Source of the DNA: Aliiroseovarius halocynthiae
Lineage (GTDB): Bacteria; Pseudomonadota; Alphaproteobacteria; Rhodobacterales; Rhodobacteraceae
Direction of reading: 5' to 3'
Assembly: GCF_007004645.1 (NCBI RefSeq)
Contig: NZ_ML660019.1
Coordinates: 265,295-329,294, forward strand
DNA: 64,000 bases
Both the position numbers and the translations under genes were made by a program. Each line of letters opens with the position of its first letter. Positions within the stretch are counted from its first letter, which is position 1. Shown piece after piece: positions 1 to 64,000 of the stretch. The notes beneath the pieces were generated by a model, which was not told the origin of the DNA, searched no databases, and saw only the letters and a list, made by a program, of their open reading frames with translations.

Positions 1-235
1 TTTGCGCAGAGGGGCAACGCCCCTTCAAGCTTGCGAAGTGAGCTGCCAAAAGATGTCCGAAACCGGGGGTTGAACGGCGCTAACAATTCGGCTAGCGTCG
101 CGTCAAGAACATCAAAGGGAAATGCCGATGCGAAATTTCAGGACTCCATACCGCGACTAAAGACGCCGGTCCTGAAGGGCTGCCGCCAGCCCCGCTTCTC
201 TCATTTCAATTCCCTTTTGCGCACGAGGCGCCACT
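1..235. other. Upstream gap with a short GC hairpin
   Basis: No convincing gene is seen here. A small hairpin (AGGGGC at 10-15 pairing with GCCCCT at 19-24) could be the tail of a terminator belonging to a gene left of the window. One frame stays open across the gap, but its translation has no recognisable features and runs into the ABC transporter start. A GAGG at about 226-229 can serve as ribosome binding site for the gene at 236. Confidence 0.4.
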
Positions 236-2065
236 ATGTTCCGTTTCTTTGAAAACCTGATCGACCCGTTTCGCTCGTCCCCTAACGCAACCCCACCTGC
301 CAAGCTGTGGCCCTATCTGAAATCCCACTATGCGGGCTTCGGCAAGTTGATGGCATTCATGGCGCTCTCTGGCGTCATTGTTGCTCTGATCGAAACCGGC
401 CTGATCTTTTATACAGGGCGGGTTGTCGATCTGATGACCGAGGCAACACCCCAGACCTTTTGGGCCACAAATGGCACCGAATTGCTGCTGGCCGCGCTGT
501 TTATCCTGTTCCTCAGACCCGTTGCCATTCTGGTAAACCATCTGTTTCTTGAACAGACTCTGGCGGGCAATATGCAAGAGCAAGTCCGCTGGCGGGCGCA
601 TCGGCATATGCTGGGGCAGTCGCTGGGTTTCTTCCAGAATGATTTTGCGGGCCGGTTGTCGAACCGCGTCATGCAGCTTGGGCCTGCGGTGGAAGACAGC
701 ACCTATATGTTCTTCGAAGGCATCTTCTATGCCACCACCTATGTGCTGAGCGCGATGGTGATCTTGGGGCAGGTGGATCCTTGGTTGTCGTTGCCGCTTG
801 CGATCTGGCTGGTGCTTTATGTGCTTTATGTGCGCTACATCGCCAAACGCGTTGGTGTTGCGTCCGAGAAATGGTCCGACGCGCGGTCTTTGGTGACCGG
901 ACGGATCGTGGATGCCTATGCCAATATCGAAAGCGTTAAGCTGTTCTCGCAGGGCGAGGGTGAAGAGCGTTACGCGTTGTCGTCTTTGCGCCGGCTGCGC
1001 CTGCGGTTCCAGCGCTTCCTGCGCCTGATGACCGAGATGAGCTTTGGTCTGAACCTGCTGAATGGTTTCCTGATCGTAGGCGTTCTTGGCACGGCAGTCT
1101 GGCTGTGGTCGCAGGGCGTCGTGTCAGTGGGCGAGGTTGCTGCCGCATCTGCCCTGGTTATTCGTCTGAACGGCATGTCCGGTTGGATCATGTGGGTCAC
1201 CATCCGCTTGTTCGAGCATATGGGCGTGATCCGCGAGGGCCTGCGCTCGATCGCAGTCGAGCACGAGCTGACGGACGCGCCGGGCGCACCTGCTTTGGCG
1301 TTGAGCGACGGGAAGATCAGCTTTGAGGGACTGACGCACCACTATGGTAAGGGCGTTGGCGGTCTGGACAATGTGTCTTTGACTGTGCGTCCGGGCGAGA
1401 AAGTTGGGCTGGTCGGTCGGTCTGGCGCGGGCAAGTCCAGCCTTGTGAACCTGCTGATGCGTTTCCGTGATCCCGAAGGGGGCCGGATCCTGATTGATGA
1501 TCAGGATATTCGACAGGTGACGCAGGACAGCCTGCGCGCGCAGATCGGGATGGTGACACAGGACAGCAGCCTGTTGCACCGTTCGGTGCGCGCCAATATC
1601 CTGTATGGCCGTCCAGATGCCAGTGAGGACCTGATGGTCTCGGCCGCGCGTCAGGCGGAAGCGCATGAGTTCATCCAGACGCTGGAGGATCCACAAGGGC
1701 GCACGGGCTTTAACGCACATGTCGGTGAGCGTGGTGTCAAACTGTCCGGTGGTCAGCGCCAACGGATCGCCATTGCCCGCGTCATGCTGAAAAACGCACC
1801 CATTTTGGTGCTGGACGAGGCGACCTCGGCGCTGGACAGCGAAGTCGAGGCTGCAATCCAGAAAACCCTTTATGGAATGATGGAAGGCAAGACTGTGATC
1901 GCCATCGCACACCGCCTGTCCACCATCGCCCAGATGGACCGGATTGTGGTGTTGGATCAAGGCCGGGTGATCGAGGATGGCAGCCACGACGAACTGCTGG
2001 CCGCCAAGGGCACCTATGCCGGCCTATGGGATCGCCAGTCGGGCGGTTTTCTGGCCGACGAGTAA
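236..2065 (+). CDS. ABC exporter, fused permease and ATPase
   Basis: This 609-residue protein has the half-size exporter layout. A membrane domain with about six helices fills roughly residues 30-330 and an ATPase domain follows. Walker A GRSGAGKS is near residue 394, the signature LSGGQ near 503, Walker B ILVLDEAT near 522 and the H-loop AHRLST downstream, so the ATPase should be active. Such proteins dimerise in the inner membrane and export lipids, peptides or drugs. MsbA-like and multidrug-type members cannot be told apart by eye, so no symbol is given. It is transcribed alone, with a GC hairpin just after the stop. Confidence 0.9.
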   Translation: MFRFFENLIDPFRSSPNATPPAKLWPYLKSHYAGFGKLMAFMALSGVIVALIETGLIFYTGRVVDLMTEATPQTFWATNGTELLLAALFILFLRPVAILVNHLFLEQTLAGNMQEQVRWRAHRHMLGQSLGFFQNDFAGRLSNRVMQLGPAVEDSTYMFFEGIFYATTYVLSAMVILGQVDPWLSLPLAIWLVLYVLYVRYIAKRVGVASEKWSDARSLVTGRIVDAYANIESVKLFSQGEGEERYALSSLRRLRLRFQRFLRLMTEMSFGLNLLNGFLIVGVLGTAVWLWSQGVVSVGEVAAASALVIRLNGMSGWIMWVTIRLFEHMGVIREGLRSIAVEHELTDAPGAPALALSDGKISFEGLTHHYGKGVGGLDNVSLTVRPGEKVGLVGRSGAGKSSLVNLLMRFRDPEGGRILIDDQDIRQVTQDSLRAQIGMVTQDSSLLHRSVRANILYGRPDASEDLMVSAARQAEAHEFIQTLEDPQGRTGFNAHVGERGVKLSGGQRQRIAIARVMLKNAPILVLDEATSALDSEVEAAIQKTLYGMMEGKTVIAIAHRLSTIAQMDRIVVLDQGRVIEDGSHDELLAAKGTYAGLWDRQSGGFLADE

Positions 2066-2074
2066 ACAATTGCG

Positions 2075-2099
2075 GCGGGGCAGAATTTTCCTGCCCCGC
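2075..2099 (+). terminator. GC hairpin after ABC exporter
   Basis: A 9-bp stem (GCGGGGCAG with CTGCCCCGC) and a 7-base AT-rich loop lie 10 bases past the exporter stop. No T-tract follows, so termination efficiency is uncertain. Confidence 0.45.
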
Positions 2100-2114
2100 T
2101 GCCCCGCGACTCAC

Positions 2115-2143
2115 TTGACGTCCCCCAAGAAGGCGTCTATTCA
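2115..2143 (+). promoter_or_regulatory. Probable sigma-70 promoter of rpmB
   Basis: TTGACG (2115-2120) and TATTCA (2138-2143) are separated by exactly 17 bases. The implied leader is about 115 bases before the rpmB start, with an AAGGA ribosome binding site just upstream of the ATG. Confidence 0.6.
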
Positions 2144-2266
2144 CCGCGGACGGAATTCGGGGCGCTGCCGTGGCAGTGCCCGTTTGTATTGACCGGCTGG
2201 ACGTGAGCGGCGCGAGGGCGCGCTGAAATCTCACCAATCTGGCCCGAGAGAGCAAGGATAAGAGCC

Positions 2267-2554
2267 ATGTCGCGTGTTTGCGAACTGACCGGAAAAGGCC
2301 CGATGACTGGCAACAATGTCAGCCACGCCAAAAACAGAACCCGCCGCCGGTTTCTGCCGAACCTGAACGACGTGACGCTTCAGTCGGAAGCACTGGGTCG
2401 CGCCTTCAAACTGCGCATCTCGGCTGCTGCCCTGCGTTCGGTTGACCACCGCGGTGGTCTGGACGCGTTCCTGGCAAAAGCCAAGAACGACGAACTGTCG
2501 GCCAACGCGCTGAAGATCAAGAAAGAAGTTGCGAAAGCTCAGGCAGCCGCCTAA
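2267..2554 (+). CDS. rpmB: 50S ribosomal protein L28
   Basis: This 95-residue basic protein starts with the L28 pattern of a CELTGK-like segment, then [15 protein letters not shown], and a lysine-rich C-terminus. L28 is a structural protein of the large subunit. The length matches alphaproteobacterial L28, which is longer than the enterobacterial form. It has its own probable promoter and is followed by an intrinsic terminator, so it is probably monocistronic. An AAGGA motif precedes the ATG. Confidence 0.97.
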
Positions 2555-2587
2555 GCCCTGCGCTTTTCTGGATCGACCAGATTTTGA

Positions 2588-2618
2588 ACCGCCCCGGCCC
2601 TTGGCTGTGGGCGGTTTT
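2588..2618 (+). terminator. Intrinsic terminator of rpmB
   Basis: The arms ACCGCCC (2588-2594) and GGGCGGT (2609-2615) form a 7-bp stem ending in a run of four T. It lies 34 bases after the rpmB stop. Confidence 0.75.
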
Positions 2619-2684
2619 CGCGTAACTCTCGCCTGTTACATTTTGTCACTTGTCGCCCCACAGAAAGAGGCATAGCAAGGTCGC

Positions 2685-3032
2685 ATGATCCGTGCTGTGT
2701 TTGTACATGTTGTGGCCTTTGCGCTGACCATCACCAGCTTTGCGCTGGCGGATGCCCGTGGTGAAAACCCGGATCTGAACGGTGCGTTTGATATGGTGCT
2801 GTGCACCGGCACTGGTATGACGACTATTACACTCGGCCCGGATGGAGAGCCCATCGAATCGGTGCACCTCTGCCCTGATGGAACTTCCATCTTCGCAGCC
2901 TCGTTCGCTCTTCCGTCCCTGAATAAGCCCGAAATACGGGTGATCGCGCGCATCGTCCCTTCGCGCGCTGTTGCTTTGGCGGGTCGGGTTGAATTGTCCC
3001 CGTCTGCCCGAGGTCCCCCGGCGCTGGTCTGA
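2685..3032 (+). CDS. Small secreted protein, DUF2946-like
   Basis: This 115-residue protein has a hydrophobic N-terminus ending near an ALADA segment that reads as a signal peptide, so it is probably exported. Two cysteines lie near residues 40 and 63, in the contexts VLCTGTG and HLCPDG. I recall this spacing from small DUF2946-type proteins near copper genes, but that link is from memory and weak. It lies 42 bases ahead of the PCu(A)C copper chaperone on the same strand, so a shared transcript and a periplasmic metal role are plausible. No biochemical function is claimed. Confidence 0.65.
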   Translation: MIRAVFVHVVAFALTITSFALADARGENPDLNGAFDMVLCTGTGMTTITLGPDGEPIESVHLCPDGTSIFAASFALPSLNKPEIRVIARIVPSRAVALAGRVELSPSARGPPALV

Positions 3033-3074
3033 TCCCTTCCCTCAAGACCAACTCAAAGACCTAAGGAAAAGACT

Positions 3075-3587
3075 ATGTTCCGTATGAAGACCGTTTTGGC
3101 TGCCGGTGCAGCTGCCCTTCTTGCTATGCCTGCTTTTGCGGGCGACATCATGATCAAAGATTCTTATGCGCGTGCCTCGGGTATGAATGCCAAAGCTGGC
3201 GCTGCCTTCTTCCAGATCATGAACCATGGTGCCGAAGATGATCGCCTGATCGCTGCGAAATCTGATGCTGCCAAACGTGTGGAGCTGCACACCCACAAAG
3301 AAACCGCCGACGGCGTGATGAAAATGATGGAAGTCGAAGAGGGCTTCCCCGTGGCTGCCGGTGGCATGCATGCGCTGAAGCGCGGCGGCGATCATGTGAT
3401 GTTCATGGGGCTGAACGCGCCCTTTGTGGATGGTGAAACCCTGACAGTCACGCTGGTATTTGAGAAAGCCGGCGAAATGACCGTAGAGATCCCAGTCGAC
3501 CTGAACCGCAAACCTGCGATGGGTGGGCACGGACATGGTCACGGCGAAGGCCATGGTGACATGAATAAAGACGACACGTCCAACTAA
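3075..3587 (+). CDS. Periplasmic copper chaperone PCu(A)C
   Basis: This 170-residue protein has a signal peptide (cleavage near AMPAFA-GD) and a DUF461/PCu(A)C domain. The copper-binding pattern is visible: a histidine in VELHTH, methionines in VMKMMEV, then MHALK and HVMFMG. The family binds Cu(I) in the periplasm and delivers it to the CuA site of cytochrome c oxidase. The C-terminus has a histidine-rich tail (GGHGHGHGEGHGDM) that probably adds metal sites. AAGGAAAAG precedes the ATG. The small secreted protein upstream is its likely operon partner. Confidence 0.92.
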   Translation: MFRMKTVLAAGAAALLAMPAFAGDIMIKDSYARASGMNAKAGAAFFQIMNHGAEDDRLIAAKSDAAKRVELHTHKETADGVMKMMEVEEGFPVAAGGMHALKRGGDHVMFMGLNAPFVDGETLTVTLVFEKAGEMTVEIPVDLNRKPAMGGHGHGHGEGHGDMNKDDTSN

Positions 3588-3605
3588 GGGCTGTCCGTCG
3601 AAATT

Positions 3606-3646
3606 GGGGGTGCGGGGCGACATTGCGTCCCGAGCCCCGCACCCCC
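3606..3646 (+). terminator. Strong 13-bp GC hairpin
   Basis: GGGGGTGCGGGGC (3606-3618) pairs perfectly with GCCCCGCACCCCC (3634-3646) around a 15-base loop. It lies 18 bases after the PCu(A)C stop. No T-run follows, so it may act as an RNA 3'-end stabiliser or be a dispersed palindrome rather than a classic terminator. Confidence 0.5.
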
Positions 3647-3743
3647 ATTGAGGGGTTTCGCCAACCCCGAATGGCCGTAGCGTGTCGCTGCGGCCTTTTT
3701 TATGGAGCGCCTTAGCTCAGATTCGCCGCAATGGGCTTTAGAT

Positions 3744-3785
3744 CGCAGTTACCTCGGTCAAGTATTCTTGACCGAGGTAACTGCG
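3744..3785. repeat. Perfect 19-bp inverted repeat, 4-base loop
   Basis: Positions 3744-3762 and 3767-3785 are exact reverse complements, separated by TATT. The hairpin includes the last codons and the TGA of the minus-strand gene at 3758-4060. There is no T-tract on either side, and the perfect pairing is unlike the imperfect attC sites of integron cassettes. It may be a 3' hairpin, a protein binding site or the end of a mobile sequence. Confidence 0.85.
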
Positions 3786-4060
3786 CCGAGCGCCTCGAGT
3801 TCGCCAGCCTTGATGTGAATTATGCTGTAGGTATCACTGCCCTCAGGCAGCTCAAGCACCAACCACGGCAATTCTGGGATGTCACTTGGCTTTTCTACGT
3901 TGCCAGTGATGGACCAGTCTTCGACAAGGAAGGCGCGAACGGCCTCGGGGTCGTTCCCGAGGTTTTCAAGCCAAAGTTGGTAGCCGTGCGCGATACCTTC
4001 GGATAGCCTGCGGCGGCCTAGGCCAGAGAACAGGCGAGAAACCTTAGTGAGTAATTCCAT
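3758..4060 (-). CDS. Hypothetical protein, 100 residues
   Basis: I do not recognise this protein. It is about 100 residues long, with a basic N-terminal helix-like part followed by an acidic body that contains DPEAVRAFLVEDW and LPWLVLELPEGSD. There is no signal peptide or membrane segment. The composition looks like a real soluble protein. It lies in a lower-GC stretch between the copper chaperone and the DMT transporter. Its 3' end is built into a perfect hairpin. No clear Shine-Dalgarno motif precedes the ATG, so the start is uncertain. Confidence 0.55.
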   Translation of the reverse strand: MELLTKVSRLFSGLGRRRLSEGIAHGYQLWLENLGNDPEAVRAFLVEDWSITGNVEKPSDIPELPWLVLELPEGSDTYSIIHIKAGELEALGAVTSVKNT

Positions 4061-4574
4061 AACGTGTGTTCCAATTCTAAAGTTGTGAGGCCGCGGCCTG
4101 TGAACGCGTATACCCCATCAGGTAACCTTGCCCTGAGCATTTCGGAACTTGAATTCCTGAAGGAACATAGAGCGCGTGAAGTCCTGTCGGTTGCTGAATT
4201 ATCTACCGAACACCAGTTCATAGCCTCAATCACCCAAGCTGGGCAATCTCGGCCTCAGAACCAGAATGAGACTTCAAGTTTGCGTGCCACATCAGCTGCT
4301 CCAGAAATCGTGGCGCAGCCCGAAATTTCGGCATCTGAGGTTTCGCGTGAGGTGACCGAGCTACACTAGGTAGAGATGAGCGCAATTGGTTGGTCTGCAG
4401 GATATACAGAGAATGCGTTTGAAAAGATTGGAAGCATAGAAGCTGAGCGGGTGTACGGTGAGTGACCACAAGAGCTAACTAATCGTTCCCCGAGCTTAGC
4501 AGGCTACACCAACTTGTGTGATGTGATTCGCGGCAAAGCCCGCTAATGGGAGAAAAAACAACTGCGGACCGATC
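4061..4574. other. Lower-GC gap with possible gene remnants
   Basis: This 514-base stretch has no firm gene. A GTG-start plus-strand frame (4064-4369, 101 codons) lacks a ribosome binding site and any family resemblance. A further 29-codon frame starts with ATG at 4376 and ends at 4465. Base composition is more AT-rich than the flanks, and the stretch begins right behind the unknown minus-strand gene. Decayed accessory DNA is the simplest reading. Confidence 0.45.
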
Positions 4575-5411
4575 TTGCGCCTCTTTCTTCTTACCTTTCT
4601 CACCATGGCCGCCTTTGCGGCGAACTCTCTTTTGAATCGGGCAGGGTTGGCGGAGGGCGCCATTGGGCCGGCCGGATTTGCGTTGATCCGCGTGATTTCG
4701 GGAGCGGTGATGTTGTGGGTGTTGTTGGCGTCTGGCCGGAAGAAACTGCCCCAGCGGGCCAAACCCGATTGGATCTCGGCTGGGGCGTTGGCCACTTATC
4801 TTCTGGGTTTTTCCTTCGCCTATGTCGCGCTTGATGCAGGGCTGGGGGCTCTGGTGCTGTTTGCCATCGTGCAGGTCACGATGTTCGCGGGTGCGCTTCG
4901 GATTGGAAACCCGATTCCCGCTCTGCGTTGGGGCGGCATGATCGCATCCATGTTGGGGCTAGCCTATCTGGTCTGGCCGTCCGACGATGTGCAGCTCCCT
5001 TTTCTTCCTCTGGTGCTTATGGCGGTCTCGGCGATTGGATGGGGCACCTATTCTTTAATCGGGCGACGGTCAGCAGAACCGCTTCAAGCGACTGCGTGGA
5101 ATTTTATCTATGCCACACCTATCGTCGCGATCGTCACGCTTCCACTTGCCTGGGAAGAGGTATTGTCAACTTCGGGTGCCCTTCTGGCCGTCACATCGGG
5201 TGCAATCACGTCCGGACTTGGCTACGCGCTTTGGTATCGTGTCTTGCCGCAACTGACCGCAAGCGCTGGCGCCTTGGTGCAACTTTCGGTACCAGTAATT
5301 GCGTTGGGTGCAGGAGCGCTTTTTCTGGGTGAAGTTGTCGACCCACGCGAGATTACCGCCTCAGCCCTTGTACTTGGTGGCATCGCCTTCGGACTGATCG
5401 TGCGCAAATAG
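4575..5411 (+). CDS. DMT-superfamily (EamA) transporter
   Basis: This 278-residue protein is almost entirely hydrophobic, with about ten membrane helices in two repeated five-helix halves, which is the EamA architecture. The N-terminal segment with the NSLLNRAGL motif and the last helix, ending in a short charged tail, fit the family. Members export or import small metabolites across the inner membrane, and the substrate cannot be predicted from sequence. The first codon of the listed frame is TTG or a nearby alternative, so the start is not firm. It separates rplO from whatever ribosomal genes normally lie upstream. Confidence 0.85.
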
Positions 5412-5421
5412 TGGCGAAGAC

Positions 5422-5450
5422 TTGCGTCACTAAGAAGGCTCGTCTATATG
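5422..5450 (+). promoter_or_regulatory. Probable sigma-70 promoter of rplO
   Basis: TTGCGT (5422-5427) and TATATG (5445-5450) have 17-base spacing and lie just past the transporter stop. This gives rplO an independent promoter and a leader of roughly 90 bases. Confidence 0.55.
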
Positions 5451-5545
5451 CCCCCGGTGGCTTTACGTCACAGAATCAAAACCGAGAAAAGCCGTGTTTG
5501 GCCCCGTATCGCTTCTGGGGTCAGTTCCGGCAAAGGAGAAGCGAT

Positions 5546-6016
5546 ATGAAATTGCATGAACTGCGCGACAATCCTGGCGCAACAAAACCCCGCAAACGTG
5601 TTGGTCGTGGTCCCGGTTCGGGCACTGGTAAGACCGGTGGCCGTGGTATCAAAGGTCAAAAGTCGCGTTCGGGTGTAGCCATCAATGGCTACGAAGGCGG
5701 CCAAATGCCCCTCTACCAGCGTCTTCCCAAGCGTGGCTTCAACAAGCCGAACCGCAAGAAGTTCGCTGTGATCAATCTGGGCCTGATCCAGAAATTCATC
5801 GACGAAAAGAAAATCGACGCCAAAGACATCAACGAAGACACTCTGGTGGCTTCGGGTCTGGTCCGTCGCAAGCTGGACGGTGTGCGTGTTCTGGCCAAAG
5901 GTGAACTGACCACCAAAGCCAACATCACCGTGACCGGTGCGTCGAAATCGGCCGTTGAGGCTGTCGAGAAAGTTGGCGGCAAATTGACCGTGGCGGCGAA
6001 GGCTGCGGCTGAATAA
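5546..6016 (+). CDS. rplO: 50S ribosomal protein L15
   Basis: This 156-residue protein has the L15 N-terminus [12 protein letters not shown], then the glycine- and arginine-rich [15 protein letters not shown] segment, followed by the conserved [14 protein letters not shown] region. L15 is a late-assembling large-subunit protein. An upstream in-frame extension exists, but ATG 5546 is preceded by AAAGGAG at proper spacing and matches the family N-terminus. In the usual spc operon order rplO follows rpmD, but here it follows a transporter. A strong intrinsic terminator follows, before secY. Confidence 0.97.
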
Positions 6017-6067
6017 GGCCTTGTGAGGGGCGCGCCCGCCCCTTACATGTCTAATCACGTTTTCAAG

Positions 6068-6106
6068 CGCCGCCGGAGCCGGGAACGGTCCGGCGGCGTT
6101 TTTCTT
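6068..6106 (+). terminator. Intrinsic terminator/attenuator between rplO and secY
   Basis: The arms at 6068-6077 and 6089-6098 form a perfect 10-bp GC stem (CGCCGCCGGA), an 11-base loop separates them, and TTTTTCTT follows. It ends only about 17 bases before the secY ATG, so it can uncouple secY expression from rplO or act as an attenuator. Confidence 0.8.
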
Positions 6107-6122
6107 GATCCAAGGGGGCCTT

Positions 6123-7475
6123 ATGGCATCTGCAGCAGAACAAATGGCGTCGAACATGAGCTGGAGCGCCTTCGGCAAGGCGACCGAGCTTCGCCAGCGA
6201 ATCTTCTTCACGATCGGGCTTCTGATCATCTATCGTCTTGGCACGTTCATTCCCGTCCCGGGGATCGACGCAAACGCCTTGCGTGACTTCATGGACCAAG
6301 CGCAATCCGGCATCGCTGGCGTACTTGGTATGTTCACAGGTGGCGCGCTAAGCCGTATGGGTGTGTTTGCCCTTGGGATCATGCCCTACATTTCGGCCTC
6401 AATCATCATTCAGCTCATGTCCTCTATGTGGGAGCCGCTGAAACAGTTGAAAAACGAAGGCGAACAGGGCCGTAAGAAGATCAACCAATTTACCCGCTAT
6501 GGCACCGTTCTGCTGGCTACGGGGCAGGCCTTTGCGTTGGCGAACTCTCTGCAGGCTGGTGATCTTGTTACCAGCCCCGGCATGTTCTTCATTGCATCCT
6601 GTGTGATTACGCTGGTTGGCGGCACCATGTTCCTAATGTGGCTGGGTGAGCAGATCACCGCGCGCGGCATCGGCAACGGCATCTCGTTGATCATTTTCGT
6701 GGGCATCGTCGCCGAAATCCCTGCCGCGCTGGGTCAATTCCTGGCTTCGGGCCGTTCGGGTGCCATCAGCCCTGCGGTGATTATCGGTGTGATCGTCATG
6801 ATGGTCGCCGTGATTGCCTTCGTCGTGTTCATGGAACGCGCGCTGCGCAAGGTGCACATCCAGTACCCGCGCCGCCAAGTTGGCATGAAAGTGTATGACG
6901 GTGGCTCGTCCCATCTGCCGATCAAGGTGAACCCGGCTGGTGTTATCCCGGCGATCTTCGCCTCGGCGCTTCTGCTGCTGCCGACCACGATTTCGACCTT
7001 CTCGTCCGGCCAGTCCGGTCCTATCATGTCGACAATCTTGGCCTATTTTGGCCCAGGGCAACCGCTTTACCTGCTGTTTTTCTCGGCCATGATCATCTTC
7101 TTCACCTTCTTCTACACCAAGGAAGTTGCGTTCAAGACGGACGAGGTTGCCGACAATCTGAAGAACCAGAACGGTTTCGTGCCCGGCATCCGCCCCGGCA
7201 AGAAAACCGCCGAGTATCTGGACTATGTTGTCACCCGCCTGTTGACGCTTGGCTCGATTTATCTGGCCGCTGTCTGCTTGATGCCGGAAATCCTGCGCAG
7301 CCAGCTGGCGATCCCGTTCTACTTCGGCGGCACCTCGGTGCTGATCGTTGTGTCGGTGACCATGGATACGATCCAGCAAGTGCAGTCGCATCTTCTGGCC
7401 CACCAGTATGAGGGCCTGATCGAGAAGTCGCAACTGCGCGGTAAGAAACGCAAGAAGGGGCCTGCACGTCGATGA
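6123..7475 (+). CDS. secY: Protein translocase subunit SecY
   Basis: This 450-residue protein has ten membrane helices. It is the channel core of the SecYEG translocon in the inner membrane. Visible family marks include [13 protein letters not shown] near the N-terminus, the plug region around [27 protein letters not shown], and the basic cytoplasmic tail. ATG 6123 was chosen over an upstream TTG because that TTG lies in the terminator T-run and AAGGGGG precedes 6123. The 3' end overlaps adk by four bases (ATGA), which suggests translational coupling. Confidence 0.97.
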
Positions 7476-8050
7476 ACATTATTCTTCTTGGGCCGCCGGG
7501 TGCCGGCAAAGGAACGCAAGCCGCCAAGCTGGTGGAAGAACGCGGCATGATCCAGCTGTCGACCGGTGACATGCTGCGCGAGGCGAAAGCCTCGGGCACC
7601 GAGATGGGCAAGAAAGTTGCCGCCATCATGGACGCGGGCGAGCTTGTCACCGACGAGATCGTGATTGGTCTGATCGAAGAGAAGCTGGAAGGCGACACTG
7701 GCGGAGGCTTCATCTTTGACGGCTTCCCCCGCACGCTGCCTCAGGCCGACGCTTTGGGTACACTTCTTGAGAAGCACAATCAGACGCTGGACGCTGTGAT
7801 CGAAATGCGCGTGGATGACGAGGTTCTGGTTGGCCGCATCGTCGGCCGCGCCGAGGAGGCCCGCAAAGCAGGCCAGCCTGTGCGTGCCGACGACAACGAG
7901 GAAAGCCTGAAGATCCGTCTGATGGAATACTACAAAAAGACCTCGCCGTTGATTGGCTACTACTGGGCCAAGGGCGATCTGAAATCGGTCAACGGTCTGG
8001 GTACCATTAACGAAGTGCAGGGCGATATCGCCGAGGTGCTGGGCGCCTGA
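7472..8050 (+). CDS. adk: Adenylate kinase, short-LID form
   Basis: Adenylate kinase interconverts ATP plus AMP with two ADP in the cytoplasm. The P-loop [10 protein letters not shown] is at residues 7-16, followed by the AMP-binding STGDMLR and the FDGFPRT motif. At 192 residues it is the short variant. The LID between GRIVGRAEE and DDNEES is brief and lacks the cysteines of the zinc-containing long form. The start codon overlaps the secY stop. A strong terminator follows, so secY-adk forms one unit. Confidence 0.97.
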
Positions 8051-8075
8051 TCCAGACGCCATTTATGAATAGTTA

Positions 8076-8109
8076 AGCGCCGCGGCCCTGTCGCGGCGCT
8101 TTGATTTTT
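8076..8109 (+). terminator. Intrinsic terminator of adk
   Basis: AGCGCCGCG (8076-8084) pairs with CGCGGCGCT (8092-8100) around a 7-base loop. TTGATTTTTC follows. Confidence 0.85.
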
Positions 8110-8153
8110 CGGTGCCAAGTCGGGGTGTTCAAAAGGCTTGGTGCCATGATGGG

Positions 8154-8182
8154 TTGACGAACTGTTCAAACCCGAGTAACTC
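8154..8182 (+). promoter_or_regulatory. Probable promoter of rpsM-rpsK-rpoA unit
   Basis: TTGACG (8154-8159) and TAACTC (8177-8182) are 17 bases apart, downstream of the adk terminator and about 150 bases ahead of rpsM. The intervening leader is GC-rich, and I see no named riboswitch in it. It fits a restart of transcription after the terminator. Confidence 0.5.
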
Positions 8183-8339
8183 ACCCCATCCCTAACGGGA
8201 ATCGGTGTGTCTGCGGGGTCGCTCCCCAAGTCTCACCAGACCAAAGAATTCAGCGCGGCCCGCTTGGAATGATCCGGCGGGCTTACGTTGTGAAAAAAGG
8301 TTCCGGAGCTACGGAACCGCAACGAAAAGGAAAGACTAC

Positions 8340-8708
8340 GTGGCACGTATTGCTGGCGTAAACATCCCGACCCACAAACGGGTCCCGATCGCCCTGACAT
8401 ATATTACTGGTATCGGCCATACTTCGGCTGCTGCTATTTGCGAAGCTGTAAAAATCGACGTAACCCGTCGCGTGAACGAACTGTCGGACGCTGAAGTCCT
8501 GGCAATTCGCGAGCACATCGACGCGACCTACACCGTTGAAGGTGACCTGCGCCGTGAAGTGCAGATGAACATCAAGCGTCTGATGGACCTGGGCTGCTAC
8601 CGCGGTCTGCGTCACCGTCGCAACCTCCCGGTACGCGGTCAGCGTACATCCACCAACGCACGTACTCGCAAAGGTCCTGCAAAGGCCATTGCTGGTAAGA
8701 AGAAATAA
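8340..8708 (+). CDS. rpsM: 30S ribosomal protein S13
   Basis: This 122-residue protein begins [14 protein letters not shown] from a GTG codon, continues with LTYITGIG, and ends with the conserved [15 protein letters not shown] and TRKGPAK basic tail. S13 sits in the head of the small subunit and contacts P-site tRNA. GTG 8340 was chosen because AAAGGAAAG precedes it and the product begins exactly like S13. The longer in-frame extension has no family similarity. rpsK follows after 15 bases. Confidence 0.97.
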
Positions 8709-8723
8709 GGGAGGGTTTGACCA

Positions 8724-9113
8724 ATGGCTCGCGATAAGACTCGTACCAAGCGTAAAGAGCGTAAGAACATCGCATCCGGTGTTGCTCACGTGAACTCTTC
8801 GTTCAACAACACCAAGATCCTGATCTCGGACGTGCAAGGCAACGCCATCTCGTGGTCGTCGGCTGGCACCATGGGCTTCAAAGGCTCGCGTAAGTCGACG
8901 CCGTATGCTGCTCAGATGGCTGCGGAAGACGCTGGCAAGAAAGCTCAGGAACACGGTGTTAAGACGCTGGAAGTTGAAGTTCAGGGCCCCGGTTCGGGTC
9001 GTGAATCGGCTCTGCGCGCTCTGGCTGCTATCGGTTTCAACATCACCTCGATCCGTGATGTGACCCCGATCGCACACAATGGCTGCCGCCCGCCGAAGCG
9101 CCGCCGCGTATAA
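8724..9113 (+). CDS. rpsK: 30S ribosomal protein S11
   Basis: This 129-residue protein carries the S11 signature: [12 protein letters not shown] near the N-terminus, [14 protein letters not shown] in the middle, and the tail [16 protein letters not shown]11 forms part of the platform of the small subunit. GGGAGG precedes the ATG. It lies between rpsM and rpoA as in the usual alpha operon, although rpsD is absent, which is normal for this bacterial group. Confidence 0.98.
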
Positions 9114-9126
9114 GAACATTTTACGG

Positions 9127-9153
9127 CCGGGCCCCGCACGAAGCGTGGCCCGG
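9127..9153 (+). terminator. GC hairpin between rpsK and rpoA
   Basis: CCGGGCC (9127-9133) pairs with GGCCCGG (9147-9153), with a partly paired inner stem. Only three T follow, so this is more likely a processing or partial-attenuation structure than a full terminator. Confidence 0.45.
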
Positions 9154-9221
9154 TTTCCGTCATTTTAACCTCGGGCGTCCTGCCCTTTGGACATGGGGAC
9201 AGGACAAGTATGGAGGGACGC

Positions 9222-10238
9222 ATGATCCACAAGAATTGGGCAGAATTGATCAAGCCGACACAGCTGGACGTAAAGCCGGGCAATGACCCCGCACGTCAAG
9301 CGACTGTTGTTGCTGAACCGCTGGAGCGTGGCTTTGGTCTGACCTTGGGCAACGCCCTGCGCCGCGTGCTGATGAGCTCGCTGCAAGGTGCCGCTATCAC
9401 GTCGGTTCAGATCGACAACGTCCTGCACGAGTTCAGCTCGGTTGCTGGTGTGCGTGAAGACGTCACCGACATCGTTCTGAACCTCAAAGGTGTTGCGATC
9501 AACATGGAAGTCGAAGGCCCCAAGCGCCTGTCGATTTCGGCCAAAGGCCCGATGGTTGTCACCGCTGGTGCGATTTCGGAGTCGGCGGGCATCGAGATCC
9601 TGAACAAAGATCACGTGATCTGTCACCTGGATGATGGCGCGGACCTGTTCATGGAACTGACCGTCAACACTGGCAAAGGCTATGTGGCGTCGGATAAGAA
9701 CAAGCCGGAAGATGCGCCGATTGGCCTGATCCCGGTCGATGCGATCTATTCGCCGGTCAAGAAAGTGTCGTATGACGTTCAGCCGACCCGTGAAGGTCAG
9801 GTTCTGGACTATGACAAACTGACGCTGAAGCTGGAAACCGATGGTTCGGTTACCCCTGAAGATGCCGTGGCCTTCGCTGCGCGCATTCTGCAAGACCAGC
9901 TGTCGATCTTTGTGAACTTCGACGAGCCGGAAGCCGCTGGTCGTCAGGACGAAGACGATGGTCTTGAGTTCAACCCGCTTCTCTTGAAGAAAGTGGACGA
10001 GCTGGAGCTGTCGGTGCGTTCGGCAAACTGCCTGAAGAACGACAACATCGTTTACATTGGCGATCTGATCCAGAAAACCGAAGCCGAGATGCTGCGCACT
10101 CCGAACTTCGGCCGCAAGTCGCTGAACGAGATCAAAGAAGTGCTTTCGGGCATGGGTCTGCACCTTGGCATGGATGTCGAGGAATGGCCGCCTGAGAACA
10201 TCGAAGAGCTGGCGAAGAAATTCGAAGACCAGTTCTGA
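9222..10238 (+). CDS. rpoA: RNA polymerase alpha subunit
   Basis: This 338-residue protein nucleates RNA polymerase assembly. The N-terminal domain has the [19 protein letters not shown] assembly motif and the C-terminal domain has [11 protein letters not shown] and [12 protein letters not shown], the helices that bind UP elements and activators. An earlier in-frame ATG at 9210 overlaps the GGAGG ribosome binding site, so ATG 9222 is the better start and gives the usual length and N-terminus ([12 protein letters not shown]). Confidence 0.98.
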
Positions 10239-10246
10239 TCCGCGGA

Positions 10247-10291
10247 GCATTCCCAGCAAAAGTGGATACCGGTTTTGCGGTTCGGGAATGC
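10247..10291. repeat. Alphaproteobacterial palindromic intergenic element
   Basis: The outer arms GCATTCCC (10247-10254) and GGGAATGC (10284-10291) pair, as do the inner arms GCAAAA (10256-10261) and TTTTGC (10273-10278). The core reads AAAAGTGGATACCGGTTTTG. The general plan, AAAGTGG then CCGGTTT flanked by GCAT and ATGC, resembles a dispersed palindrome I know from rhizobial genomes. It starts nine bases after the rpoA stop. Confidence 0.65.
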
Positions 10292-10303
10292 GACCAACGA
10301 TCA

Positions 10304-10332
10304 TTGACAAGTTTCCGGGGGCGGCGTAGAGC
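10304..10332 (+). promoter_or_regulatory. Possible rplQ promoter
   Basis: A consensus TTGACA (10304-10309) is followed after 17 bases by a poor -10 box, TAGAGC (10327-10332). A GC hairpin (CGGGGGC 10316-10322 with GCCCCCG 10334-10340) overlaps the same stretch, so the assignment is weak. Confidence 0.3.
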
Positions 10333-10458
10333 GGCCCCCGAAATGCCCGCGCTGGCGGGGAACATCTGGGCAATCCTGCCCCAAGGAGAGGGACCGACAC
10401 GCATCGGTTCTCAGACAAAGCACCGCTCGTCCAAGAGCACCAAAGAAGGATTAAGAAA

Positions 10459-10887
10459 ATGCGTCACGCTCGTGGTTACCGCCGCCTGAACCGCACACAC
10501 GAACACCGTAAAGCCATGTTCGCCAACATGGCTGGATCGCTGATCGAACACGAACAGATCAAAACCACCCTGCCCAAGGCCAAAGAATTGCGCCCGATCA
10601 TCGAAAAGATGATCACGCTGGCCAAGCGCGGCGACCTGCACGCACGTCGTCAGGCTTCGGCCCGTCTGAAGCAGGAAGCTCTGGTCGCCAAACTGTTTGA
10701 TGTTCTGGGTCCGCGCTATCAGGACCGTCAGGGTGGTTACGTTCGCGTTCTGAAAGCTGGCTTCCGCTATGGTGACATGGCGCCGATGGCGATCATCGAA
10801 TTCGTTGATCGTGACGTTGACGCCAAGGGTGCAGGCGACCGCGCTCGTCTGGAAGCTGAAGAATCTGGTGCAGACGCTGAAGCATAA
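10459..10887 (+). CDS. rplQ: 50S ribosomal protein L17
   Basis: This 142-residue protein has the L17 core: [20 protein letters not shown], then the [17 protein letters not shown] segment and [16 protein letters not shown]17 lies near the exit tunnel of the large subunit. The acidic C-terminal extension (about residues 125-142) is typical of alphaproteobacteria. A 220-base gap from rpoA holds a palindromic repeat, and AAGAAGGA precedes the ATG. A strong terminator closes the ribosomal block. Confidence 0.97.
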
Positions 10888-10910
10888 GAACTGCGCATAA
10901 CACGTTCCGA

Positions 10911-10941
10911 AAGCCCCGCTTTGATGCGGGGCTTTTTGTTT
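10911..10941 (+). terminator. Intrinsic terminator of rplQ
   Basis: The stem AGCCCCGC (10912-10919) with GCGGGGCT (10926-10933) and a 6-base loop is followed by TTTTGTTTTT. Confidence 0.9.
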
Positions 10942-10982
10942 TTGGGCTTCCCCCTGCGATGCCGCGTGCTTAGGTTCTGCCC

Positions 10983-12299
10983 ATGGCTGACCTTTTCGAC
11001 AGTTCCACAGATCGCCCGGATCAGGGCCGCGCCGCGCCGCGCCCTTTGGCGGATCGGCTGCGTCCGCAATCCTTGTCGGATGTGATCGGCCAAGAACAAG
11101 TGCTCGGCCCTGAAGCCCCTCTGGGCACGATGCTGGCCGCAGGCAGCTTGGGATCTTTGATCTTCTGGGGCCCGCCCGGCGTTGGAAAAACCACCATTGC
11201 CCGCCTTTTGGCCCGCGAAACCGATTTGCATTTCGTCCAGATCAGCGCGATTTTTTCTGGCGTGCCTGAGCTGCGTAAAGTGTTTGAAGCTGCCAAGCAT
11301 CGCCGTGCGAACGGGCAGGGGACACTTTTGTTCGTTGACGAGATCCATCGCTTTAACAAAGCACAGCAGGACGGATTTCTGCCCTATATGGAAGATGGGA
11401 CAATCCTTCTGGTTGGTGCCACCACGGAAAATCCTTCGTTTGAACTGAACGCTGCTGTGTTGTCCCGTTCGCAGGTTTTGGTCCTGACCCGCTTGACCCT
11501 TGCCGATTTGGAACGCCTTGTACAGCGCGCCGAACAGGACCTAAGTCGCGCGCTTCCGTTGACAGGGGAAGCCCGCGAAGCGCTTCTTGAAATGGCAGAT
11601 GGGGATGGCCGCGCGCTTTTGAATTTGGTGGAACAAGTCACCGCATGGAAGGTTGACGGAAAGCTTGATGTCGAAGGCCTGTCATCGCGCCTGATGAAGC
11701 GGGCCGTTGTCTATGACAAATCAGGGGACGAGCACTACAACTTGATCTCGGCGCTGCACAAATCCGTGCGTGGCTCGGACCCAGATGCTGCGCTTTACTG
11801 GTTTACGCGAATGCTGAATGGCGGCGAAGACCCTCGATTTCTGGCGCGACGATTGACCCGCATGGCGGTCGAGGATATCGGGCTTGGCGACCCGCAAGCC
11901 CAGCGGGTTTGTCTGGATGCGTGGGAGACCTATGAACGTCTGGGCAGCCCAGAAGGCGAGCTTGCCTTGTCTCAGGCCGTGATTTATTTGGCGCTCGCCC
12001 CGAAGTCGAACGCGAATTATGTGGCGTATAAAGCCGCCGTCAAAGCCGCCAAGAAAACCGGATCCGCCCCACCGCCCAAGCACATCCTGAACGCCCCGAC
12101 CCAGTTGATGGAAGATCAGGGCTATGGTGATGGCTATGCCTACGACCATGACGCCCCAGACGGCTTTTCAGGCCAGAACTATTTCCCGGATGATATGAAG
12201 CGGGGCGTCTACTATATTCCGGTCGAGCGCGGGTTCGAGCGCGAGCTTAAAAAACGCGTCGACTATTTTGCAAAGCTGCGCGCGAAACGCCAAAGCTGA
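10983..12299 (+). CDS. rarA: Replication-associated AAA+ ATPase RarA/MgsA
   Basis: This 438-residue protein is related to the clamp-loader ATPases and acts at stalled replication forks. Walker A GPPGVGKT is near residues 63-70, Walker B LFVDEIH near 116, and sensor-1 GATTENPSF follows. The C-terminal half has the tetramerisation region of the family (YHL-type LHKSVRGSDPDAALYW and DFSGQNYFPDD-like segments). It starts about 40 bases after the rplQ terminator, so it probably has its own promoter. A repeated intergenic motif follows the stop. Confidence 0.95.
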   Translation: MADLFDSSTDRPDQGRAAPRPLADRLRPQSLSDVIGQEQVLGPEAPLGTMLAAGSLGSLIFWGPPGVGKTTIARLLARETDLHFVQISAIFSGVPELRKVFEAAKHRRANGQGTLLFVDEIHRFNKAQQDGFLPYMEDGTILLVGATTENPSFELNAAVLSRSQVLVLTRLTLADLERLVQRAEQDLSRALPLTGEAREALLEMADGDGRALLNLVEQVTAWKVDGKLDVEGLSSRLMKRAVVYDKSGDEHYNLISALHKSVRGSDPDAALYWFTRMLNGGEDPRFLARRLTRMAVEDIGLGDPQAQRVCLDAWETYERLGSPEGELALSQAVIYLALAPKSNANYVAYKAAVKAAKKTGSAPPPKHILNAPTQLMEDQGYGDGYAYDHDAPDGFSGQNYFPDDMKRGVYYIPVERGFERELKKRVDYFAKLRAKRQS

Positions 12300-12305
12300 C
12301 CCCCC

Positions 12306-12342
12306 CTTTTCTTGTTCCAAATATCCTGGGGGCAAAGCCCCC
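12306..12342. repeat. Dispersed intergenic motif, copy A
   Basis: CTTTTCTTGTTCCAAATATCCTGGGGG lies at 12306-12332 and runs into a GGGGGC-AAA-GCCCCC hairpin (12328-12342). A second copy in the opposite orientation lies at 42262-42287 beside a similar GGGGC-TTC-GCCCC hairpin. Both copies lie just after a gene's stop codon. The motif between the arms, AAATATCCTGGGGG, is almost identical. Confidence 0.75.
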
Positions 12343-12399
12343 TGCCTCTCGCCAGCGCTGATCAATCATGTCAATCTACCCCCAACAGAAAGGAACGCC

Positions 12400-13005
12400 A
12401 TGACTTCGACCGACCAGCCACCCACCGAATTGCGCCGCCTATGGGACCTACCTCTAAGGCTTTTTCACTGGGCACTTGTTGTCTGTGTCATAACCGGATT
12501 TCTTCTGGGCAAGTTTGGCCCGAATGTGATGACGTTGCATTTCTATGCCGGGTATTGCGTGGCGGGGCTTTTGGTCTTCCGCATCTTCTGGGGCTTCGCT
12601 GGATCCCGTCCGGCCCGCTTTGGCCATTTCCTGTTCGGCCCAAAGAAAACGCTTGGCTATGTCGCGGACATGTTCAAACGGAACCCAAGTTATTGGCCCG
12701 GTCACAATCCGATTGGGGCGCTGTCAGTCTTTGCGCTTCTTGGCGTTCTTCTGGCACAGGTTGGAACCGGTCTGTTCATTGACGCCGACGACTTCATCAA
12801 CACTGGCCCATTTGCCAGCTGGGTCAGCTATGAGACCGCGCGCGAGGCTGCAAGTCTGCATTACCGCCTGTCTTACGCGCTATTGGCTTTGGTCGTTCTC
12901 CATCTTGGTGCGATCTTGTTTTATCGCTTTTGGAAGCGTGAAAATCTTGTCAAACCGATGGTCACTGGCTGGAAAGAGGTGCGTAAAGACCACCCGGACG
13001 TGTGA
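12400..13005 (+). CDS. Cytochrome b561-like membrane protein
   Basis: This 201-residue protein has four membrane helices and begins with the DLPLRLFHWALV segment typical of the di-heme cytochrome b561/Ni-Fe hydrogenase b-type family. Histidines lie in the helices (RLFHWAL, MTLHFYAG, ASLHYRLSY, VVLHLGAI) at places suited to axial heme ligands. It probably passes electrons between the quinone pool and a soluble partner, which is not visible nearby. ATG 12400 follows AAAGGAACG, and the longer upstream frame is rejected because it covers the repeat element. Confidence 0.88.
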   Translation: MTSTDQPPTELRRLWDLPLRLFHWALVVCVITGFLLGKFGPNVMTLHFYAGYCVAGLLVFRIFWGFAGSRPARFGHFLFGPKKTLGYVADMFKRNPSYWPGHNPIGALSVFALLGVLLAQVGTGLFIDADDFINTGPFASWVSYETAREAASLHYRLSYALLALVVLHLGAILFYRFWKRENLVKPMVTGWKEVRKDHPDV

Positions 13006-13048
13006 CAGGGCGCTTGACAACAAAGGCGCTTGGCCTCAGTCAAGCCCC

Positions 13049-13426
13049 ATGATGACACCCCTTTTGCAAGTTGCTTTGGGCGGCGCGCTTGGCGCCTCGG
13101 CCCGCTATCTGACCGGCACAACGGTTACACGCCTTTTGGGCCACGGCTTTCCTGCCGGGACCATGGTGGTAAACATTGTGGGCTCGTTCTTGATGGGGGT
13201 CATTGTTGTGGCCTTGGCGAAGAAGGGCGGGCAGGCAGCGGCGCCGTTCCTGATGACCGGCCTTCTGGGTGGCTTCACAACTTTCTCAGCCTTTTCGCTT
13301 GATGCGATGACCCTGCTTGAGCGTGGCCAGCCCCTAGCGGCAATGGGCTATATCCTTGGATCCGTCGTGATCTCGATTGTGGCTTTGATGGCGGGTCTGT
13401 GGCTGACCCGGATGGTGCTGGTATGA
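13049..13426 (+). CDS. crcB: Fluoride ion channel CrcB/Fluc
   Basis: This 125-residue protein has four membrane helices. The family marks are GGALGASARY at the N-terminus, NIVGSFLMG in helix 2 and GGFTTFSAFSLD in helix 3, which includes the phenylalanines and threonines that line the fluoride path. Fluc proteins dimerise and export fluoride. A short inverted repeat (GCTTGAC 13012-13018 with GTCAAGC 13039-13045) lies right before the start, but the crcB fluoride riboswitch signature is not present. Two adjacent ATG codons make the exact start uncertain by one residue. The 3' end overlaps rluC by four bases. Confidence 0.93.
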   Translation: MMTPLLQVALGGALGASARYLTGTTVTRLLGHGFPAGTMVVNIVGSFLMGVIVVALAKKGGQAAAPFLMTGLLGGFTTFSAFSLDAMTLLERGQPLAAMGYILGSVVISIVALMAGLWLTRMVLV

Positions 13427-14463
13427 GCGTTCAACACATTACTCTTGGCCCAGACGAAGCCGAACAGCGGCTGGATCGCTGGGTTAAACGCATGTTTCCC
13501 CACGTGGGACAGGGGCGGATCGAAAAAGGCTGCCGCAAGGGCGAATTCCGGGTGAATGGCGAGAAGGTCAAGACCTCGACCCGTGTGAGGCCGGGGGACG
13601 AGGTGCGCGTGCCGCCCCTTCCGACCACCAAGGATGAACGCCCTGCGACAAAACCTAATGCACGGGTGTCAGACGCGGATGCGAAGCTGATCCAGTCTTG
13701 CGTTATCTATCGGGACGACCACGTGATCGCCCTGAACAAGCCTGCGGGATTGCCTACGCAAGGCGGATCAAAACAGACCCGCCATGTGGATGGCTTGGCC
13801 GAAGCGCTGAAGTTTGACCGCGACGAGAAGCCTCGCCTTGTGCATCGTCTGGACAAAGACACCTCGGGCGTATTGCTTTTGGCACGTACTCAGGCTGCCG
13901 CGTCCGGGCTGACCGCTGCGATGCGCCACAAGGAAACCCGCAAGATCTATTGGGCTGTGGTCGCCGGTGTGCCGACACCCTATTTGGGCGAAATCCGCTA
14001 TGGGCTGTTCAAGGCGCCAGGTGGCGGACGTGGTGCGGGTGAAAAGATGATCTGTGTGCATCCACGTGCGATGAACGAATACCCGGACGCCAAACGTGCG
14101 CATACGCTTTATGCCACGCTTTATCGTGTGGCCAGCCGTGCGGCGTGGGTCGCAATGGAACCGATCACCGGACGCACTCATCAATTGCGTGCGCACATGG
14201 CCGAGATTGGTCATCCCATCATTGGTGATGGCAAATATGGCGGTTCGTCTCAGGATAATATGGGTGATGGCTGGGGTGCGATGATTGGCGGAGAGATTTC
14301 GCGCAAACTGCACCTGCATGCGCGCTCGATGACCTTCGAGCATCCGGTGACGAAGAAGCCAATCACCGTTACCGCAGACCTGCCGCCCCATATGGCGGAC
14401 ACGTTCGAAACCCTTGGCTGGACGCCTGATCTGGCCGCTGATGACCCGTTCGAGGCTCTGTAA
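13423..14463 (+). CDS. 23S rRNA pseudouridine synthase, RluC/RluD family
   Basis: This 346-residue protein has an N-terminal S4 RNA-binding domain (about residues 10-75, with RLDRWVKRMFP) and a C-terminal pseudouridine synthase domain. The catalytic aspartate is in HRLDKDTSG. These enzymes isomerise uridines of 23S rRNA helices in assembling large subunits. RluC is the most likely identity, but RluD-like specificity cannot be excluded. Its ATG overlaps the crcB stop (ATGA), and the HAD gene starts immediately after its stop, so the three are translated as a coupled set. Confidence 0.92.
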   Translation: MSVQHITLGPDEAEQRLDRWVKRMFPHVGQGRIEKGCRKGEFRVNGEKVKTSTRVRPGDEVRVPPLPTTKDERPATKPNARVSDADAKLIQSCVIYRDDHVIALNKPAGLPTQGGSKQTRHVDGLAEALKFDRDEKPRLVHRLDKDTSGVLLLARTQAAASGLTAAMRHKETRKIYWAVVAGVPTPYLGEIRYGLFKAPGGGRGAGEKMICVHPRAMNEYPDAKRAHTLYATLYRVASRAAWVAMEPITGRTHQLRAHMAEIGHPIIGDGKYGGSSQDNMGDGWGAMIGGEISRKLHLHARSMTFEHPVTKKPITVTADLPPHMADTFETLGWTPDLAADDPFEAL

Positions 14464-15147
14464 ATGACCACCCTTAAGCTTGCTGTGTTCGATGTCGATG
14501 GAACGCTGATCGACAGTCAGGATTTCATCGTCGAAGCCATGTACCGCGCGTTCGGTGAAATGGGCGTGGCGCTTCCAAGTCGCGAACAGGTCCTGTCAAT
14601 CGTCGGGCTTTCTTTGCACGATGCCATCGCACGGTTGGTGCCCGAAATGTCAGACCAAGACGTCGATCAGGCGGCCCAGCAATACAAAGATATGTTCATC
14701 AAACTGCGGGCCGAGAAGGGTGGCGAGGCGGCAGCGCCCTTGTATCCCGGCGCGCGTGACGCATTGGAGGCCCTGCATCCGCGGGACGAGGTTCTGTTAG
14801 GCGTCGCCACCGGCAAAGCGCGGCGTGGGTTGGACCATGCATATGACGCGCATGATTTGCGCAAGTTCTTCGTGACCCACCAAACGGCAGACGATCACCC
14901 CTCCAAGCCGCATCCTTCCATGCTGCAACGGGCGTTGACGGAAACCGGGACCGAGGCCGCGCAGGCCGTGATGATTGGCGATACCAGTTTTGATATGGAT
15001 ATGGGAAAAGCTGCCGGCTTTCGCACCATTGGGGTTACGTGGGGCTATCACCCGCGCGAACGTTTGATCGCCGCCGGTGCAGATATTCTGATTGATGCGT
15101 TTGCGGATCTGCCCGCTGCGCTGGACGAACTTTGGGGAACAGCATGA
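14464..15147 (+). CDS. HAD hydrolase, phosphoglycolate phosphatase-like
   Basis: This 227-residue protein has the HAD motif I FDVDGTLIDS at residues 9-18, with both catalytic aspartates. A cap region with VGLSLHDAI follows, then motif III around KPHPSML and motif IV MIGDTSFDM. This is the layout of phosphoglycolate phosphatase (Gph) and relatives, which remove phosphate from small sugar phosphates. The real substrate is not predictable. It starts directly after the rluC stop and overlaps the ATP12 gene by four bases. Confidence 0.88.
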   Translation: MTTLKLAVFDVDGTLIDSQDFIVEAMYRAFGEMGVALPSREQVLSIVGLSLHDAIARLVPEMSDQDVDQAAQQYKDMFIKLRAEKGGEAAAPLYPGARDALEALHPRDEVLLGVATGKARRGLDHAYDAHDLRKFFVTHQTADDHPSKPHPSMLQRALTETGTEAAQAVMIGDTSFDMDMGKAAGFRTIGVTWGYHPRERLIAAGADILIDAFADLPAALDELWGTA

Positions 15148-15860
15148 GCGGTTGGGCAGCAAAACGGTTCTGGAAAGAAACGACGGTTGGCGAAGCAGAC
15201 GGGGGATTTCAGGTCCTTCTGGATGGGCGCGCTGTGAAGACGCCTGCAAAGTCGGCGCTGATCGTGCCAGCACGCGCGCTTGCCGATGCGATGGCTGCCG
15301 AGTGGGATGCGCAGGAAGATGCGATCAATCCAAATGCCATGCCCGTAACCCGCATGTGCAATTCGGCCATCGACAAGGTCAGCGTTCAGCACGCGGCCGT
15401 TGCCGACATGTTGGCGGCCTATGGCGACAGCGATCTGTTGTGTTACCGCGCCACCTCTCCGCAAGAGCTGGTCGCGCGGCAGGCCGAGAAATGGGATCCG
15501 ATTCTCGACTGGGCGGTCGATTCTCTTGATGTGCGCCTGAAAGCGGTCTCGGGGGTGATGCACGAAGAACAGGATGCGCATTCTGTTCGGAAACTGACGC
15601 ATTTGGTGCATGCGCTTTCACCGTTTCAACTGACGGCATTTCACGATCTGGTGTCCATGTCTGGATCGCTGATCTTGGCCTTTGCTGTGGCTCACGGACA
15701 TTTAGATGCAGCTGCAGCATGGGAATTGTCCCGTCTTGACGAGCTTTGGCAGGAAGAATTGTGGGGCAAAGACGAAGAAGCTCAGGAAATGGTTGAAAAG
15801 AAGGTCGAAGAGTTTGCGCGCGCAGCATGGTTCTTTGCGGCGATTTCACGCGAAACTTAA
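15144..15860 (+). CDS. ATP12-family F1-ATPase assembly chaperone
   Basis: This 238-residue protein belongs to the ATP12 family, recognised by FWKETTVGEADGGFQVLLDGR at the N-terminus, the WDAQ and INPNAMPVTR segment, and the C-terminal acidic helix. In mitochondria ATP12 binds the F1 alpha subunit during assembly, and alphaproteobacteria have the ancestral form. The start codon overlaps the HAD stop (ATGA), with the ribosome binding site inside the HAD gene. It is the last gene of the coupled crcB-rluC-HAD-ATP12 run. Confidence 0.9.
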   Translation: MSGWAAKRFWKETTVGEADGGFQVLLDGRAVKTPAKSALIVPARALADAMAAEWDAQEDAINPNAMPVTRMCNSAIDKVSVQHAAVADMLAAYGDSDLLCYRATSPQELVARQAEKWDPILDWAVDSLDVRLKAVSGVMHEEQDAHSVRKLTHLVHALSPFQLTAFHDLVSMSGSLILAFAVAHGHLDAAAAWELSRLDELWQEELWGKDEEAQEMVEKKVEEFARAAWFFAAISRET

Positions 15861-15911
15861 CGCAACCAGCGCCTGTCCTGGCCTAATTATCTTGCTTTCC
15901 CCTAGGTTAAG

Positions 15912-15963
15912 CATCGCAATTCGCGATGTGCCCCTTGACGAAATCTGATCAATCCTTTCAAAA
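15912..15963 (+). promoter_or_regulatory. Possible aapJ promoter and operator
   Basis: CATCGC (15912-15917) and GCGATG (15923-15928) form a 6-bp inverted repeat with a 5-base spacer. A TTGACG (15935-15940) follows, with a weak -10 (TCAAAA, 15958-15963) at 17-base spacing. The element lies about 105-155 bases before aapJ and could bind a nitrogen or amino-acid regulator. No known box is matched. Confidence 0.35.
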
Positions 15964-16066
15964 TCTGAGGCAGTTGAAGGGGGGGACACCCTTTTGCATT
16001 ACTCACTGCGAACATCAGTTCGCATATAAAGCCCTCAAAAATGGGCAAAATCAGGAAGAGGTAAAT

Positions 16067-17095
16067 ATGAAGAAATCCGCTTTTCTTGGCGCACTCACTG
16101 TTGCCAGCATCGCCGCAAGCGCCGCTGTCGCTCAGGACGTGTCGACCCTTGATCAGGTCAAAGAGCGCGGCAAACTGAACTGTGGTGTAACCACTGGTTT
16201 GGTTGGCTTTGCAGCTCCGGATGCGAACGGTCAGTGGAAAGGTTTCGACGTTGGCGTATGCCGCGCAGTTGCTGCCGCCGTGCTGGGCGACGCAAACGCA
16301 GTTGAATTCGTTCCGACCACTGGTAAGACCCGTTTCACCGCGCTTGCGTCGGGTGAGATCGACATGCTGGCGCGTAACACCACTTGGACCTTCTCGCGCG
16401 ATGTCGACCTGAAGTTCGAATTCGTCGGCATCAACTACTATGATGGTCAGGGCTTCATGGTTTCCAAGGATCTGGGCGCAAGCTCGGCCAAGGAACTGGA
16501 CGGCGCGACTGTTTGTATCCAGACCGGCACCACCACCGAGCTGAACTTGGCCGACTTTTTCCGTGCCAACGACATGAGCTATGAGCCGGTTCCGATCGAA
16601 ACCAATGCTGAAGCTCAGCAGCAGTATCTGGCTGGCGCTTGTGACGTGTACACCACCGACGCGTCGGGCTTGGCTGCTACGCGTGCGACCTTCGAAGATC
16701 CTTCGGCACACATCCTACTGCCCGAGATCATCTCGAAAGAGCCTCTGGGCCCGCTGGTCCGTCACGGCGACAACAACTGGGGCGACATTGTTCGCTGGAC
16801 CCTGAACGCTCTGATCGCAGCTGAAGAGCTGGGTGTAACCTCGGCCAATATCGGCGAACTGGGCGCATCGGCTGGTGCAAACCCGGAAGTTAACCGTCTG
16901 CTGGGTACCGAAGGCACCCTGGGCGAGATGCTGGGCCTGGACGCAGAATGGGCCAAGCGCGCCATCATGGCGGGCGGCAACTATGGCGAACTGTTTGCTA
17001 AGAACATCGGTGAAGAAACCCCGATCGCTCTGGCACGTGGCCTGAACGCTCAATGGACCGAAGGCGGCCTGCTGTACGCTCCGCCCTTCCGTTAA
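16067..17095 (+). CDS. aapJ: General L-amino acid ABC transporter, binding protein
   Basis: This 342-residue periplasmic binding protein has a signal peptide cut near AAVAQD. The mature part has the family-3 solute-binding fold, with LDQVKERGKLNCGV, then GFDVGVCRAVAAA, the ligand-contacting TTGKTRFTALASGEIDML, and TYGTG-type binding residues. AapJ binds a broad range of L-amino acids, and the three genes downstream complete the transporter. AGGAAGAGG precedes ATG 16067. The longer upstream frame would destroy the signal peptide. An intrinsic terminator directly downstream should make aapJ mRNA more abundant than that of the membrane genes. Confidence 0.95.
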   Translation: MKKSAFLGALTVASIAASAAVAQDVSTLDQVKERGKLNCGVTTGLVGFAAPDANGQWKGFDVGVCRAVAAAVLGDANAVEFVPTTGKTRFTALASGEIDMLARNTTWTFSRDVDLKFEFVGINYYDGQGFMVSKDLGASSAKELDGATVCIQTGTTTELNLADFFRANDMSYEPVPIETNAEAQQQYLAGACDVYTTDASGLAATRATFEDPSAHILLPEIISKEPLGPLVRHGDNNWGDIVRWTLNALIAAEELGVTSANIGELGASAGANPEVNRLLGTEGTLGEMLGLDAEWAKRAIMAGGNYGELFAKNIGEETPIALARGLNAQWTEGGLLYAPPFR

Positions 17096-17105
17096 GACAC
17101 TCATG

Positions 17106-17137
17106 AAAAGGGCGTGGTTCATCCACGCCCTTTTTCT
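17106..17137 (+). terminator. Terminator between aapJ and aapQ
   Basis: AAAGGGCGTGG (from 17107) pairs with CCACGCCCTTT (from 17123) around TTCAT, followed by TTTTCTTT. It is probably partial, allowing read-through into aapQMP. Confidence 0.85.
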
Positions 17138-17216
17138 TTCCATCTGAACGCACCTTGGCACTGCGGCCCAAGCCGCCCGTAAAAATAAAACGCCAAGGGC
17201 AACGGGGATGTACCAC

Positions 17217-18449
17217 ATGACATCTATGACCGACCCTCATCAGGGCCAGTTCCGGCTTTCTATGTTGTTCAACGATACGCGCTATCGTTCGCTGACATAC
17301 CAAGCCATTGCCGCCATTCTTCTGGCGTTGGCAATCTGGTATCTCGCAAACAACCTTGTGCAGAACTTGCGGACCGCCGGCCTGAATATTTCCTTCGACT
17401 TCCTGCGCGATTCTGCGGGCTATGACATCAATCAGCGCCTTATCGAATACGACAGCCAGTCGACCCATGCACGCGCCGCAATTGTAGGGATCCTGAACAC
17501 ACTTCTTGTGTCGTTCCTGGCCTGCATTACGGCGACAATCTTCGGCGTCATCGCCGGGGTTTTGCGCTTGTCCAACAACTGGTTGGTCTCCAAGCTCATG
17601 TCCGTTTATGTCGAGATCTTCCGCAATATTCCGGTGCTGATCTGGATCATCATCATCTTCACGATCATGACCGCCGTGATGCCTGCACCACGCGCATTCC
17701 GGGGCGACACGCCCGAAGCAACCATGCTGTTGGACATGTTCGCCTTCACCAACCGTGGTGTGTACATTCCGGGCCCGTATTTCACAGCGCCGCTCTTTGC
17801 GAGCGCCTTCCTGAACTGGGTTCTGGTGTTGGCCGTGCTTGCAGGCAGCCTGTTTGCCACCCGCCGTATGGCGCGTTGGGCGACTGGCGTGCAGGAACAA
17901 ACCGGCGTACGTCCGACCACTTGGTACTTCACGCTGGCCATGTGGATTGTTCCTGTTGGTTTGCTGCTTATGGTTATGGGCCTGGCATGGGAGATCCCCG
18001 CGCTGAAAGGCTTTAACTTCAAAGGTGGTATCAAAATCGGTGGTGCCCTCATCGCTCTGTGGTTCGCGTTGTCGATTTACACCGGTGCATTCATCGCAGA
18101 AAACGTGCGTGCCGGTATTCAGGCGATCAGCAAAGGTCAGACCGAAGCGGCAGGTGCCCTTGGTTTGCGTCCGCGTCGTACGATGAACCTCGTCGTCCTG
18201 CCTCAGGCACTGCGTGTGATCATCCCGCCGTTGATTTCGCACTATCTGAACATCACCAAGAACTCGTCCCTTGCGATTGCTGTTGGCTATGCCGATGTGA
18301 CCGCAACTTTGGGCGGCATCACGTTGAACCAGACCGGTCGCGCCATTGAGTGTGTGCTTCTGTTGATGGCCTTCTACCTGACGATTTCGTTGCTCATCTC
18401 GGTTGGGATGAACTTCTACAACAAATCCGTGAAGCTGGAGGAGCGTTGA
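17217..18449 (+). CDS. aapQ: L-amino acid ABC transporter permease AapQ
   Basis: This permease of about 410 residues has a long periplasmic insertion between the first helices and the BPD_transp_1 domain. The EAA loop is visible as QTEAAGALGLRPRRTMNLVVLPQ in the C-terminal part and contacts the AapP ATPase. Two starts are possible, ATG 17208 and ATG 17217. The second has GGGG at good distance and is preferred. It overlaps nothing upstream but is separated from aapM by one base. Confidence 0.93.
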   Translation: MTSMTDPHQGQFRLSMLFNDTRYRSLTYQAIAAILLALAIWYLANNLVQNLRTAGLNISFDFLRDSAGYDINQRLIEYDSQSTHARAAIVGILNTLLVSFLACITATIFGVIAGVLRLSNNWLVSKLMSVYVEIFRNIPVLIWIIIIFTIMTAVMPAPRAFRGDTPEATMLLDMFAFTNRGVYIPGPYFTAPLFASAFLNWVLVLAVLAGSLFATRRMARWATGVQEQTGVRPTTWYFTLAMWIVPVGLLLMVMGLAWEIPALKGFNFKGGIKIGGALIALWFALSIYTGAFIAENVRAGIQAISKGQTEAAGALGLRPRRTMNLVVLPQALRVIIPPLISHYLNITKNSSLAIAVGYADVTATLGGITLNQTGRAIECVLLLMAFYLTISLLISVGMNFYNKSVKLEER

Positions 18450-18450
18450 T

Positions 18451-19734
18451 ATGACCGACCTTTCATTTGTACGCTCTGACATGCTGCCCGAGCGGGCTCC
18501 GCCTGCAAACGAGGTGGGCATGGTCAAATGGCTGCGCACCAACTTGTTCTCGACTTGGGCGAATTCGCTTCTGACTATTGCAGCTTTCTATGTGATCTAT
18601 CTGGTGCTGGCCAACGTTCTGCCGTGGTTCTCCGGAGGCGTCTGGACGACGTCCAGCCTGTCTGAGTGCCGCGAGGTTCTGCAAGGCGAGGTGGGTGGCT
18701 GTTTCTCGGTCCTGACCGAGCGGTGGAACCAGCTGATCTATGGGTTCAAATACCCTGTCGATCTGTACTGGCGCCCGAACATTGCTTTGCTGTTGCTGGC
18801 ATTCGCTGCAGCTCCGGTGCTATTCTTCGATCTGCCGCGTAAACTTCTGCTGTTCACGGCGATCTATCCCTTCGTGGCCTACTGGCTGATTTGGGGCGGT
18901 CCGATCGGTGTGCCTGTAACCGCGTTTGTGGGCATCCTAGGCGCCTATCTGGTGTTTGAACGCTTTAACGCCGCGAACTTTGCTGCGGCCGGTTTGGCTG
19001 CCGTAGCCGTGGCGTTTTCGCTGTGGTTCATCGGTGGGTATCTGGTCGATATGTTAGCCAGCGATGATCCGCTGCTGACCCCTGTGGCCTCGCGCGATTT
19101 GGGCGGCTTCATGCTGAACCTGATGCTGGGTGTGACCTGTGTGTCGCTGTCGATCCCGCTGGGCATTGCCCTGGCGCTGGGCCGCCAGTCCAACTTGCCG
19201 CTGATCAAAGGCGTCTGTGTGATCTTCATCGAATTCATTCGTGGGGTTCCGCTGATCACGCTTCTGTTTGTGGCATCGGTGATGTTGGCATATTTCTTCC
19301 CGCCAGATGCAACAGTTGACCTGTTCCTGCGCGTGGTGATCATGATCACCCTGTTTTCGTCGGCTTATATCGCCGAAGTGATCCGGGGCGGTCTGGCCGC
19401 GCTGCCGAAAGGACAATACGAAGCCGCAGACAGCCTTGGGTTGGACTACCCACAGGCCATGCGCTTTATCATCCTGCCGCAAGCGCTCAAGATCTCGATT
19501 CCGGGTATCGTGAACGTTGCTGTGGGTCTGTTTAAGGACACCACGCTGGTCTCGGTGATCTCGATGTTCGATCTGGTCGGCATGATCCGCGGCCCGATCC
19601 TGGCCTCGCAGGAATGGAATGGCGTTTACTGGGAGCTTCTGGGCTTTGCCGCGCTTCTGTTCTTCGTCGTCTGTTACGGCATTTCACAATATTCGCAGTG
19701 GCTGGAGCGCCGGCTTCGCACGGACCACCGTTAA
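18451..19734 (+). CDS. aapM: L-amino acid ABC transporter permease AapM
   Basis: This 427-residue permease is the partner of AapQ. It has several N-terminal helices, a periplasmic loop with cysteines (SLSECREVL and GGCFSVL), and a C-terminal permease domain with the EAA loop KGQYEAADSLGLDYPQAM. The heterodimer AapQ-AapM forms the membrane channel. GGAG precedes the ATG inside the end of aapQ, which supports tight coupling. aapP follows after 12 bases. Confidence 0.94.
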   Translation: MTDLSFVRSDMLPERAPPANEVGMVKWLRTNLFSTWANSLLTIAAFYVIYLVLANVLPWFSGGVWTTSSLSECREVLQGEVGGCFSVLTERWNQLIYGFKYPVDLYWRPNIALLLLAFAAAPVLFFDLPRKLLLFTAIYPFVAYWLIWGGPIGVPVTAFVGILGAYLVFERFNAANFAAAGLAAVAVAFSLWFIGGYLVDMLASDDPLLTPVASRDLGGFMLNLMLGVTCVSLSIPLGIALALGRQSNLPLIKGVCVIFIEFIRGVPLITLLFVASVMLAYFFPPDATVDLFLRVVIMITLFSSAYIAEVIRGGLAALPKGQYEAADSLGLDYPQAMRFIILPQALKISIPGIVNVAVGLFKDTTLVSVISMFDLVGMIRGPILASQEWNGVYWELLGFAALLFFVVCYGISQYSQWLERRLRTDHR

Positions 19735-19746
19735 AGGAGAGACGTC

Positions 19747-20532
19747 ATGTCTTCTATTACTCTCGATCACCACGCTGATCGCAGCAAAATGGCCGTCTCG
19801 GACGAGGTGGCAATTGAAATCCGCAACATGAACAAGTGGTATGGCTCGTTCCACGTGCTGCGCGATATTGATCTGACCGTCTATCAGGGCGAACGGATTG
19901 TTATTGCGGGGCCGTCGGGCTCGGGTAAATCCACCTTGATCCGTTGTATCAACCGTCTGGAAGAACACCAGGAAGGTCAGATCATTGTTGATGGGACCGA
20001 GCTGACCTCGGACCTGAAAAACGTCGACAAGGTACGTTCGGAAGTGGGGATGGTGTTTCAGCACTTCAACCTCTTCCCGCACCTGACCATTTTGGAAAAC
20101 TGCACGCTGGCGCCCATATGGGTGCGCAAAGAGCCCAAAAAAGAGGCCGAAGAGCGTGCGATGCATTTCCTTGAGAAGGTGAAGATCCCCGAACAGGCCC
20201 ACAAGTATCCGGGCATGTTGTCGGGTGGTCAGCAGCAACGTGTGGCGATTGCCCGCTCGCTGTGCATGATGCCGCGCATCATGTTGTTCGACGAACCGAC
20301 CTCGGCGCTTGACCCCGAGATGATCAAGGAAGTGCTGGAAACCATGGTGGAGCTTGCCGAGGAAGGCATGACCATGCTGTGCGTGACCCACGAAATGGGC
20401 TTCGCGAAAGAGGTCGCCAACCGCGTGATCTTCATGGATGCCGGACAGATTGTGGAACAGAACGAACCGGAAGAGTTCTTCAACAACCCGCAATCGGAAC
20501 GCACCAAGCTGTTCCTCAGCCAGATCCTTTGA
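19747..20532 (+). CDS. aapP: L-amino acid ABC transporter ATPase AapP
   Basis: This 261-residue ATPase energises AapQM. Walker [10 protein letters not shown] is near residue 56, the Q-loop follows in [10 protein letters not shown], the signature is [13 protein letters not shown] and Walker B is [12 protein letters not shown], then the H-loop VTHEMGF. These match the polar amino acid transporter class. AAAGGAGA precedes the ATG at good spacing. The gene ends the operon and is followed by an intrinsic terminator. Confidence 0.96.
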
Positions 20533-20551
20533 TCTTTCTGACACGAACTTC

Positions 20552-20583
20552 AAAAGCCCCGCCATTTTGGTGGGGCTTTTTTG
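20552..20583 (+). terminator. Terminator of the aap operon
   Basis: AAAAGCCCCGCC pairs with GGTGGGGCTTTT (one G-T pair) around ATTTT, followed by more T residues. Confidence 0.88.
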
Positions 20584-20638
20584 TTATGATGGTGCTAGAA
20601 GGCGGCCAACACGGTCACCTTAATCACGGAATGACATC

Positions 20639-21088
20639 ATGACTGCCATAAAACGCATCGTTCTTTCAAGCGACCACGCCGCCATCGAGCTGCGCAAAAC
20701 CATTGCAGATCACATCACTGCAAAAGGGTACGAGGCAGTTGATATCGGCCCGATGACACCCGAAAGCACCCATTACCCCAAACATGGCGAAGCTGCGGCC
20801 CGCAAAGTGGCCTCGGGCGATTGTGCGCTGGGCATCATTCTGTGCGGTACGGGGCAGGGCATCATGATGTCTGCCAACCGTGTTGACGGCGTGCGCTGCG
20901 GCGTCTGCTCGGAAGCGTTCTCGGCCCGCATGATCCGCGAGCACAACAACGCCAACATGCTGTCCATCGGCGCCCGCGTCGTCGGTCAGGATCTGGCGCT
21001 GCACATCGTCGATGCCTTTCTGGCCGCCGAGTTCGAAGGCGGACGCCACGCTACGCGCGTGGACATGATGGAAGCTATCGACGGCTAA
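20639..21088 (+). CDS. rpiB: Ribose-5-phosphate isomerase B
   Basis: This 149-residue protein begins with the SSDHAAIELRK motif of the RpiB/LacAB family. It includes LCGTGQGIMMSANR, with the catalytic cysteine, and the NMLSIGARVVG segment. RpiB interconverts ribose-5-phosphate and ribulose-5-phosphate in the pentose phosphate pathway. It lies alone after the aap terminator. A hairpin without a T-tract separates it from the convergent VOC gene. Confidence 0.95.
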   Translation: MTAIKRIVLSSDHAAIELRKTIADHITAKGYEAVDIGPMTPESTHYPKHGEAAARKVASGDCALGIILCGTGQGIMMSANRVDGVRCGVCSEAFSARMIREHNNANMLSIGARVVGQDLALHIVDAFLAAEFEGGRHATRVDMMEAIDG

Positions 21089-21112
21089 ACCGGGAAGCCG
21101 GCTTTGGTCTTT

Positions 21113-21144
21113 GGGGCCGTATAGCTGAGAAGATATACGGCCCC
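21113..21144. terminator. Hairpin between convergent rpiB and VOC gene
   Basis: GGGGCCGTATA (21113-21123) pairs exactly with TATACGGCCCC (21134-21144) around a 10-base loop. It has no T-run but could serve both strands. Confidence 0.55.
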
Positions 21145-21162
21145 GCTATCAGAGAGGCGTTG

Positions 21163-21540
21163 CTAGAGCGTTTGTCCGACGTCGATGCGGTTCCCATCGT
21201 GATCCGCGAACACGAAGCTGCGCAGTCCGTAGTCCTGATCCTTCAGGGCCTTGATAATGCGAAAACCCTGTGCTTCGCATGCTTTGTGCGCTTGGGCAGC
21301 ATCTGACACCAGCATATGGGCGACGTTGAATTTTGGCGCATTATGGTCGGGTTGCAGCGAAAGATGCAGCTCAGCTGCACCACCTTCCAAGATCATATAC
21401 CCGACGGGATCGCCGTTCTGAAAAGTCTGCTTTAACCCGAAGATGCTGCGGTAGGCGGCGGACGCGATTGTTATGTCCGAGACAGGGATGATTGCGGCCA
21501 CACGGCCAGGAACGAGTTGCGTGTATTGGGGATGAGCCAT
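21163..21540 (-). CDS. VOC-superfamily (glyoxalase/bleomycin-resistance) protein
   Basis: This 125-residue protein has the VOC fold pattern: a first beta-alpha unit with AAIIPVSDI and YRSIFGLKQ, then AAELHLSLQPDH and a final FVFADHDGNRIDVGQ strand containing the metal-ligand glutamate or aspartate region. VOC proteins range from lyases to drug-binding proteins, and nothing here identifies the substrate. The start at 21540 (MAHPQY) gives the usual length. A longer frame upstream has no family similarity. Confidence 0.8.
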   Translation of the reverse strand: MAHPQYTQLVPGRVAAIIPVSDITIASAAYRSIFGLKQTFQNGDPVGYMILEGGAAELHLSLQPDHNAPKFNVAHMLVSDAAQAHKACEAQGFRIIKALKDQDYGLRSFVFADHDGNRIDVGQTL

Positions 21541-21682
21541 TGGAAGCCCTTTCGTACTGGCGACAGATTGTAAGAACGGTCGGTGCCGTTTCCTCTTACA
21601 CTCTATCAATTCCAAGGGCGGTGCCTTGGGCGTAGATTAGGGTTAGAATTTCCGCGTCACAAGCAAATAGTCATCCGCCTTG

Positions 21683-22186
21683 TCAAATCAGCTCGCGTGG
21701 CACAACAAACTCGACCACGCGGCCCGTGCCCCAATCCACATCGCCCCAGTTCTCGGCGTCGAATTCGATCACGGCTGTCGCGGCCGAAGGATAGTGTTGG
21801 AATTTCTGATGGGGATGCGGTTCTGCAGCCAGTCGCCGCGCCAAAGTGGCTGAACCGGGGTTGTGCGCGATCATCATAACGGTCGCGGCAGAAGCCCCAC
21901 GCAACGCCGCCAGCATATCTTCATGCGACGTCAGATACAGCCCAGCGTCATAGCTGGCGTCGGGAAGCCCCACGAGTTTATCCGCGATCAATGCCCAAGT
22001 TTCACGCGTACGCTCGGCATCCGAGCACAGAACCTCGCCTGGTGTATAGCCATGGTCCGCCAACCAGCGTCCAATGGCCTTTGCTGACGCGCGCCCTCGT
22101 TTGTTCAGTGGTCGCGCGTGGTCATCCAGTGTTGGATCTTTCCAACTGGACTTTGCGTGACGGGTAAGGATCAGGGTCAAGGTCAT
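21683..22186 (-). CDS. SixA-type histidine phosphatase
   Basis: This 167-residue protein begins LTLILTRHAKSSW, which holds the RHG/RHA catalytic histidine of the histidine phosphatase superfamily. DDHARPLNKRG follows and later MMIAHNPG, containing the second catalytic histidine. SixA proteins dephosphorylate histidine phosphotransfer domains, but small members like this may act on other phosphates. Its ATG overlaps the stop of the Fe-S gene (ATGA), so the pair is translationally coupled downstream of argB. Confidence 0.88.
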   Translation of the reverse strand: MTLTLILTRHAKSSWKDPTLDDHARPLNKRGRASAKAIGRWLADHGYTPGEVLCSDAERTRETWALIADKLVGLPDASYDAGLYLTSHEDMLAALRGASAATVMMIAHNPGSATLARRLAAEPHPHQKFQHYPSAATAVIEFDAENWGDVDWGTGRVVEFVVPRELI

Positions 22187-22800
22187 CTTGGGTTGAACGC
22201 TTTCATGTGAAATTCAGATTGAGCGGGCAATCTGCCATAGTTCCTACTGGCGGGGCAAGAGCGGCGAACCGCGCATCCGGTGGCCATGCATTGCGCACTG
22301 TCCAATCCGTTCAGATGTTCTTTGCAAACAGGTACATCATAGCCTTCTGCGCCAAGCGCCGATACCGGGCAGGCGGATAGGCAGGGGGCCGCGCAGCTGA
22401 CGCAAGGCATGGTTCCGCTTGGGGACAGGGGAAGCTCGCCCGGAATTCGGACCGCGCCACGATAGCTGATCCATAATCCTGCCGTGTCGTGAACCAACAT
22501 ACCCACCGGGCTGTCCCAAGCCCGACCAGATGCCCGCGCCCAAGCTTGGAATGGTGGATAAGGCGGGCCATCAGAAGGAAATACCGCCGTCCCACCCCAA
22601 GCATGGGCTAACGCGCCGATGACCCGTTTCGACCACCGATCCATCGGATCCGGGGCGCCGTCTTGGTATTCTGGGCTGCCCGTGAAAGCCGCCCAGAATT
22701 CGGGCTCGTATGGGCCCAGCAAAACGACTGTATCCCCATCGTCATGCAGCGACCCAAGCACTTGAAGATGCTGGGATTCTGCTGATGGTTCACAGGTCAT
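22183..22800 (-). CDS. Ferredoxin-like Fe-S protein
   Basis: This 205-residue protein has an N-terminal body with no family I can name and a cysteine-rich C-terminal third. The arrangement CVSCAAPCLSACP is a 4Fe-4S pattern, and a second set (CKEH, QCMATGC, SCPAS) could hold another cluster. The layout recalls the C-terminal ferredoxin part of epoxyqueuosine-reductase-like proteins. It starts 12 bases after the argB stop and overlaps the SixA gene by four bases. A redox role is inferred. The substrate is unknown. Confidence 0.75.
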   Translation of the reverse strand: MTCEPSAESQHLQVLGSLHDDGDTVVLLGPYEPEFWAAFTGSPEYQDGAPDPMDRWSKRVIGALAHAWGGTAVFPSDGPPYPPFQAWARASGRAWDSPVGMLVHDTAGLWISYRGAVRIPGELPLSPSGTMPCVSCAAPCLSACPVSALGAEGYDVPVCKEHLNGLDSAQCMATGCAVRRSCPASRNYGRLPAQSEFHMKAFNPR

Positions 22801-22812
22801 TTCTGCCTCATA

Positions 22813-23673
22813 TTATGCGCGGATGAGCGATCCAGCCCCGTGGTCCGTGTAAAGCTCTAACAAACAGGCATTCGGAGCACGGCCATCCAGAATAACCACA
22901 GCGCGCACACCACCTTCGATGGCGTCCAATGCTGTTTCTGTCTTTGGAATCATCCCGCCTGCGATCACGCTTGACGCCGTCATCTCGCGGATTTGCGTGG
23001 GTGTCAGTTCGGTCAAAACCTCGCCATCCGCACCTTTCACGCCTTCGACGTCAGTCAACAGAAGCAGACGATCCGCCTTCAGCGCAGCGGCAATTGCTCC
23101 GGCCATTGTGTCGCCGTTGATGTTGAACGTTTCGCCATTGCGACCCGCGCCAAGTGGCGCAATGACCGGGATAGCCTCGGCTGCGGCCAGATCGTGCAGG
23201 ACCGAGACATCCACGTCAGACGGCGTTCCCACAAAGCCCAGCTCTGGGTCGGTCTGGTCGCAGGTTACAAGCCCGGCATCCTTACCTGACAAGCCCACGG
23301 CCTTGCCGCCTTCGGCGTTGATCGCTTGTACAATACGCTTGTTCACACGGCCCGACAGGACCATCTCGACCACTTCCACTGTCGCCGCGTCCGTTACCCG
23401 CTTGCCGTTTACAAAGCTGCTTTCGATCTGAAGTTTGTCTAGCATCGCGTTGATCATCGGCCCACCGCCATGCACAACAACTGGTTTCACACCGACCTGT
23501 CGCATCAACACGATATCGCGTGCAAAGCTGGCCATTTCTTCGTCGTTACCCATGGCGTTGCCGCCAAATTTGATGACGACTGTCGCGCCGGTATAGCGCT
23601 GAAGATAGGGCAGGGCTTGGGACAGGGTCCTGGCGGTGGCGATCCAATCGCGGTTCATAATCTGGGTCTTCAT
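22813..23673 (-). CDS. argB: Acetylglutamate kinase
   Basis: This 286-residue enzyme phosphorylates N-acetylglutamate in arginine biosynthesis. The amino acid kinase fold shows [11 protein letters not shown] near residue 34, then [11 protein letters not shown], and a C-terminal [12 protein letters not shown]. The N-terminal extension before [12 protein letters not shown] is typical of arginine-feedback-inhibited forms, so inhibition by arginine is likely. ATG 23673 was chosen from two close options. The Fe-S protein and SixA follow on the same strand. Confidence 0.95.
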
Positions 23674-23779
23674 TTGCTGGTCCTTCGTTCCGACCGTGTT
23701 ACGCGCTTGCGTCCGGCCTGCCAAGGGGCATTGCAGCCACTGCCCCGCCTGCTACTGTGGCGCGAACAAGAGGTGTCCC

Positions 23780-24514
23780 ATGAACGATGACCGCAAAACG
23801 CTGCTTCTGACCGGCGCAAGCCGAGGTATCGGCCATGCAACCGTCCGCAAGTTCAATCGCGAAGGATGGCGTGTGATTACCTGTTCCCGCCACCCGTTCC
23901 CCGAAGAATGTCCGTGGGGCGGCGGCGAAGACAACCACGTGCAGTTGGATCTGTCCGATCCCGCTGACACCATCAACGCGGTTGGCGTTATTCAGGAACG
24001 CCTGAATGGGCGGCTAGATGCGCTGGTGAATAACGCGGGGATCTCACCTAAAGGGCCGGATGGCGCACGATTGAATACGCTGAACACTGATTTGATGGAT
24101 TGGGGCAAAGTGTTCCATGTGAACTTTTTCGCCTCTGTCGTTCTGGCCCGCGGTCTGCGCGAGGAATTGGCCGCGGCGAAGGGCGCTGTTGTAAATGTGA
24201 CCTCGATTGCTGGCTCTCGTGTGCATCCGTTCGCGGGTGCCGCCTATGCAACCTCGAAGGCCGCGCTTGCGGCACTTACCCGCGAGATGGCACATGATTT
24301 CGGACCAATGGGCGTGCGTGTGAACGCGATTGCGCCGGGCGAAGTCGAGACTGCGATCCTGTCCCCCGGCACCGACAAGATCGTCGAGAAACTGCCCATG
24401 CAACGCCTTGGTCAGCCCGAGGAAGTCGCCTCGGCGATCTATTTCCTTTGTTCGGGCGAAAGCTCGTACATCTCGGGCGCGGAAATTGAGGTTAATGGAG
24501 CACAGCACGTGTGA
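23780..24514 (+). CDS. SDR-family oxidoreductase
   Basis: This 244-residue NAD(P)-dependent short-chain dehydrogenase has the TGASRGIGHAT cofactor motif at residues 11-21. NNAGISPKGP and the YATSKAAL catalytic Tyr-Lys pair (with the Ser in VNVTSIAGS) follow, and PGEVETAI is near the end. It is catalytically complete. The substrate is not predictable. It is transcribed divergently from argB with about 100 bases between, and converges on engB. Confidence 0.9.
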   Translation: MNDDRKTLLLTGASRGIGHATVRKFNREGWRVITCSRHPFPEECPWGGGEDNHVQLDLSDPADTINAVGVIQERLNGRLDALVNNAGISPKGPDGARLNTLNTDLMDWGKVFHVNFFASVVLARGLREELAAAKGAVVNVTSIAGSRVHPFAGAAYATSKAALAALTREMAHDFGPMGVRVNAIAPGEVETAILSPGTDKIVEKLPMQRLGQPEEVASAIYFLCSGESSYISGAEIEVNGAQHV

Positions 24515-24554
24515 GCGAGGCGCCAAGACCTCGCCCTGCGGGATGCATGCGCCG

Positions 24555-25208
24555 TCAGTCTAGCCCAGCGATGATCGCCCGCAAGGTCTCGATCCCGTCG
24601 CCTTTTTCAGACGAGGTCAACACCAGTTCAGGATAGGCTGCGGGGTGCTTCGACAGGGCTTTGCGGACCTGCTCCAACACCTTCTCGCGGTCCTTTTCTT
24701 TGACCTTATCGGCCTTGGTCATCACCACTTGGAAGGTCACGGCGGATTTGTCCAGAAGGGCCATGATCTCTTCATCGACCTTCTTCACGCCATGGCGCGA
24801 ATCGACCAGAACGAAGGCGCGGCGTAGGTTTTGGCGGCCGGACAGGTAGTTCTTCAAAAGCCGCTGCCACTTCGCGACAATCTGCACCGGAGCATTCGCA
24901 TAGCCATAGCCCGGCAAGTCGACCAAATATGGGCCGCCGGTGGTGGTGAAAAAGTTGATTTCTTGCGTGCGACCGGGAGTGTTCGATGCGCGGGCAAGTT
25001 TGACACGACCTGTCAGCGCATTGATCAGGCTTGATTTCCCAACGTTCGAACGCCCAGCGAAGCATACTTCGATCCGATCGGGCGCAGGCAGCCCGTCCAT
25101 CGCGACGACGCCTTTCAGAAAGTCGGTTGCCCCTGCAAACAACAAGCGGCCTTTTTCCTTGGATGCTTGATCCGGCTCTTCGGCCATGGGGAATGGAAGC
25201 ATAGTCAT
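24555..25208 (-). CDS. engB: Ribosome biogenesis GTPase EngB/YsxC
   Basis: This 217-residue GTPase acts in large-subunit assembly. G1 is GRSNVGKSSLINALTG, the G2 threonine is in RTQEINFF, G3 is DLPGYGYA, G4 is TKADK and G5 is near TSSEKGDG. ATG 25208 overlaps the stop of the MOSC gene (ATGA), which supports it over the longer upstream frame. It is the last gene in the minus-strand run yidC-MOSC-engB. Confidence 0.95.
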   Translation of the reverse strand: MTMLPFPMAEEPDQASKEKGRLLFAGATDFLKGVVAMDGLPAPDRIEVCFAGRSNVGKSSLINALTGRVKLARASNTPGRTQEINFFTTTGGPYLVDLPGYGYANAPVQIVAKWQRLLKNYLSGRQNLRRAFVLVDSRHGVKKVDEEIMALLDKSAVTFQVVMTKADKVKEKDREKVLEQVRKALSKHPAAYPELVLTSSEKGDGIETLRAIIAGLD

Positions 25209-25960
25209 CCGATCACCTCGACTGGTTCCTCGCGTACGATCACACCGGGCTTCGTCACCACGGCATAGATGCCACAATCCCGATGTCCCCAATGTGTGTT
25301 AAGCACGCCCAGCGTATCTGCGTCACGCTCACCTGTGCGCGTGCTGGCGGTCGTTGCCAAGCAGCGCGTGATGTGTTCGCGGACCTCAAATTCCGCCTCG
25401 CCGACGCGCAGGCGCTTGCCAATCCAGTTGCGCTCTTCCCATGGTGCAAACCCGTCCAGCAGAACGTTCCCCCGCCAGCGCAGAGGCGAGATTTCGCGGC
25501 CCAGTTTTTCTTCCACCGCACGATGAGAGGCGAGATTGATGAAGGAAATGCTTTCGAACTCTGTATCGGTCATCCCGCGCCCGACAGTCACCAGCTGTGC
25601 TGGCCGTGCGCGGTTTTCAGGCGACAAGGGCATGACCCAATCCAGAAATCTTTCGTGGTCTTCGGGACGGTCCGGGTTGATTATGATACCGGGCTGCGAA
25701 GGGTGTGTCAACGTGACCGTGTTCGTCTGCTCGTCGGAAACAGCCGAAATCGCCATCAGACTTGGCGCCTTGGCCCCACGCGAAAAATTCGTGCAGGGCA
25801 CCCAGCTTTTCCCATCATCCAGTTTGGCCGCATCATGGGCGACCGCCCATTTGCGATCGAGGGGCAGGCAATGCCCCTGGGTCACAGATACGCGTAGCAG
25901 CTCTTCGCGCCCATGCGACTTGATCGGGTGTCGCCAAATGCCAGCGACAACCCCAGTCAT
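25205..25960 (-). CDS. MOSC-domain protein
   Basis: This 251-residue protein has a MOSC beta-barrel N-terminal part (GIWRHPIKSHGREEL) and a C-terminal MOSC core with RWRGNVLLDG and ITRCLATTA, where the conserved cysteine lies. MOSC proteins bind or transfer sulfur or molybdenum cofactor, as in YcbX and MARC. Its stop overlaps the engB start and its start overlaps yidC by four bases, so it is part of a coupled set. The substrate is unknown. Confidence 0.9.
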   Translation of the reverse strand: MTGVVAGIWRHPIKSHGREELLRVSVTQGHCLPLDRKWAVAHDAAKLDDGKSWVPCTNFSRGAKAPSLMAISAVSDEQTNTVTLTHPSQPGIIINPDRPEDHERFLDWVMPLSPENRARPAQLVTVGRGMTDTEFESISFINLASHRAVEEKLGREISPLRWRGNVLLDGFAPWEERNWIGKRLRVGEAEFEVREHITRCLATTASTRTGERDADTLGVLNTHWGHRDCGIYAVVTKPGVIVREEPVEVIG

Positions 25961-27759
25961 TTCGCGTCTTTCGGGCGTTTCTTAAAGCTTTTCAACACAT
26001 TGCCCAGCACATCAGGCTTGTGCCCATGGCTGCGCATGATGGTGTATTGCTGAATGAACGTGATGGTGTTGTTGGCGATCCAGTAGACCACCAGGCCCGA
26101 GGCAAAACCGCCCAGCATGAACATGAAAACCCATGGCATCCAGGCGAAGATCATCGCTTGCGTTGCGTCGGTGGGTGCCGGGTTCAGCTTCTGTTGCAGC
26201 CACATCGAGATACCCAGCAGGATCGGCAACACACCAAGCGAGATAATCGCCAAGAAGCTCTCGGGAGAGGGCGTCGCGTAGGGCAGCAGGCCGAACAGGT
26301 TCAGGATCGAGCTGGGATCGGGTGCGGAAAGGTCTTGGATCCAACCGATCCACGGTGCGTGGCGCAGTTCCAGCGTGACGAAAATCACCTTGTAGAGCGA
26401 GAAGAAGATTGGGATTTGCAGAAGGATTGGCAGGCAACCCGAGGCCGGGTTCACCTTTTCCTTCTTGTAAAGCTCCATCATTTCCTGCTGGACCTTCTGG
26501 CGGTCGTCGCCAGCGCGTTCCTTGATCTTCTCCATTTCTGGTTGAAGCTCTTTCATCTTCGCCATCGAGACATAGGATTTATACGCCAGCGGGAACAGGA
26601 TCGCTTTGATAACAAGGGTAAGACCAATGATCGCCCAGCCCATATTGCCGATCAGCGCGTTCAGCCAGTGCAGAACAGCGAAGATCGGCTTGGTTAGGAA
26701 GAAAAACCAGCCCCAGTCGATCGAGTCGATGAACTTGTCGATACCTTTGTCTTTTTCATAGGCGCGGATGGTTTCCCATTCCTTTGCGCCTGCAAAGAAA
26801 TACGTTGTCGCGCTTGCGGTTGCATCGGGTGCAACATCTTGCGCGCGCAGGCGGAACTGGGCCTGATAGATATCAGCCTTATCGGCATAGCGCACGACCG
26901 AGGTGAAGGGCTGACCGGGTTCCGGAATCAGCGTTGTCATCCAGTAATGATCGGTGAAGCCCAGCCAGCCATTTTCGGCCACCTGCTGGACATCGGCCAA
27001 CGAGGCTTCGCGCTCGTCATAGGCCAAATCAGCGATGTCAGAGTAATCGCTTTCTTCCAGCTCGCCATCGATTTCGCGGATCAGGCCTTCATGAAGGATG
27101 AAAAAGCCTTTCTGGTCTTGCGGTTCGCCGTGGCGGGCAATCACGCCGTAAGGTGCCATACGCTGGGTGGCAGCGCTGGTATTCTCGATTGCTTGATCGA
27201 TCTGGAACATGAAATCTTCATCGACCGAGATCGTACGGCGGAAAATCAAACCTGCGGGGCTGTCCCAACGCAGCGTGACCGGCGTAGCTGGGGTCAGGGT
27301 CGCGCCGTTTTCCAGCGACCAGACTGTGGTCGGCCCTGGGACGTCTTCGACTGCCGTGGTGCCGCCGGGGGTCCAGCCATAAAGGGCATAATAGGCCTCC
27401 TGTTCGCCAGCTGGGCGCAGAAGCGTAACGATGTCGCTGTCTTCCGACAATTCAACACGGTATTGTTTCAGTTTCAAATCATCGATGCGGCCACCGAGAA
27501 GAGAAATCGAGCCAGACAGCTCGGACGTATCGATATCTACGCGGCCCGCTTCTGCTTGCTGTGTCGCAATGTCTGCCGGTGCGGCGTCGGTCACGGCGGA
27601 AGAGGCGGTGGGCGTGGCGGTCGTTGCCGATTGCGATGTTTCCGTTGCCGGATCTGTCGGCACCGGAGGTTCGACCGGCGGGAACATGATCAACCACCCG
27701 GTGATGACAATAAAGCTGAGAACCGTTGCCAGGATTAGGTTCTTATTCTGGTCGTCCAT
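25957..27759 (-). CDS. yidC: Membrane protein insertase YidC
   Basis: This 600-residue insertase has an N-terminal helix (NLILATVLSFIVITGWLIMF) and an alanine/threonine-rich linker. A large periplasmic domain follows to about residue 350, then a five-helix core with GWAIIGLTLVIKAIL and the conserved arginine-bearing cytoplasmic loop. It works alone or with SecYEG. The C-terminal tail is basic. It lies downstream of the rpmH-rnpA-yidD-ttcA region, the usual order in this group. Confidence 0.96.
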   Translation of the reverse strand: MDDQNKNLILATVLSFIVITGWLIMFPPVEPPVPTDPATETSQSATTATPTASSAVTDAAPADIATQQAEAGRVDIDTSELSGSISLLGGRIDDLKLKQYRVELSEDSDIVTLLRPAGEQEAYYALYGWTPGGTTAVEDVPGPTTVWSLENGATLTPATPVTLRWDSPAGLIFRRTISVDEDFMFQIDQAIENTSAATQRMAPYGVIARHGEPQDQKGFFILHEGLIREIDGELEESDYSDIADLAYDEREASLADVQQVAENGWLGFTDHYWMTTLIPEPGQPFTSVVRYADKADIYQAQFRLRAQDVAPDATASATTYFFAGAKEWETIRAYEKDKGIDKFIDSIDWGWFFFLTKPIFAVLHWLNALIGNMGWAIIGLTLVIKAILFPLAYKSYVSMAKMKELQPEMEKIKERAGDDRQKVQQEMMELYKKEKVNPASGCLPILLQIPIFFSLYKVIFVTLELRHAPWIGWIQDLSAPDPSSILNLFGLLPYATPSPESFLAIISLGVLPILLGISMWLQQKLNPAPTDATQAMIFAWMPWVFMFMLGGFASGLVVYWIANNTITFIQQYTIMRSHGHKPDVLGNVLKSFKKRPKDAK

Positions 27760-27865
27760 CGTGCCTACCACTCATAGATTTCGGTCAGAGTGGTTCAACA
27801 GGGCAGGGGCCGAAAGGTCAAGCAGTTTATCCCATTGCGCCATGAAATGCGGGCCTTTCACCGCC

Positions 27866-29398
27866 TTAGGCGTGCTTTGGAACCGGCTGGATACGTGAAG
27901 ATGCAGATTTATGATTGCGGATCCAAAGGCAGGTTGCATCCATCGGCATGGGCTTGGCCACCGCATAACCTTGCACGTCAGTGCACCCAAGTTCGCCCAG
28001 TTTGGTGTATTCCCCATGCGTTTCCACACCCTCCGCGAGCGCGCCGATCTCAAGCTGATTGGCCATGGTAAGGATGGCGGAAACCATGTTTTGCTGATTT
28101 GGGTCCGTATCGACATGGGTGATGAACGAGCGGTCAATCTTGATTCGATTCAACGTGAACCGCCGAATGTGAGCGATGGATGCGTGGCCGGTCCCGAAAT
28201 CATCCAAATCGATACCGCAGCCCATGCGGGCCAATGCATTGATATTGCGGGCGATCACATCGTCTTCACTTTGGGCGATAACGCTTTCCAAGATTTCCAG
28301 CGTCAAACGCTCTGGTGAAACATCGAAGCGATCCAGGTCCCACCGGATTTTCTCAAACAGTTTGGGGTTCGACAGCTCGGCAGACGACAGATTGACGGAC
28401 ACTTTTGGGACGTCTAGCCCCTGCTGGTCCCAATCGTTTATGCTGCTCAGGCATTCGAACAACATTACCTCGCTAAGGCGTTCCAGCAATCCGGCCTGTG
28501 TCAGCGCAGGCAGGAATGCCCCTGGCGCGATCCAACCTAGTTTCGGGTGATTCCAGCGGACCAAGGCCTCCATCCCGGTAAGTCGACCGGTGCGCAGACA
28601 GACCTGAGGCTGAAACCACGGCACCATTTGTCCTGCATCCAATGCTTCAGAGAGTTCAGCTTCTGAATGTTCGGATGCGGCGGCCCGTGGTGCCATGCCG
28701 TTAGAAAAGGCGCGGATTGATCCGGGGCCCGCCGCTTGCGCGGTTTGCAGGGCGCTTTCGGCGGCTTGCAAAAGTGAATTCCCTGATGCTTCTGGAGCGC
28801 GCTGTGGCAGGGCGAAGCCTACGCTTGCGGTAAGATGAAGCCGGGTCTCATTCAGCTCGATTGGGGTCATGATGGCAGATTGCAGGCGCGTCGCGATTTG
28901 TAACACGACTTCCAGATCAGCGCGGGTGGCGCGGTCGATGGCGATGCCGAAACGGCCGCGGCCCAGAGAGCAGATCAAATCGGTGACACGTAACATCGTG
29001 CGAAGGGTTTCACCCAGATCTGCCTCGACCCGCTCTTGTGCATCTACGCCATAGTGGTCCGCCAGTTTTGGAAATGCATCCACTTCAATCACAAGGCAGG
29101 TTTTTTCTTTGATTTCAGGATCATGAAAGCCCGCATCCAGCATTTTGGTCAGGCGTCCACGCATCGGCAATCCTGTCACGCCATCCGTTGGCCAGCGATC
29201 TTTCTGAGACGTACGGGTCAAAGCGCCACACAGAACAAAGAGCCCAGGAAAAATAACGGCCGAATACAGAAGACCCGTTTCACCGCCCCACCAATACGCC
29301 AGCAGCATGGCGGCGGGCAGTAACGCCGTGAGTTGGGGGCTGGTCAGAGCATTCCGAACAGCGAATTTAAAAGTTTTTTGACCAAAACTGGCAGCCAT
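27866..29398 (-). CDS. EAL phosphodiesterase with degenerate GGDEF
   Basis: This 510-residue protein has two N-terminal membrane segments (about residues 22-60), a GGDEF-like domain (about 72-235) and an EAL domain (about 250-495). The GGDEF site reads GRGRF (146-150), so cyclase activity is unlikely. The EAL site looks complete: EAL at 277-279, N336, E368, DDFGTG 399-404, K420, D422 and E456. It should hydrolyse cyclic di-GMP. It lies upstream of yidC on the same strand with a short gap. Confidence 0.93.
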   Translation of the reverse strand: MAASFGQKTFKFAVRNALTSPQLTALLPAAMLLAYWWGGETGLLYSAVIFPGLFVLCGALTRTSQKDRWPTDGVTGLPMRGRLTKMLDAGFHDPEIKEKTCLVIEVDAFPKLADHYGVDAQERVEADLGETLRTMLRVTDLICSLGRGRFGIAIDRATRADLEVVLQIATRLQSAIMTPIELNETRLHLTASVGFALPQRAPEASGNSLLQAAESALQTAQAAGPGSIRAFSNGMAPRAAASEHSEAELSEALDAGQMVPWFQPQVCLRTGRLTGMEALVRWNHPKLGWIAPGAFLPALTQAGLLERLSEVMLFECLSSINDWDQQGLDVPKVSVNLSSAELSNPKLFEKIRWDLDRFDVSPERLTLEILESVIAQSEDDVIARNINALARMGCGIDLDDFGTGHASIAHIRRFTLNRIKIDRSFITHVDTDPNQQNMVSAILTMANQLEIGALAEGVETHGEYTKLGELGCTDVQGYAVAKPMPMDATCLWIRNHKSASSRIQPVPKHA

Positions 29399-29524
29399 GA
29401 CGGGTTCCTAGACTTACGCTCCAAACACGCCCCGGAATCCCGGGGTGCTTTGGACAAATTAGGAACATGTGGTCAACCAGGTCTTAACGGGCCTGGTGAA
29501 AACTACTTTAAATTGACTTTATTT

Positions 29525-30364
29525 TCAGTCGGTCTTCGATGAATCTCGAACCAGCCCCGCAAAATCAAAGAGTTGCGGGTCCAGCAGGTGACTGGGCCGG
29601 GTATTCATAAGCGCCTTGAACATGATCTGGCGGCGCCCCGGGAAGTTGGATTCCCAACCGTCGATGATCTTTTTCACCTGCTGACGCTGCAATCCATCCT
29701 GCGATCCGCAAAGGTCACAGGGAATAATCGGATAGTTCATCTGCGTAGCGAATCTCTCGCAATCCTCCTCGGCGACATGTGCCAGAGGGCGATAGACAAA
29801 GAGGTCGCCTTCTTCGTTTACCAGCTTGGGGGGCATCGTGGCCAACCGCCCGCCGTGGAAAAGGTTCATGAAGAAAGTTTCCAATATGTCGTCACGGTGG
29901 TGGCCCAAGACCACAGCCGAACAGCCTTCTTCGCGTGCGATGCGGTAAAGGTTTCCGCGGCGCAGGCGAGAGCAGAGTGAGCAGAACGTGCGACCCTGCG
30001 GAATTTTGTCCATGACGATCGAATAGGTGTCTTCGTATTCGATCCGGTGCGGCACCTGCATTTCCTCCAGAAACTTCGGCAATACCGTGGCCGGAAAGCC
30101 CGGCTGCCCCTGATCCAGATTACAGGCCAAGATCTCGACCGGCAGGACACCCCGCCATTGCAGCTCGTAAAGTGCGGCAAGCATCGTATAGCTGTCTTTG
30201 CCGCCCGACAGGCAGACCAACCATTTGGCGCCGCGTTCGACCATTCCATATTGATCCAAGGCTTCGCGCACATTGCGCATGATGCGCTTGCGCAGCTTCT
30301 TGAACTCGGTGGTCGAGGGTGCGCCGTGAAACAGCGGATGGATATCGTCGAGCTGATCTTTCAT
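29525..30364 (-). CDS. ttcA: tRNA 2-thiocytidine biosynthesis protein TtcA
   Basis: This 279-residue enzyme thiolates cytidine 32 of tRNAs. The PP-loop [10 protein letters not shown] is near residue 55. The two CxxC pairs that hold a 4Fe-4S cluster are CSLC in the centre and CDLC in the C-terminal third. The C-terminus with [16 protein letters not shown] is typical of the TtcA family. It belongs to the conserved ttcA-yidD-rnpA-rpmH neighbourhood. Confidence 0.95.
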
Positions 30365-30426
30365 GGGCGCGACATAGGCGAAAATGCCCTGCCCGGCAAG
30401 GGTCGGCCTGCGGGTTGCCCCGCAGC

Positions 30427-30657
30427 TTACAGCAGGTGCTGGCGCTGCGAGGGAAGGGTGGAGCTGCGTGTTGCCAGACCAAGGTCACGTTGGATTGCTG
30501 TGGGCAGATCCATAGTGCGATGGGCGGGTCTGCGTTTGGCAAACAGGCTTGCACGTTGAACACGCGATTGGCTGAACCAGGTGATCAGTGAAAGCAGTTG
30601 CGTTGCGCCACGACGCGCACGGGCGCGGCGTGGCGGAAGGGTCAATGAGTAGGTCAT
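30427..30657 (-). CDS. Small basic DUF1127-like protein
   Basis: This 76-residue, very basic protein has no signal peptide. The part reading [14 protein letters not shown] resembles the C-terminal half of DUF1127 proteins, where an LxRDIGL-type motif is conserved. ATG 30657 was chosen because AAGGAAAG precedes it by eight bases. A SoxR-like operator lies 37-54 bases upstream, which supports a real, possibly redox-regulated gene. DUF1127 members in other bacteria are small RNA- and phosphate-linked proteins. The function here is unknown. Confidence 0.6.
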
Positions 30658-30693
30658 AATCGGTCTTTCCTTAGGTGTAATAGCGTTGTCGGA

Positions 30694-30711
30694 CCTCAAG
30701 TGAACTTTAGG
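30694..30711 (-). promoter_or_regulatory. SoxR-like operator
   Basis: CCTCAAGTGAACTTTAGG matches the SoxR consensus CCTCAAGTTAACTTGAGG at 16 of 18 positions. Read on the minus strand it lies between TTGACC and GACAAC with 19-base spacing, the long-spacer geometry used by MerR-family activators. It is placed upstream of the small gene ending at 30657. No soxR or merR gene lies nearby. Confidence 0.6.
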
Positions 30712-30761
30712 TCAAGCGCTTTCTGACCCGCCCCGAATATGGGGCGGGTCGTTTGCGCGGA

Positions 30762-30986
30762 TTACAGACGCGGATCGCGGAAGCTTGGCGGAGGGTGGCC
30801 GGGCGGAAGCCCGACGTCACGACGCAGGTGGTCGGACACGTGGTCCAGCGGATAGTGCCGCGCACGCCGTGTCACCAGGCGCATCGCAAGCGCCCGCAGC
30901 ACACGCATCGCGCCATGTACTGCGATCAGTTCGTCCAGCAGATCGTTCAGCCGTACGGGTTCAGAATGAAAATTCGAGTCCATCAT
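30762..30986 (-). CDS. Second small DUF1127-like protein
   Basis: This 74-residue protein has a helical, leucine-rich N-terminal half (RLNDLLDELIAVHGAM) and a basic stretch with HLRRDVGLPPGHPPP near the C-terminus, again like the DUF1127 LxRDIGLP element. It is preceded by a weak ribosome binding site. Together with its neighbour at 30427 it forms a pair of tiny genes between ttcA and yidD. The function is unknown. Confidence 0.6.
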   Translation of the reverse strand: MMDSNFHSEPVRLNDLLDELIAVHGAMRVLRALAMRLVTRRARHYPLDHVSDHLRRDVGLPPGHPPPSFRDPRL

Positions 30987-31339
30987 GGGTTGGATACCGG
31001 CACGGGACCGGTCCTCTTAAAGTTTGGGTTTGTCTGAATGAAAGCTGAGATGCCTTAAGACAACGGACGCAAAGCGGCCGTGGTCAGGTTTCATATGTCA
31101 GCTAGAGGAAGGCCCGGTGTGTGGGCAGAACGGAGCCGTCAGGCGTGCGACGCAGAGGTCACGAGGTCTGAAAGGTCCATTGAGCCGCAACATAGCATGG
31201 GCGGAGAGCGCTGATATTCGTCATGTAACGCCTCCTTCTGCTTGAGCGTTGCGGATGGCGCCTGTTTAGCGCAATCAGAGCAAATCTCAAGTTTCGTGTG
31301 GAAGTTGCAGCTCCCTGTGGCCACTTGGACACGATTGTA
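30987..31339. other. Gap between small genes and yidD
   Basis: The stretch is 353 bases with no known RNA or element. It holds the 21-codon frame listed separately at 31159-31224. Nothing else is recognised. Confidence 0.4.
31159..31224 (-). CDS. Candidate 21-residue peptide with perfect Shine-Dalgarno
   Basis: The ATG at 31224 (minus strand) is preceded by AAGGAGG with seven bases between, the strongest ribosome binding site in the window. The frame encodes 21 residues (starting MTNISALRPCYV) and ends at a TGA at 31159. Nothing else in the gap looks coding. It may be a leader peptide, a small protein or chance. No family is recognised. Confidence 0.4.
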   Translation of the reverse strand: MTNISALRPCYVAAQWTFQTS

Positions 31340-31588
31340 TCATTCGTGAGTGCTACAATCATGTTTTGACCCGGGCACCGGATCATATCCGCATGACCCC
31401 CACGGATTGCACCGCGCAATGCGCTTCGCGGCAAGCCAGCCCCCCTTAAAGGCACCGTGCTTTTGCAGTGCTTCCAGCGCATAGGCACTGCAGGTGGGTT
31501 GATAGCGGCAGTTCCACCCGACCCAGGGGCTGAAGATCAGGCGGTAGGCGCGGATCGGTAGGGACAGGATGAAGGCAGCGGGGCTCAT
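31340..31588 (-). CDS. yidD: Membrane protein insertion efficiency factor YidD
   Basis: This 82-residue protein has the YidD marks, [15 protein letters not shown] with two cysteines and [16 protein letters not shown], and an amphipathic N-terminal helix ([16 protein letters not shown]). It helps YidC and SecYEG insert membrane proteins from the cytoplasmic face. Its start overlaps the rnpA stop by four bases, as is usual in this operon. Confidence 0.94.
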
Positions 31589-32025
31589 GATTTCTTTCGT
31601 GGGGCGTGGATCTGGTCTATGGCGCGGGCAAGGTCCGCTTTCAAATCCATATAGTCACGCAGCACGGTCTTTTCAGCGCGACCGATGAGCACATAATCCC
31701 AGCCGGGCTTGCCCAAGCCGGGCAGAACCTCGCGCGCGATGGCGCGCAGGCGGCGTTTGGCGCGGTTGCGCACGACCGCATTGCCGACCTTTTTCGAGCA
31801 GGTGAAGCCGATGCGCGTTTGATCCGGCGTTGCCTTTTCACCGTCACGCCGTTTGCGGGCCTGCAGCAAAAAGGCAGGCGCGGGCGCGCGGCGGGCGCGG
31901 GCGGCGGCCAGAAAGTCGCGCCGCTCGGTCAGGGTGATCAGTTTGGGAACGTCCACGCAAACGGAAACCGCCGCAGACCCATCGGCCTCGGCGGTTTTCG
32001 TTTTGTCAGCCTTGGGCGCAGACAT
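31585..32025 (-). CDS. rnpA: Ribonuclease P protein component
   Basis: This 146-residue protein supports RNase P RNA in cutting tRNA leaders. The core RNR motif [18 protein letters not shown] and the [11 protein letters not shown] segment are visible. An N-terminal extension of about 25 residues rich in charged residues precedes [13 protein letters not shown] shorter start near that point is possible. It lies 17 bases after rpmH and overlaps yidD. Confidence 0.93.
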
Positions 32026-32042
32026 GCCTGCGACCCGAGCGC

Positions 32043-32177
32043 TTATGCGCTCAGCGACTTCCGGCCACGTACGCGGCGGGCATTCAGGATCTTGCGACCG
32101 GCTTTAGTAGCCATGCGCGAGCGAAAGCCGTGGCGGCGTTTGCGAACCAGGTTCGAAGGTTGGTAAGTGCGTTTCAT
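32043..32177 (-). CDS. rpmH: 50S ribosomal protein L34
   Basis: This 44-residue protein reads [18 protein letters not shown], then [12 protein letters not shown], and ends RGRKSLSA, a clear L34. It is too short for most ORF searches. GAGACGGGCG precedes the ATG. A near-consensus promoter lies 60-90 bases upstream. It begins the rpmH-rnpA-yidD run. Confidence 0.97.
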
Positions 32178-32240
32178 CGCCCGTCTCCGTTAGTGCCCCC
32201 AATCCCGGTGGATTCGGAGCGTGTGTCATTCGAAGCCCGG

Positions 32241-32269
32241 TCTATAGGGGGCATTCAGGGGCAAGTCAA
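32241..32269 (-). promoter_or_regulatory. Strong sigma-70 promoter of rpmH
   Basis: On the minus strand TTGACT (32264-32269) and TATAGA (32241-32246) are exactly 17 bases apart. It is the best promoter match in the window and fits strong expression of rpmH-rnpA. Confidence 0.8.
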
Positions 32270-32433
32270 ATGCCTGATGAAATATTTTCGCGTATTTTGT
32301 TACATCCATACGCGATTTCTTCACCCCTGTTCAAGCAAGCGTGAGGTGGGTGGGCAAGGCGGGTGTTTGCGCTCATGTTGCTGTCAACCACCGCGGCCTG
32401 TTTGCGAACACGCTGCATTAACCGGAAAGACCC

Positions 32434-33177
32434 ATGATGATGACCGACCCCGACACGCAAATGTCGAAGGCCCCACAGAACGCGCTGCTGCGCCGTTTGC
32501 CCCTGATTGCAATTCTCAGCGTTGCGGTGATTGGCGCGTTTACCCTGCGTGATTACCTTAGCTTCGAGACCCTTGCACAGAATCGCGAGGCACTATTGAC
32601 CTTCCGGGATGCCAATTACCTGCTGACCGTTGGGGCGTTCATCGCTGCATATGTCGTAATCGTCGGCTTTTCGCTGCCCGGCGCGACCATTGCAACCCTG
32701 ACCGGAGGCTTTTTGTTCGCAACCTTCCCCGGCGTGCTGTTCAACGTCACGGCGGCGACACTCGGCGCCACGATCATCTTTCTGGCCGCCCGCTGGGGGC
32801 TGGGCGAGAAACTGGCCGCCAAGATGGAAGGCAGTGAAGGCGCTGTGAAGAACATCAAAGATGGGATCGATGAAAACCAGTGGTCGGTCCTGTTCCTGAT
32901 CCGTTTGGTCCCAGCTGTGCCCTTCTTTGTCGCGAACCTGATCCCCGCCCTTGTCGGTGTGCCATTGCACCGGTTTGTCATCTCGACCTTCCTTGGCATC
33001 ATCCCTGGCGGGCTGGTCTATACTTCAGTGGGGGCAGGTCTGGGCGAGGTCTTCGCCCGCGGCGAAACCCCGGATCTTGGCATCATTTTCGAGCCTCACA
33101 TCCTGCTGCCCATGCTGGGGCTGGCCGCGCTGGCTGCCCTTCCAATGGTGCTGAAACTTTTCAAGAAGGACGCCTGA
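32434..33177 (+). CDS. TVP38/TMEM64 family membrane protein
   Basis: This 247-residue protein has about five or six membrane helices. The VTT domain signature GATIATLTGGFLFATFPG is near residue 75 and FLIRLVPAVPFFVANL is near the middle, the segments that form the re-entrant loops of DedA-like lipid scramblases. It is followed two bases later by a flavin disulfide reductase, a pairing seen repeatedly in bacteria. The likely role is lipid or solute movement linked to redox state, but this is inferred. Confidence 0.88.
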   Translation: MMMTDPDTQMSKAPQNALLRRLPLIAILSVAVIGAFTLRDYLSFETLAQNREALLTFRDANYLLTVGAFIAAYVVIVGFSLPGATIATLTGGFLFATFPGVLFNVTAATLGATIIFLAARWGLGEKLAAKMEGSEGAVKNIKDGIDENQWSVLFLIRLVPAVPFFVANLIPALVGVPLHRFVISTFLGIIPGGLVYTSVGAGLGEVFARGETPDLGIIFEPHILLPMLGLAALAALPMVLKLFKKDA

Positions 33178-33178
33178 C

Positions 33179-34549
33179 ATGGCTGAACGTATCAAGACGG
33201 ATGTCTGCATCATCGGTGCAGGCTCGGGCGGGTTGTCGGTGGCGGCGGGGGCTGTGCAGATGGGGGCATCCGTGGTGCTGCTTGAGGGCCATAAGATGGG
33301 CGGGGATTGCCTGAACTATGGTTGCGTGCCGTCAAAGGCGCTGCTGCATGCGGGTAAGTCAGGCATGGAATGGAACGCGGCACATGAGCATGTGCGTGCC
33401 ACCATCGCCACCATCGAACCCCACGATTCGGTTGAGCGGTTCGAAGGGTTGGGTGTGCGTGTCATCACCGAATACGGTCAGTTCATCTCGCCCAAAGAAG
33501 TACAGGCGGGCGACTATATCATCGAGGCACGGCGCTTTGTGATCTCGACCGGCTCGTCGCCTTTCGTGCCGCCCATTCCGGGCATTGAGAATGTGTCCTA
33601 TGAAACGAACGAGACGATTTTCGAGCTGAAGGAGCGTCCCGATCATCTGCTGATCATCGGTGGTGGTCCCATCGGCATGGAGATGGCGCAGGCGCATCGT
33701 CGTTTGGGCTGCGAGGTGACCGTGATCGAAGGCGCCAAGGCGCTGGGTAGGGATGATCCCGAGATGGCTGCGCAGGTGCTTACCGCTTTGCGTGACGAAG
33801 GCATCGCCATTGAAGAAGACGCCATGGCCGCCGAAATCCGTGGCAAAGCCGGCGCGGTCGAGGTTGAGGCCAAGGATGGTCGCATCTTCACAGGCACGCA
33901 TCTTCTGATGGCCGTTGGACGCAAAGCCAACACAGACAAGCTGAACCTTGACGCTGCCGGGATCGAGCCTACTCGCGCGGGCATCAAGGTCGATGCCAGC
34001 CTGCGCGCCACCAACAAGAAGGTCTATGCCATTGGAGACGTCGCGGGTGGGCTGCAATTTACCCATGTCGCTGGATACCATGCGGGTGTCATTATCCGTT
34101 CGATGCTGTTCGGCCTGCCGTCCAAGCAGCGAACAGATCACATCCCGTGGGCAACCTATACCGCGCCGGAACTGGCGCAGATCGGCCTAACCGAAGCTGA
34201 GGCGCGCAAGACTCACGGTGACAAGCTGGAGGTTGCCCGGTTCGACTTCGCTGGGAATGACCGTGCCATCGCAACCCAGCAGGCCAAGGGGCTGATCAAG
34301 GTAATGATCGTCAAAGGACGCCCGGTTGGCGTCTCGATCGTTGGTCCCGGCGCGGGTGAGATGATCACCCTTTGGGCGCTGGCTATCGCCAACCGTTTGA
34401 AAATGGGACAGATTGCGGCCATGGTTGCGCCATACCCGACCATGGCGGAAATCAGCAAGCGGGCGGCGGGGGCCTATTTCTCGCCGCGACTTTTTGATAA
34501 CCCTAAGGTCAAGCGGGTGGTGGGGTTCGTTCAGAAATTCATCCCGTAA
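33179..34549 (+). CDS. FAD-dependent disulfide reductase, mercuric reductase-like
   Basis: This 456-residue protein has the FAD motif GAGSGGLSVAAGAV near residue 12. The redox pair is in GGDCLNYGCVPSKAL, an NAD(P) motif is in IIGGGPIGMEMA, and a C-terminal dimerisation domain follows. The usual HPT motif of dihydrolipoamide dehydrogenase reads YPTMAE, so the active-site histidine is a tyrosine, as in MerA-like members. No N-terminal heavy-metal domain or C-terminal metal cysteines are present, so true mercury reduction is doubtful. It is probably co-transcribed with the TVP38 gene. Confidence 0.9.
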   Translation: MAERIKTDVCIIGAGSGGLSVAAGAVQMGASVVLLEGHKMGGDCLNYGCVPSKALLHAGKSGMEWNAAHEHVRATIATIEPHDSVERFEGLGVRVITEYGQFISPKEVQAGDYIIEARRFVISTGSSPFVPPIPGIENVSYETNETIFELKERPDHLLIIGGGPIGMEMAQAHRRLGCEVTVIEGAKALGRDDPEMAAQVLTALRDEGIAIEEDAMAAEIRGKAGAVEVEAKDGRIFTGTHLLMAVGRKANTDKLNLDAAGIEPTRAGIKVDASLRATNKKVYAIGDVAGGLQFTHVAGYHAGVIIRSMLFGLPSKQRTDHIPWATYTAPELAQIGLTEAEARKTHGDKLEVARFDFAGNDRAIATQQAKGLIKVMIVKGRPVGVSIVGPGAGEMITLWALAIANRLKMGQIAAMVAPYPTMAEISKRAAGAYFSPRLFDNPKVKRVVGFVQKFIP

Positions 34550-34585
34550 ACTGAACTGACAGTTTGAACTGGTGGGGGCGCGCAA

Positions 34586-35968
34586 GTGTTCAATACTCTT
34601 TCCGGCCGATTTCTGATCCTGACAACGCTGTTCGTCATGCTGGCCGAGATTTTGATCTTCGTGCCGTCGGTTGCGCGGTTTCGGGCCGATTATCTGCAAG
34701 ACCGGCTGGAGCGCGCGCAGATCGCGTCGCTGGCGCTGCTGGCTGATGACATGATCGCGCCAGAGCTGGAAGCCGAGCTTCTGGAAAACGCCGAAGTCTA
34801 TAACGTCGTGTTGCGCCGTGATGAAATGCGCGAGCTGATGCTGTCTTCGACCCCGCCAGATGCGGTGACAACAGATTTTGACCTGCGCGAAGCAAATGCG
34901 ATGGTGCTGATCCGTGATGCCATGATGCGTCTGTTTAACCCAACACCCGAGGTGATTCGCGTCATCGGCGACCCGGTGCGCGAAGGTGGGTTGGTGATCG
35001 AGATCACGATGTGGACCTCGAAACTACGGGCTGCGATGATTGACTACGGCGTAAATATTCTGCTTCTGTCTGCCGTAATCTCGGTCATAACAGCGCTTTT
35101 GCTGTTCTTGGCGGTGCAAAGCCTGATCGTGCGCCCGATCAAGGGCGTCGTGGGCAATATGAAAGCCTATGCAGCAGACCCCGAGGACGCGCGGCGCATT
35201 ATCGCCCCCGCCACCAGTGTGACCGAATTGCGCGAGGCCGAAGTGACCCTGCGCAGCCTTCAGACTGACCTGACAGGTGCGTTGAAACAAAAAGAACGGC
35301 TGGCACAACTGGGCGGCGCGGTTGCCCGGATCAGTCACGATTTGCGAAATGTCTTAACCACGGCGCAGCTGTTTGCTGACCGGATGGAAACCAGCGAAGA
35401 TCCCTTGGTGAAACGCGTGGGTCCCAAGCTTATGAACTCGATCAGCCGCGCGGTCAGTCTGTGTGAAAATACATTGGCCTTCGGCAAGGCGGAAGAACCT
35501 GCTCCGACGATGAACCGCTTCAATCTGGCCGAGCTTACGGCCGATATTATCGAAAGCGAACGCCTGTCCGCCGGGGATCATGATCTGTCCTTTGCCGAGG
35601 ATATCCCCGCTGGTCTGAACCTGCGCGCCGATCCCGAGCAACTGTACCGCGTGCTATCCAACCTTGTGCGTAACGCGCGGCAGGCCATCGTGGCCTCTGG
35701 CAAGCCGGGCGAGATTGCTTTGCAAGCCAGCGAAACGGAGACGGACTGGCTGATCCGCGTGGTCGATACCGGGCCGGGCTTGCCCAAGTCATCTCGGGAT
35801 CACCTGTTTCAACCTTTTGCCGGCACCAGTCGAAAGGGCGGATCCGGTCTGGGGATGGCAATCTCGGCCGAGCTGGTGCGCGGGCATGGTGGCACGTTAG
35901 AGTTGGAACGCACAGATGAGACGGGCACCACCTTCGTGATCACACTGCCACGCGCCATCGCGGATTAG
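34586..35968 (+). CDS. Orphan sensor histidine kinase
   Basis: This 460-residue kinase has two membrane segments (about residues 7-30 and 155-175) around a periplasmic sensor region, then HAMP-like linker sequence. The H-box ISHDLRNVLTTAQ has the phosphorylated histidine near residue 251. The N-box (LSNLVRNARQA), G1 (VVDTGPGLP) and G2 (GGSGLGMAI) are intact. No response regulator gene is adjacent, so its partner is elsewhere. It begins 36 bases after the disulfide reductase. Confidence 0.92.
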   Translation: MFNTLSGRFLILTTLFVMLAEILIFVPSVARFRADYLQDRLERAQIASLALLADDMIAPELEAELLENAEVYNVVLRRDEMRELMLSSTPPDAVTTDFDLREANAMVLIRDAMMRLFNPTPEVIRVIGDPVREGGLVIEITMWTSKLRAAMIDYGVNILLLSAVISVITALLLFLAVQSLIVRPIKGVVGNMKAYAADPEDARRIIAPATSVTELREAEVTLRSLQTDLTGALKQKERLAQLGGAVARISHDLRNVLTTAQLFADRMETSEDPLVKRVGPKLMNSISRAVSLCENTLAFGKAEEPAPTMNRFNLAELTADIIESERLSAGDHDLSFAEDIPAGLNLRADPEQLYRVLSNLVRNARQAIVASGKPGEIALQASETETDWLIRVVDTGPGLPKSSRDHLFQPFAGTSRKGGSGLGMAISAELVRGHGGTLELERTDETGTTFVITLPRAIAD

Positions 35969-35977
35969 CCAGCGGGC

Positions 35978-36005
35978 AAAAAAGGGGCCGCCTGTGGCGA
36001 CCCCT
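35978..36005 (-). terminator. Terminator of the fasciclin gene
   Basis: On the minus strand AGGGGTCGCC pairs with GGCGGCCCCT around ACA, followed by six T. It may also slow plus-strand transcription leaving the histidine kinase gene. Confidence 0.7.
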
Positions 36006-36032
36006 GACCTGACGTGAGTGGGGGTAATAGCC

Positions 36033-36518
36033 TTAGCTTTCTGGCGGCAGGATGACGCTGTCGATCACATGGATCACACCGTTCGAGGTTTCGATATCTG
36101 CGGTTGTGACGTTGGCACCCTGAACCGTTACGCCCGACATGGTGCCGATTTTCACTTCAGCGCCTTGTACGGTGGCGGCCATCATGCCGTCTGACAGGTC
36201 GCCAGACATCACTTTGCCGGGGACGACGTGATAGGTCAGGATCGACACCAGCCTGTCTTTGTTTTCTGGCATCAAAAGCGTTTCGACAGTGCCCTCTGGC
36301 AGGGCTGCGAAAGCGTCATCCGTGGGGGCGAAGACGGTGAAGGGACCTTCGCCCTTCAGGGTGTCGACCAAGCCTGCGGCCTGTACGGCGGCGACCAGTG
36401 TGGTGAAGCTGCCAGCGCTGACGGCGGTGTCGACGATATCTTTAGAGTGGCCATCCGCGAATGCCGGTGCGGCAAAGGTGGCGGCTGCGGTGATGGCGAT
36501 GAAAGTACGACGAAGCAT
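36033..36518 (-). CDS. Secreted fasciclin-domain protein
   Basis: This 161-residue protein has a signal peptide cut near [10 protein letters not shown] and a single FAS1 domain. The conserved H1 and H2 boxes read [17 protein letters not shown] and [11 protein letters not shown], and the end reads [17 protein letters not shown]1 domains mediate cell-surface adhesion. AAGGAG precedes ATG 36518, which rules out the long upstream frame. A terminator follows. It lies next to the RdhA gene on the same strand but looks unrelated. Confidence 0.92.
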
Positions 36519-36610
36519 GTTGTTCTCCTTGTTGTCAGATACAAGGATTACGGGCGTGTCAGATGGGCGGATCACCTGCAATGTTAACGATTTCGTGAGA
36601 GTCGCGCCGT

Positions 36611-39600
36611 TCACATGTTCAGCGTGATCTCTCCATTCGGGGTTTTTGCGCGACTTTGGCACAGGATCATTGCGCCTTCGCGCTGGGCGTTGGAGAGAAC
36701 AAAATCTCGGTGCTCGACATCGCCTGACAACACGTCGCATTTGCACACACCACAGATCCCGTCCGAGCATTTTACATCCACATGCAGCCCAGCATTGTTC
36801 AGCGCATCGGCGGCGGTTTGATCGGCTGAAACGTCAATCTTGCGACCGTCTTTCAGGTGCAGGGTGAAGGGGTGGTTTTCATAATCCGGCTGCTCGGGCA
36901 CGCTGAAATATTCCAGATGTCGTGCGGCGTCCGGGATGCCCTGGCGTTCCGCCGCCTGCATCACGGCATCCATATAACGATCCGCCCCGCAGGCATAGAC
37001 ATGCGTTCCATTTGGTGCACGGCTTAGAACGGTATCGAAGTCGGCACGGCTGCCTTCATCCGAGAAATGCAAATGCACGTTGTCCGACCACGGCATTGCG
37101 GCCAGATCGTCCAGATACCCTGCATCTTTCCGGCTGCTGGCTGAGTAATGCAGTGCGAAATCCGCGCCGATGGCATGCAGGCGATGGGCAAAGGCGATCA
37201 TCGGGGTGACGCCAATACCGCCGCCCATAAGAAAGGTCTTGGGCGCGTCTTCAACCAGTTCAAAATGGTTGATGGGCTTCGAAACAAAGACCTTGCGGCC
37301 CTCGGTGAAGATCCGGTGCAGAAGCGCTGAACCACCGCGCCCATCCTCTTCGCGCAGGACGCCGATCTGATAGCGTTTTCGGTCGGCGGGGTCACCGGAC
37401 AGCGAGTATTGCCGCAAGAAATCGGGCGATACCAGCACGTCCAGATGCGCCCCGGCAGTCCATGCGGGAAGCTCTGATCCGTCAAGCGAGGACAGCTCGT
37501 ATTTCGTCACGCCCGGCGTCATCTGCTCGACCTTGGACAGCGACAGCTGCAACACCGGGCTGTCATCGGGCACCACATAGCGATGCACCATCGACAGATC
37601 CCCGCGTGCCTTCCGAGCGCGGTATTCCTTGGCCGAGATCATCGCCTCATAAGCCGCAATTCCAGCCTCGCGATCCATTGGGAACGGGTAGGGGGCGGGC
37701 GGTGGGGCCAAGGGCGCGGGATAGGTCGCAAGGGTCTGGTCCTCGGGTTTCAGGTCAATCTCGCGCTGAAGGTCGCGGCGGTTCACCGGTGCATTGGGCG
37801 CGTGGTATCCGCCATCCGGCCCCAGCTCTAGATCCCACCACCATTTCTTGACCTCATTCAGGCCGCCATTGCCAACAACATCATCCAGTTTGGCCAAGAC
37901 AGGTGCCGCGCCGGGAAGGTTCGAAGCGGCCCAGCGGAACGGGGTCTGTGCGAAAAGGCCCTCCAGATTCCACGGGCAGGTTTTCATGCAACGCCCACAC
38001 ATCGCGCCCCCCGGCTGGGTCACACGATAGGTGGTGCATTTCTGGCTGTCAGATTTCCAGATCTCATAGCCGTTGAACATTTTCTTCGGTCCGGCAGTGA
38101 TCGCGCCTGAAGGACATTCACGTGCGCATTTGTTGCAGCTTTCGCAGAAGCGCTGCAGGCCGAAATCAATTGGTTTGTCATGGGCCAGCGGCATGTCTGT
38201 CGTCACCGCCCCTGACTTCAAACGTGGCCCCAGAAGCGGGTGCAGAATGACCTCGCCGATCCGGCTGATCTCGCCCAACCCAGCCAGCAGCAGAAGTGGT
38301 GGTTGCAACACCGTTCCATCCATCACCGTATGCGCCTTGGCCGAATAGCCGAGGTTGCGAATTTGCTGCGCGATGACGCCGCCGATCAGCGAAAACCGCA
38401 GATAGGCACGCATGGATTGGCTGACGGCGATCCAATCATCACCGGATGCGCCCTCCATCGTTTCAAAGCCCTGATCCACGATCATCGAGATGGCGTTGTC
38501 GTGGGTTGGCACGATTTCGGCCCCGGTGGCGTCGTGGCTGTACCAGACCCAATCCGGGCAGCGGCTGGTGCCAGCCGCGTCGATCCCAAGGAAATAGCTG
38601 GCGGCACGCAGCGCGGCGGCATTGGCTTCTGCGTCCGTCGGTCGCGCACCATTTGCTACGGGTCCGTCCTGCAACGGTGTGAAGGCTCCAAGCGCGCGCC
38701 GTTGTGCATAACTGGGGGCGGATTTGCGCACATACATCCCGCCCGAGGAATGTTTGTGCAAATGCTTGCCCATATCCCCGAACTGCGCACGGGCGAACAT
38801 GTCGGATCGTTTCGGTACGCGGGCGACGTTTTCTTCGTCGATATAGGATGTAGGTTGGTCGACACGTTTCAGACGCTCGAACGGCAGCGGTCCTTGGGCA
38901 TAGTCACGACGTGCATAAGGATCACGGTTCAGACCGGACTTGGTGCTGTCCACGCCCAGTGTCCAACGAAGCCCGGTCAAATTCGGCTGATCGGGCTGGG
39001 GCGCAAGGGGGCGGTCGGGCGTAAGTGCAATATCCGTGGTCACGACGGCAAGGCCGAACTGTTCGCCAACCCACGGCGCTTGCAGGCCGTCCGGGGTCGC
39101 CCAAGCCAGCCCGGCCTGCACAGCAAGCCGCGACATCCACACATCGCTGGCAGCCCCCGTATGGGCCTTTGCGTCAAACCCCAAAAGCCGCAGATAGTTC
39201 GCGATGACGATGGCCGTTTCCGAGGACAGAAGGCAAGCGCGATGGTCCTGCGCGTCCATGATCCAATCCGCACCCGGTTCGTCGGCACGGGGGTCACGGT
39301 GGTGTTCATACAGGAAGACAATCGCGTGGGTGTGATCTGTTACGGGGCGAATTCCGGACGACAGGCTCTCTTTCAACTCGGCCATCAGGGTGTCGATCCC
39401 AGCCGCCAGCGTCCTTACCTCGCGTGTGCCAAGAGCGGTGACCAGATCTTGAATGCCGGGGTTCTCGACCGGTGTTTCGCGCAGGGATGTTTCGTCCAGC
39501 TGCGTGATCCCAACCATCGACGCATCCGAGTAATAGCCAAACGCTTTCAAATGCCGGGAGCGTTCGTCGGGATCCGAAGGGATAGACGAGCGGGTTGGAT

Positions 39601-39841
39601 TAACCTCTCCATCCCGGATCGCGTCCAGCGCCGCCTGATGAGGGGCCATTGCGTTGACAAGGCTTTCGGGTCGGTCGGGCCGGTGAAAGGACAAGTGCGG
39701 GTCGGGCGCAACCTGATCCAGCCCGACCGCTACGTCGCAACGGCGCAGTCGTTCAAGCGGGTAGGGGCCCAGATCTACGGGCCGATGTCGTGTCGAAAAC
39801 AGGCGCATGTCGGTCGTCCAGTTTGCCGGGGCAGTCAGCAT
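36611..39841 (-). CDS. Cytoplasmic reductive dehalogenase fused to oxygenase-type reductase
   Basis: This 1076-residue protein matches the self-sufficient BhbA/NpRdhA class of corrinoid reductive dehalogenases. It has a degenerate RdhA-like half (about 1-300), a second RdhA domain (about 310-560), two ferredoxin sets (C566, C569, C572, C576 and C602, C615, C618, C622), a flavin reductase (RQYS near 810, GGGIGVTP 873-880) and a plant-type 2Fe-2S domain (C1025, C1030, C1033, C1061). No Tat signal and no rdhB are seen, so it is probably cytoplasmic and NAD(P)H-driven. The likely proton-donating tyrosine is Y434 in WVWYSHD. Known members remove halogens from halophenols. A start at M12 (39808) is also possible. 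Confidence 0.88.
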
Positions 39842-39843
39842 GT

Positions 39844-39914
39844 CCCGACTTAAGGTCGGGTGCCATCCTTGGTCCAGCTAAGGCTTTAACGTGTATGGTT
39901 ACCAAAAGCACGTT
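39844..39914. promoter_or_regulatory. Two inverted repeats upstream of the RdhA gene
   Basis: CCCGAC-TTAAG-GTCGGG lies at 39844-39860 and AACGTG/CACGTT arms lie at 39888-39893 and 39909-39914, around a TGGTTACCA palindrome (39896-39904). A weak minus-strand promoter (TTTGCA, 17 bases, CATACA) overlaps the second. These could be operators for the dehalogenase gene. They do not resemble the TetR-promoter palindrome. Confidence 0.35.
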
Positions 39915-39944
39915 TGCAAATGAGGCGCTAGAGTAAAATTGGAT

Positions 39945-40580
39945 TCAATATCCATTCCGAGAGCGAAACCGCTTAACCTCGCGCTTTGTGGGTGATTTCC
40001 CGGTAAATAGTTCAACATATAACGGAACGCGATCGATCCGGCCGATTGGGTCTTCCGTGATCTCCATCGCGATATAGCCGACCTGCGTGTAAAGGATCGC
40101 CATCGTGCGGACCTCGGCATCACCGGGGGGATAGCCAAAGCGCTCGAACATCGACTTGATGGCGGACTTGCGCTGGGCGTCTGCGTGATCAACGCGCCGT
40201 TTAAGCGCGGCATCATGGTCGGCCCAGTTGCGGATCGCACGATCAAGCTGCGCGTCGAACAGGTCTTTCTTGAACCAGCAATCCTGAAGGTTGAACATCG
40301 CCTCGCCGATCGTTTCGGCATAGAGGGCGCATTGCGCGACCAGATTGCCGGTGTTCTTGTCCTCCCACCGTTTGATCATGGCGCCGAGCAACGCCTCGCG
40401 GTCGCGAAAGTGGTGATAGAACCCGGTGCGGGTCAGGCCAAGCCGGTTGGCCAGCGGCATGATTTTCACTCCGTCCACACCAGACGAGATCAGCAATTCA
40501 AGTGCAGCATCAAGCCACATACGTTCCGAAGCGCGAGGGCGGGCCGAGGCGCGGGGGTGGGGCGTGTCGTTTTTGGCCAT
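39945..40580 (-). CDS. TetR-family regulator
   Basis: This 211-residue regulator has an N-terminal helix-turn-helix (about residues 22-70) with LANRLGLTRTGFYHHFRDREALL, the usual TetR recognition region, and an all-helical ligand-binding domain. It is divergent from the MttB-like gene and lies upstream of the RdhA gene on the same strand. Its own promoter carries a palindrome over the -35 box, so autorepression and control of the divergent gene are likely. The predicted transcript start lies only a few bases before the ATG, so the mRNA may be leaderless. The ligand is unknown. Confidence 0.9.
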   Translation of the reverse strand: MAKNDTPHPRASARPRASERMWLDAALELLISSGVDGVKIMPLANRLGLTRTGFYHHFRDREALLGAMIKRWEDKNTGNLVAQCALYAETIGEAMFNLQDCWFKKDLFDAQLDRAIRNWADHDAALKRRVDHADAQRKSAIKSMFERFGYPPGDAEVRTMAILYTQVGYIAMEITEDPIGRIDRVPLYVELFTGKSPTKREVKRFRSRNGY

Positions 40581-40588
40581 AATCGCGC

Positions 40589-40639
40589 ATCATAGGTGAC
40601 TTGACACGTGTGTCAAATCAGATGTCACTTATGTCAAGT
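40589..40639. promoter_or_regulatory. tetR promoter and palindromic operator
   Basis: TTGACAC-GT-GTGTCAA (40601-40616) is a perfect 7-bp palindrome. On the minus strand its TTGACA is the -35 box and TATGAT (40589-40594) the -10 box, with 16-base spacing. Further TGTCA elements at 40623-40627 and 40632-40636 face the MttB-like gene. The plan suits a TetR repressor controlling both directions. Confidence 0.7.
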
Positions 40640-40666
40640 AAGCGACTCATGACAAGGGAGGATGTG

Positions 40667-42226
40667 ATGAGCGAGCCAACAACAGCGCGGCGACGCAGCC
40701 GTGGAAGGCGGCAGGCGCGCGATGGATCGCCGGGCCAAAATCCGCATTTGGAGCGGCCCTATATCAAGCGCGGCATTCCCACCTATGACATCCTTGGCGA
40801 AGATGCGCTCGTGCAGATCGAAGCCACAGCCGACCGTATTCTGGCCGAGATCGGCATTGAATTTCGCGACGATCCCGAAACGGTCGAGATGTTCCGCAAG
40901 GCCGGTGGCACGGTCACGCCGCTGGATGATACGCGCTGGAACATCAAGTTCGCACCGGGCATGATCCGCGAGATCTTGCAGACGGCTCCGCCCGTCTTCA
41001 CCCAGCACGCCCGTAACCCCGCCAACACTGTTCAGATCGGCGGGGATAACGTGGTCTTTGCGCCATCTTATGGCAGCCCGTTTGTGATGGATTTGGACAA
41101 GGGGCGCCGCTATGGCACGCTTGAGGACTTCCAGAACTTTGTGAAGCTGGGGCAGGCCAGCCCGTGGTTGCACCATTCTGGCGGGACGGTGTGCGAGCCG
41201 ACGGATGTTCCCGTGAACAAGCGCCATCTTGATATGGTCTATGCCCACATGCGCTATTCCGACCGGCCGTTTCTTGGCTCGGTCACTGCGCCAGAGCGTG
41301 CCGCCGACAGTGTCGAGATGTGCCGGGTGTTGTTTGGTGCCGATTTCGTCGATCAGAACTGTGTCATTATGGGGAACTTCAATACCACCAGCCCGTTGGT
41401 GTTGGACGGGATCACAACGCAGGGCATTCGCGAATATGCACGTGCGGGGCAGGGGTCAATCCACCTGCCGTTCCTGCTGGGCGGAGCGGTGTCCCCCCTG
41501 ACCATGGCGGGATCCGTAGCGCAATGTCTGGCGGAAAGCATGGTGTCTTGCGCCGTTGCACAGCTAGAGCACCCCGGCGCGCCGGTTGTGCTGGCCAGCT
41601 TCCTCAGCTCCATGTCGTTGCGGTCGGGGTCGCCTACATTTGGCACGGCGGAACCTGCGGTGGGCAGTCTTGTTTACGGCCAATTGGCTCGGCGGTTGAA
41701 CCTGCCATTGCGCTGCGCGGGAAACTTCTCGACCTCGAAACTTCCCGACGCGCAGGCGATGCAGCAAGCGATGATGTCGATGATGTCTGCGGTGCAGTGC
41801 GGAGCGAATTACCTGCTGCATTCTGCCGGGTTCCTCGATGGGCTTCTGTCTATGTCCTACGAGAAATTTATGCTGGATCTGGATCTGTGTGGTGCGCTGC
41901 ATTCCTATTGCGGCGGGGTGATCGTGAACGAGGACACGCTGGGCTTTGATGCCTTGGCCGAGCAGGGACCGGGCGAGCATCTGTTTTCGACCGCGCATAC
42001 GATGCGCCACTATAAAACAGCCTATTACGACAGCGCGCTGGACGACAATCAACCGTGGGAGACATGGGACGAGCAAGGCGAGATTGACATGGCGGCCCGT
42101 GCGAACCAACGCTGGAAAGCGCAGCTTGCGGCCTATGAGGCACCAGAAATGGATCCTGCGATAGACGAGGCGCTGAAGGACTTCGTTGCACGCAAGAAAG
42201 CCTTGATGGAAGACGCTTGGTACTGA
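40667..42226 (+). CDS. MttB-like trimethylamine methyltransferase family protein
   Basis: This 519-residue protein belongs to the MttB superfamily, with ERPYIKRGIPTYDIL at the start and a long TIM-barrel body. MttB-type enzymes move a methyl group from a methylated amine to a corrinoid protein. The frame has no internal TAG, so it is the non-pyrrolysine type, like MtgB-type betaine methyltransferases. GGGAGG precedes ATG 40667, and the frame upstream is the operator. No corrinoid (MttC-like) or RamA gene is seen here. The TMADH-like gene follows. The substrate is not predictable. Confidence 0.85.
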   Translation: MSEPTTARRRSRGRRQARDGSPGQNPHLERPYIKRGIPTYDILGEDALVQIEATADRILAEIGIEFRDDPETVEMFRKAGGTVTPLDDTRWNIKFAPGMIREILQTAPPVFTQHARNPANTVQIGGDNVVFAPSYGSPFVMDLDKGRRYGTLEDFQNFVKLGQASPWLHHSGGTVCEPTDVPVNKRHLDMVYAHMRYSDRPFLGSVTAPERAADSVEMCRVLFGADFVDQNCVIMGNFNTTSPLVLDGITTQGIREYARAGQGSIHLPFLLGGAVSPLTMAGSVAQCLAESMVSCAVAQLEHPGAPVVLASFLSSMSLRSGSPTFGTAEPAVGSLVYGQLARRLNLPLRCAGNFSTSKLPDAQAMQQAMMSMMSAVQCGANYLLHSAGFLDGLLSMSYEKFMLDLDLCGALHSYCGGVIVNEDTLGFDALAEQGPGEHLFSTAHTMRHYKTAYYDSALDDNQPWETWDEQGEIDMAARANQRWKAQLAAYEAPEMDPAIDEALKDFVARKKALMEDAWY

Positions 42227-42233
42227 GGGCGGT

Positions 42234-42287
42234 GGGGCTTCGCCCCCGCGTCTGCGACGCTCCCCCAGGATATTTGAGACAAGAAAA
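42234..42287. repeat. Dispersed intergenic motif, copy B
   Basis: CCCCCAGGATATTTGAGACAAGAAAA (42262-42287) is the reverse complement of the motif at 12306-12332 with few changes. A GGGGC-TTC-GCCCC hairpin lies at 42234-42246. It sits between the MttB-like and TMADH-like genes. Confidence 0.75.
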
Positions 42288-42320
42288 TGTGGGCGAAACG
42301 CCCAAAGCCGAGAAGGATGG

Positions 42321-44366
42321 ATGATGTCGAACGATCCACTTTTGCAGCCATATCAATTGGGGCATCTGACACTGAGAAACCGGATTATGACAACGAGCCA
42401 TGAACCGGCCTATCCCGAGGATGGGATGCCGAAGGAGCGTTATGCAGCCTATCACGCTGAACGGGCCAAGGCAGGTGTAGCGATGACCATGACCGCGGGA
42501 TCAGCGGCGGTGTCGAAAGACAGCCCGCCGGTCTTCAACAACATCCTTGCCTATAAGGACGAGGTGGTTCCGTGGATCAAGAACCTGACCGATGCGGTGC
42601 ACGAACATGGCGCGGCCTGCATGATCCAGTTGACCCATCTGGGGCGGCGGACGGGGTGGAACAAGGGCGACTGGTTGCCGCCGGTCTGTTCAACGCCGCA
42701 CCGTGAACCTGCCCACCGCGCCTTCCCCAAAATGGCCGAGGACTGGGATATCTCGCGGATCATCTCGGACTTCGCAGACTCTGCCGAGCGGATGAAAGAA
42801 GGTGGCATGGATGGGGTCGAGGTGATGACCCATGGGCATCTTCTGGATCAGTTCATCTCGCCTCTGACCAACCGGTTGGACGGTCCGTATGGAGGAGACC
42901 TTGCCGGGCGGATGAAGCTGACGATGGATATCATCGAGGCTGTGCGGGCACGCGTGGGTCGCGCGTTCATTGTAGGGGTGCGTTTTGCCCCGGACGAGGT
43001 CGAAACCGGCGGAATCGATCCCGAAATGGGGCTGGAAATTGCCCGGATGCTGCGCGACTGCGGGCATGTGGACTATCTGAACATCAACCGGGGGCGCATT
43101 CATACGGACCCCGCGATGACGGACATGATTCCTATTCAGGGTGCGCCGGCGTCTCCTCATTTGGATTTCGCGGGGCGGGTTCGCAAAGAGATCGGCATGC
43201 CCACCTTTCATGCGGCCCGCATTCCTGATGTGGCAACTGCGCGCCACGCGGTCTCCTCGGGGCAGTTGGATATGGTCGGCATGACGCGCGCGCATATGGC
43301 CGATCCGCATATCGTGAAGAAAATCATCGAAGGGCGCGAAGAAGATATTCGCCCCTGTGTCGGTGCGACCTACTGTCTGGACCGGATCTATCAGGCGGGG
43401 GATGCGCTGTGTGTCCATAACGCCGCCACTGGGCGCGAGCTGACCATGCCGCACGAGATCGCCTCAGCGGCCACACCCCGCAAGGTGGTGATCGTGGGCG
43501 CTGGGCCGGGGGGGCTTGAAGCCGCGCGGGTTGCTGCCGAGCGTGGTCATGAGGTGACCGTCTTCGAGGCGCAACCCGATCCCGGTGGCCAGGTGCGTCT
43601 AACCGCGCAGACCCCGCGTCGACGCGAGATGATCGGCATCATCGACTGGCGCATGGCGCAATGTGCGGCGCGTGATGTCACCTTCCATTTCAACACATGG
43701 GCCGAGGCCTCGGACGTCACCGTCCTGAACCCAGATGTTGTGATCGTCGCCACTGGCGGTCTGCCAAATCTCGAGCTGTTCGAGACCACGGGCGAACAGG
43801 AACTGGCCGTCAGTGCGTGGGACGTGATCGCGGGTGACGTGAAATGCGCGGGAGATGTACTGATCTATGATGAAAGCGGCGATCATCCGGCGCTGCAGGC
43901 CGCCGAGATCGCTGCCGAGTCGGGTGCAAATGTCGAGGTGATGACACCGGATCGCGTCTTTGCCCCCGACATCATGGCGATGAACCTTGTGCCATACATG
44001 CGCTCCCTTCAGCCCAAAGGCGTGCGGTTCACCGTGACCGAGCGCCTGAAGGATATTCAGCGTGATGGCAATCGCCTGACGGTTACTTTGGGCACGGATT
44101 ATTCCGAGTTCACCCGCGAAGCGACCTATGATCAGGTGGTGGTGAACTATGGCACGATGCCGATGGCTGATCTGTATTTTGACCTGAAAGAGCTGTCATC
44201 AAACCGGGGTGAAGTGGATCATGACGCACTGATCGAGGGCCGCCCGCAGACCATCCGCTCCAATCCCGACGGAGGGTTCCAGCTGTTCCGCATCGGAGAC
44301 GCCGTGACCGCACGCAATACGCATGCCGCCATCTATGACGCGCTTCGCTTGGTGAAAGACTTGTAG
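42321..44366 (+). CDS. TMADH/DgcA-like flavoprotein
   Basis: This 681-residue protein has an OYE-type FMN barrel (about 1-345), an Fe-S segment and a C-terminal FAD/NAD-binding half (GAGPGG near 393-398). This is the layout of trimethylamine dehydrogenase, 2,4-dienoyl-CoA reductase, the dimethylglycine protein DgcA and stachydrine demethylases. The cluster region reads CVGATYC...C: C346, C352 and C364 are present, but position 349 is alanine where a cysteine is usual. An oxidative N-demethylation role is likely by family and context. AAGGATGG precedes two adjacent ATG codons. Confidence 0.87.
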   Translation: MMSNDPLLQPYQLGHLTLRNRIMTTSHEPAYPEDGMPKERYAAYHAERAKAGVAMTMTAGSAAVSKDSPPVFNNILAYKDEVVPWIKNLTDAVHEHGAACMIQLTHLGRRTGWNKGDWLPPVCSTPHREPAHRAFPKMAEDWDISRIISDFADSAERMKEGGMDGVEVMTHGHLLDQFISPLTNRLDGPYGGDLAGRMKLTMDIIEAVRARVGRAFIVGVRFAPDEVETGGIDPEMGLEIARMLRDCGHVDYLNINRGRIHTDPAMTDMIPIQGAPASPHLDFAGRVRKEIGMPTFHAARIPDVATARHAVSSGQLDMVGMTRAHMADPHIVKKIIEGREEDIRPCVGATYCLDRIYQAGDALCVHNAATGRELTMPHEIASAATPRKVVIVGAGPGGLEAARVAAERGHEVTVFEAQPDPGGQVRLTAQTPRRREMIGIIDWRMAQCAARDVTFHFNTWAEASDVTVLNPDVVIVATGGLPNLELFETTGEQELAVSAWDVIAGDVKCAGDVLIYDESGDHPALQAAEIAAESGANVEVMTPDRVFAPDIMAMNLVPYMRSLQPKGVRFTVTERLKDIQRDGNRLTVTLGTDYSEFTREATYDQVVVNYGTMPMADLYFDLKELSSNRGEVDHDALIEGRPQTIRSNPDGGFQLFRIGDAVTARNTHAAIYDALRLVKDL

Positions 44367-44368
44367 AC

Positions 44369-44695
44369 TTAAGCCTGTTGCGTGCGTTCGATATACGCGC
44401 GCAGCTCTTCTGCTTCGTGGCGGGCATCCCGAAGACCATCCATCGCGGCGCGCAGTTCGGCCTCGGTCTGGTGCAGCTGGTTTGCCATCTCGGCCTCGCG
44501 CGATTGCAGATAGGTGATCGCCTGATCGCGGGTTTCTTCCGCCTCGTGCAGGGCGTGCGCCATCTTGTCCAGCTCGCTCATTTCGCTGCCTTGCACCTGC
44601 ACGAAACGGTGGATCAGCCAATGAGCAAACCAACCCAGCACGAAGGCCACGAAAAGAATGATGGCGGTGACGATGATAAACTCGGTTCTGTTCAT
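44369..44695 (-). CDS. Membrane-anchored coiled-coil protein
   Basis: This 108-residue protein has one N-terminal membrane helix (about residues 7-30) followed by a highly charged helical stretch (about 40-105) with heptad-like glutamate and leucine spacing, so it is probably a coiled coil facing the cytoplasm. No family function is known to me. It converges with the TMADH-like gene by two bases and lies downstream of the OmpA-family gene on the same strand. Confidence 0.7.
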   Translation of the reverse strand: MNRTEFIIVTAIILFVAFVLGWFAHWLIHRFVQVQGSEMSELDKMAHALHEAEETRDQAITYLQSREAEMANQLHQTEAELRAAMDGLRDARHEAEELRAYIERTQQA

Positions 44696-44717
44696 CGGGG
44701 CTGTCCTTCGGTGTCAA

Positions 44718-47066
44718 TCAGCGGTCCGGGCGCGGGGCCGGGCGGATGTCGTTGGCGTCTGGGGCAAAGATCTCGGGACCACTATAGGACGGTTCAGCCG
44801 GGTCTTCACTTGATTCGGGGGGCGAGGCGTCCGGCGTTTCCGTATCCGTCGCTTCGGTGTCTTGCGTAACTGGGTCAGCCGGGGTTTCAGCGGTGGCGTC
44901 ATCGGTCTGCGTTTCAGCGGCATCTGCGTTCTGTTCAGCAGCGGGCGTGTCTTCAGCCGGGCTGTCGGCAGGGGCGTTCTCACCTGACGCGACCGGAGCG
45001 TCTTCGCCAGTGGGCGCCACGACGGTTTCCGGTGTTTCTTCGGCGGCGGATGCGTTTTCTGTCGCGTCTTCGGGGGGCGCGTCTGCAGCGGGTGCTTCAG
45101 CTGCCGGTTCTTCTGCTGTTGCGTCCGGATCTGTTGTGGACGGTGTCGCGCTGTCGTCTGATGGGGCGTCCGCCTCGGCCTGTGTTGTGTCACCCTCGAC
45201 GGGGGCATCGACGCCCGCATCGTCAACATCGGTGTTGTCCGAGCTCACACCTTCAAGCAGGCGGAACTCGATGCGGCGGTTGGCTTCGCGGCCATCCTCG
45301 GTTCCGTTGTCTGCGATCGGGCTTTCTTCGCCATAGCCAACAGCCGACAAGTTCGAAGTCAGAATGCGGCGCGATAGAAGAGCAGACAGAACAGCTTGGG
45401 CACGGTTCTGAGACAGGGCCAGGTTCATTTCCTCGCGGCCCTGACTGTCAGTGAAGCCTGCGATTTCCATTCGAACATCCGAACACTGGCGCATAATCTC
45501 GGCGATCTTGTCGACCGTATCTGCCGCCGAGGCTTCGATATTCGCAGAACCGGGCGCGAAGGTGATCTTTTTCTCGGCCAGAACGGCGTTGATGTCGGCC
45601 GCGCATTGTTCCGGGCTGGGCAGGTTCAGGGTTGGGTTCAGGCTTTCTTCATAGGTAACGTTGACCTGAAAGTTCTCGGACGCGCCCAGCTTTTCGCCCA
45701 AAAGGCGCGAGATTTCGCCGCTGGCTTCTGGATCTCCGGTGCGACCACGAATGTCGACAATGTCCGGTTGGACGACCACAACGCCGTTGGCGACCAGCGA
45801 CAGCGCCTCGAGCCCGGCCAGAACACGCGTCGGCCAGTTGCCCGGCAGGTCGGGATCAAGGCGGGTAGCGGGATAGACCGCGCCTGATCCGAATTTGGCA
45901 CGTGCAAAGCTTTCCGCGGCACTGCGCAAGGCATCATCCGTCAAGCGGCCACGCAGTTGCACCTGCCCTTCGGGGCTGAGGGTCGCAACGAATTCAGGCG
46001 TTGCTTCGCCTTCCCCGGTGCCGTCGATTTTGACGGGTTCGGGCAGGACCGAATGCAGGGAATAAAGGTCTGGAAGGTTGCTTTCCAGTTCGCCCACCAC
46101 ACGGTCAAACGTGGCTTGCGGCGTGGTGTCTTGGGCAACCAACGTCACATCCGCATCCGAGAAGGTGACCGAGCCGCCGCCCAGCGTCGCGACTGCGTTA
46201 ATGCCCATTTCCGCAGCATCAGCCCAATCGGGCGATGGTACACCAAGCCCGATAATGCAGTTTGCGACTCCGTCCAGGCCGGCCTCGGTTGCGGCCGAGA
46301 TGATCTTGGCGCGCCCAATGGCGTCATGGGCTGAACAGGCGTCAAATCGCGGGCCGTTTTCGTCGATCAGGAACCGCAGCGTAAAGGGGGTGATCACCGG
46401 GCGGGGTGCTGAAATATCGATGGACAGAAGGATCGAGCGTGGCGCTTTGCGCTTCAAACGGCGTGCCCAATCTTGTTGTTCTTCCGCGCTGTCGGCCACA
46501 GCAGTGATTGCCACTTTGTCCGCATCCATCGAGATTTTCGCGCGCGGCAATTGTTGCAGCGCATAGATTGCAAAATCCAACGTACTGTCCCAGTTTGCGG
46601 GAATCGGATAGTCGGCAACTTCCAGCAGGTCAGTGACTTGCGCACGCCCTGCGATGCCAGCCACTTCGTTGATCAGGGTGTCGCGGTCAGATTCTGTTGG
46701 GATCAAACCGATCATCGATACGCCAGCATCGTTGCGTAGGACTTCGATCGAAAACCGGGGTGGCTGTATCGCTTCTGCCGCAGGAATAGTCATATTGTCG
46801 ATGATCCGTGCCGCATCGACCTCGCCCCCTGCAATAGAGAGGGCGCGAAAGCGCATGGCTTCGCTTGGTGCGGTGCCCGAGAGAACCACCTGCAAGCCGT
46901 CGGCCTGAACCTCAACCCACTCATGCCCGCGCAGGGTCAGCGCATCTTGTATCGTTTCTTCCGAACTGCTTTCGATCACATCAACCGAAAGAATGGCCAC
47001 CACAAGGGCGAGCAGAGCGCCGACAATCAGTGAAGCCGGTACCAGAAGGATTTGCGATGCGCGCAT
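44718..47066 (-). CDS. Large OmpA-family protein with acidic tail
   Basis: This 782-residue protein has an N-terminal membrane helix (about 4-27), several repeated alpha-beta BON-like segments (about 40-480), an OmpA peptidoglycan-binding domain (about 490-605, with NRAQAVLSALLSR and NRRIEFRLLEG) and a long tail from about 606 rich in Ala, Pro, Glu, Asp and Thr. It probably sits in the inner membrane and binds the cell wall. The function is otherwise unknown. ubiA lies just downstream of its start region on the minus strand. Confidence 0.85.
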   Translation of the reverse strand: MRASQILLVPASLIVGALLALVVAILSVDVIESSSEETIQDALTLRGHEWVEVQADGLQVVLSGTAPSEAMRFRALSIAGGEVDAARIIDNMTIPAAEAIQPPRFSIEVLRNDAGVSMIGLIPTESDRDTLINEVAGIAGRAQVTDLLEVADYPIPANWDSTLDFAIYALQQLPRAKISMDADKVAITAVADSAEEQQDWARRLKRKAPRSILLSIDISAPRPVITPFTLRFLIDENGPRFDACSAHDAIGRAKIISAATEAGLDGVANCIIGLGVPSPDWADAAEMGINAVATLGGGSVTFSDADVTLVAQDTTPQATFDRVVGELESNLPDLYSLHSVLPEPVKIDGTGEGEATPEFVATLSPEGQVQLRGRLTDDALRSAAESFARAKFGSGAVYPATRLDPDLPGNWPTRVLAGLEALSLVANGVVVVQPDIVDIRGRTGDPEASGEISRLLGEKLGASENFQVNVTYEESLNPTLNLPSPEQCAADINAVLAEKKITFAPGSANIEASAADTVDKIAEIMRQCSDVRMEIAGFTDSQGREEMNLALSQNRAQAVLSALLSRRILTSNLSAVGYGEESPIADNGTEDGREANRRIEFRLLEGVSSDNTDVDDAGVDAPVEGDTTQAEADAPSDDSATPSTTDPDATAEEPAAEAPAADAPPEDATENASAAEETPETVVAPTGEDAPVASGENAPADSPAEDTPAAEQNADAAETQTDDATAETPADPVTQDTEATDTETPDASPPESSEDPAEPSYSGPEIFAPDANDIRPAPRPDR

Positions 47067-47130
47067 ACGAAGTCGGGTCCGTTATATCTTTGGTTTTAAG
47101 TTTCTTATGAGGAGTTGGGTCAGGGTGCAA

Positions 47131-48099
47131 TCAAACGATTTGGCTTGCGGCAAGAAACAGCACAAAAATTAGCCCCGCATCACGGTTTGATCGGAACAGT
47201 TTCATGCAGGTTTCTGGGTTGTCGGTGTCCAGCTTGCGCAGTTGCCATGCGAGGTGCCAGCCCATGAACCACGCACCCCCCATCGACACGACCAGCGTCA
47301 ATGCGTTTGCACCTGGGATCAGAGCCAAAACCACGCCCAATGCGGCCAGCACAACAGTCACCACAAGAAACACCCGCAACCATGTGCGGCTGTTCTCGCC
47401 AAACAGGCGGGCGGTGGATTTAACGCCGATCAGCGCGTCGTCCTCGGTGTCTTGATAGGCGTAAATCGTGTCGTAAAACAGGGTCCATGCGATCCCTGCC
47501 GCGTAAAGCGCGATGGGTGCAAGACCAAGCGAACCAGTATGCGCAACCCAGCCCACCAGCGCGCCCCAGTTGAAGGCGATGCCAAGGAAGGCCTGCGGCC
47601 ACCACGTAAAGCGTTTGGCAAACGGATAAATGGCTACGGGCAGCAGAGCGGCGATGCCCAGCAGGATCGTGGCCCAGTTGAAGGTCAGCAATATCCCAAA
47701 CGAGATCAGCGCCTGCAGGCCCATCCACACCATCGCCTGTTTTACTGTCACCTGCCCCGATGGGATTGGACGGCTTTTCGTGCGCTCGACCTTGCTGTCG
47801 ATATCGCGATCCGTGATGTCATTCCACGTACATCCTGCGCCGCGCATCAGGAACGATCCAATGGCGCAGCCCAGCATGATCCATGCGTCATACCAGCCAA
47901 AGCGCCCGGTGCTGGCGGTTGCCAAAAGCAGACTCCACCAGCAGGGAAGCAAAAGCAACCAGGTCCCAATCGGGCGATCCGCCCGACTGAGGCGCAGATA
48001 GGGGCGCGACCATGCAGGTGCACGGTGATCCACCCAGTTGCCGGTATAGGCATCAGAAACCTGTCCTGTAGGGTCTGGCAAATCGGTGTTCGGGGTCAT
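47131..48099 (-). CDS. ubiA: 4-hydroxybenzoate polyprenyltransferase
   Basis: This 322-residue membrane enzyme attaches the prenyl tail to 4-hydroxybenzoate in ubiquinone synthesis. The first aspartate motif is NDITDRDID and the second is YQDTEDD, with eight or nine membrane helices. It is divergent from rsmE with 11 bases between the starts, so the promoters must overlap the opposite coding regions. Confidence 0.94.
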   Translation of the reverse strand: MTPNTDLPDPTGQVSDAYTGNWVDHRAPAWSRPYLRLSRADRPIGTWLLLLPCWWSLLLATASTGRFGWYDAWIMLGCAIGSFLMRGAGCTWNDITDRDIDSKVERTKSRPIPSGQVTVKQAMVWMGLQALISFGILLTFNWATILLGIAALLPVAIYPFAKRFTWWPQAFLGIAFNWGALVGWVAHTGSLGLAPIALYAAGIAWTLFYDTIYAYQDTEDDALIGVKSTARLFGENSRTWLRVFLVVTVVLAALGVVLALIPGANALTLVVSMGGAWFMGWHLAWQLRKLDTDNPETCMKLFRSNRDAGLIFVLFLAASQIV

Positions 48100-48110
48100 A
48101 GGTTTCCCTC

Positions 48111-48836
48111 ATGAAACAGGCAAAAACGCGACTCTATGTAGATCACCCCTTGGGTCAGGGGCAAACCGTTTCGCTGGACCGCGATCAGGCGCATTATCTT
48201 TTTGGTGTAATGCGGCTGGGCGAAGGCGATCTTGTTGCCCTGTTCAATGGCCGCGAGGGCGAGTTTCCCGCGCGTGTCGTCGAGGCGGGCAAGCGCAAGG
48301 GCGTGTTGGAATGTCTTGAACAATCCCGCCCGCTGCATATGCCGCCCGACCTGTGGCTGTGTTTCGCGCCGATCAAGAAGGCGCGTACAGACTTTATCGT
48401 CGAAAAAGCCGCTGAAATGGGGGCTGCCCTGATTCAGCCCATGTCGACCGAGTTCACCAACTCTGAACGCATCCGTCGCGATCGCTTGCAAGCCCACGCG
48501 GTTGAAGCCGCCGAGCAATGCGGTGGGACCTACGTGCCCGAGGTCGTCGACCTGATGCGTATGGACAAGCTGTTGGATGCATGGCCGGAAGATCGTCAGA
48601 TCATGTTCTGCGACGAGACCTTGGTGGGTGCTGCAGAAACCCTGTCAGCCGCCAGTGGTCACCGTTGGGCCATTTTCATCGGCCCCGAAGGTGGGTTTTC
48701 TGACCGCGAACGCGCTCGCCTGCACGCGATGGAGAATGCTCACCCCGTCAGCCTTGGTCCCCGCATCCTGCGCGCGGACACCGCCGCTGTCGCTGCCATG
48801 ACGATGTGGCAGCAAGTGCTGGGGGATTGGGGATGA
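48111..48836 (+). CDS. rsmE: 16S rRNA (uracil-1498-N3) methyltransferase RsmE
   Basis: This 241-residue SPOUT methyltransferase has an N-terminal PUA-like part (YLFGVMRLGEGD) and the knotted C-terminal domain with FIGPEGGFSDRE and LGPRILRADTA, the S-adenosylmethionine site. It modifies U1498 of 16S rRNA. Its stop overlaps the start of the GNAT gene by four bases. Confidence 0.94.
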   Translation: MKQAKTRLYVDHPLGQGQTVSLDRDQAHYLFGVMRLGEGDLVALFNGREGEFPARVVEAGKRKGVLECLEQSRPLHMPPDLWLCFAPIKKARTDFIVEKAAEMGAALIQPMSTEFTNSERIRRDRLQAHAVEAAEQCGGTYVPEVVDLMRMDKLLDAWPEDRQIMFCDETLVGAAETLSAASGHRWAIFIGPEGGFSDRERARLHAMENAHPVSLGPRILRADTAAVAAMTMWQQVLGDWG

Positions 48837-49690
48837 TCCGCAGGGCCCGGCCCGGGGACGAGGTCGCAATCGAGGTTTTCTTGGCAAATCACGCGGAAAC
48901 CAGCATGTTTTTGCGGTCGAACCTGATCGAATGTGGCTTGGAAGGGGGCGAGTCGCCTCGCGCCACGACATATTGGATCTGTGAAAGTGAGCAGGGCATT
49001 CGGGCCGTGTTTGGGCGGTCGAATGCGGGATTTTTGATGATGCAGGCCCCCGATGCGTGTCAAAGGGACTGGTTGGCGTTTCGCGATTGCATTGCAGGGC
49101 AAAGCATATTGGGCATCACAGGGGATGCGCCGCAAGTGGCTTTTGGTCGCGCATTTTTGCAGCTCGAAGCCAAAGATTTCGCCTTAGATGATGCCGAGCC
49201 GCTGTATCGCTTGCCTCTTGATGGATTGATCGTGCCTGTAGGCCAAAGCCATACACGCCCGCCGGTCGAGGCGGATCGCGAGATGCTGGAGATTTGGCAT
49301 CGCGACTATATTTCCGAATTGCGGATGAGCACGCCCTCGCGCATGGATGCCGAGGCAAAAGAACGTGCCGAACGGTCGATTTCGGCGGGCCAGACGCGGT
49401 TGTTGATCCAAGACGGCCAGCCTGTCGCCATGACCGCGTTCAATTCCCGATTGCCCGATATGGTGCAAATCGGGGCGGTCTATACACCGCCAACGCTGCG
49501 GTCGTACGGGTATGCCCGCCGGGCCGTGGCCTTGCATCTGGACGAGGTGCGCGCCGAGGGCGTTCAAACTGCGATCCTGTTTGCCAGCGGTGAACCCGCC
49601 TGCCGTGCCTACGAAGCCATCGGTTTCGAACGTATCGGCGCGTATCATCTGGCAATCCTGAAGGAACCCATCATTTTGGAGGCTGCATGA
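48833..49690 (+). CDS. GNAT-family acetyltransferase
   Basis: This 285-residue protein has a C-terminal GNAT fold, with QIGAVYTPPTLRSYGYARRAVALH near residues 220-245 forming the acetyl-CoA pocket and CRAYEAIGFERIG after it. The N-terminal half is a degenerate or different domain. The acceptor is unknown. It overlaps rsmE and the next small membrane protein by four bases each, so the three are translationally coupled. Confidence 0.85.
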   Translation: MIRRARPGDEVAIEVFLANHAETSMFLRSNLIECGLEGGESPRATTYWICESEQGIRAVFGRSNAGFLMMQAPDACQRDWLAFRDCIAGQSILGITGDAPQVAFGRAFLQLEAKDFALDDAEPLYRLPLDGLIVPVGQSHTRPPVEADREMLEIWHRDYISELRMSTPSRMDAEAKERAERSISAGQTRLLIQDGQPVAMTAFNSRLPDMVQIGAVYTPPTLRSYGYARRAVALHLDEVRAEGVQTAILFASGEPACRAYEAIGFERIGAYHLAILKEPIILEAA

Positions 49691-50199
49691 GCTTTGTTCG
49701 GACCGAGGCGCTGACCGCACTTACCCGCTATCGCGAGGCGCTGATCGGGGCTGGGATCATCCTTCTGGGGCTCTGGTGGGCGTGGGGATCGCTTGGGTTG
49801 ATCAAATGGCTGGGGGTGGCTTTGGCAGGGCTTGGCGTGCTGGTGCTGTTGTCGGGCTTGCGCCGGTCGCGCATTCGAAGCGCCCATGGTGGCGTTGGCG
49901 TTGTGCAGATCGACGAAAGGCAAGTGACCTATCTAGCCCCGGTTGGGGGCGGCTTTGCCTCGCTTGATGATCTGCGTTTGATTGAAATCGTACAGGACCG
50001 TGCGGGGCTGTCAGTTTGGCGGTTCCATCAACCCGGTAACGTGCTTGTGATCCCGGCGCGCGCCGAAGGGGCAGAAGCAATTTTCGATGCCCTAACGGCC
50101 TTGTCTGGTGCCGATATCGACGTCGCTATTCGCGCTGTAAACACGCCACCTGCTGACACTGTCGTGATCTGGGGGCAGGCGGTCGTTAAGCTGCATTGA
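49687..50199 (+). CDS. Small membrane protein of unknown function
   Basis: This 170-residue protein has two close N-terminal membrane helices (about 18-55) and a soluble C-terminal part of about 110 residues. I do not recognise the family. It overlaps the GNAT gene by four bases (ATGA) and precedes gshA by 63 bases, so it probably belongs to the rsmE operon. Confidence 0.7.
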   Translation: MSFVRTEALTALTRYREALIGAGIILLGLWWAWGSLGLIKWLGVALAGLGVLVLLSGLRRSRIRSAHGGVGVVQIDERQVTYLAPVGGGFASLDDLRLIEIVQDRAGLSVWRFHQPGNVLVIPARAEGAEAIFDALTALSGADIDVAIRAVNTPPADTVVIWGQAVVKLH

Positions 50200-50262
50200 C
50201 ACCGGGCGCGGGTTGCCCCACGACTGAAGCCCCCATAAGGGCGTTTTCTATAGGAGCCGAAC

Positions 50263-51633
50263 ATGTCCATTCCTCAGTCCGGTGGTGGTCCGATCACCCA
50301 TCACGATCAGTTGGCACAGTTTCTGGAAAGCGGCTGTAAACCGCGCGAGACATGGAAGATCGGCACCGAGCACGAGAAGTTCGGCTATTGCAAGGACACG
50401 CTGAAGCCGCTGCCTTATGACGGGGATCGTTCGATCCTGAAGATGCTGGAAGGGCTGCGGGATCGGTATAACTGGTCCGAGGTGCGCGAGGCGGGCAATC
50501 TAATCGGGTTGGAACGCGATGGCGCGAATATCTCGCTTGAACCGGGCGGGCAGTTTGAACTGTCGGGCGCACCTTTGGACAATATCCACCAAACTTGTGA
50601 CGAGGTGAACGAACACCTGCGCGAGGTTCAGGATATCGCGGACGAGATGGGCGCGCGCTTCATCGGTCTGGGCGCCGCACCTGAATGGACGCACGAGCAG
50701 ATGCCCGTGATGCCCAAGGGGCGGTACAAGCTGATGACCGATTACATGGATAAGGTTGGCACACACGGAAAACAGATGATGTATCGGACCTGTACTGTGC
50801 AGGTGAACCTCGATTTCGCATCCGAGGCCGACATGGTGCAGAAGTTCCGCGTGGCGTTGGCCCTGCAGCCGGTGGCAACCGCGCTTTTTGCAAATTCGCC
50901 CTTCTTCGAGGGCAAGCCCAACGGTCACAAAAGCTGGCGCTCGCGCATCTGGCGTGATCTGGATGGCGCGCGCACTGGCATGCTGCCATTTGTGTTCGAA
51001 GACGGCATGGGGTTCGAGCGCTACGTGGATTATGCGCTCGATGTGCCGATGTATTTCGTCTATCGTGACGGGCAGTATATCGACGCGCTGGGCCAGTCCT
51101 TCCGCGACTTTATGCAGGGCAAATTGCCCGCGCTGCCGGGCGAGACGCCGACGCTGTCGGACTGGGCAGATCACCTGACCACGATCTTCCCCGAAGCGCG
51201 GATCAAGCAATATATGGAAATGCGCGGCGCAGATGGTGGCCCGTGGCGTCGCCTGTGCGCGCTGCCCGCCTTGTGGGTCGGGTTGATGTATGACCAGACC
51301 AGCCTTGATGCGGCATGGGATCTGGCCAAAGGCTGGGATGCCGAAACCCGCGAAGCCTTGCGTGTTGCGGCATCCGTCGATGGGCTGCAAGCCGAGGTGA
51401 ACGGCATTCGCATGCTCGATCTGGCCCGCGATGTGGTGAAGATCGCCGAAGGCGGCCTGAAAGCCCGCGCCCGCGTGGGCAGTGGCGGTATGGTGCCGGA
51501 CGAAACCCACTTCCTGAACGCGCTGCAAGAATGTGTCGAAGAAGGCCGTTCGCCCGCCTGTGAACTGCTGGGAAAATATCACGGTGAATGGGACGGGGAT
51601 CTCAGCCGGATTTATGCAGAGTATAGTTACTAA
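50263..51633 (+). CDS. gshA: Glutamate-cysteine ligase, plant type
   Basis: This 456-residue enzyme makes gamma-glutamylcysteine, the first step of glutathione synthesis. It is the plant/alphaproteobacterial GshA type, with WKIGTEHEKFGY near residue 30, GGQFELSGAP near 95 and MYRTCTVQVNLDF near 180. TAGGAGC precedes the ATG. It lies downstream of rsmE, the usual arrangement in this group. Confidence 0.95.
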   Translation: MSIPQSGGGPITHHDQLAQFLESGCKPRETWKIGTEHEKFGYCKDTLKPLPYDGDRSILKMLEGLRDRYNWSEVREAGNLIGLERDGANISLEPGGQFELSGAPLDNIHQTCDEVNEHLREVQDIADEMGARFIGLGAAPEWTHEQMPVMPKGRYKLMTDYMDKVGTHGKQMMYRTCTVQVNLDFASEADMVQKFRVALALQPVATALFANSPFFEGKPNGHKSWRSRIWRDLDGARTGMLPFVFEDGMGFERYVDYALDVPMYFVYRDGQYIDALGQSFRDFMQGKLPALPGETPTLSDWADHLTTIFPEARIKQYMEMRGADGGPWRRLCALPALWVGLMYDQTSLDAAWDLAKGWDAETREALRVAASVDGLQAEVNGIRMLDLARDVVKIAEGGLKARARVGSGGMVPDETHFLNALQECVEEGRSPACELLGKYHGEWDGDLSRIYAEYSY

Positions 51634-51969
51634 GGGCTGCTTTGCGGGACAAATCGGCCACTCGCCTGTTAGAAGGCAAGGACCGCACACAGCCCGAAGC
51701 GGAAGTTGCATTTTGCCCTCTGGCGCCCCGTGGTTACAAGCCTTGGGGACAAAAAGGTTTCACGCGTCAGACTGATCGGCAAGTAGCGAGGGTTTTAGGA
51801 AGCACGGATTGACCGCGCCATTGCACACAGCCAAGACCTCGGCTTGCTTTAAAGCAGAATTTCGCTTCATTCGTTCAGATTAGTGCTAGCCATTTTACTC
51901 CCCCAAAGAGTTCGATCATGTTATGCGCAACACTTGGTTTGCATACCGACCAAATTGGAACTGAAGACA
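51634..51969. other. Lower-GC gap between gshA and RTX-like gene
   Basis: No gene or named RNA is seen in these 336 bases. The left part keeps the GC content of gshA, then it becomes AT-richer towards the secreted protein. A segment around 51680-51720 resembles degenerate coding sequence, but without a clear frame. Confidence 0.4.
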
Positions 51970-53199
51970 ATGAGATTACAATATGCGCTGATTGCGATCG
52001 CTATCCCTGTGCTCGCCGTATTCATATTTGGAAAAGATGAGATCACGTTGGAGACGTTTCCCGACGACATCGACATTTCAACAACCCAAACCGGCGTTGT
52101 ACCCTTCCCCAAGGGAACGCCCGCGATATATACGAATGTCTTTTCCAAATACACAAAAGTCGTTGCTCCGAATGGTAAACCCATTCACATCCTGATTGAG
52201 GATGGCTGGACGGATGCGCAGGCTGTAAAGGGGCGCAACGTTCTGGAGCACTATTTAACCAGCGTTCCCGGATTACAGTACGGCAGCGACAAATCTGCTG
52301 TGGCCAACAGTATCGCAGATCAAGGCGCGGCGCTCATTTTTGCCAACAACTGGGATTCGATGGAAACTGCAGGAATGCGTGCGGTGTTTGATGCTTTCGG
52401 TGGCAAAGTTCAAAATCAACACGCAAACGAAATCACCGTTGAGGGCAGTAAAGATTATCTGGAGCACAAAACAAGGGATGCCTCATGGGAGGAAATTTTC
52501 CATTTCGTACATGATTACGGGATAAAACCCGTGCTGCCAGAATACCAAAAAGAGATTGAAGCGGCAGAAGATGCAGCGACCGCAAGAGGGTTCCTTGGAT
52601 GGCCGAGATCAGAGCCGGACAACTATCCTAATGAGTATTACATTTGTGTTTACGACAATTATCTTAACCTGTGGAAGGCCAAACCAAAGGTCTACGAGGG
52701 GAAAATCTTGACCCCGGCAGATGTTCCTGAGGGCAAGAGCCATTTCTCGGCTTATCCGCTCGCAGACTCCCGGGAAGGCGTTCAAGAGAACGACCCCCTT
52801 GGATATGCAATGATTGAAAAATTCCTGCCCCCTTACATTACATTCACGGCAGCGTTACCCGCGGATTTCAACGATGTATTTTGGCTGAGGTTCCACCCAG
52901 ACAAAATCTACACCCACAAATCGCAATTCCTAAAGGACATCACCTTGACCGGTGGAAATGACTCAGGCGTCGTTGGAAACCAGTACGACAATGTCTTTAC
53001 CGGAAACGCTGGGAACAACGCATTTGACGGAGGTCTGGGCAACGATGTCGTTGTTTTTTCTGGCCCTCGCAGTGAGTATGAAATTACAACTGTGCAAGAT
53101 CAAACGACTGTTCACGACACAACAGGCGGTCGCGATGGGACCGATATTTTGACCGGTGTGGAACGCATTCAATTTTCTGACGAAGCGCTTGAACTATAA
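51970..53199 (+). CDS. Secreted protein with RTX-like C-terminus
   Basis: I do not recognise the main body of this 409-residue protein. It has an N-terminal hydrophobic segment (about 4-20) that can act as a signal or anchor. Near the end it has one glycine/aspartate repeat of RTX type (GGLGNDVVVF, about 354-363) and the DILTGVERIQFSD ending common to calcium-binding secreted proteins. Residues 174-178 read EEIFH, like a zinc-protease HExxH with the first histidine lost. The gene is AT-richer than its neighbours, which suggests transfer. No type I secretion genes are near. Confidence 0.7.
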   Translation: MRLQYALIAIAIPVLAVFIFGKDEITLETFPDDIDISTTQTGVVPFPKGTPAIYTNVFSKYTKVVAPNGKPIHILIEDGWTDAQAVKGRNVLEHYLTSVPGLQYGSDKSAVANSIADQGAALIFANNWDSMETAGMRAVFDAFGGKVQNQHANEITVEGSKDYLEHKTRDASWEEIFHFVHDYGIKPVLPEYQKEIEAAEDAATARGFLGWPRSEPDNYPNEYYICVYDNYLNLWKAKPKVYEGKILTPADVPEGKSHFSAYPLADSREGVQENDPLGYAMIEKFLPPYITFTAALPADFNDVFWLRFHPDKIYTHKSQFLKDITLTGGNDSGVVGNQYDNVFTGNAGNNAFDGGLGNDVVVFSGPRSEYEITTVQDQTTVHDTTGGRDGTDILTGVERIQFSDEALEL

Positions 53200-53520
53200 A
53201 ACCGATGTGGTGAACCATGGGAACTGACTTGACCCAAAGTCAGGCCCATGCCTTTGAAGCAGAGTATGATTGTTCTACTGCATTCTGGCAAAAATCCCAG
53301 AGTGCAGTGTTCGGCGATTGACGACGTAGGTCGCATGACTATTTTTCTTTGATTACCAATTAACGCATTCGCGGAAGTACTCTGACTCAATTGTTGTGAG
53401 CATTGGGTGGTTATCAGACACAATTCGCGCCAAAGCCTAGGCCGTTTGCTCAGCTGTGCAAAGTCTGCCATCTGCGGATTGCTGCCACAGAGGCCGGGCG
53501 CGGCATCTGTCGCTATGGGC
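53200..53520. other. Gap after RTX-like gene
   Basis: This 321-base gap has no supported gene. A minus-strand frame of 100 codons covers most of it, but its sequence is compositionally odd and has no ribosome binding site. The GC content recovers towards the FAD-linked dehydrogenase. Confidence 0.4.
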
Positions 53521-54960
53521 TCAAAGCTGACCTGCTCTGAAAATCACTTCCCCGCAATTAGGCAACACCTTCCCCGGATTCATGATCCCCTTCGGGTCAA
53601 GTGCCTGTTTGATCTGGTGCATGACCGCCAGCGCAACCGGATCTTTGCGCCGCTGCATTGACTGGAGCTTGCTAACGCCGATCCCATGCTCGGCCGAGAA
53701 GCTGCCGCCCAGATTGCGAACCACATCTTCGACCAACTCCATCACGGGATCGCAAAGTGCTGGGGTGCTGGGATAGACATTGTAGTGAATGTTACCATCG
53801 CCCAGATGCGCAACCTCAAGCGTTTCGGCGCCGGGGTCCAGCTGGATCAACTCGGCTTTCATACGTGTCAGGAACGGCTCGACCTGATCCAGTGGTAGGG
53901 AAATATCGTTGTTCACAAGTGGATTACGGGAAAGGCAGACCTCGGCGGCGGCTTCGCGGCGGGTCCACATCTGACTGCGTTGAGTGTCGTTCTGGGCGAT
54001 GACCGCATCTTGGATCTGCCCAGCCTCGATCGCCTCGGCCAGGATGTTTTCGAAGGTTGCATCCAGCGGCAGGCTGCCATCGGGGCCGGGCAGGGCATCC
54101 TTTGGCGCGGTCGAGGCGATTTCGGCAAGAATGGTCATGTTGGGTTCGGTGCCAAAGACGGGATTCAAACCCTCAAGATGCGTGTGAATTGCGGACATGT
54201 AATGCGCGGGCATGTATTCGAAGGCTTCAACCGCACCGCCCGTGGCCTTTTGCAGTCGGTTCAGAACCGAAAGCGCATCGGTCAGAGTGTCCAGCGCCAA
54301 AAGTGCGGTGGCGCGGGCGGCGGGGGCGGGGACAAGTTTCAGCACTGCGCCGGTGATTACAGCCAGCGTGCCCTCGGACCCAATCAGAAGGTTGCGCAGG
54401 TCATAGCCGGAATTGTCTTTGTGCAGCTCGCTCATCAGATCCAGCACGCGGCCATCGGGCAAGACGGCCTCGATCCCGATGCACAACGCGCGGGTATTGC
54501 CGAATTTCAGAACATTGGACCCGCCCGCATTGGTCGCAAGCATCCCCGCAATCATGCACGAGCCTTGCGCGCCGAAGGTCATGGGAAAGCGCAATCCATG
54601 CTCGGCCACCGCATGATGCAGGCTTTCCAGCACCACGCCCCCGTCGACGATTGCCAACCGTGCGTCAGGCTTGATCTGGCGGATCTTGTTTAGCCGGGTC
54701 AGCGACAGCATCACGCTGCCCTCGGGCGCATGGGCACCGCCTGCCAGACCGGTATGGCCTGACACAGGCACGACCGGGGTGCCTGTGTCATTGGCCAGCG
54801 CCATGATGCGAGATACCTCGTCCACCGATGCAGGTCGCAGAACGGCAAGGGGCGTGTTTTCATACTTGCCGATCCAGTCTGTTGCGAACCCCGCCGTATC
54901 AGACCCGGTCAAAACATGGTCCGGTCCAATGATGTTGCGTAGGCTGTCGAGAATGTCCAT
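53521..54960 (-). CDS. FAD-linked 2-hydroxyacid dehydrogenase (GlcD/D-LDH type)
   Basis: This 479-residue flavoprotein has an FAD-binding PCMH domain (VVPVSGHTGLAGGAH near residue 70) and a C-terminal FAD-oxidase domain with GDGNIHYN and SAEHGIG. These mark the GlcD/D-lactate dehydrogenase family, which oxidises D-2-hydroxyacids with electrons passed to quinones. GlcE and GlcF partners are absent, so a single-subunit D-lactate or D-2-hydroxyglutarate-type enzyme is likely. ATG 54960 gives the family N-terminus. Confidence 0.9.
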   Translation of the reverse strand: MDILDSLRNIIGPDHVLTGSDTAGFATDWIGKYENTPLAVLRPASVDEVSRIMALANDTGTPVVPVSGHTGLAGGAHAPEGSVMLSLTRLNKIRQIKPDARLAIVDGGVVLESLHHAVAEHGLRFPMTFGAQGSCMIAGMLATNAGGSNVLKFGNTRALCIGIEAVLPDGRVLDLMSELHKDNSGYDLRNLLIGSEGTLAVITGAVLKLVPAPAARATALLALDTLTDALSVLNRLQKATGGAVEAFEYMPAHYMSAIHTHLEGLNPVFGTEPNMTILAEIASTAPKDALPGPDGSLPLDATFENILAEAIEAGQIQDAVIAQNDTQRSQMWTRREAAAEVCLSRNPLVNNDISLPLDQVEPFLTRMKAELIQLDPGAETLEVAHLGDGNIHYNVYPSTPALCDPVMELVEDVVRNLGGSFSAEHGIGVSKLQSMQRRKDPVALAVMHQIKQALDPKGIMNPGKVLPNCGEVIFRAGQL

Positions 54961-55035
54961 GAAATGTCCCTTGGGATATGCGTGACTTGGAATTGGCAAG
55001 GTGCTAGCGATAACTTCTAGTTTCATCTGTGCGCC

Positions 55036-56511
55036 ATGCCAAGAAGGAGAGCCCCCCTTGCCATTGATCAGGGCACAACGTCGTCCCGCGCGATTTTGTT
55101 TGACGGGGATATGCGGCCAAGTCGCGTTGCGCAAAAGGAATTTACCCAGCATTTTCCAGCCTCGGGCTGGGTCGAGCATGACCCCGAGGAAATCTGGGAA
55201 TCGGTATGCGCCACGTGCCTTGAGGCTGCCGAAGGGCAAGAGGTCGCGGCGATCGGTATCACCAACCAGCGTGAAACCACATTGGTTTGGGACCGCGCAA
55301 CAGGCGCGCCTGTTTACAACGCTATTGTCTGGCAGGATCGCCGTACCGCACAGACCTGCGTCGATCTGAAAGCCGCAGGGCACGAGGGCATGGTGACGGA
55401 TCGCACGGGGCTTTTGCTGGATCCGTATTTCTCGGCCACAAAGTTGGCGTGGATTTTGGACAACGTGGACGGTGCGCGCGCCAAGGCAGAAGCCGGAGAG
55501 CTGGCCTTTGGTACCGTGGATACCTTCCTGATCTGGCGCCTGACAGATGGCGCATCGCATGTAACCGATGCGACGAATGCCGCGCGGACGATGTTATATG
55601 ACATCAAGAAAGGTGCGTGGGCTGCGGATATTTGTGCTCTGCTGAATATTCCGATGAACATGCTGCCCGAAGTGCGCGATTGCGCGTCTGATTTCGGGGT
55701 GACGGATTTGATGGGTTCGCCCGTGCCCATTCTGGGCGTGGCGGGTGACCAACAGGCAGCGACGATTGGGCAGGCCTGTTTCCAGCCGGGAATGCTGAAA
55801 TCCACCTATGGCACGGGCTGCTTTGCCCTTTTGAACACGGGCGATACACCGGTGGCGTCAAAAAACCGTTTGCTGACCACCATTGCCTATCAACTGAATG
55901 GCAAACCGACCTACGCGCTTGAAGGCTCGATCTTCATCGCCGGGGCAGCGGTGCAATGGCTGCGCGATGGGCTGGGCATCATCGACAATGCGGCCGAGAC
56001 GACGGCGCTGGCAGATGCAGCCGATCCCGAACAAGAGGTGATTTTGGTCCCCGCCTTCACCGGCATGGGTGCGCCATACTGGGATGCAGAATGCCGTGGT
56101 GCGGTGTTCGGCCTGACCCGAGGATCCGGGCCCAAGGAATTCGCCCGCGCAGCGCTTGAGGCTGTGGGTTTCCAGACCCGCGATCTGCTTGAAGCGATGC
56201 AGGCTGATATGGGCAATGCGAGTGAAACCGTGTTGCGCGTGGATGGGGGTATGGCGGCGTCAGACTGGGCAATGCAATTCTTGGCAGACATCAACGGCGC
56301 GACGGTGGATCGCCCAACGGTTCTGGAAACTACAGCGTTGGGTGCTGCATGGCTGGCTGGCATGAAAGCCGGAGTTTACCCCGATCAGACCGGGTTCGCC
56401 GACACTTGGGCGCTAGAGCGCAGCTTTGCCCCGCAGATGGATGACGGCACCCGCACGCGTCGCTATGCGGGGTGGAAAGATGCAGTGTCGCGTACGCTTA
56501 GTCGCGCTTAG
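55036..56511 (+). CDS. glpK: Glycerol kinase
   Basis: This 491-residue kinase phosphorylates glycerol. The FGGY family shows [13 protein letters not shown] near the start, [10 protein letters not shown] near residue 75 and [15 protein letters not shown] in the C-terminal half. A Shine-Dalgarno-like AAGGAG lies inside codons 3-5, but no better in-frame start exists beyond ATG 55036. It is divergent from the flavin dehydrogenase with 75 bases between starts. No glpF or glpD is in the window. Confidence 0.95.
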
Positions 56512-56749
56512 GTTCCGACCGATAAATCCCTTCGGGCAGGTTCAGCGCGGCAGTCAGGTCGCGCAATTGCGCGGGTGAAAGGGTGATCTTGTGCACCTGA
56601 TCGGTGCGCGGGTCCCATTGTTCCAGTGTCACGCAATCGGCAAAGGCGTTGATGGTTACGTCCTCGTTCAGATGGCGGGTGTCGGAAACCTCGCCTTCGT
56701 CCACAAGGGTAACGACGGTCGAGTCAAATTCGTGTTCGATGGTAAACAT
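56498..56749 (-). CDS. Small hypothetical protein
   Basis: This 83-residue acidic protein has no membrane segment. I know no family for it. The composition ([15 protein letters not shown], then [13 protein letters not shown]) looks like a real soluble protein. Its 3' end overlaps the glpK end by 14 bases on the opposite strand. Confidence 0.6.
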
Positions 56750-56826
56750 ACTCCAAGTCTAATCGCTTATGCGCCAAAGGCCAGAGTGATCTGGCGAAGC
56801 GAAGGTTGGGCGGCTATACACTTCAG

Positions 56827-57213
56827 ATGGGCAAGACAGACATGCAGCAATTCATCGGGTTCCTGACGGATCGGGGGTCGAAATACGCGGTCTCGGGTGG
56901 GCCGGTTGGCAGCCGCGCAGATGTGAAAGCGTTTCTGAAGACCCTCACGCGTGATAAACGCTATGCCAAAGCCACACATAATACATGGGCGGCGATCCTG
57001 CCCGACGAGGGCGGCGTGAAAGGCGATGATGGCGAGGCTGGCGCGGGGATGGTCATCCTGCGCATGTTGGAACGCGAGGGCGTCACTGGCCACATTATCG
57101 TCGTAACGCGCTGGTTCGGGGGGACCAAACTGGGTGGCGATCGGTTCCGCCGCGTGCAGGACGCGGTAGAGCACTATCTTGAACACGCGACGCTGACGGG
57201 GGACGCATGCTGA
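56827..57213 (+). CDS. IMPACT/YigZ-family protein
   Basis: This protein of about 128 residues has the conserved ATHNTWAAILPDE, DDGEAGAGM and VTRWFGGTKLGGDR segments of the YigZ/IMPACT family N-terminal domain. In other bacteria YigZ is linked to translation control, but the mechanism is unsettled. The C-terminal YigZ domain is missing, so this is a short form. Starts at 56827 or 56842 are possible. It overlaps dgkA by seven bases. Confidence 0.85.
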   Translation: MGKTDMQQFIGFLTDRGSKYAVSGGPVGSRADVKAFLKTLTRDKRYAKATHNTWAAILPDEGGVKGDDGEAGAGMVILRMLEREGVTGHIIVVTRWFGGTKLGGDRFRRVQDAVEHYLEHATLTGDAC

Positions 57214-57560
57214 AAGCTTTGTGGCAACGGTTCTGGCTAAGATGCATCTGGTCCTGGGCCGGATGGCGCGCCGCATGGCGAACCGAGCCGTCCCTTTGGC
57301 AATGGACCATTGTCTGCGTGATCTCGTGTTCCGCGGCGTTGTGGATGGATTTGACCCGCGGTGAAACCGCGTTGCTTTTGGCGCTAAGCCTGCTGGTTGT
57401 GGCGTCAGAGCTGATCAACACGGCGATTGAGCGCACCGTCGATCTGGTGACCCGCGAACAGCACGATCTTGCGCGCGAAGCTAAAGATACGGCCAGCGCC
57501 TTTGTCGCGCTGACTGCACTTGCTGGCGGTGTTGCGTGGGCGGCGGTTCTGTTCGGCTGA
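57207..57560 (+). CDS. dgkA: Diacylglycerol kinase
   Basis: This 117-residue protein has three membrane helices. The DgkA motif EATLINTAIERTVDL (here SELINTAIERTVDL) and AREAKDTASAFV mark the small integral diacylglycerol kinases that recycle diacylglycerol in the inner membrane. It starts inside the end of the IMPACT gene. It converges on the CII-like regulator by one base. Confidence 0.93.
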   Translation: MLKALWQRFWLRCIWSWAGWRAAWRTEPSLWQWTIVCVISCSAALWMDLTRGETALLLALSLLVVASELINTAIERTVDLVTREQHDLAREAKDTASAFVALTALAGGVAWAAVLFG

Positions 57561-58028
57561 TCAGACCTGACCGTTCCCGGACTCTTCTTCCAGATGCAGC
57601 TTCATGTCGATCAGTACATGCTGAAGCGCCAGCGTTTCGCGCAGCAGACGCTTGGCTTCGTTGATCGTGATGATCCCGTCTTCAATCGACTGCTGGTATT
57701 CCGCCATCAGCATCGCAAACCGCTGAGACAGCGCAATCACATCGCTGTTCACGCCGCCCTCGGGCGAATTCTTGCGTTCTGCATCATAGGAAATGGTGAT
57801 CCCTTGAAGCTCGGCCAATGCGCTGGTCACATGGGGATAGCGCGAAGCCTCTTCCAATGCGGCGACCGCGTCGATGGGCATGAAGCGGTCCGCATGTTCT
57901 TCGCTGTCTGAATAATATCGGCCCAGAGTGGCCTTAGACTTTCCGGTGGCCGCACAGGCTGCTTCCAGCCCGACATCCTTCACCAGCGCCTCGGTGTGTT
58001 TCTTCAGATAGCTTCCAACGCGCGCCAT
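57561..58028 (-). CDS. CII-like phage-type regulator
   Basis: This 155-residue protein begins MARVGSYLKKHTEALV. A helix-turn-helix-like ACAATGKSKATLGRYYSD follows near residues 25-42, which resembles the CII/CP76 regulator family of phages that also occurs as a chromosomal gene in Rhodobacterales. The C-terminal half is helical. ATG 58028 is chosen over an upstream extension. Three direct repeats lie about 100-145 bases upstream and may be its binding sites. Confidence 0.7.
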   Translation of the reverse strand: MARVGSYLKKHTEALVKDVGLEAACAATGKSKATLGRYYSDSEEHADRFMPIDAVAALEEASRYPHVTSALAELQGITISYDAERKNSPEGGVNSDVIALSQRFAMLMAEYQQSIEDGIITINEAKRLLRETLALQHVLIDMKLHLEEESGNGQV

Positions 58029-58433
58029 ACTCAAACCCCCTTGTCTTCCCCGCATACGTGTGGGGAATTTCATATCTCTTTTCCCATTATTTTCCCCCTA
58101 AGGGAATGCCCTAATTGAAGAGTAACGAGTGACTGTTGCTGTTTGCGAGTGACCAATTTCGTTGACGAGTGCCCGATACATGGTGTGTCGGAAGGAAAAT
58201 GCCTGCGGCTGCAATTCCGTAGGGTGCAGGTGAGGGGGCTGCACGAGAGAGCGAGGCTTGATGTGTTTAACCAGTGCGACGGTTGTATCCATCCCGGGGC
58301 GTTTGCCCATCGGCCGTATGTTGTTTTCGTGCTCGCTTTCTCCTTTTTGTGCCGCAAAATTCTGTTGCTGAACCTGCAAAATATCGCAAAACGAACGGTT
58401 GAACCCGACGGGCTGGCCGCGTAATTCAAGGGC
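58029..58433. other. Gap between CII-like regulator and tdk
   Basis: This 405-base region is mostly noncoding. It holds the 20-bp-period repeats at 58126-58173, then AT-rich sequence before tdk. No known RNA is recognised. Confidence 0.4.
58126..58173. repeat. Three direct repeats with 20-bp period
   Basis: CGAGTGAC starts at 58126 and 58146, and CGAGTGCC at 58166, each exactly 20 bases apart, about two helical turns. This spacing suits a protein bound on one face of the DNA, such as the regulator encoded downstream on the minus strand. Confidence 0.7.
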
Positions 58434-59015
58434 ATGGCAAAGCTCTATTTTCACTATTCGACCATGAACGCAGGGAAATCGACCCTGCTTTTGCAAGCCA
58501 GTCACAACTATCGTGAACGGGGCATGCAGACCTATCTGATCACCGCGCAGTTCGACAATCGAGCGGGCGATGCGCGGATTGGCAGTCGAATTGGTATCGG
58601 CGCCGAGGCAGACACGTTTGCCGAGGGCGAAGATCTGTTCCAGAAGATCGAGGCCCGGCTTGCAGAAGGCCCATGTACCTGCGTGTTTATTGACGAGGCG
58701 CAATTCCTAAGCGGCGATCAGGTCTGGCAGTTGGCCCGCGTGGTGGATGATTTGGGTGTGCCGATCATGTGCTATGGGTTGCGCTTAGATTTTCAGGGAA
58801 AGCTGTTTCCGGGATCTGCTGCGCTGTTGGCGCTGGCAGATGAAATGCGCGAGGTGCGCACGATTTGCCACTGCGGGAAGAAAGCCACAATGGTGGTGCG
58901 TCAAGACGATCAGGGTCGCGTGCTGACGGATGGCGATCAGGTGCAGATCGGCGGGAACGAGACCTATGTCTCGCTCTGCCGCCGGCACTGGCGCGAAGCG
59001 ATGGGCGATCTGTAA
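58434..59015 (+). CDS. tdk: Thymidine kinase
   Basis: This 193-residue type II thymidine kinase phosphorylates thymidine in the salvage pathway. The P-loop is YSTMNAGKST, DEAQF marks the second ATP motif, and CHCGKKA and CRRHW give the zinc-ribbon cysteines. AAGGGC precedes the ATG. Confidence 0.95.
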   Translation: MAKLYFHYSTMNAGKSTLLLQASHNYRERGMQTYLITAQFDNRAGDARIGSRIGIGAEADTFAEGEDLFQKIEARLAEGPCTCVFIDEAQFLSGDQVWQLARVVDDLGVPIMCYGLRLDFQGKLFPGSAALLALADEMREVRTICHCGKKATMVVRQDDQGRVLTDGDQVQIGGNETYVSLCRRHWREAMGDL

Positions 59016-59053
59016 CCGCGCTTAGGGGCGTGTTGGCTTGAAAACCAAGCTCG

Positions 59054-60004
59054 CTAGACGGAGGTTGGCAGCGGTTTTCCCTGCGCGAACGCGTCGATAT
59101 TATCCATCGCAAGCATGCCCATATCGGTGCGTACTTCCAATGTGGCTGTGCCCAGATGGGGCAGCAAGGTTACGTCCTCGCGATCGGTAAGCGCTTTCGG
59201 CACTTCGGGTTCGAACTCATAGACATCCAATCCGGCACCGGTGATTTGCCCTTCTTCTAGCGCGGTGATCAGGGCGGCCTCGTCGACAATTTCACCTCGG
59301 GCGATGTTGATCAGGATCGCATGAGGCGGCATTGCATCGAACGTGGCTTTGTCAATCAAATGGCGTGTGCTTGGTCCGCCGGGAAGGGCCAGTACAAGAA
59401 TGTCAGCGGCACGGGCGACGTCCTTGATGCTGGTAAGTTGTTGTGCGGGAAGGTCTGGCGATTTGGTCGAGCGGTTGTAGAACACAACGTTCATTCCAAA
59501 GCCGAAATGGCAGCGCATCGCGATGGCCTCGCCGATGCGTCCCATGCCGATGATGCCAACGGTTTTACCGGACACGTGCTGCCCAAGAAGCTGGGTGGGA
59601 TGCCAGCCTTCCCATGCGCCGCTGCGCAGCATCCGCTCGCCTTCGCCCGCACGTCGGGCGGTCATCAGAATCAGGGTCATCGCCGTGTCTGCGGTTGCGT
59701 CGGTGACAGCGCCTGGGGTGTTTGTAACCAGAAGTCCGTGCGCCTTGGCAGCGTCCACATCGATATGGTTGTACCCGACCCCGAAATTCGCCAACAGACG
59801 TGCGCGGATCGGTCCAGCGCTATCAAAAATACTGGCTGAGTAGATGTCCCCCAATGTGGGCAGGACGATGTCATAGTCCCGCAGGCTTGCTGTCATTTCA
59901 CGGGGAGTCATCGGGGTTGTGATCGACCGCACGGTGGTGTCATAGGCACCGCGAGCGCGGGCCAGAACAGCATCGGGAAGCGGGCGTGTGATGAACAGTT
60001 TCAT
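59054..60004 (-). CDS. D-2-hydroxyacid dehydrogenase, glyoxylate reductase-like
   Basis: This 316-residue NAD(P)-dependent enzyme begins MKLFITRPLP. The Rossmann motif is GIIGMGRIGEAIA. The catalytic arginine is in NIARGEIVDE, the glutamate in YEFEP and the histidine in LPHLGTATLEVR. It fits glyoxylate/hydroxypyruvate reductase or D-glycerate dehydrogenase. ATG 60004 overlaps the stop of the CsaA-like gene, so the two are coupled. Confidence 0.9.
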   Translation of the reverse strand: MKLFITRPLPDAVLARARGAYDTTVRSITTPMTPREMTASLRDYDIVLPTLGDIYSASIFDSAGPIRARLLANFGVGYNHIDVDAAKAHGLLVTNTPGAVTDATADTAMTLILMTARRAGEGERMLRSGAWEGWHPTQLLGQHVSGKTVGIIGMGRIGEAIAMRCHFGFGMNVVFYNRSTKSPDLPAQQLTSIKDVARAADILVLALPGGPSTRHLIDKATFDAMPPHAILINIARGEIVDEAALITALEEGQITGAGLDVYEFEPEVPKALTDREDVTLLPHLGTATLEVRTDMGMLAMDNIDAFAQGKPLPTSV

Positions 60005-60342
60005 CAGCACATCCGCGCGCCGTTGGGGACCGAGTGATCTGGGCCAAGAAGAACGACGCCGTCATCCGCGTCATGCAGACCCAGCACCAGAACCTCGCTG
60101 CGCATCGGGCCAATCTGGCGGGGTGGGAAGTTCACGACCGCAATCACAGCTTTCCCGACCAGCATGTCGGGGCTGTAATGCGCAGTGATCTGGGCCGAGC
60201 TTTTCTTCTCACCAATCTCGTCCCCGAAATCGACCCACAGTTTGATCGCCGGCTTACGGGCTTCTGGGAAGGGTTCGGCGCGGGTGATGGTGCCTTTGCG
60301 GATGTCGACTTTCATGAAGTCGTCAAAAGTAATCTCAGCCAT
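60004..60342 (-). CDS. CsaA-like tRNA-binding protein
   Basis: This 112-residue protein is an OB-fold tRNA-binding domain, with FMKVDIRKGTI at the start, VDFGDEIGEKKSSAQIT in the middle and VNFPPRQIGPMRSEVLVLG near the end. CsaA acts as a secretion chaperone in some bacteria, and others bind tRNA. The start at 60342 (MAEITF) is inside the end of proC, so proC-CsaA-dehydrogenase form one transcript. Confidence 0.9.
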   Translation of the reverse strand: MAEITFDDFMKVDIRKGTITRAEPFPEARKPAIKLWVDFGDEIGEKKSSAQITAHYSPDMLVGKAVIAVVNFPPRQIGPMRSEVLVLGLHDADDGVVLLGPDHSVPNGARMC

Positions 60343-61150
60343 TGGCAAGCTCCTTTGAACGGTCCGCAGCGGCTTTGACCGCGCGGGCGAGAAGATCGGG
60401 AAAACCCGTGGTTTCGTCCATCAGGACAGATAGGGCAGCGGCGGTGGTGCCGCCCGGACTGGTGACATTCACGCGCAACTGGGCGGGATCTTCGTCGGCC
60501 GCTTCCGCCAATGCGCCCGCTCCGCCCACCGTGGCTTTGGCCAGTTGCAGGGCCAGCGCTTCGGGCAGTCCCTGTCGGACCCCCGCTGCGGCGAGCGCCT
60601 CGATCAAATGAAAGACATAAGCGGGGCCGGATCCCGAGACCGCAGTGACGGCATCCATTTGGTGCTCACCTTCCAAGCGGACGACCTGTCCGACAGCGGA
60701 CAAAAGCGCGGTGGCCAGCGACAGATGCGCGTCGGGTGCATGATCATTGCCGCAAATCGCGGTAATTCCGCGCCCGATGGCGGCGGGCGTATTGGGCATC
60801 GCGCGGATGATGGGGGTCTTGTCACCGAGCATGCCTTCATAGGCTGAAATCGGAGTGCCCGCCGCGACAGACAGAAACAGGGTCGTGCCATTACCAAGCG
60901 CTTTCAGCGACGGAAGCGCCCTGGCCATCATTTGCGGCTTCACGGCGATCAATACGATGGCGGGATTTTCGGGAATCTGCGTGTTCAGGTTCAGCCCGTC
61001 CAGCGATTTCAACCAATCTGACGGGTAGGGGTCATTTACCCAAACTGAACTGGTTGGCAGCCCGTCTGATAACCAGCCCTCTAACATGGCCGATCCCATC
61101 TTGCCGCAGCCCAACAGCACCAGTCCGCGCGATTTTACCTGATCCATCAT
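60335..61150 (-). CDS. proC: Pyrroline-5-carboxylate reductase
   Basis: This 271-residue enzyme makes proline from pyrroline-5-carboxylate. The NAD(P) motif is LLGCGKMGSAMLEGW, MPNTPAAIGRG follows, and the C-terminal VTSPGGTTAAAL is the family signature. It heads the minus-strand run with the CsaA-like and dehydrogenase genes. Confidence 0.95.
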   Translation of the reverse strand: MMDQVKSRGLVLLGCGKMGSAMLEGWLSDGLPTSSVWVNDPYPSDWLKSLDGLNLNTQIPENPAIVLIAVKPQMMARALPSLKALGNGTTLFLSVAAGTPISAYEGMLGDKTPIIRAMPNTPAAIGRGITAICGNDHAPDAHLSLATALLSAVGQVVRLEGEHQMDAVTAVSGSGPAYVFHLIEALAAAGVRQGLPEALALQLAKATVGGAGALAEAADEDPAQLRVNVTSPGGTTAAALSVLMDETTGFPDLLARAVKAAADRSKELANG

Positions 61151-61256
61151 GGTGACGTCCCATCCCGTGTCTATTTGACGTGCGAGATTAGAGCGCAGTG
61201 CGGGCGGTGCAAGCTGAAACCGCGCCCGAGCGTGGGGCGCGCGTGAGTATACGGTA

Positions 61257-61760
61257 TTATGCGCGGCCGTAGGCTTCGGCGATGGCGACCTGAAGGGCGT
61301 CCTCGACGCTGCGATCTGTCCATGCGACCAGCTGGAATGCTGGATAGAACCGTTCCGAAGCCGATACGGCCGAGGCGATCAGCCGGTCGATTTGTTCAGG
61401 CGCTGCAAACTGTCCGCCTGTCAGAGGCAGGCCATAGCGCCAGACCATCAGGCGTTGTTCTTCCCAATAGGTGAAAGCACCGGTCCAGCACTGGTCGTTA
61501 ATACGGTTCAGCGCGTCATATATCCGCGGCATGCTGTCTTCTGGCGGCTCCATTTCGAAGGTGCAGATCAGACGCAGGGTTTCGTCATAGGGCGACCAGG
61601 CCAATGTGATCGAATAGGTGCGCCACTGGCCTTCAACCGCCATGGCTATCTGGTCTTCGGCGACGCGGTCAAATTCCCATGCGTGATGTTCCGCGATGGT
61701 TTCTACGATGTCGATCGGGTGAAGATCTTCGCTTTCGATGTACTGCTCGGTTGCGGCCAT
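61257..61760 (-). CDS. YbjN-domain protein
   Basis: This 167-residue protein has the YbjN fold pattern, with HHAWEFDRVAEDQIAMAVEG and SITLAWSPYDETLRLICTFEM, and ends near an acidic alanine-rich helix. YbjN relatives are linked to motility and stress responses, but the mechanism is unknown. ATG 61760 gives the family N-terminus (MAATEQYIESEDLHP). It is divergent from lolC. Confidence 0.82.
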   Translation of the reverse strand: MAATEQYIESEDLHPIDIVETIAEHHAWEFDRVAEDQIAMAVEGQWRTYSITLAWSPYDETLRLICTFEMEPPEDSMPRIYDALNRINDQCWTGAFTYWEEQRLMVWRYGLPLTGGQFAAPEQIDRLIASAVSASERFYPAFQLVAWTDRSVEDALQVAIAEAYGRA

Positions 61761-62072
61761 GATATGCCCCCTTGGTTTCAGCATTCGCGGCGGGTTCGTG
61801 GCAGCGACCGTAAATGGCCACAAATGCTTGATGCCTGTACAAGGTTCGGCGTTCTTTGCGCCTTGCCTTACTAGATATGGTGTCACTCGCATTCCTCGCT
61901 GTAAAGTGAAACTTTGCCTGTTCAGCAAGTTGTCCACAGAAAACTTTTGTTTCTCCACAGGTTAACGGAATTTGGGTCGGGCGGCGGTTTCAGGCCGTAT
62001 ATAGGGCATGTGCTTGACCTTGCCGCGCAGAAACCCCAGTTTGGCGCAAATCTTACCCGTCAGGAGCCACAG
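61761..62072. other. Divergent gap with two DnaA-box-like sites
   Basis: No gene is seen in these 312 bases between the YbjN protein and lolC. TTGTCCACA (61930-61938) and TTCTCCACA (61951-61959) resemble DnaA boxes (TTATCCACA) 21 bases apart. Nothing else like an origin is visible. Confidence 0.45.
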
Positions 62073-63359
62073 TTGCCCAAGCGAACAGCCCCGTTTTCCC
62101 GTTTCGAATGGCAGATTGCGTGGCGATATCTCCGTGCACGGCGTGCCGAAGGTGGTGTCAGCACGATGACCTGGATCAGTTTGATCGGGATTACGCTTGC
62201 CGTAGCTGCCCTGATCATCACGCTGGCCGTGCGGACTGGTTTCCGCGATGAATTTGTCGACACGATCTTGGGTGCAAACGCCCATGTCGAGGTCTTTGCG
62301 CAAAGCCGGGTCACCGCCAATGGGGGGCTGGACCGGACCATTCAGAATTATGAAGACTGGGCCGATCGGATCATGACCGTCCCGGGCGTTGTGCGTGCAG
62401 CACCTTTGATCAAGGGTCAGATCATGGCCAATCGCGGGCAATATAATGCAGGGGTCGAGGTGTTCGGGATTTCCCAAGAGGACATCATGACCATTCCTCG
62501 TATTGCTGAACCCGAAAGCTCGGCTGGGGATCTGGCGGATTTTGAGCGCGGTATTTCGATCGGGTCGGGCGTGGCGGCTGAACTGAATGTCGGCATCGGT
62601 GACAAGATCAAGATCATCTCACCCAACGGGGTGAAGACCGCGTTTGGCACCAGCCCGCGCGTGAATGCCTATGAGGTGACGTATATCTTTACTGCGGGCC
62701 GCTGGGACATCGACCGCACCCGCGTTTATCTGCCCATCGCTGAAGCGCAGAGCTTTTTCAACCGCGAAGGGTTGGCCGATGAGATCGAGGTGATGGTGGA
62801 TGATCCGGAAGGGATTGATGACCTTCTTCTTCCGATCATGGAGGCCGTCGAAGATCCAAGCGGGGTTTGGACGTGGCGCGATCGGTCGGGCGCATTCCTG
62901 CGGGCACTGGATATGGAGGATAACGTGATGTTCATCATCCTGTCCGTGCTGGTGCTGATTGCATCGATGAACATCACGTCCGGCCTGATCATGTTGGTGA
63001 AGAACAAGGGGCGCGATATTGGCATTTTGCGCACGATGGGTCTGACGGAAGGGTCCATCTTGCGTGTGTTTTTCTTGTGCGGATCACTGACGGGCGTGGT
63101 CGGTACGATTGCAGGCGTGATCCTTGGCTGCCTGTTTGCCTTGAACATCGACAGCGTATTTTCACTGGTGAATTACGTCTCGGGCGGCGGGGTGTGGGAT
63201 CCGTCAATCCGTGGCATTTACCACCTGCCAGCCAAGCTGGAATTCTGGGATGTGGCGTCTGCTGTCGGCCTGTCGCTGACCTTGTCATTTGTTGTGACCC
63301 TATTCCCGGCGCGTAAAGCCGCACGGATGAACCCGGTGGAGGCACTGCGCTATGAGTGA
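62073..63359 (+). CDS. lolC: Lipoprotein-releasing permease LolC/LolE family
   Basis: This 428-residue permease has an N-terminal membrane helix, a large periplasmic domain (about 45-270) and three C-terminal helices (from [15 protein letters not shown]). It detaches lipoproteins from the inner membrane. The start is TTG 62073 ([20 protein letters not shown]), because AGGAG precedes it and upstream frames lack similarity. Its stop overlaps the lolD start by eight bases. Alphaproteobacteria often have a single LolC/E-type permease, so the symbol is a convenience. Confidence 0.93.
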
Positions 63360-64000
63360 CACGGTTCTTAAACTCTCGGGTATCACGAAAACCTATAACG
63401 AAGGCACACCGGGCGAAATCCGCGTGCTGCGCGGCGCAGGTCTGTCGATTGCCAAGGGTGAGGTTGTTGCGCTGGTTGCACCTTCTGGCTCGGGCAAATC
63501 TACGCTTCTGCACATCGCCGGGCTGCTGGATATGGCGGATGCGGGCGAGGTTTCGATCAACGGGCAGAAGATGGATGCGCAGTCTGACCGGCGCCGCACT
63601 GCAACGCGTCGCAACGAGGTGGGCTTTGTCTATCAGTTCCACCACCTGCTGCCGGAGTTCACCGCGTTGGAAAACATCGTGCTGCCGCAGCTGGCGAACG
63701 GTGTCGGCGAACGTGCCGCGCGTGACCACGCGATGGAATTGATGGCCCGCGTTGGCGTTGATACCCGCGCCAGCCACCGCCCAGCAGAACTGTCTGGCGG
63801 CGAACAGCAGCGCGTGGCTTTTTGCCGGGCGCTTGCCAACCGTCCAGCGCTTTTGCTGGCGGACGAACCTACTGGGAACCTTGACCCGGACACGGCAGAA
63901 ACCGTCTTTGCAGCCTTGATGGAACTTGTGCGCGACACCGGCCTGTCTGCCCTGATCGCCACGCATAACCTTGAGCTGGCCGCACGCATGGATCGCACCC
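63352..64000 (+). CDS. lolD: Lipoprotein-releasing ATPase LolD, 3' end missing
   Basis: The frame from ATG 63352 runs off the window after 216 codons. Walker [10 protein letters not shown], the signature [13 protein letters not shown], Walker [12 protein letters not shown] and the H-loop ATHNLEL are visible, so the ATPase is active in form. It powers the LolC/E permease. The normal protein is about 225-230 residues, so only about ten residues are missing. Confidence 0.95.

What the first reader, a model, noticed from the sequence alone, without database searches (positions are those of the whole stretch)
36611..39841. Self-sufficient reductive dehalogenase fusion in a marine alphaproteobacterium
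Seen: one 1076-residue frame joins two RdhA-like parts, eight cysteines in two ferredoxin motifs, a flavin reductase domain and a plant-type 2Fe-2S domain. Established: this architecture is known for BhbA and NpRdhA, cytoplasmic NAD(P)H-driven corrinoid dehalogenases. Inferred: this strain may dehalogenate marine halophenols or a related compound.
Basis: partly seen in the sequence, partly recalled or inferred. Interest (0 to 1): 0.8.

Follow-up and report, generated by a model that had tools for sequence, protein, structure and literature searches.

The report
Self-powered marine bromophenol dehalogenase
This gene encodes a one-piece vitamin B12 enzyme that most likely strips bromine or iodine from phenols using the cell's own NADPH; the enzyme type is already known, but a sulfate-removing enzyme encoded beside it in relatives hints at what it acts on in the sea.

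Summary
The frame is real, on the minus strand (36611-39841; likely start 39808). It is a catabolic reductive dehalogenase fused to a phthalate-dioxygenase-type reductase. It matches NpRdhA by sequence (E 3.6e-161) and predicted fold (TM about 0.88). All eight 4Fe-4S cysteines are present, and so is the catalytic trio: Y480, K542, R606, equal to NpRdhA Y426, K488, R552. The same architecture is characterised in Jhaorihella thermophila as an NADPH-driven debrominase and deiodinase of ortho-halophenols. So this is a new member of a known kind, in Aliiroseovarius. It is widespread: 114 of 295 one-per-genus genomes of the family and 20 of 21 of the genus. The neighbouring TetR, MttB and OYE genes are probably a separate cassette. 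Least expected: in 9 of 17 examined genus loci rdhA follows an arylsulfatase-like gene, stop and start within 2 bases. One distant lineage has the same pair (10 bases apart), and two more have the gene within 3 kb. This suggests sulfated bromophenols as natural substrates. The window itself has no such sulfatase. Activity and substrate are inferred.

The parts
36611..39808 (-). rdhA coding sequence, probable start M12 to stop (1065 aa). The first-stage frame begins 33 bases earlier, at 39841.
38852..39808 (-). N-terminal vestigial RdhA-like half (about residues 12-330). Least conserved part: mean majority-residue share 0.715.
37802..38851 (-). functional RdhA half (about residues 331-680), corrinoid and [4Fe-4S] part. 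Most conserved: majority-residue share 0.884 over residues 331-640.
38402..38404 (-). catalytic Tyr480 codon (NpRdhA Y426)
   Evidence: role from PMC7565698 (passages)
38216..38218 (-). Lys542 codon (NpRdhA K488)
38024..38026 (-). Arg606 codon (NpRdhA R552)
38114..38146 (-). first [4Fe-4S] motif C566-x2-C-x2-C-x3-C576
   Evidence: 124 of 124
37976..38038 (-). second [4Fe-4S] motif C602-x12-C615-x2-C618-x3-C622
   Evidence: 124 of 124
36896..37558 (-). flavin and NAD(P)H domains of a phthalate-dioxygenase-reductase-type module (residues 762-982)
36641..36874 (-). plant-type [2Fe-2S] domain (residues 990-1067), C1025, C1030, C1033, C1061
   Evidence: PF00111 E 1.2e-11
39809..39944 (-). gap between rdhA and tetR. 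In 9 of 17 other Aliiroseovarius loci a sulfatase-family gene abuts rdhA on this side (one of the nine has an internal deletion); no significant match to it is left in the window.

Best explanation
[quoted passage not shown] NAD(P)H reduces a flavin (FMN, by analogy with JtRdhA). Electrons pass through the C-terminal [2Fe-2S] cluster and the two [4Fe-4S] clusters to cobalamin in the functional RdhA half. The ortho-halogen of a phenol binds the cobalt, Lys542, Arg606 and Ser476 hold the phenol OH, and Tyr480 gives the proton as the C-Br or C-I bond is cut. Shown here: the frame, its domains, the cluster ligands, the catalytic residues, the fold match, purifying selection, and a CobN cobaltochelatase gene in the same genome. 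Inferred from characterised relatives: cofactors, electron path and bromo/iodo-phenol preference. Inferred more weakly: the natural substrates are para-substituted ortho-bromophenols, in relatives perhaps met as sulfate esters, whose dehalogenated products could enter the hpaEDGH-like or homogentisate routes of this genome.
For: NpRdhA by sequence, E 3.6e-161, and by predicted fold, TM about 0.88 by target length, model pLDDT 78.4 and pTM 0.77. TIGR02486 above its cut-off. Y480, K542, R606, S476, M477 and F349 are identical to NpRdhA in 123 of 123 rows; eight cluster cysteines in 124 of 124. The reductase module matches the self-sufficient P450 fusions and phthalate dioxygenase reductase. dN/dS 0.06-0.11. 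JtRdhA, same architecture, is an NADPH-dependent debrominase and deiodinase that also works in air; its best substrates are 3,5-dibromo-4-hydroxybenzoate (100%) and 3-bromo-4-hydroxyphenylacetate (99.3%), with 2,6-dibromophenol at 6.8% (PMC10463259). Own genome has CobN (TIGR02257 1472 bits against a cut-off of 822), hpaE, hpaD, an hpaG-like gene and hpaH and hmgA-maiA-fahA.
Against: No activity, cofactor or expression data for this protein. The Pfam dehalogenase family PF13486 does not match in this genome (its controls did not ring either, so that says little). The fold model is weak (pLDDT under 50) at residues 12-14, 512-520, 522-532, 595-597 and 703-722 (numbering plus 11), partly within the catalytic half. 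No partner gene is conserved across genera. The genome lacks PF11794 (HpaB) and PF00775 (intradiol dioxygenase) at E 0.001, so the onward route for the product is incomplete on paper.
Confidence: 0.9

Rival explanations
1. Same enzyme, other role: it acts mainly as a detoxifier, removing bromine from algal or animal bromophenols to lower their toxicity, with no growth benefit. (This rivals the catabolic role, not the chemistry.)
For: It stands alone in most of the 40 genus representatives looked at, with no conserved catabolic operon. No HpaB and no intradiol dioxygenase in the own genome. Nine of 114 rdhA-positive genera have neither HgmA nor intradiol dioxygenase.
Against: Own genome has hpaEDGH-like genes and a complete hmgA-maiA-fahA set. 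HgmA is present in 101 of 114 rdhA-positive against 100 of 181 rdhA-negative genus representatives (not corrected for kinship).
Confidence: 0.4
2. It serves the neighbouring TetR-MttB-OYE genes, for example in corrinoid-linked methylamine or betaine metabolism, and not halophenols.
For: Direct neighbours in the window; MttB is a corrinoid-protein methyltransferase family. The block lies upstream of rdhA in 11 of 17 genus loci.
Against: In 4 of 17 genus loci (L087, L088, L089, L092) tetR, mttB and OYE are missing together while rdhA stays. The catalytic residues of a halophenol reductase are all kept.
Confidence: 0.04
3. The active site has moved to another reductive reaction (not dehalogenation), as in the related epoxyqueuosine reductases.
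For: Four pocket positions differ from NpRdhA and are shared by most of the marine clade: F290 to M, F310 to Y, A419 to V, N452 to V.
Against: BhbA also differs from NpRdhA at three of these four positions (S, S and A at 310, 419 and 452), and JtRdhA is a proven debrominase; Y, K, R and S of the catalytic site never vary in the alignment. QueG scores only 26 bits.
Confidence: 0.05

Closest known systems
JtRdhA, self-sufficient reductive dehalogenase of Jhaorihella thermophila (PMC10463259)
   Same: Same order of parts: vestigial RdhA half, functional RdhA half with two [4Fe-4S], reductase module; no TAT signal; Y, K, R trio; marine bacterium.
   Different: Its sequence was not obtained here, so identity to the window protein was not measured. 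Activity is measured for JtRdhA, not for the window protein.
BhbA of Comamonas sp. 7D-2, plasmid pBHB
   Same: Full-length fusion, 49.4% identical over 1058 aligned columns, catalytic trio and cluster cysteines.
   Different: BhbA sits with protocatechuate 4,5-dioxygenase and a tricarboxylate-transporter binding-protein gene on a conjugative plasmid. Pocket positions 290, 310, 419 and 452 are F, S, S, A in BhbA and M, Y, V, V here.
NpRdhA of Nitratireductor pacificus pht-3B (PDB 4RAS, 6ZXU)
   Same: Closest solved structure; duplicated RdhA fold and catalytic trio.
   Different: No reductase module; 44% identical over 671 aligned columns.
SpAS2 arylsulfatase of Silicibacter pomeroyi (PDB 4UPL; PMC12421950, passages)
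   Same: Closest solved relative (E 9.7e-235) of the sulfatase-family protein encoded next to rdhA in other Aliiroseovarius (query from L087).
   Different: Not present in the window; the substrate of the relatives' protein is unknown.

Membership tests
Reductive dehalogenase (TIGR02486) | Score above the curated cut-off | tested here: met
   213.1 bits against 160.35
Reductive dehalogenase (TIGR02486) | Two [4Fe-4S] clusters: eight Cys | tested here: met
   124 of 124 rows
Reductive dehalogenase (TIGR02486) | Catalytic Tyr, Lys and Arg | tested here: met
   Y480, K542, R606; 123 of 123 rows against NpRdhA
Reductive dehalogenase (TIGR02486) | Binds cobalamin | not testable with these tools
   Fold match to NpRdhA only; contact residues not mapped singly
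Self-sufficient catabolic RdhA (BhbA/JtRdhA) | No TAT signal peptide | tested here: met
   By eye only: the N-terminus from M12 aligns with the NpRdhA start and shows no RRxFxK leader
Self-sufficient catabolic RdhA (BhbA/JtRdhA) | Vestigial duplication of the corrinoid domain | tested here: met
   Residues 11-117 and 169-743 align with NpRdhA, which has both halves; fold match over about 745-750 columns
Self-sufficient catabolic RdhA (BhbA/JtRdhA) | C-terminal phthalate-dioxygenase-reductase module with [2Fe-2S] | tested here: met
   Residues about 762-1067; four Cys in 123 of 123 rows other than NpRdhA
Self-sufficient catabolic RdhA (BhbA/JtRdhA) | NAD(P)H-dependent dehalogenation of ortho-halophenols | not testable with these tools
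   Needs an enzyme assay
Respiratory RdhA | TAT signal peptide | tested here: not met
   By eye
Respiratory RdhA | Membrane anchor gene rdhB beside rdhA | tested here: inconclusive
   No anchor family among the larger neighbours scanned; small frames of rdhB size were not scanned

The most novel reading that the evidence does not exclude
In marine Rhodobacteraceae this enzyme is the second step of a two-step pathway for sulfated bromophenols. An SpAS2-like arylsulfatase, made from a gene coupled to rdhA in the ancestral Aliiroseovarius locus and in at least one distant lineage, cleaves the sulfate ester; the freed ortho-bromophenol is then reductively debrominated with NADPH and passed to the homoprotocatechuate or homogentisate route. 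The window's lineage has lost the coupled sulfatase and would depend on free bromophenols or on a sulfatase elsewhere.
Probability: 0.3. Interest if true: 0.6.

Novelty: new member of a known kind. Interest (0 to 1): 0.4.

Why it matters
Aerobic B12-dependent debromination is known from a few enzymes, tested mostly on pollutants and commercial compounds. Here the fused enzyme is a common gene in the family: by my count, 109 of 295 genus representatives carry a near-full-length copy. A natural bromine- or iodine-cycling role is therefore likely. The sulfatase coupling seen in relatives offers a concrete, testable natural substrate class (sulfated bromophenols of algae) for marine enzymes whose natural substrates were not named in the parts of the papers I read.

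Tried and rejected
TetR (39945-40580) as the dehalogenase regulator: rejected as unlikely, because tetR is missing together with mttB and OYE in 4 of 17 genus loci while rdhA stays.

A conserved catabolic operon: not found. Across 40 genus representatives no neighbour family occurs in more than 5 of 80 upstream or 3 of 80 downstream neighbours. Gene calls were a simple longest-frame rule, so small genes may be missed; the table left out L027.

Two genomes with rdhA in two pieces (G099, G269) looked like natural splits between the RdhA halves. The pieces are out of frame at the break, so they look like frameshifts.

rdhA close to hmgA was seen in one locus (G294, L188). By my rough estimate one case is about what chance would give, so no weight is put on it.

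The co-occurrence with HgmA (odds ratio 6.3, p 8e-10) is not corrected for kinship and may only mark the roseobacter branch. Within genomes with PF00775 it is 87 of 91 against 81 of 127; within those without, 14 of 23 against 19 of 54 (p 0.046). With PF00775 itself the association is weak (91 of 114 against 127 of 181, p 0.077).

A scan of viral contigs for rdhA (query from L101) gave no relative. For the same reason no count of that sulfatase in whole genomes was made, so the chance that it lies near rdhA by accident in the three lineages outside Aliiroseovarius is not known.

Rows dropped: L043 from the protein set (no start found near the expected place); identical sequences before the 124-row alignment.

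Full report
What is there. The frame at 36611-39841 is on the minus strand, 1076 codons without a stop. Homologues begin at or within a few codons of M12, and none of the six closest congeners has a start codon at the place of the window's first ATG, so the start is probably 39808. Residues 11-117 and 169-743 match NpRdhA (E 3.6e-161), and residues about 762-1067 match the reductase part of self-sufficient P450s and phthalate dioxygenase reductase. NCBIfam model TIGR02486 scores 213 bits against a cut-off of 160. An AlphaFold model from 50 aligned relatives (pLDDT 78.4, pTM 0.77) has NpRdhA chains as its first 14 Foldseek hits (TM 0.87-0.89 by target length), followed by the P450 fusions and phthalate dioxygenase reductase.

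Key residues. In an alignment of 124 distinct sequences (the window, 118 from fetched loci, BhbA, three more plasmid-borne fusions, and NpRdhA), NpRdhA Y426, K488, R552, S422, M423 and F291 correspond to Y480, K542, R606, S476, M477 and F349, identical in 123 of 123 other rows. The eight [4Fe-4S] cysteines are present in 124 of 124, and the four [2Fe-2S] cysteines in all but NpRdhA. The roles of these residues come from PMC7565698 (passages). Other pocket positions separate the marine clade from both NpRdhA and BhbA: 290 is M in 113 of 123 rows, 310 is Y in 117, 419 is V in 112, 452 is V in 120. A419M in NpRdhA was made to favour mono-halogenated substrates, so V473 may matter for substrate choice; this is inference.

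Selection. Against nine congeners dN/dS is 0.06-0.11 over the whole gene and 0.03-0.08 over residues 400-760 (one pair had saturated dS in one segment). The catalytic half is the most conserved part (mean majority-residue share 0.884, against 0.715 for the vestigial half and 0.79 for the reductase).

Who has it. Named relatives place the window's genus as Aliiroseovarius (up to 91% identity; 320 of 323 candidate stretches encode a relative, the best 80 kept). In the genus 20 of 21 genomes have it. In the family, one genome per genus, 114 of 295 match with the RdhA part. By my count, 109 of these have a near-full-length fusion (one with a stop codon inside); the other five are partial or fragmented (G102, G096), frameshifted (G099, G269) or lack the reductase (G033). 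In the class 31 of 385 genomes match, of which 9 are fusions by my count (five of the nine are of this family). Eight plasmids in PLSDB hold a match over at least 80% of the query, among them pBHB with BhbA.

Neighbours. Within the genus rdhA keeps its place beside a histidine kinase gene in 16 of 17 loci examined (17 of the 20 genomes with a hit were fetched; left out were the window's own and two with partial matches). A block of tetR, mttB and an OYE-family gene lies upstream in 11 of 17; in 4 (L087, L088, L089, L092) the whole block is missing and rdhA remains, and in 2 (L094, L096) none of the three was seen. The block is therefore probably independent of rdhA. Across 40 genus representatives no neighbour family recurs strongly: LysR 5, MarR 5, DAO 5 and short-chain dehydrogenases 4 of 80 upstream neighbours.

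The sulfatase. In 9 of the 17 genus loci a gene ends within 2 bases of the rdhA start codon. It encodes a sulfatase-family protein of about 550 residues; in one locus (L088) it has an internal deletion. Its closest solved relative is PDB 4UPL (E 9.7e-235), named as SpAS2 in PMC12421950 (passages); that enzyme's listed value for p-nitrophenyl sulfate is 2.1e5 (kcat/KM, units not shown in the passages), far above its phosphate and phosphonate values. The active-site motif reads CGASR or CGSSR, where the Cys would become formylglycine (recalled knowledge). Of 144 loci searched, 19 have a hit. Fifteen are Aliiroseovarius loci, six of them second copies of the same genome. The others are L134 (same strand, 10 bases before rdhA, 66% identity; PF00884 Sulfatase), L049 (same strand, 2.9 kb, 66%, with genes for an NMT1-type ABC transporter between), L037 (opposite strand, 1.6 kb, 64%) and L060 (29%, 4.2 kb, probably unrelated in function). 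On the RdhA tree L134, L037 and L049 sit far from Aliiroseovarius and from each other, and the coupled state is spread over both halves of the genus, as expected if it was ancestral there and lost in the window's clade and in two single lineages (FastTree, a quick method). The window has no significant match to it (best E 0.034, not near rdhA). Results against weight: 8 of 17 genus loci lack it, and nearly all other genera looked at have no such gene within about 8 kb of rdhA. A literature search for arylsulfatase with reductive dehalogenase listed one paper, on calf diarrhoea; searches around bromophenol sulfate with sulfatase and lanosol with debromination showed no such link in the rows listed (10 of 290, 2 of 2). 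[quoted passage not shown]

Metabolic setting. The own genome has CobN, hmgA-maiA-fahA and hpaE, hpaD, an hpaG-like gene (below its curated cut-off) and hpaH in a row, but no PF00775 intradiol dioxygenase and no PF11794 HpaB. Across the family HgmA is found in 101 of 114 rdhA-positive and 100 of 181 rdhA-negative genus representatives, an association that is not corrected for kinship. JtRdhA works nearly as well on 3-bromo-4-hydroxyphenylacetate as on its best substrate, and poorly on 2,6-dibromophenol, which fits acids of the hydroxyphenylacetate type.

What is known. The architecture and its chemistry are in print: JtRdhA (PMC10463259; parts 1 and 2 of 7 and passages read) and BhbA as cited there. 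A catabolic reductive dehalogenase from a marine Roseobacter, without mention of a reductase fusion in what I saw, was reported in 2026 (PMC13101508; part 1 of 7 and passages); it was highly oxygen-sensitive, unlike JtRdhA. The 2023 paper lists RdhAs of Ruegeria pomeroyi and Tropicibacter in its tree, so presence in roseobacters is not new. No paper in the library holds both dehalogenase and Aliiroseovarius.

Verdict. A new member of a known kind, well supported as an NADPH-driven reductive dehalogenase. The natural substrate is open. The coupling to an arylsulfatase-like gene in relatives is the part a specialist would not expect, and it can be tested directly.

Noticed in passing
L087:11529-13184 (-) and matching places in L086, L088, L091-L096; L134:6278-7984 (+): SpAS2-like sulfatase gene abutting rdhA (stop within 2 bases of the rdhA start; 10 bases in L134).
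   Followed up: partly
window 39945-44366: tetR, mttB (no in-frame TAG, so probably not a pyrrolysine enzyme) and an OYE/FadH-type gene form a block that is absent as a whole from four congeners.
   Followed up: partly
L049:11780-14452: An ABC transporter with an NMT1-type binding protein lies between rdhA and the sulfatase gene; it may import aryl sulfates.
   Followed up: no
L182 (G099) and L183 (G269): Two genomes carry rdhA with a frameshift near the middle; decaying genes or sequencing errors.
   Followed up: partly
L188:8333-13471: In one genome (G294) rdhA, a MarR gene and hmgA lie side by side.
   Followed up: partly
L025, L036, L044, L045, L056: A cluster of fumarylacetoacetate-hydrolase-type genes (confirmed by Pfam in L025 and L036 only) lies within about 10 kb of rdhA in five genus representatives; in L025 it is part of a gentisate-like set (cupin, FAA hydrolase, GST).
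   Followed up: partly
L179 (Jannaschia sp. M317, 60-kb plasmid) and L187 (Aminobacter plasmid): Fused rdhA on plasmids, each with a MarR gene next to it.
   Followed up: no
window 36033-36518 (-): Downstream of rdhA on the same strand is a fasciclin-domain protein gene with a signal-like N-terminus (PF02469 E 3.6e-40).
   Followed up: no
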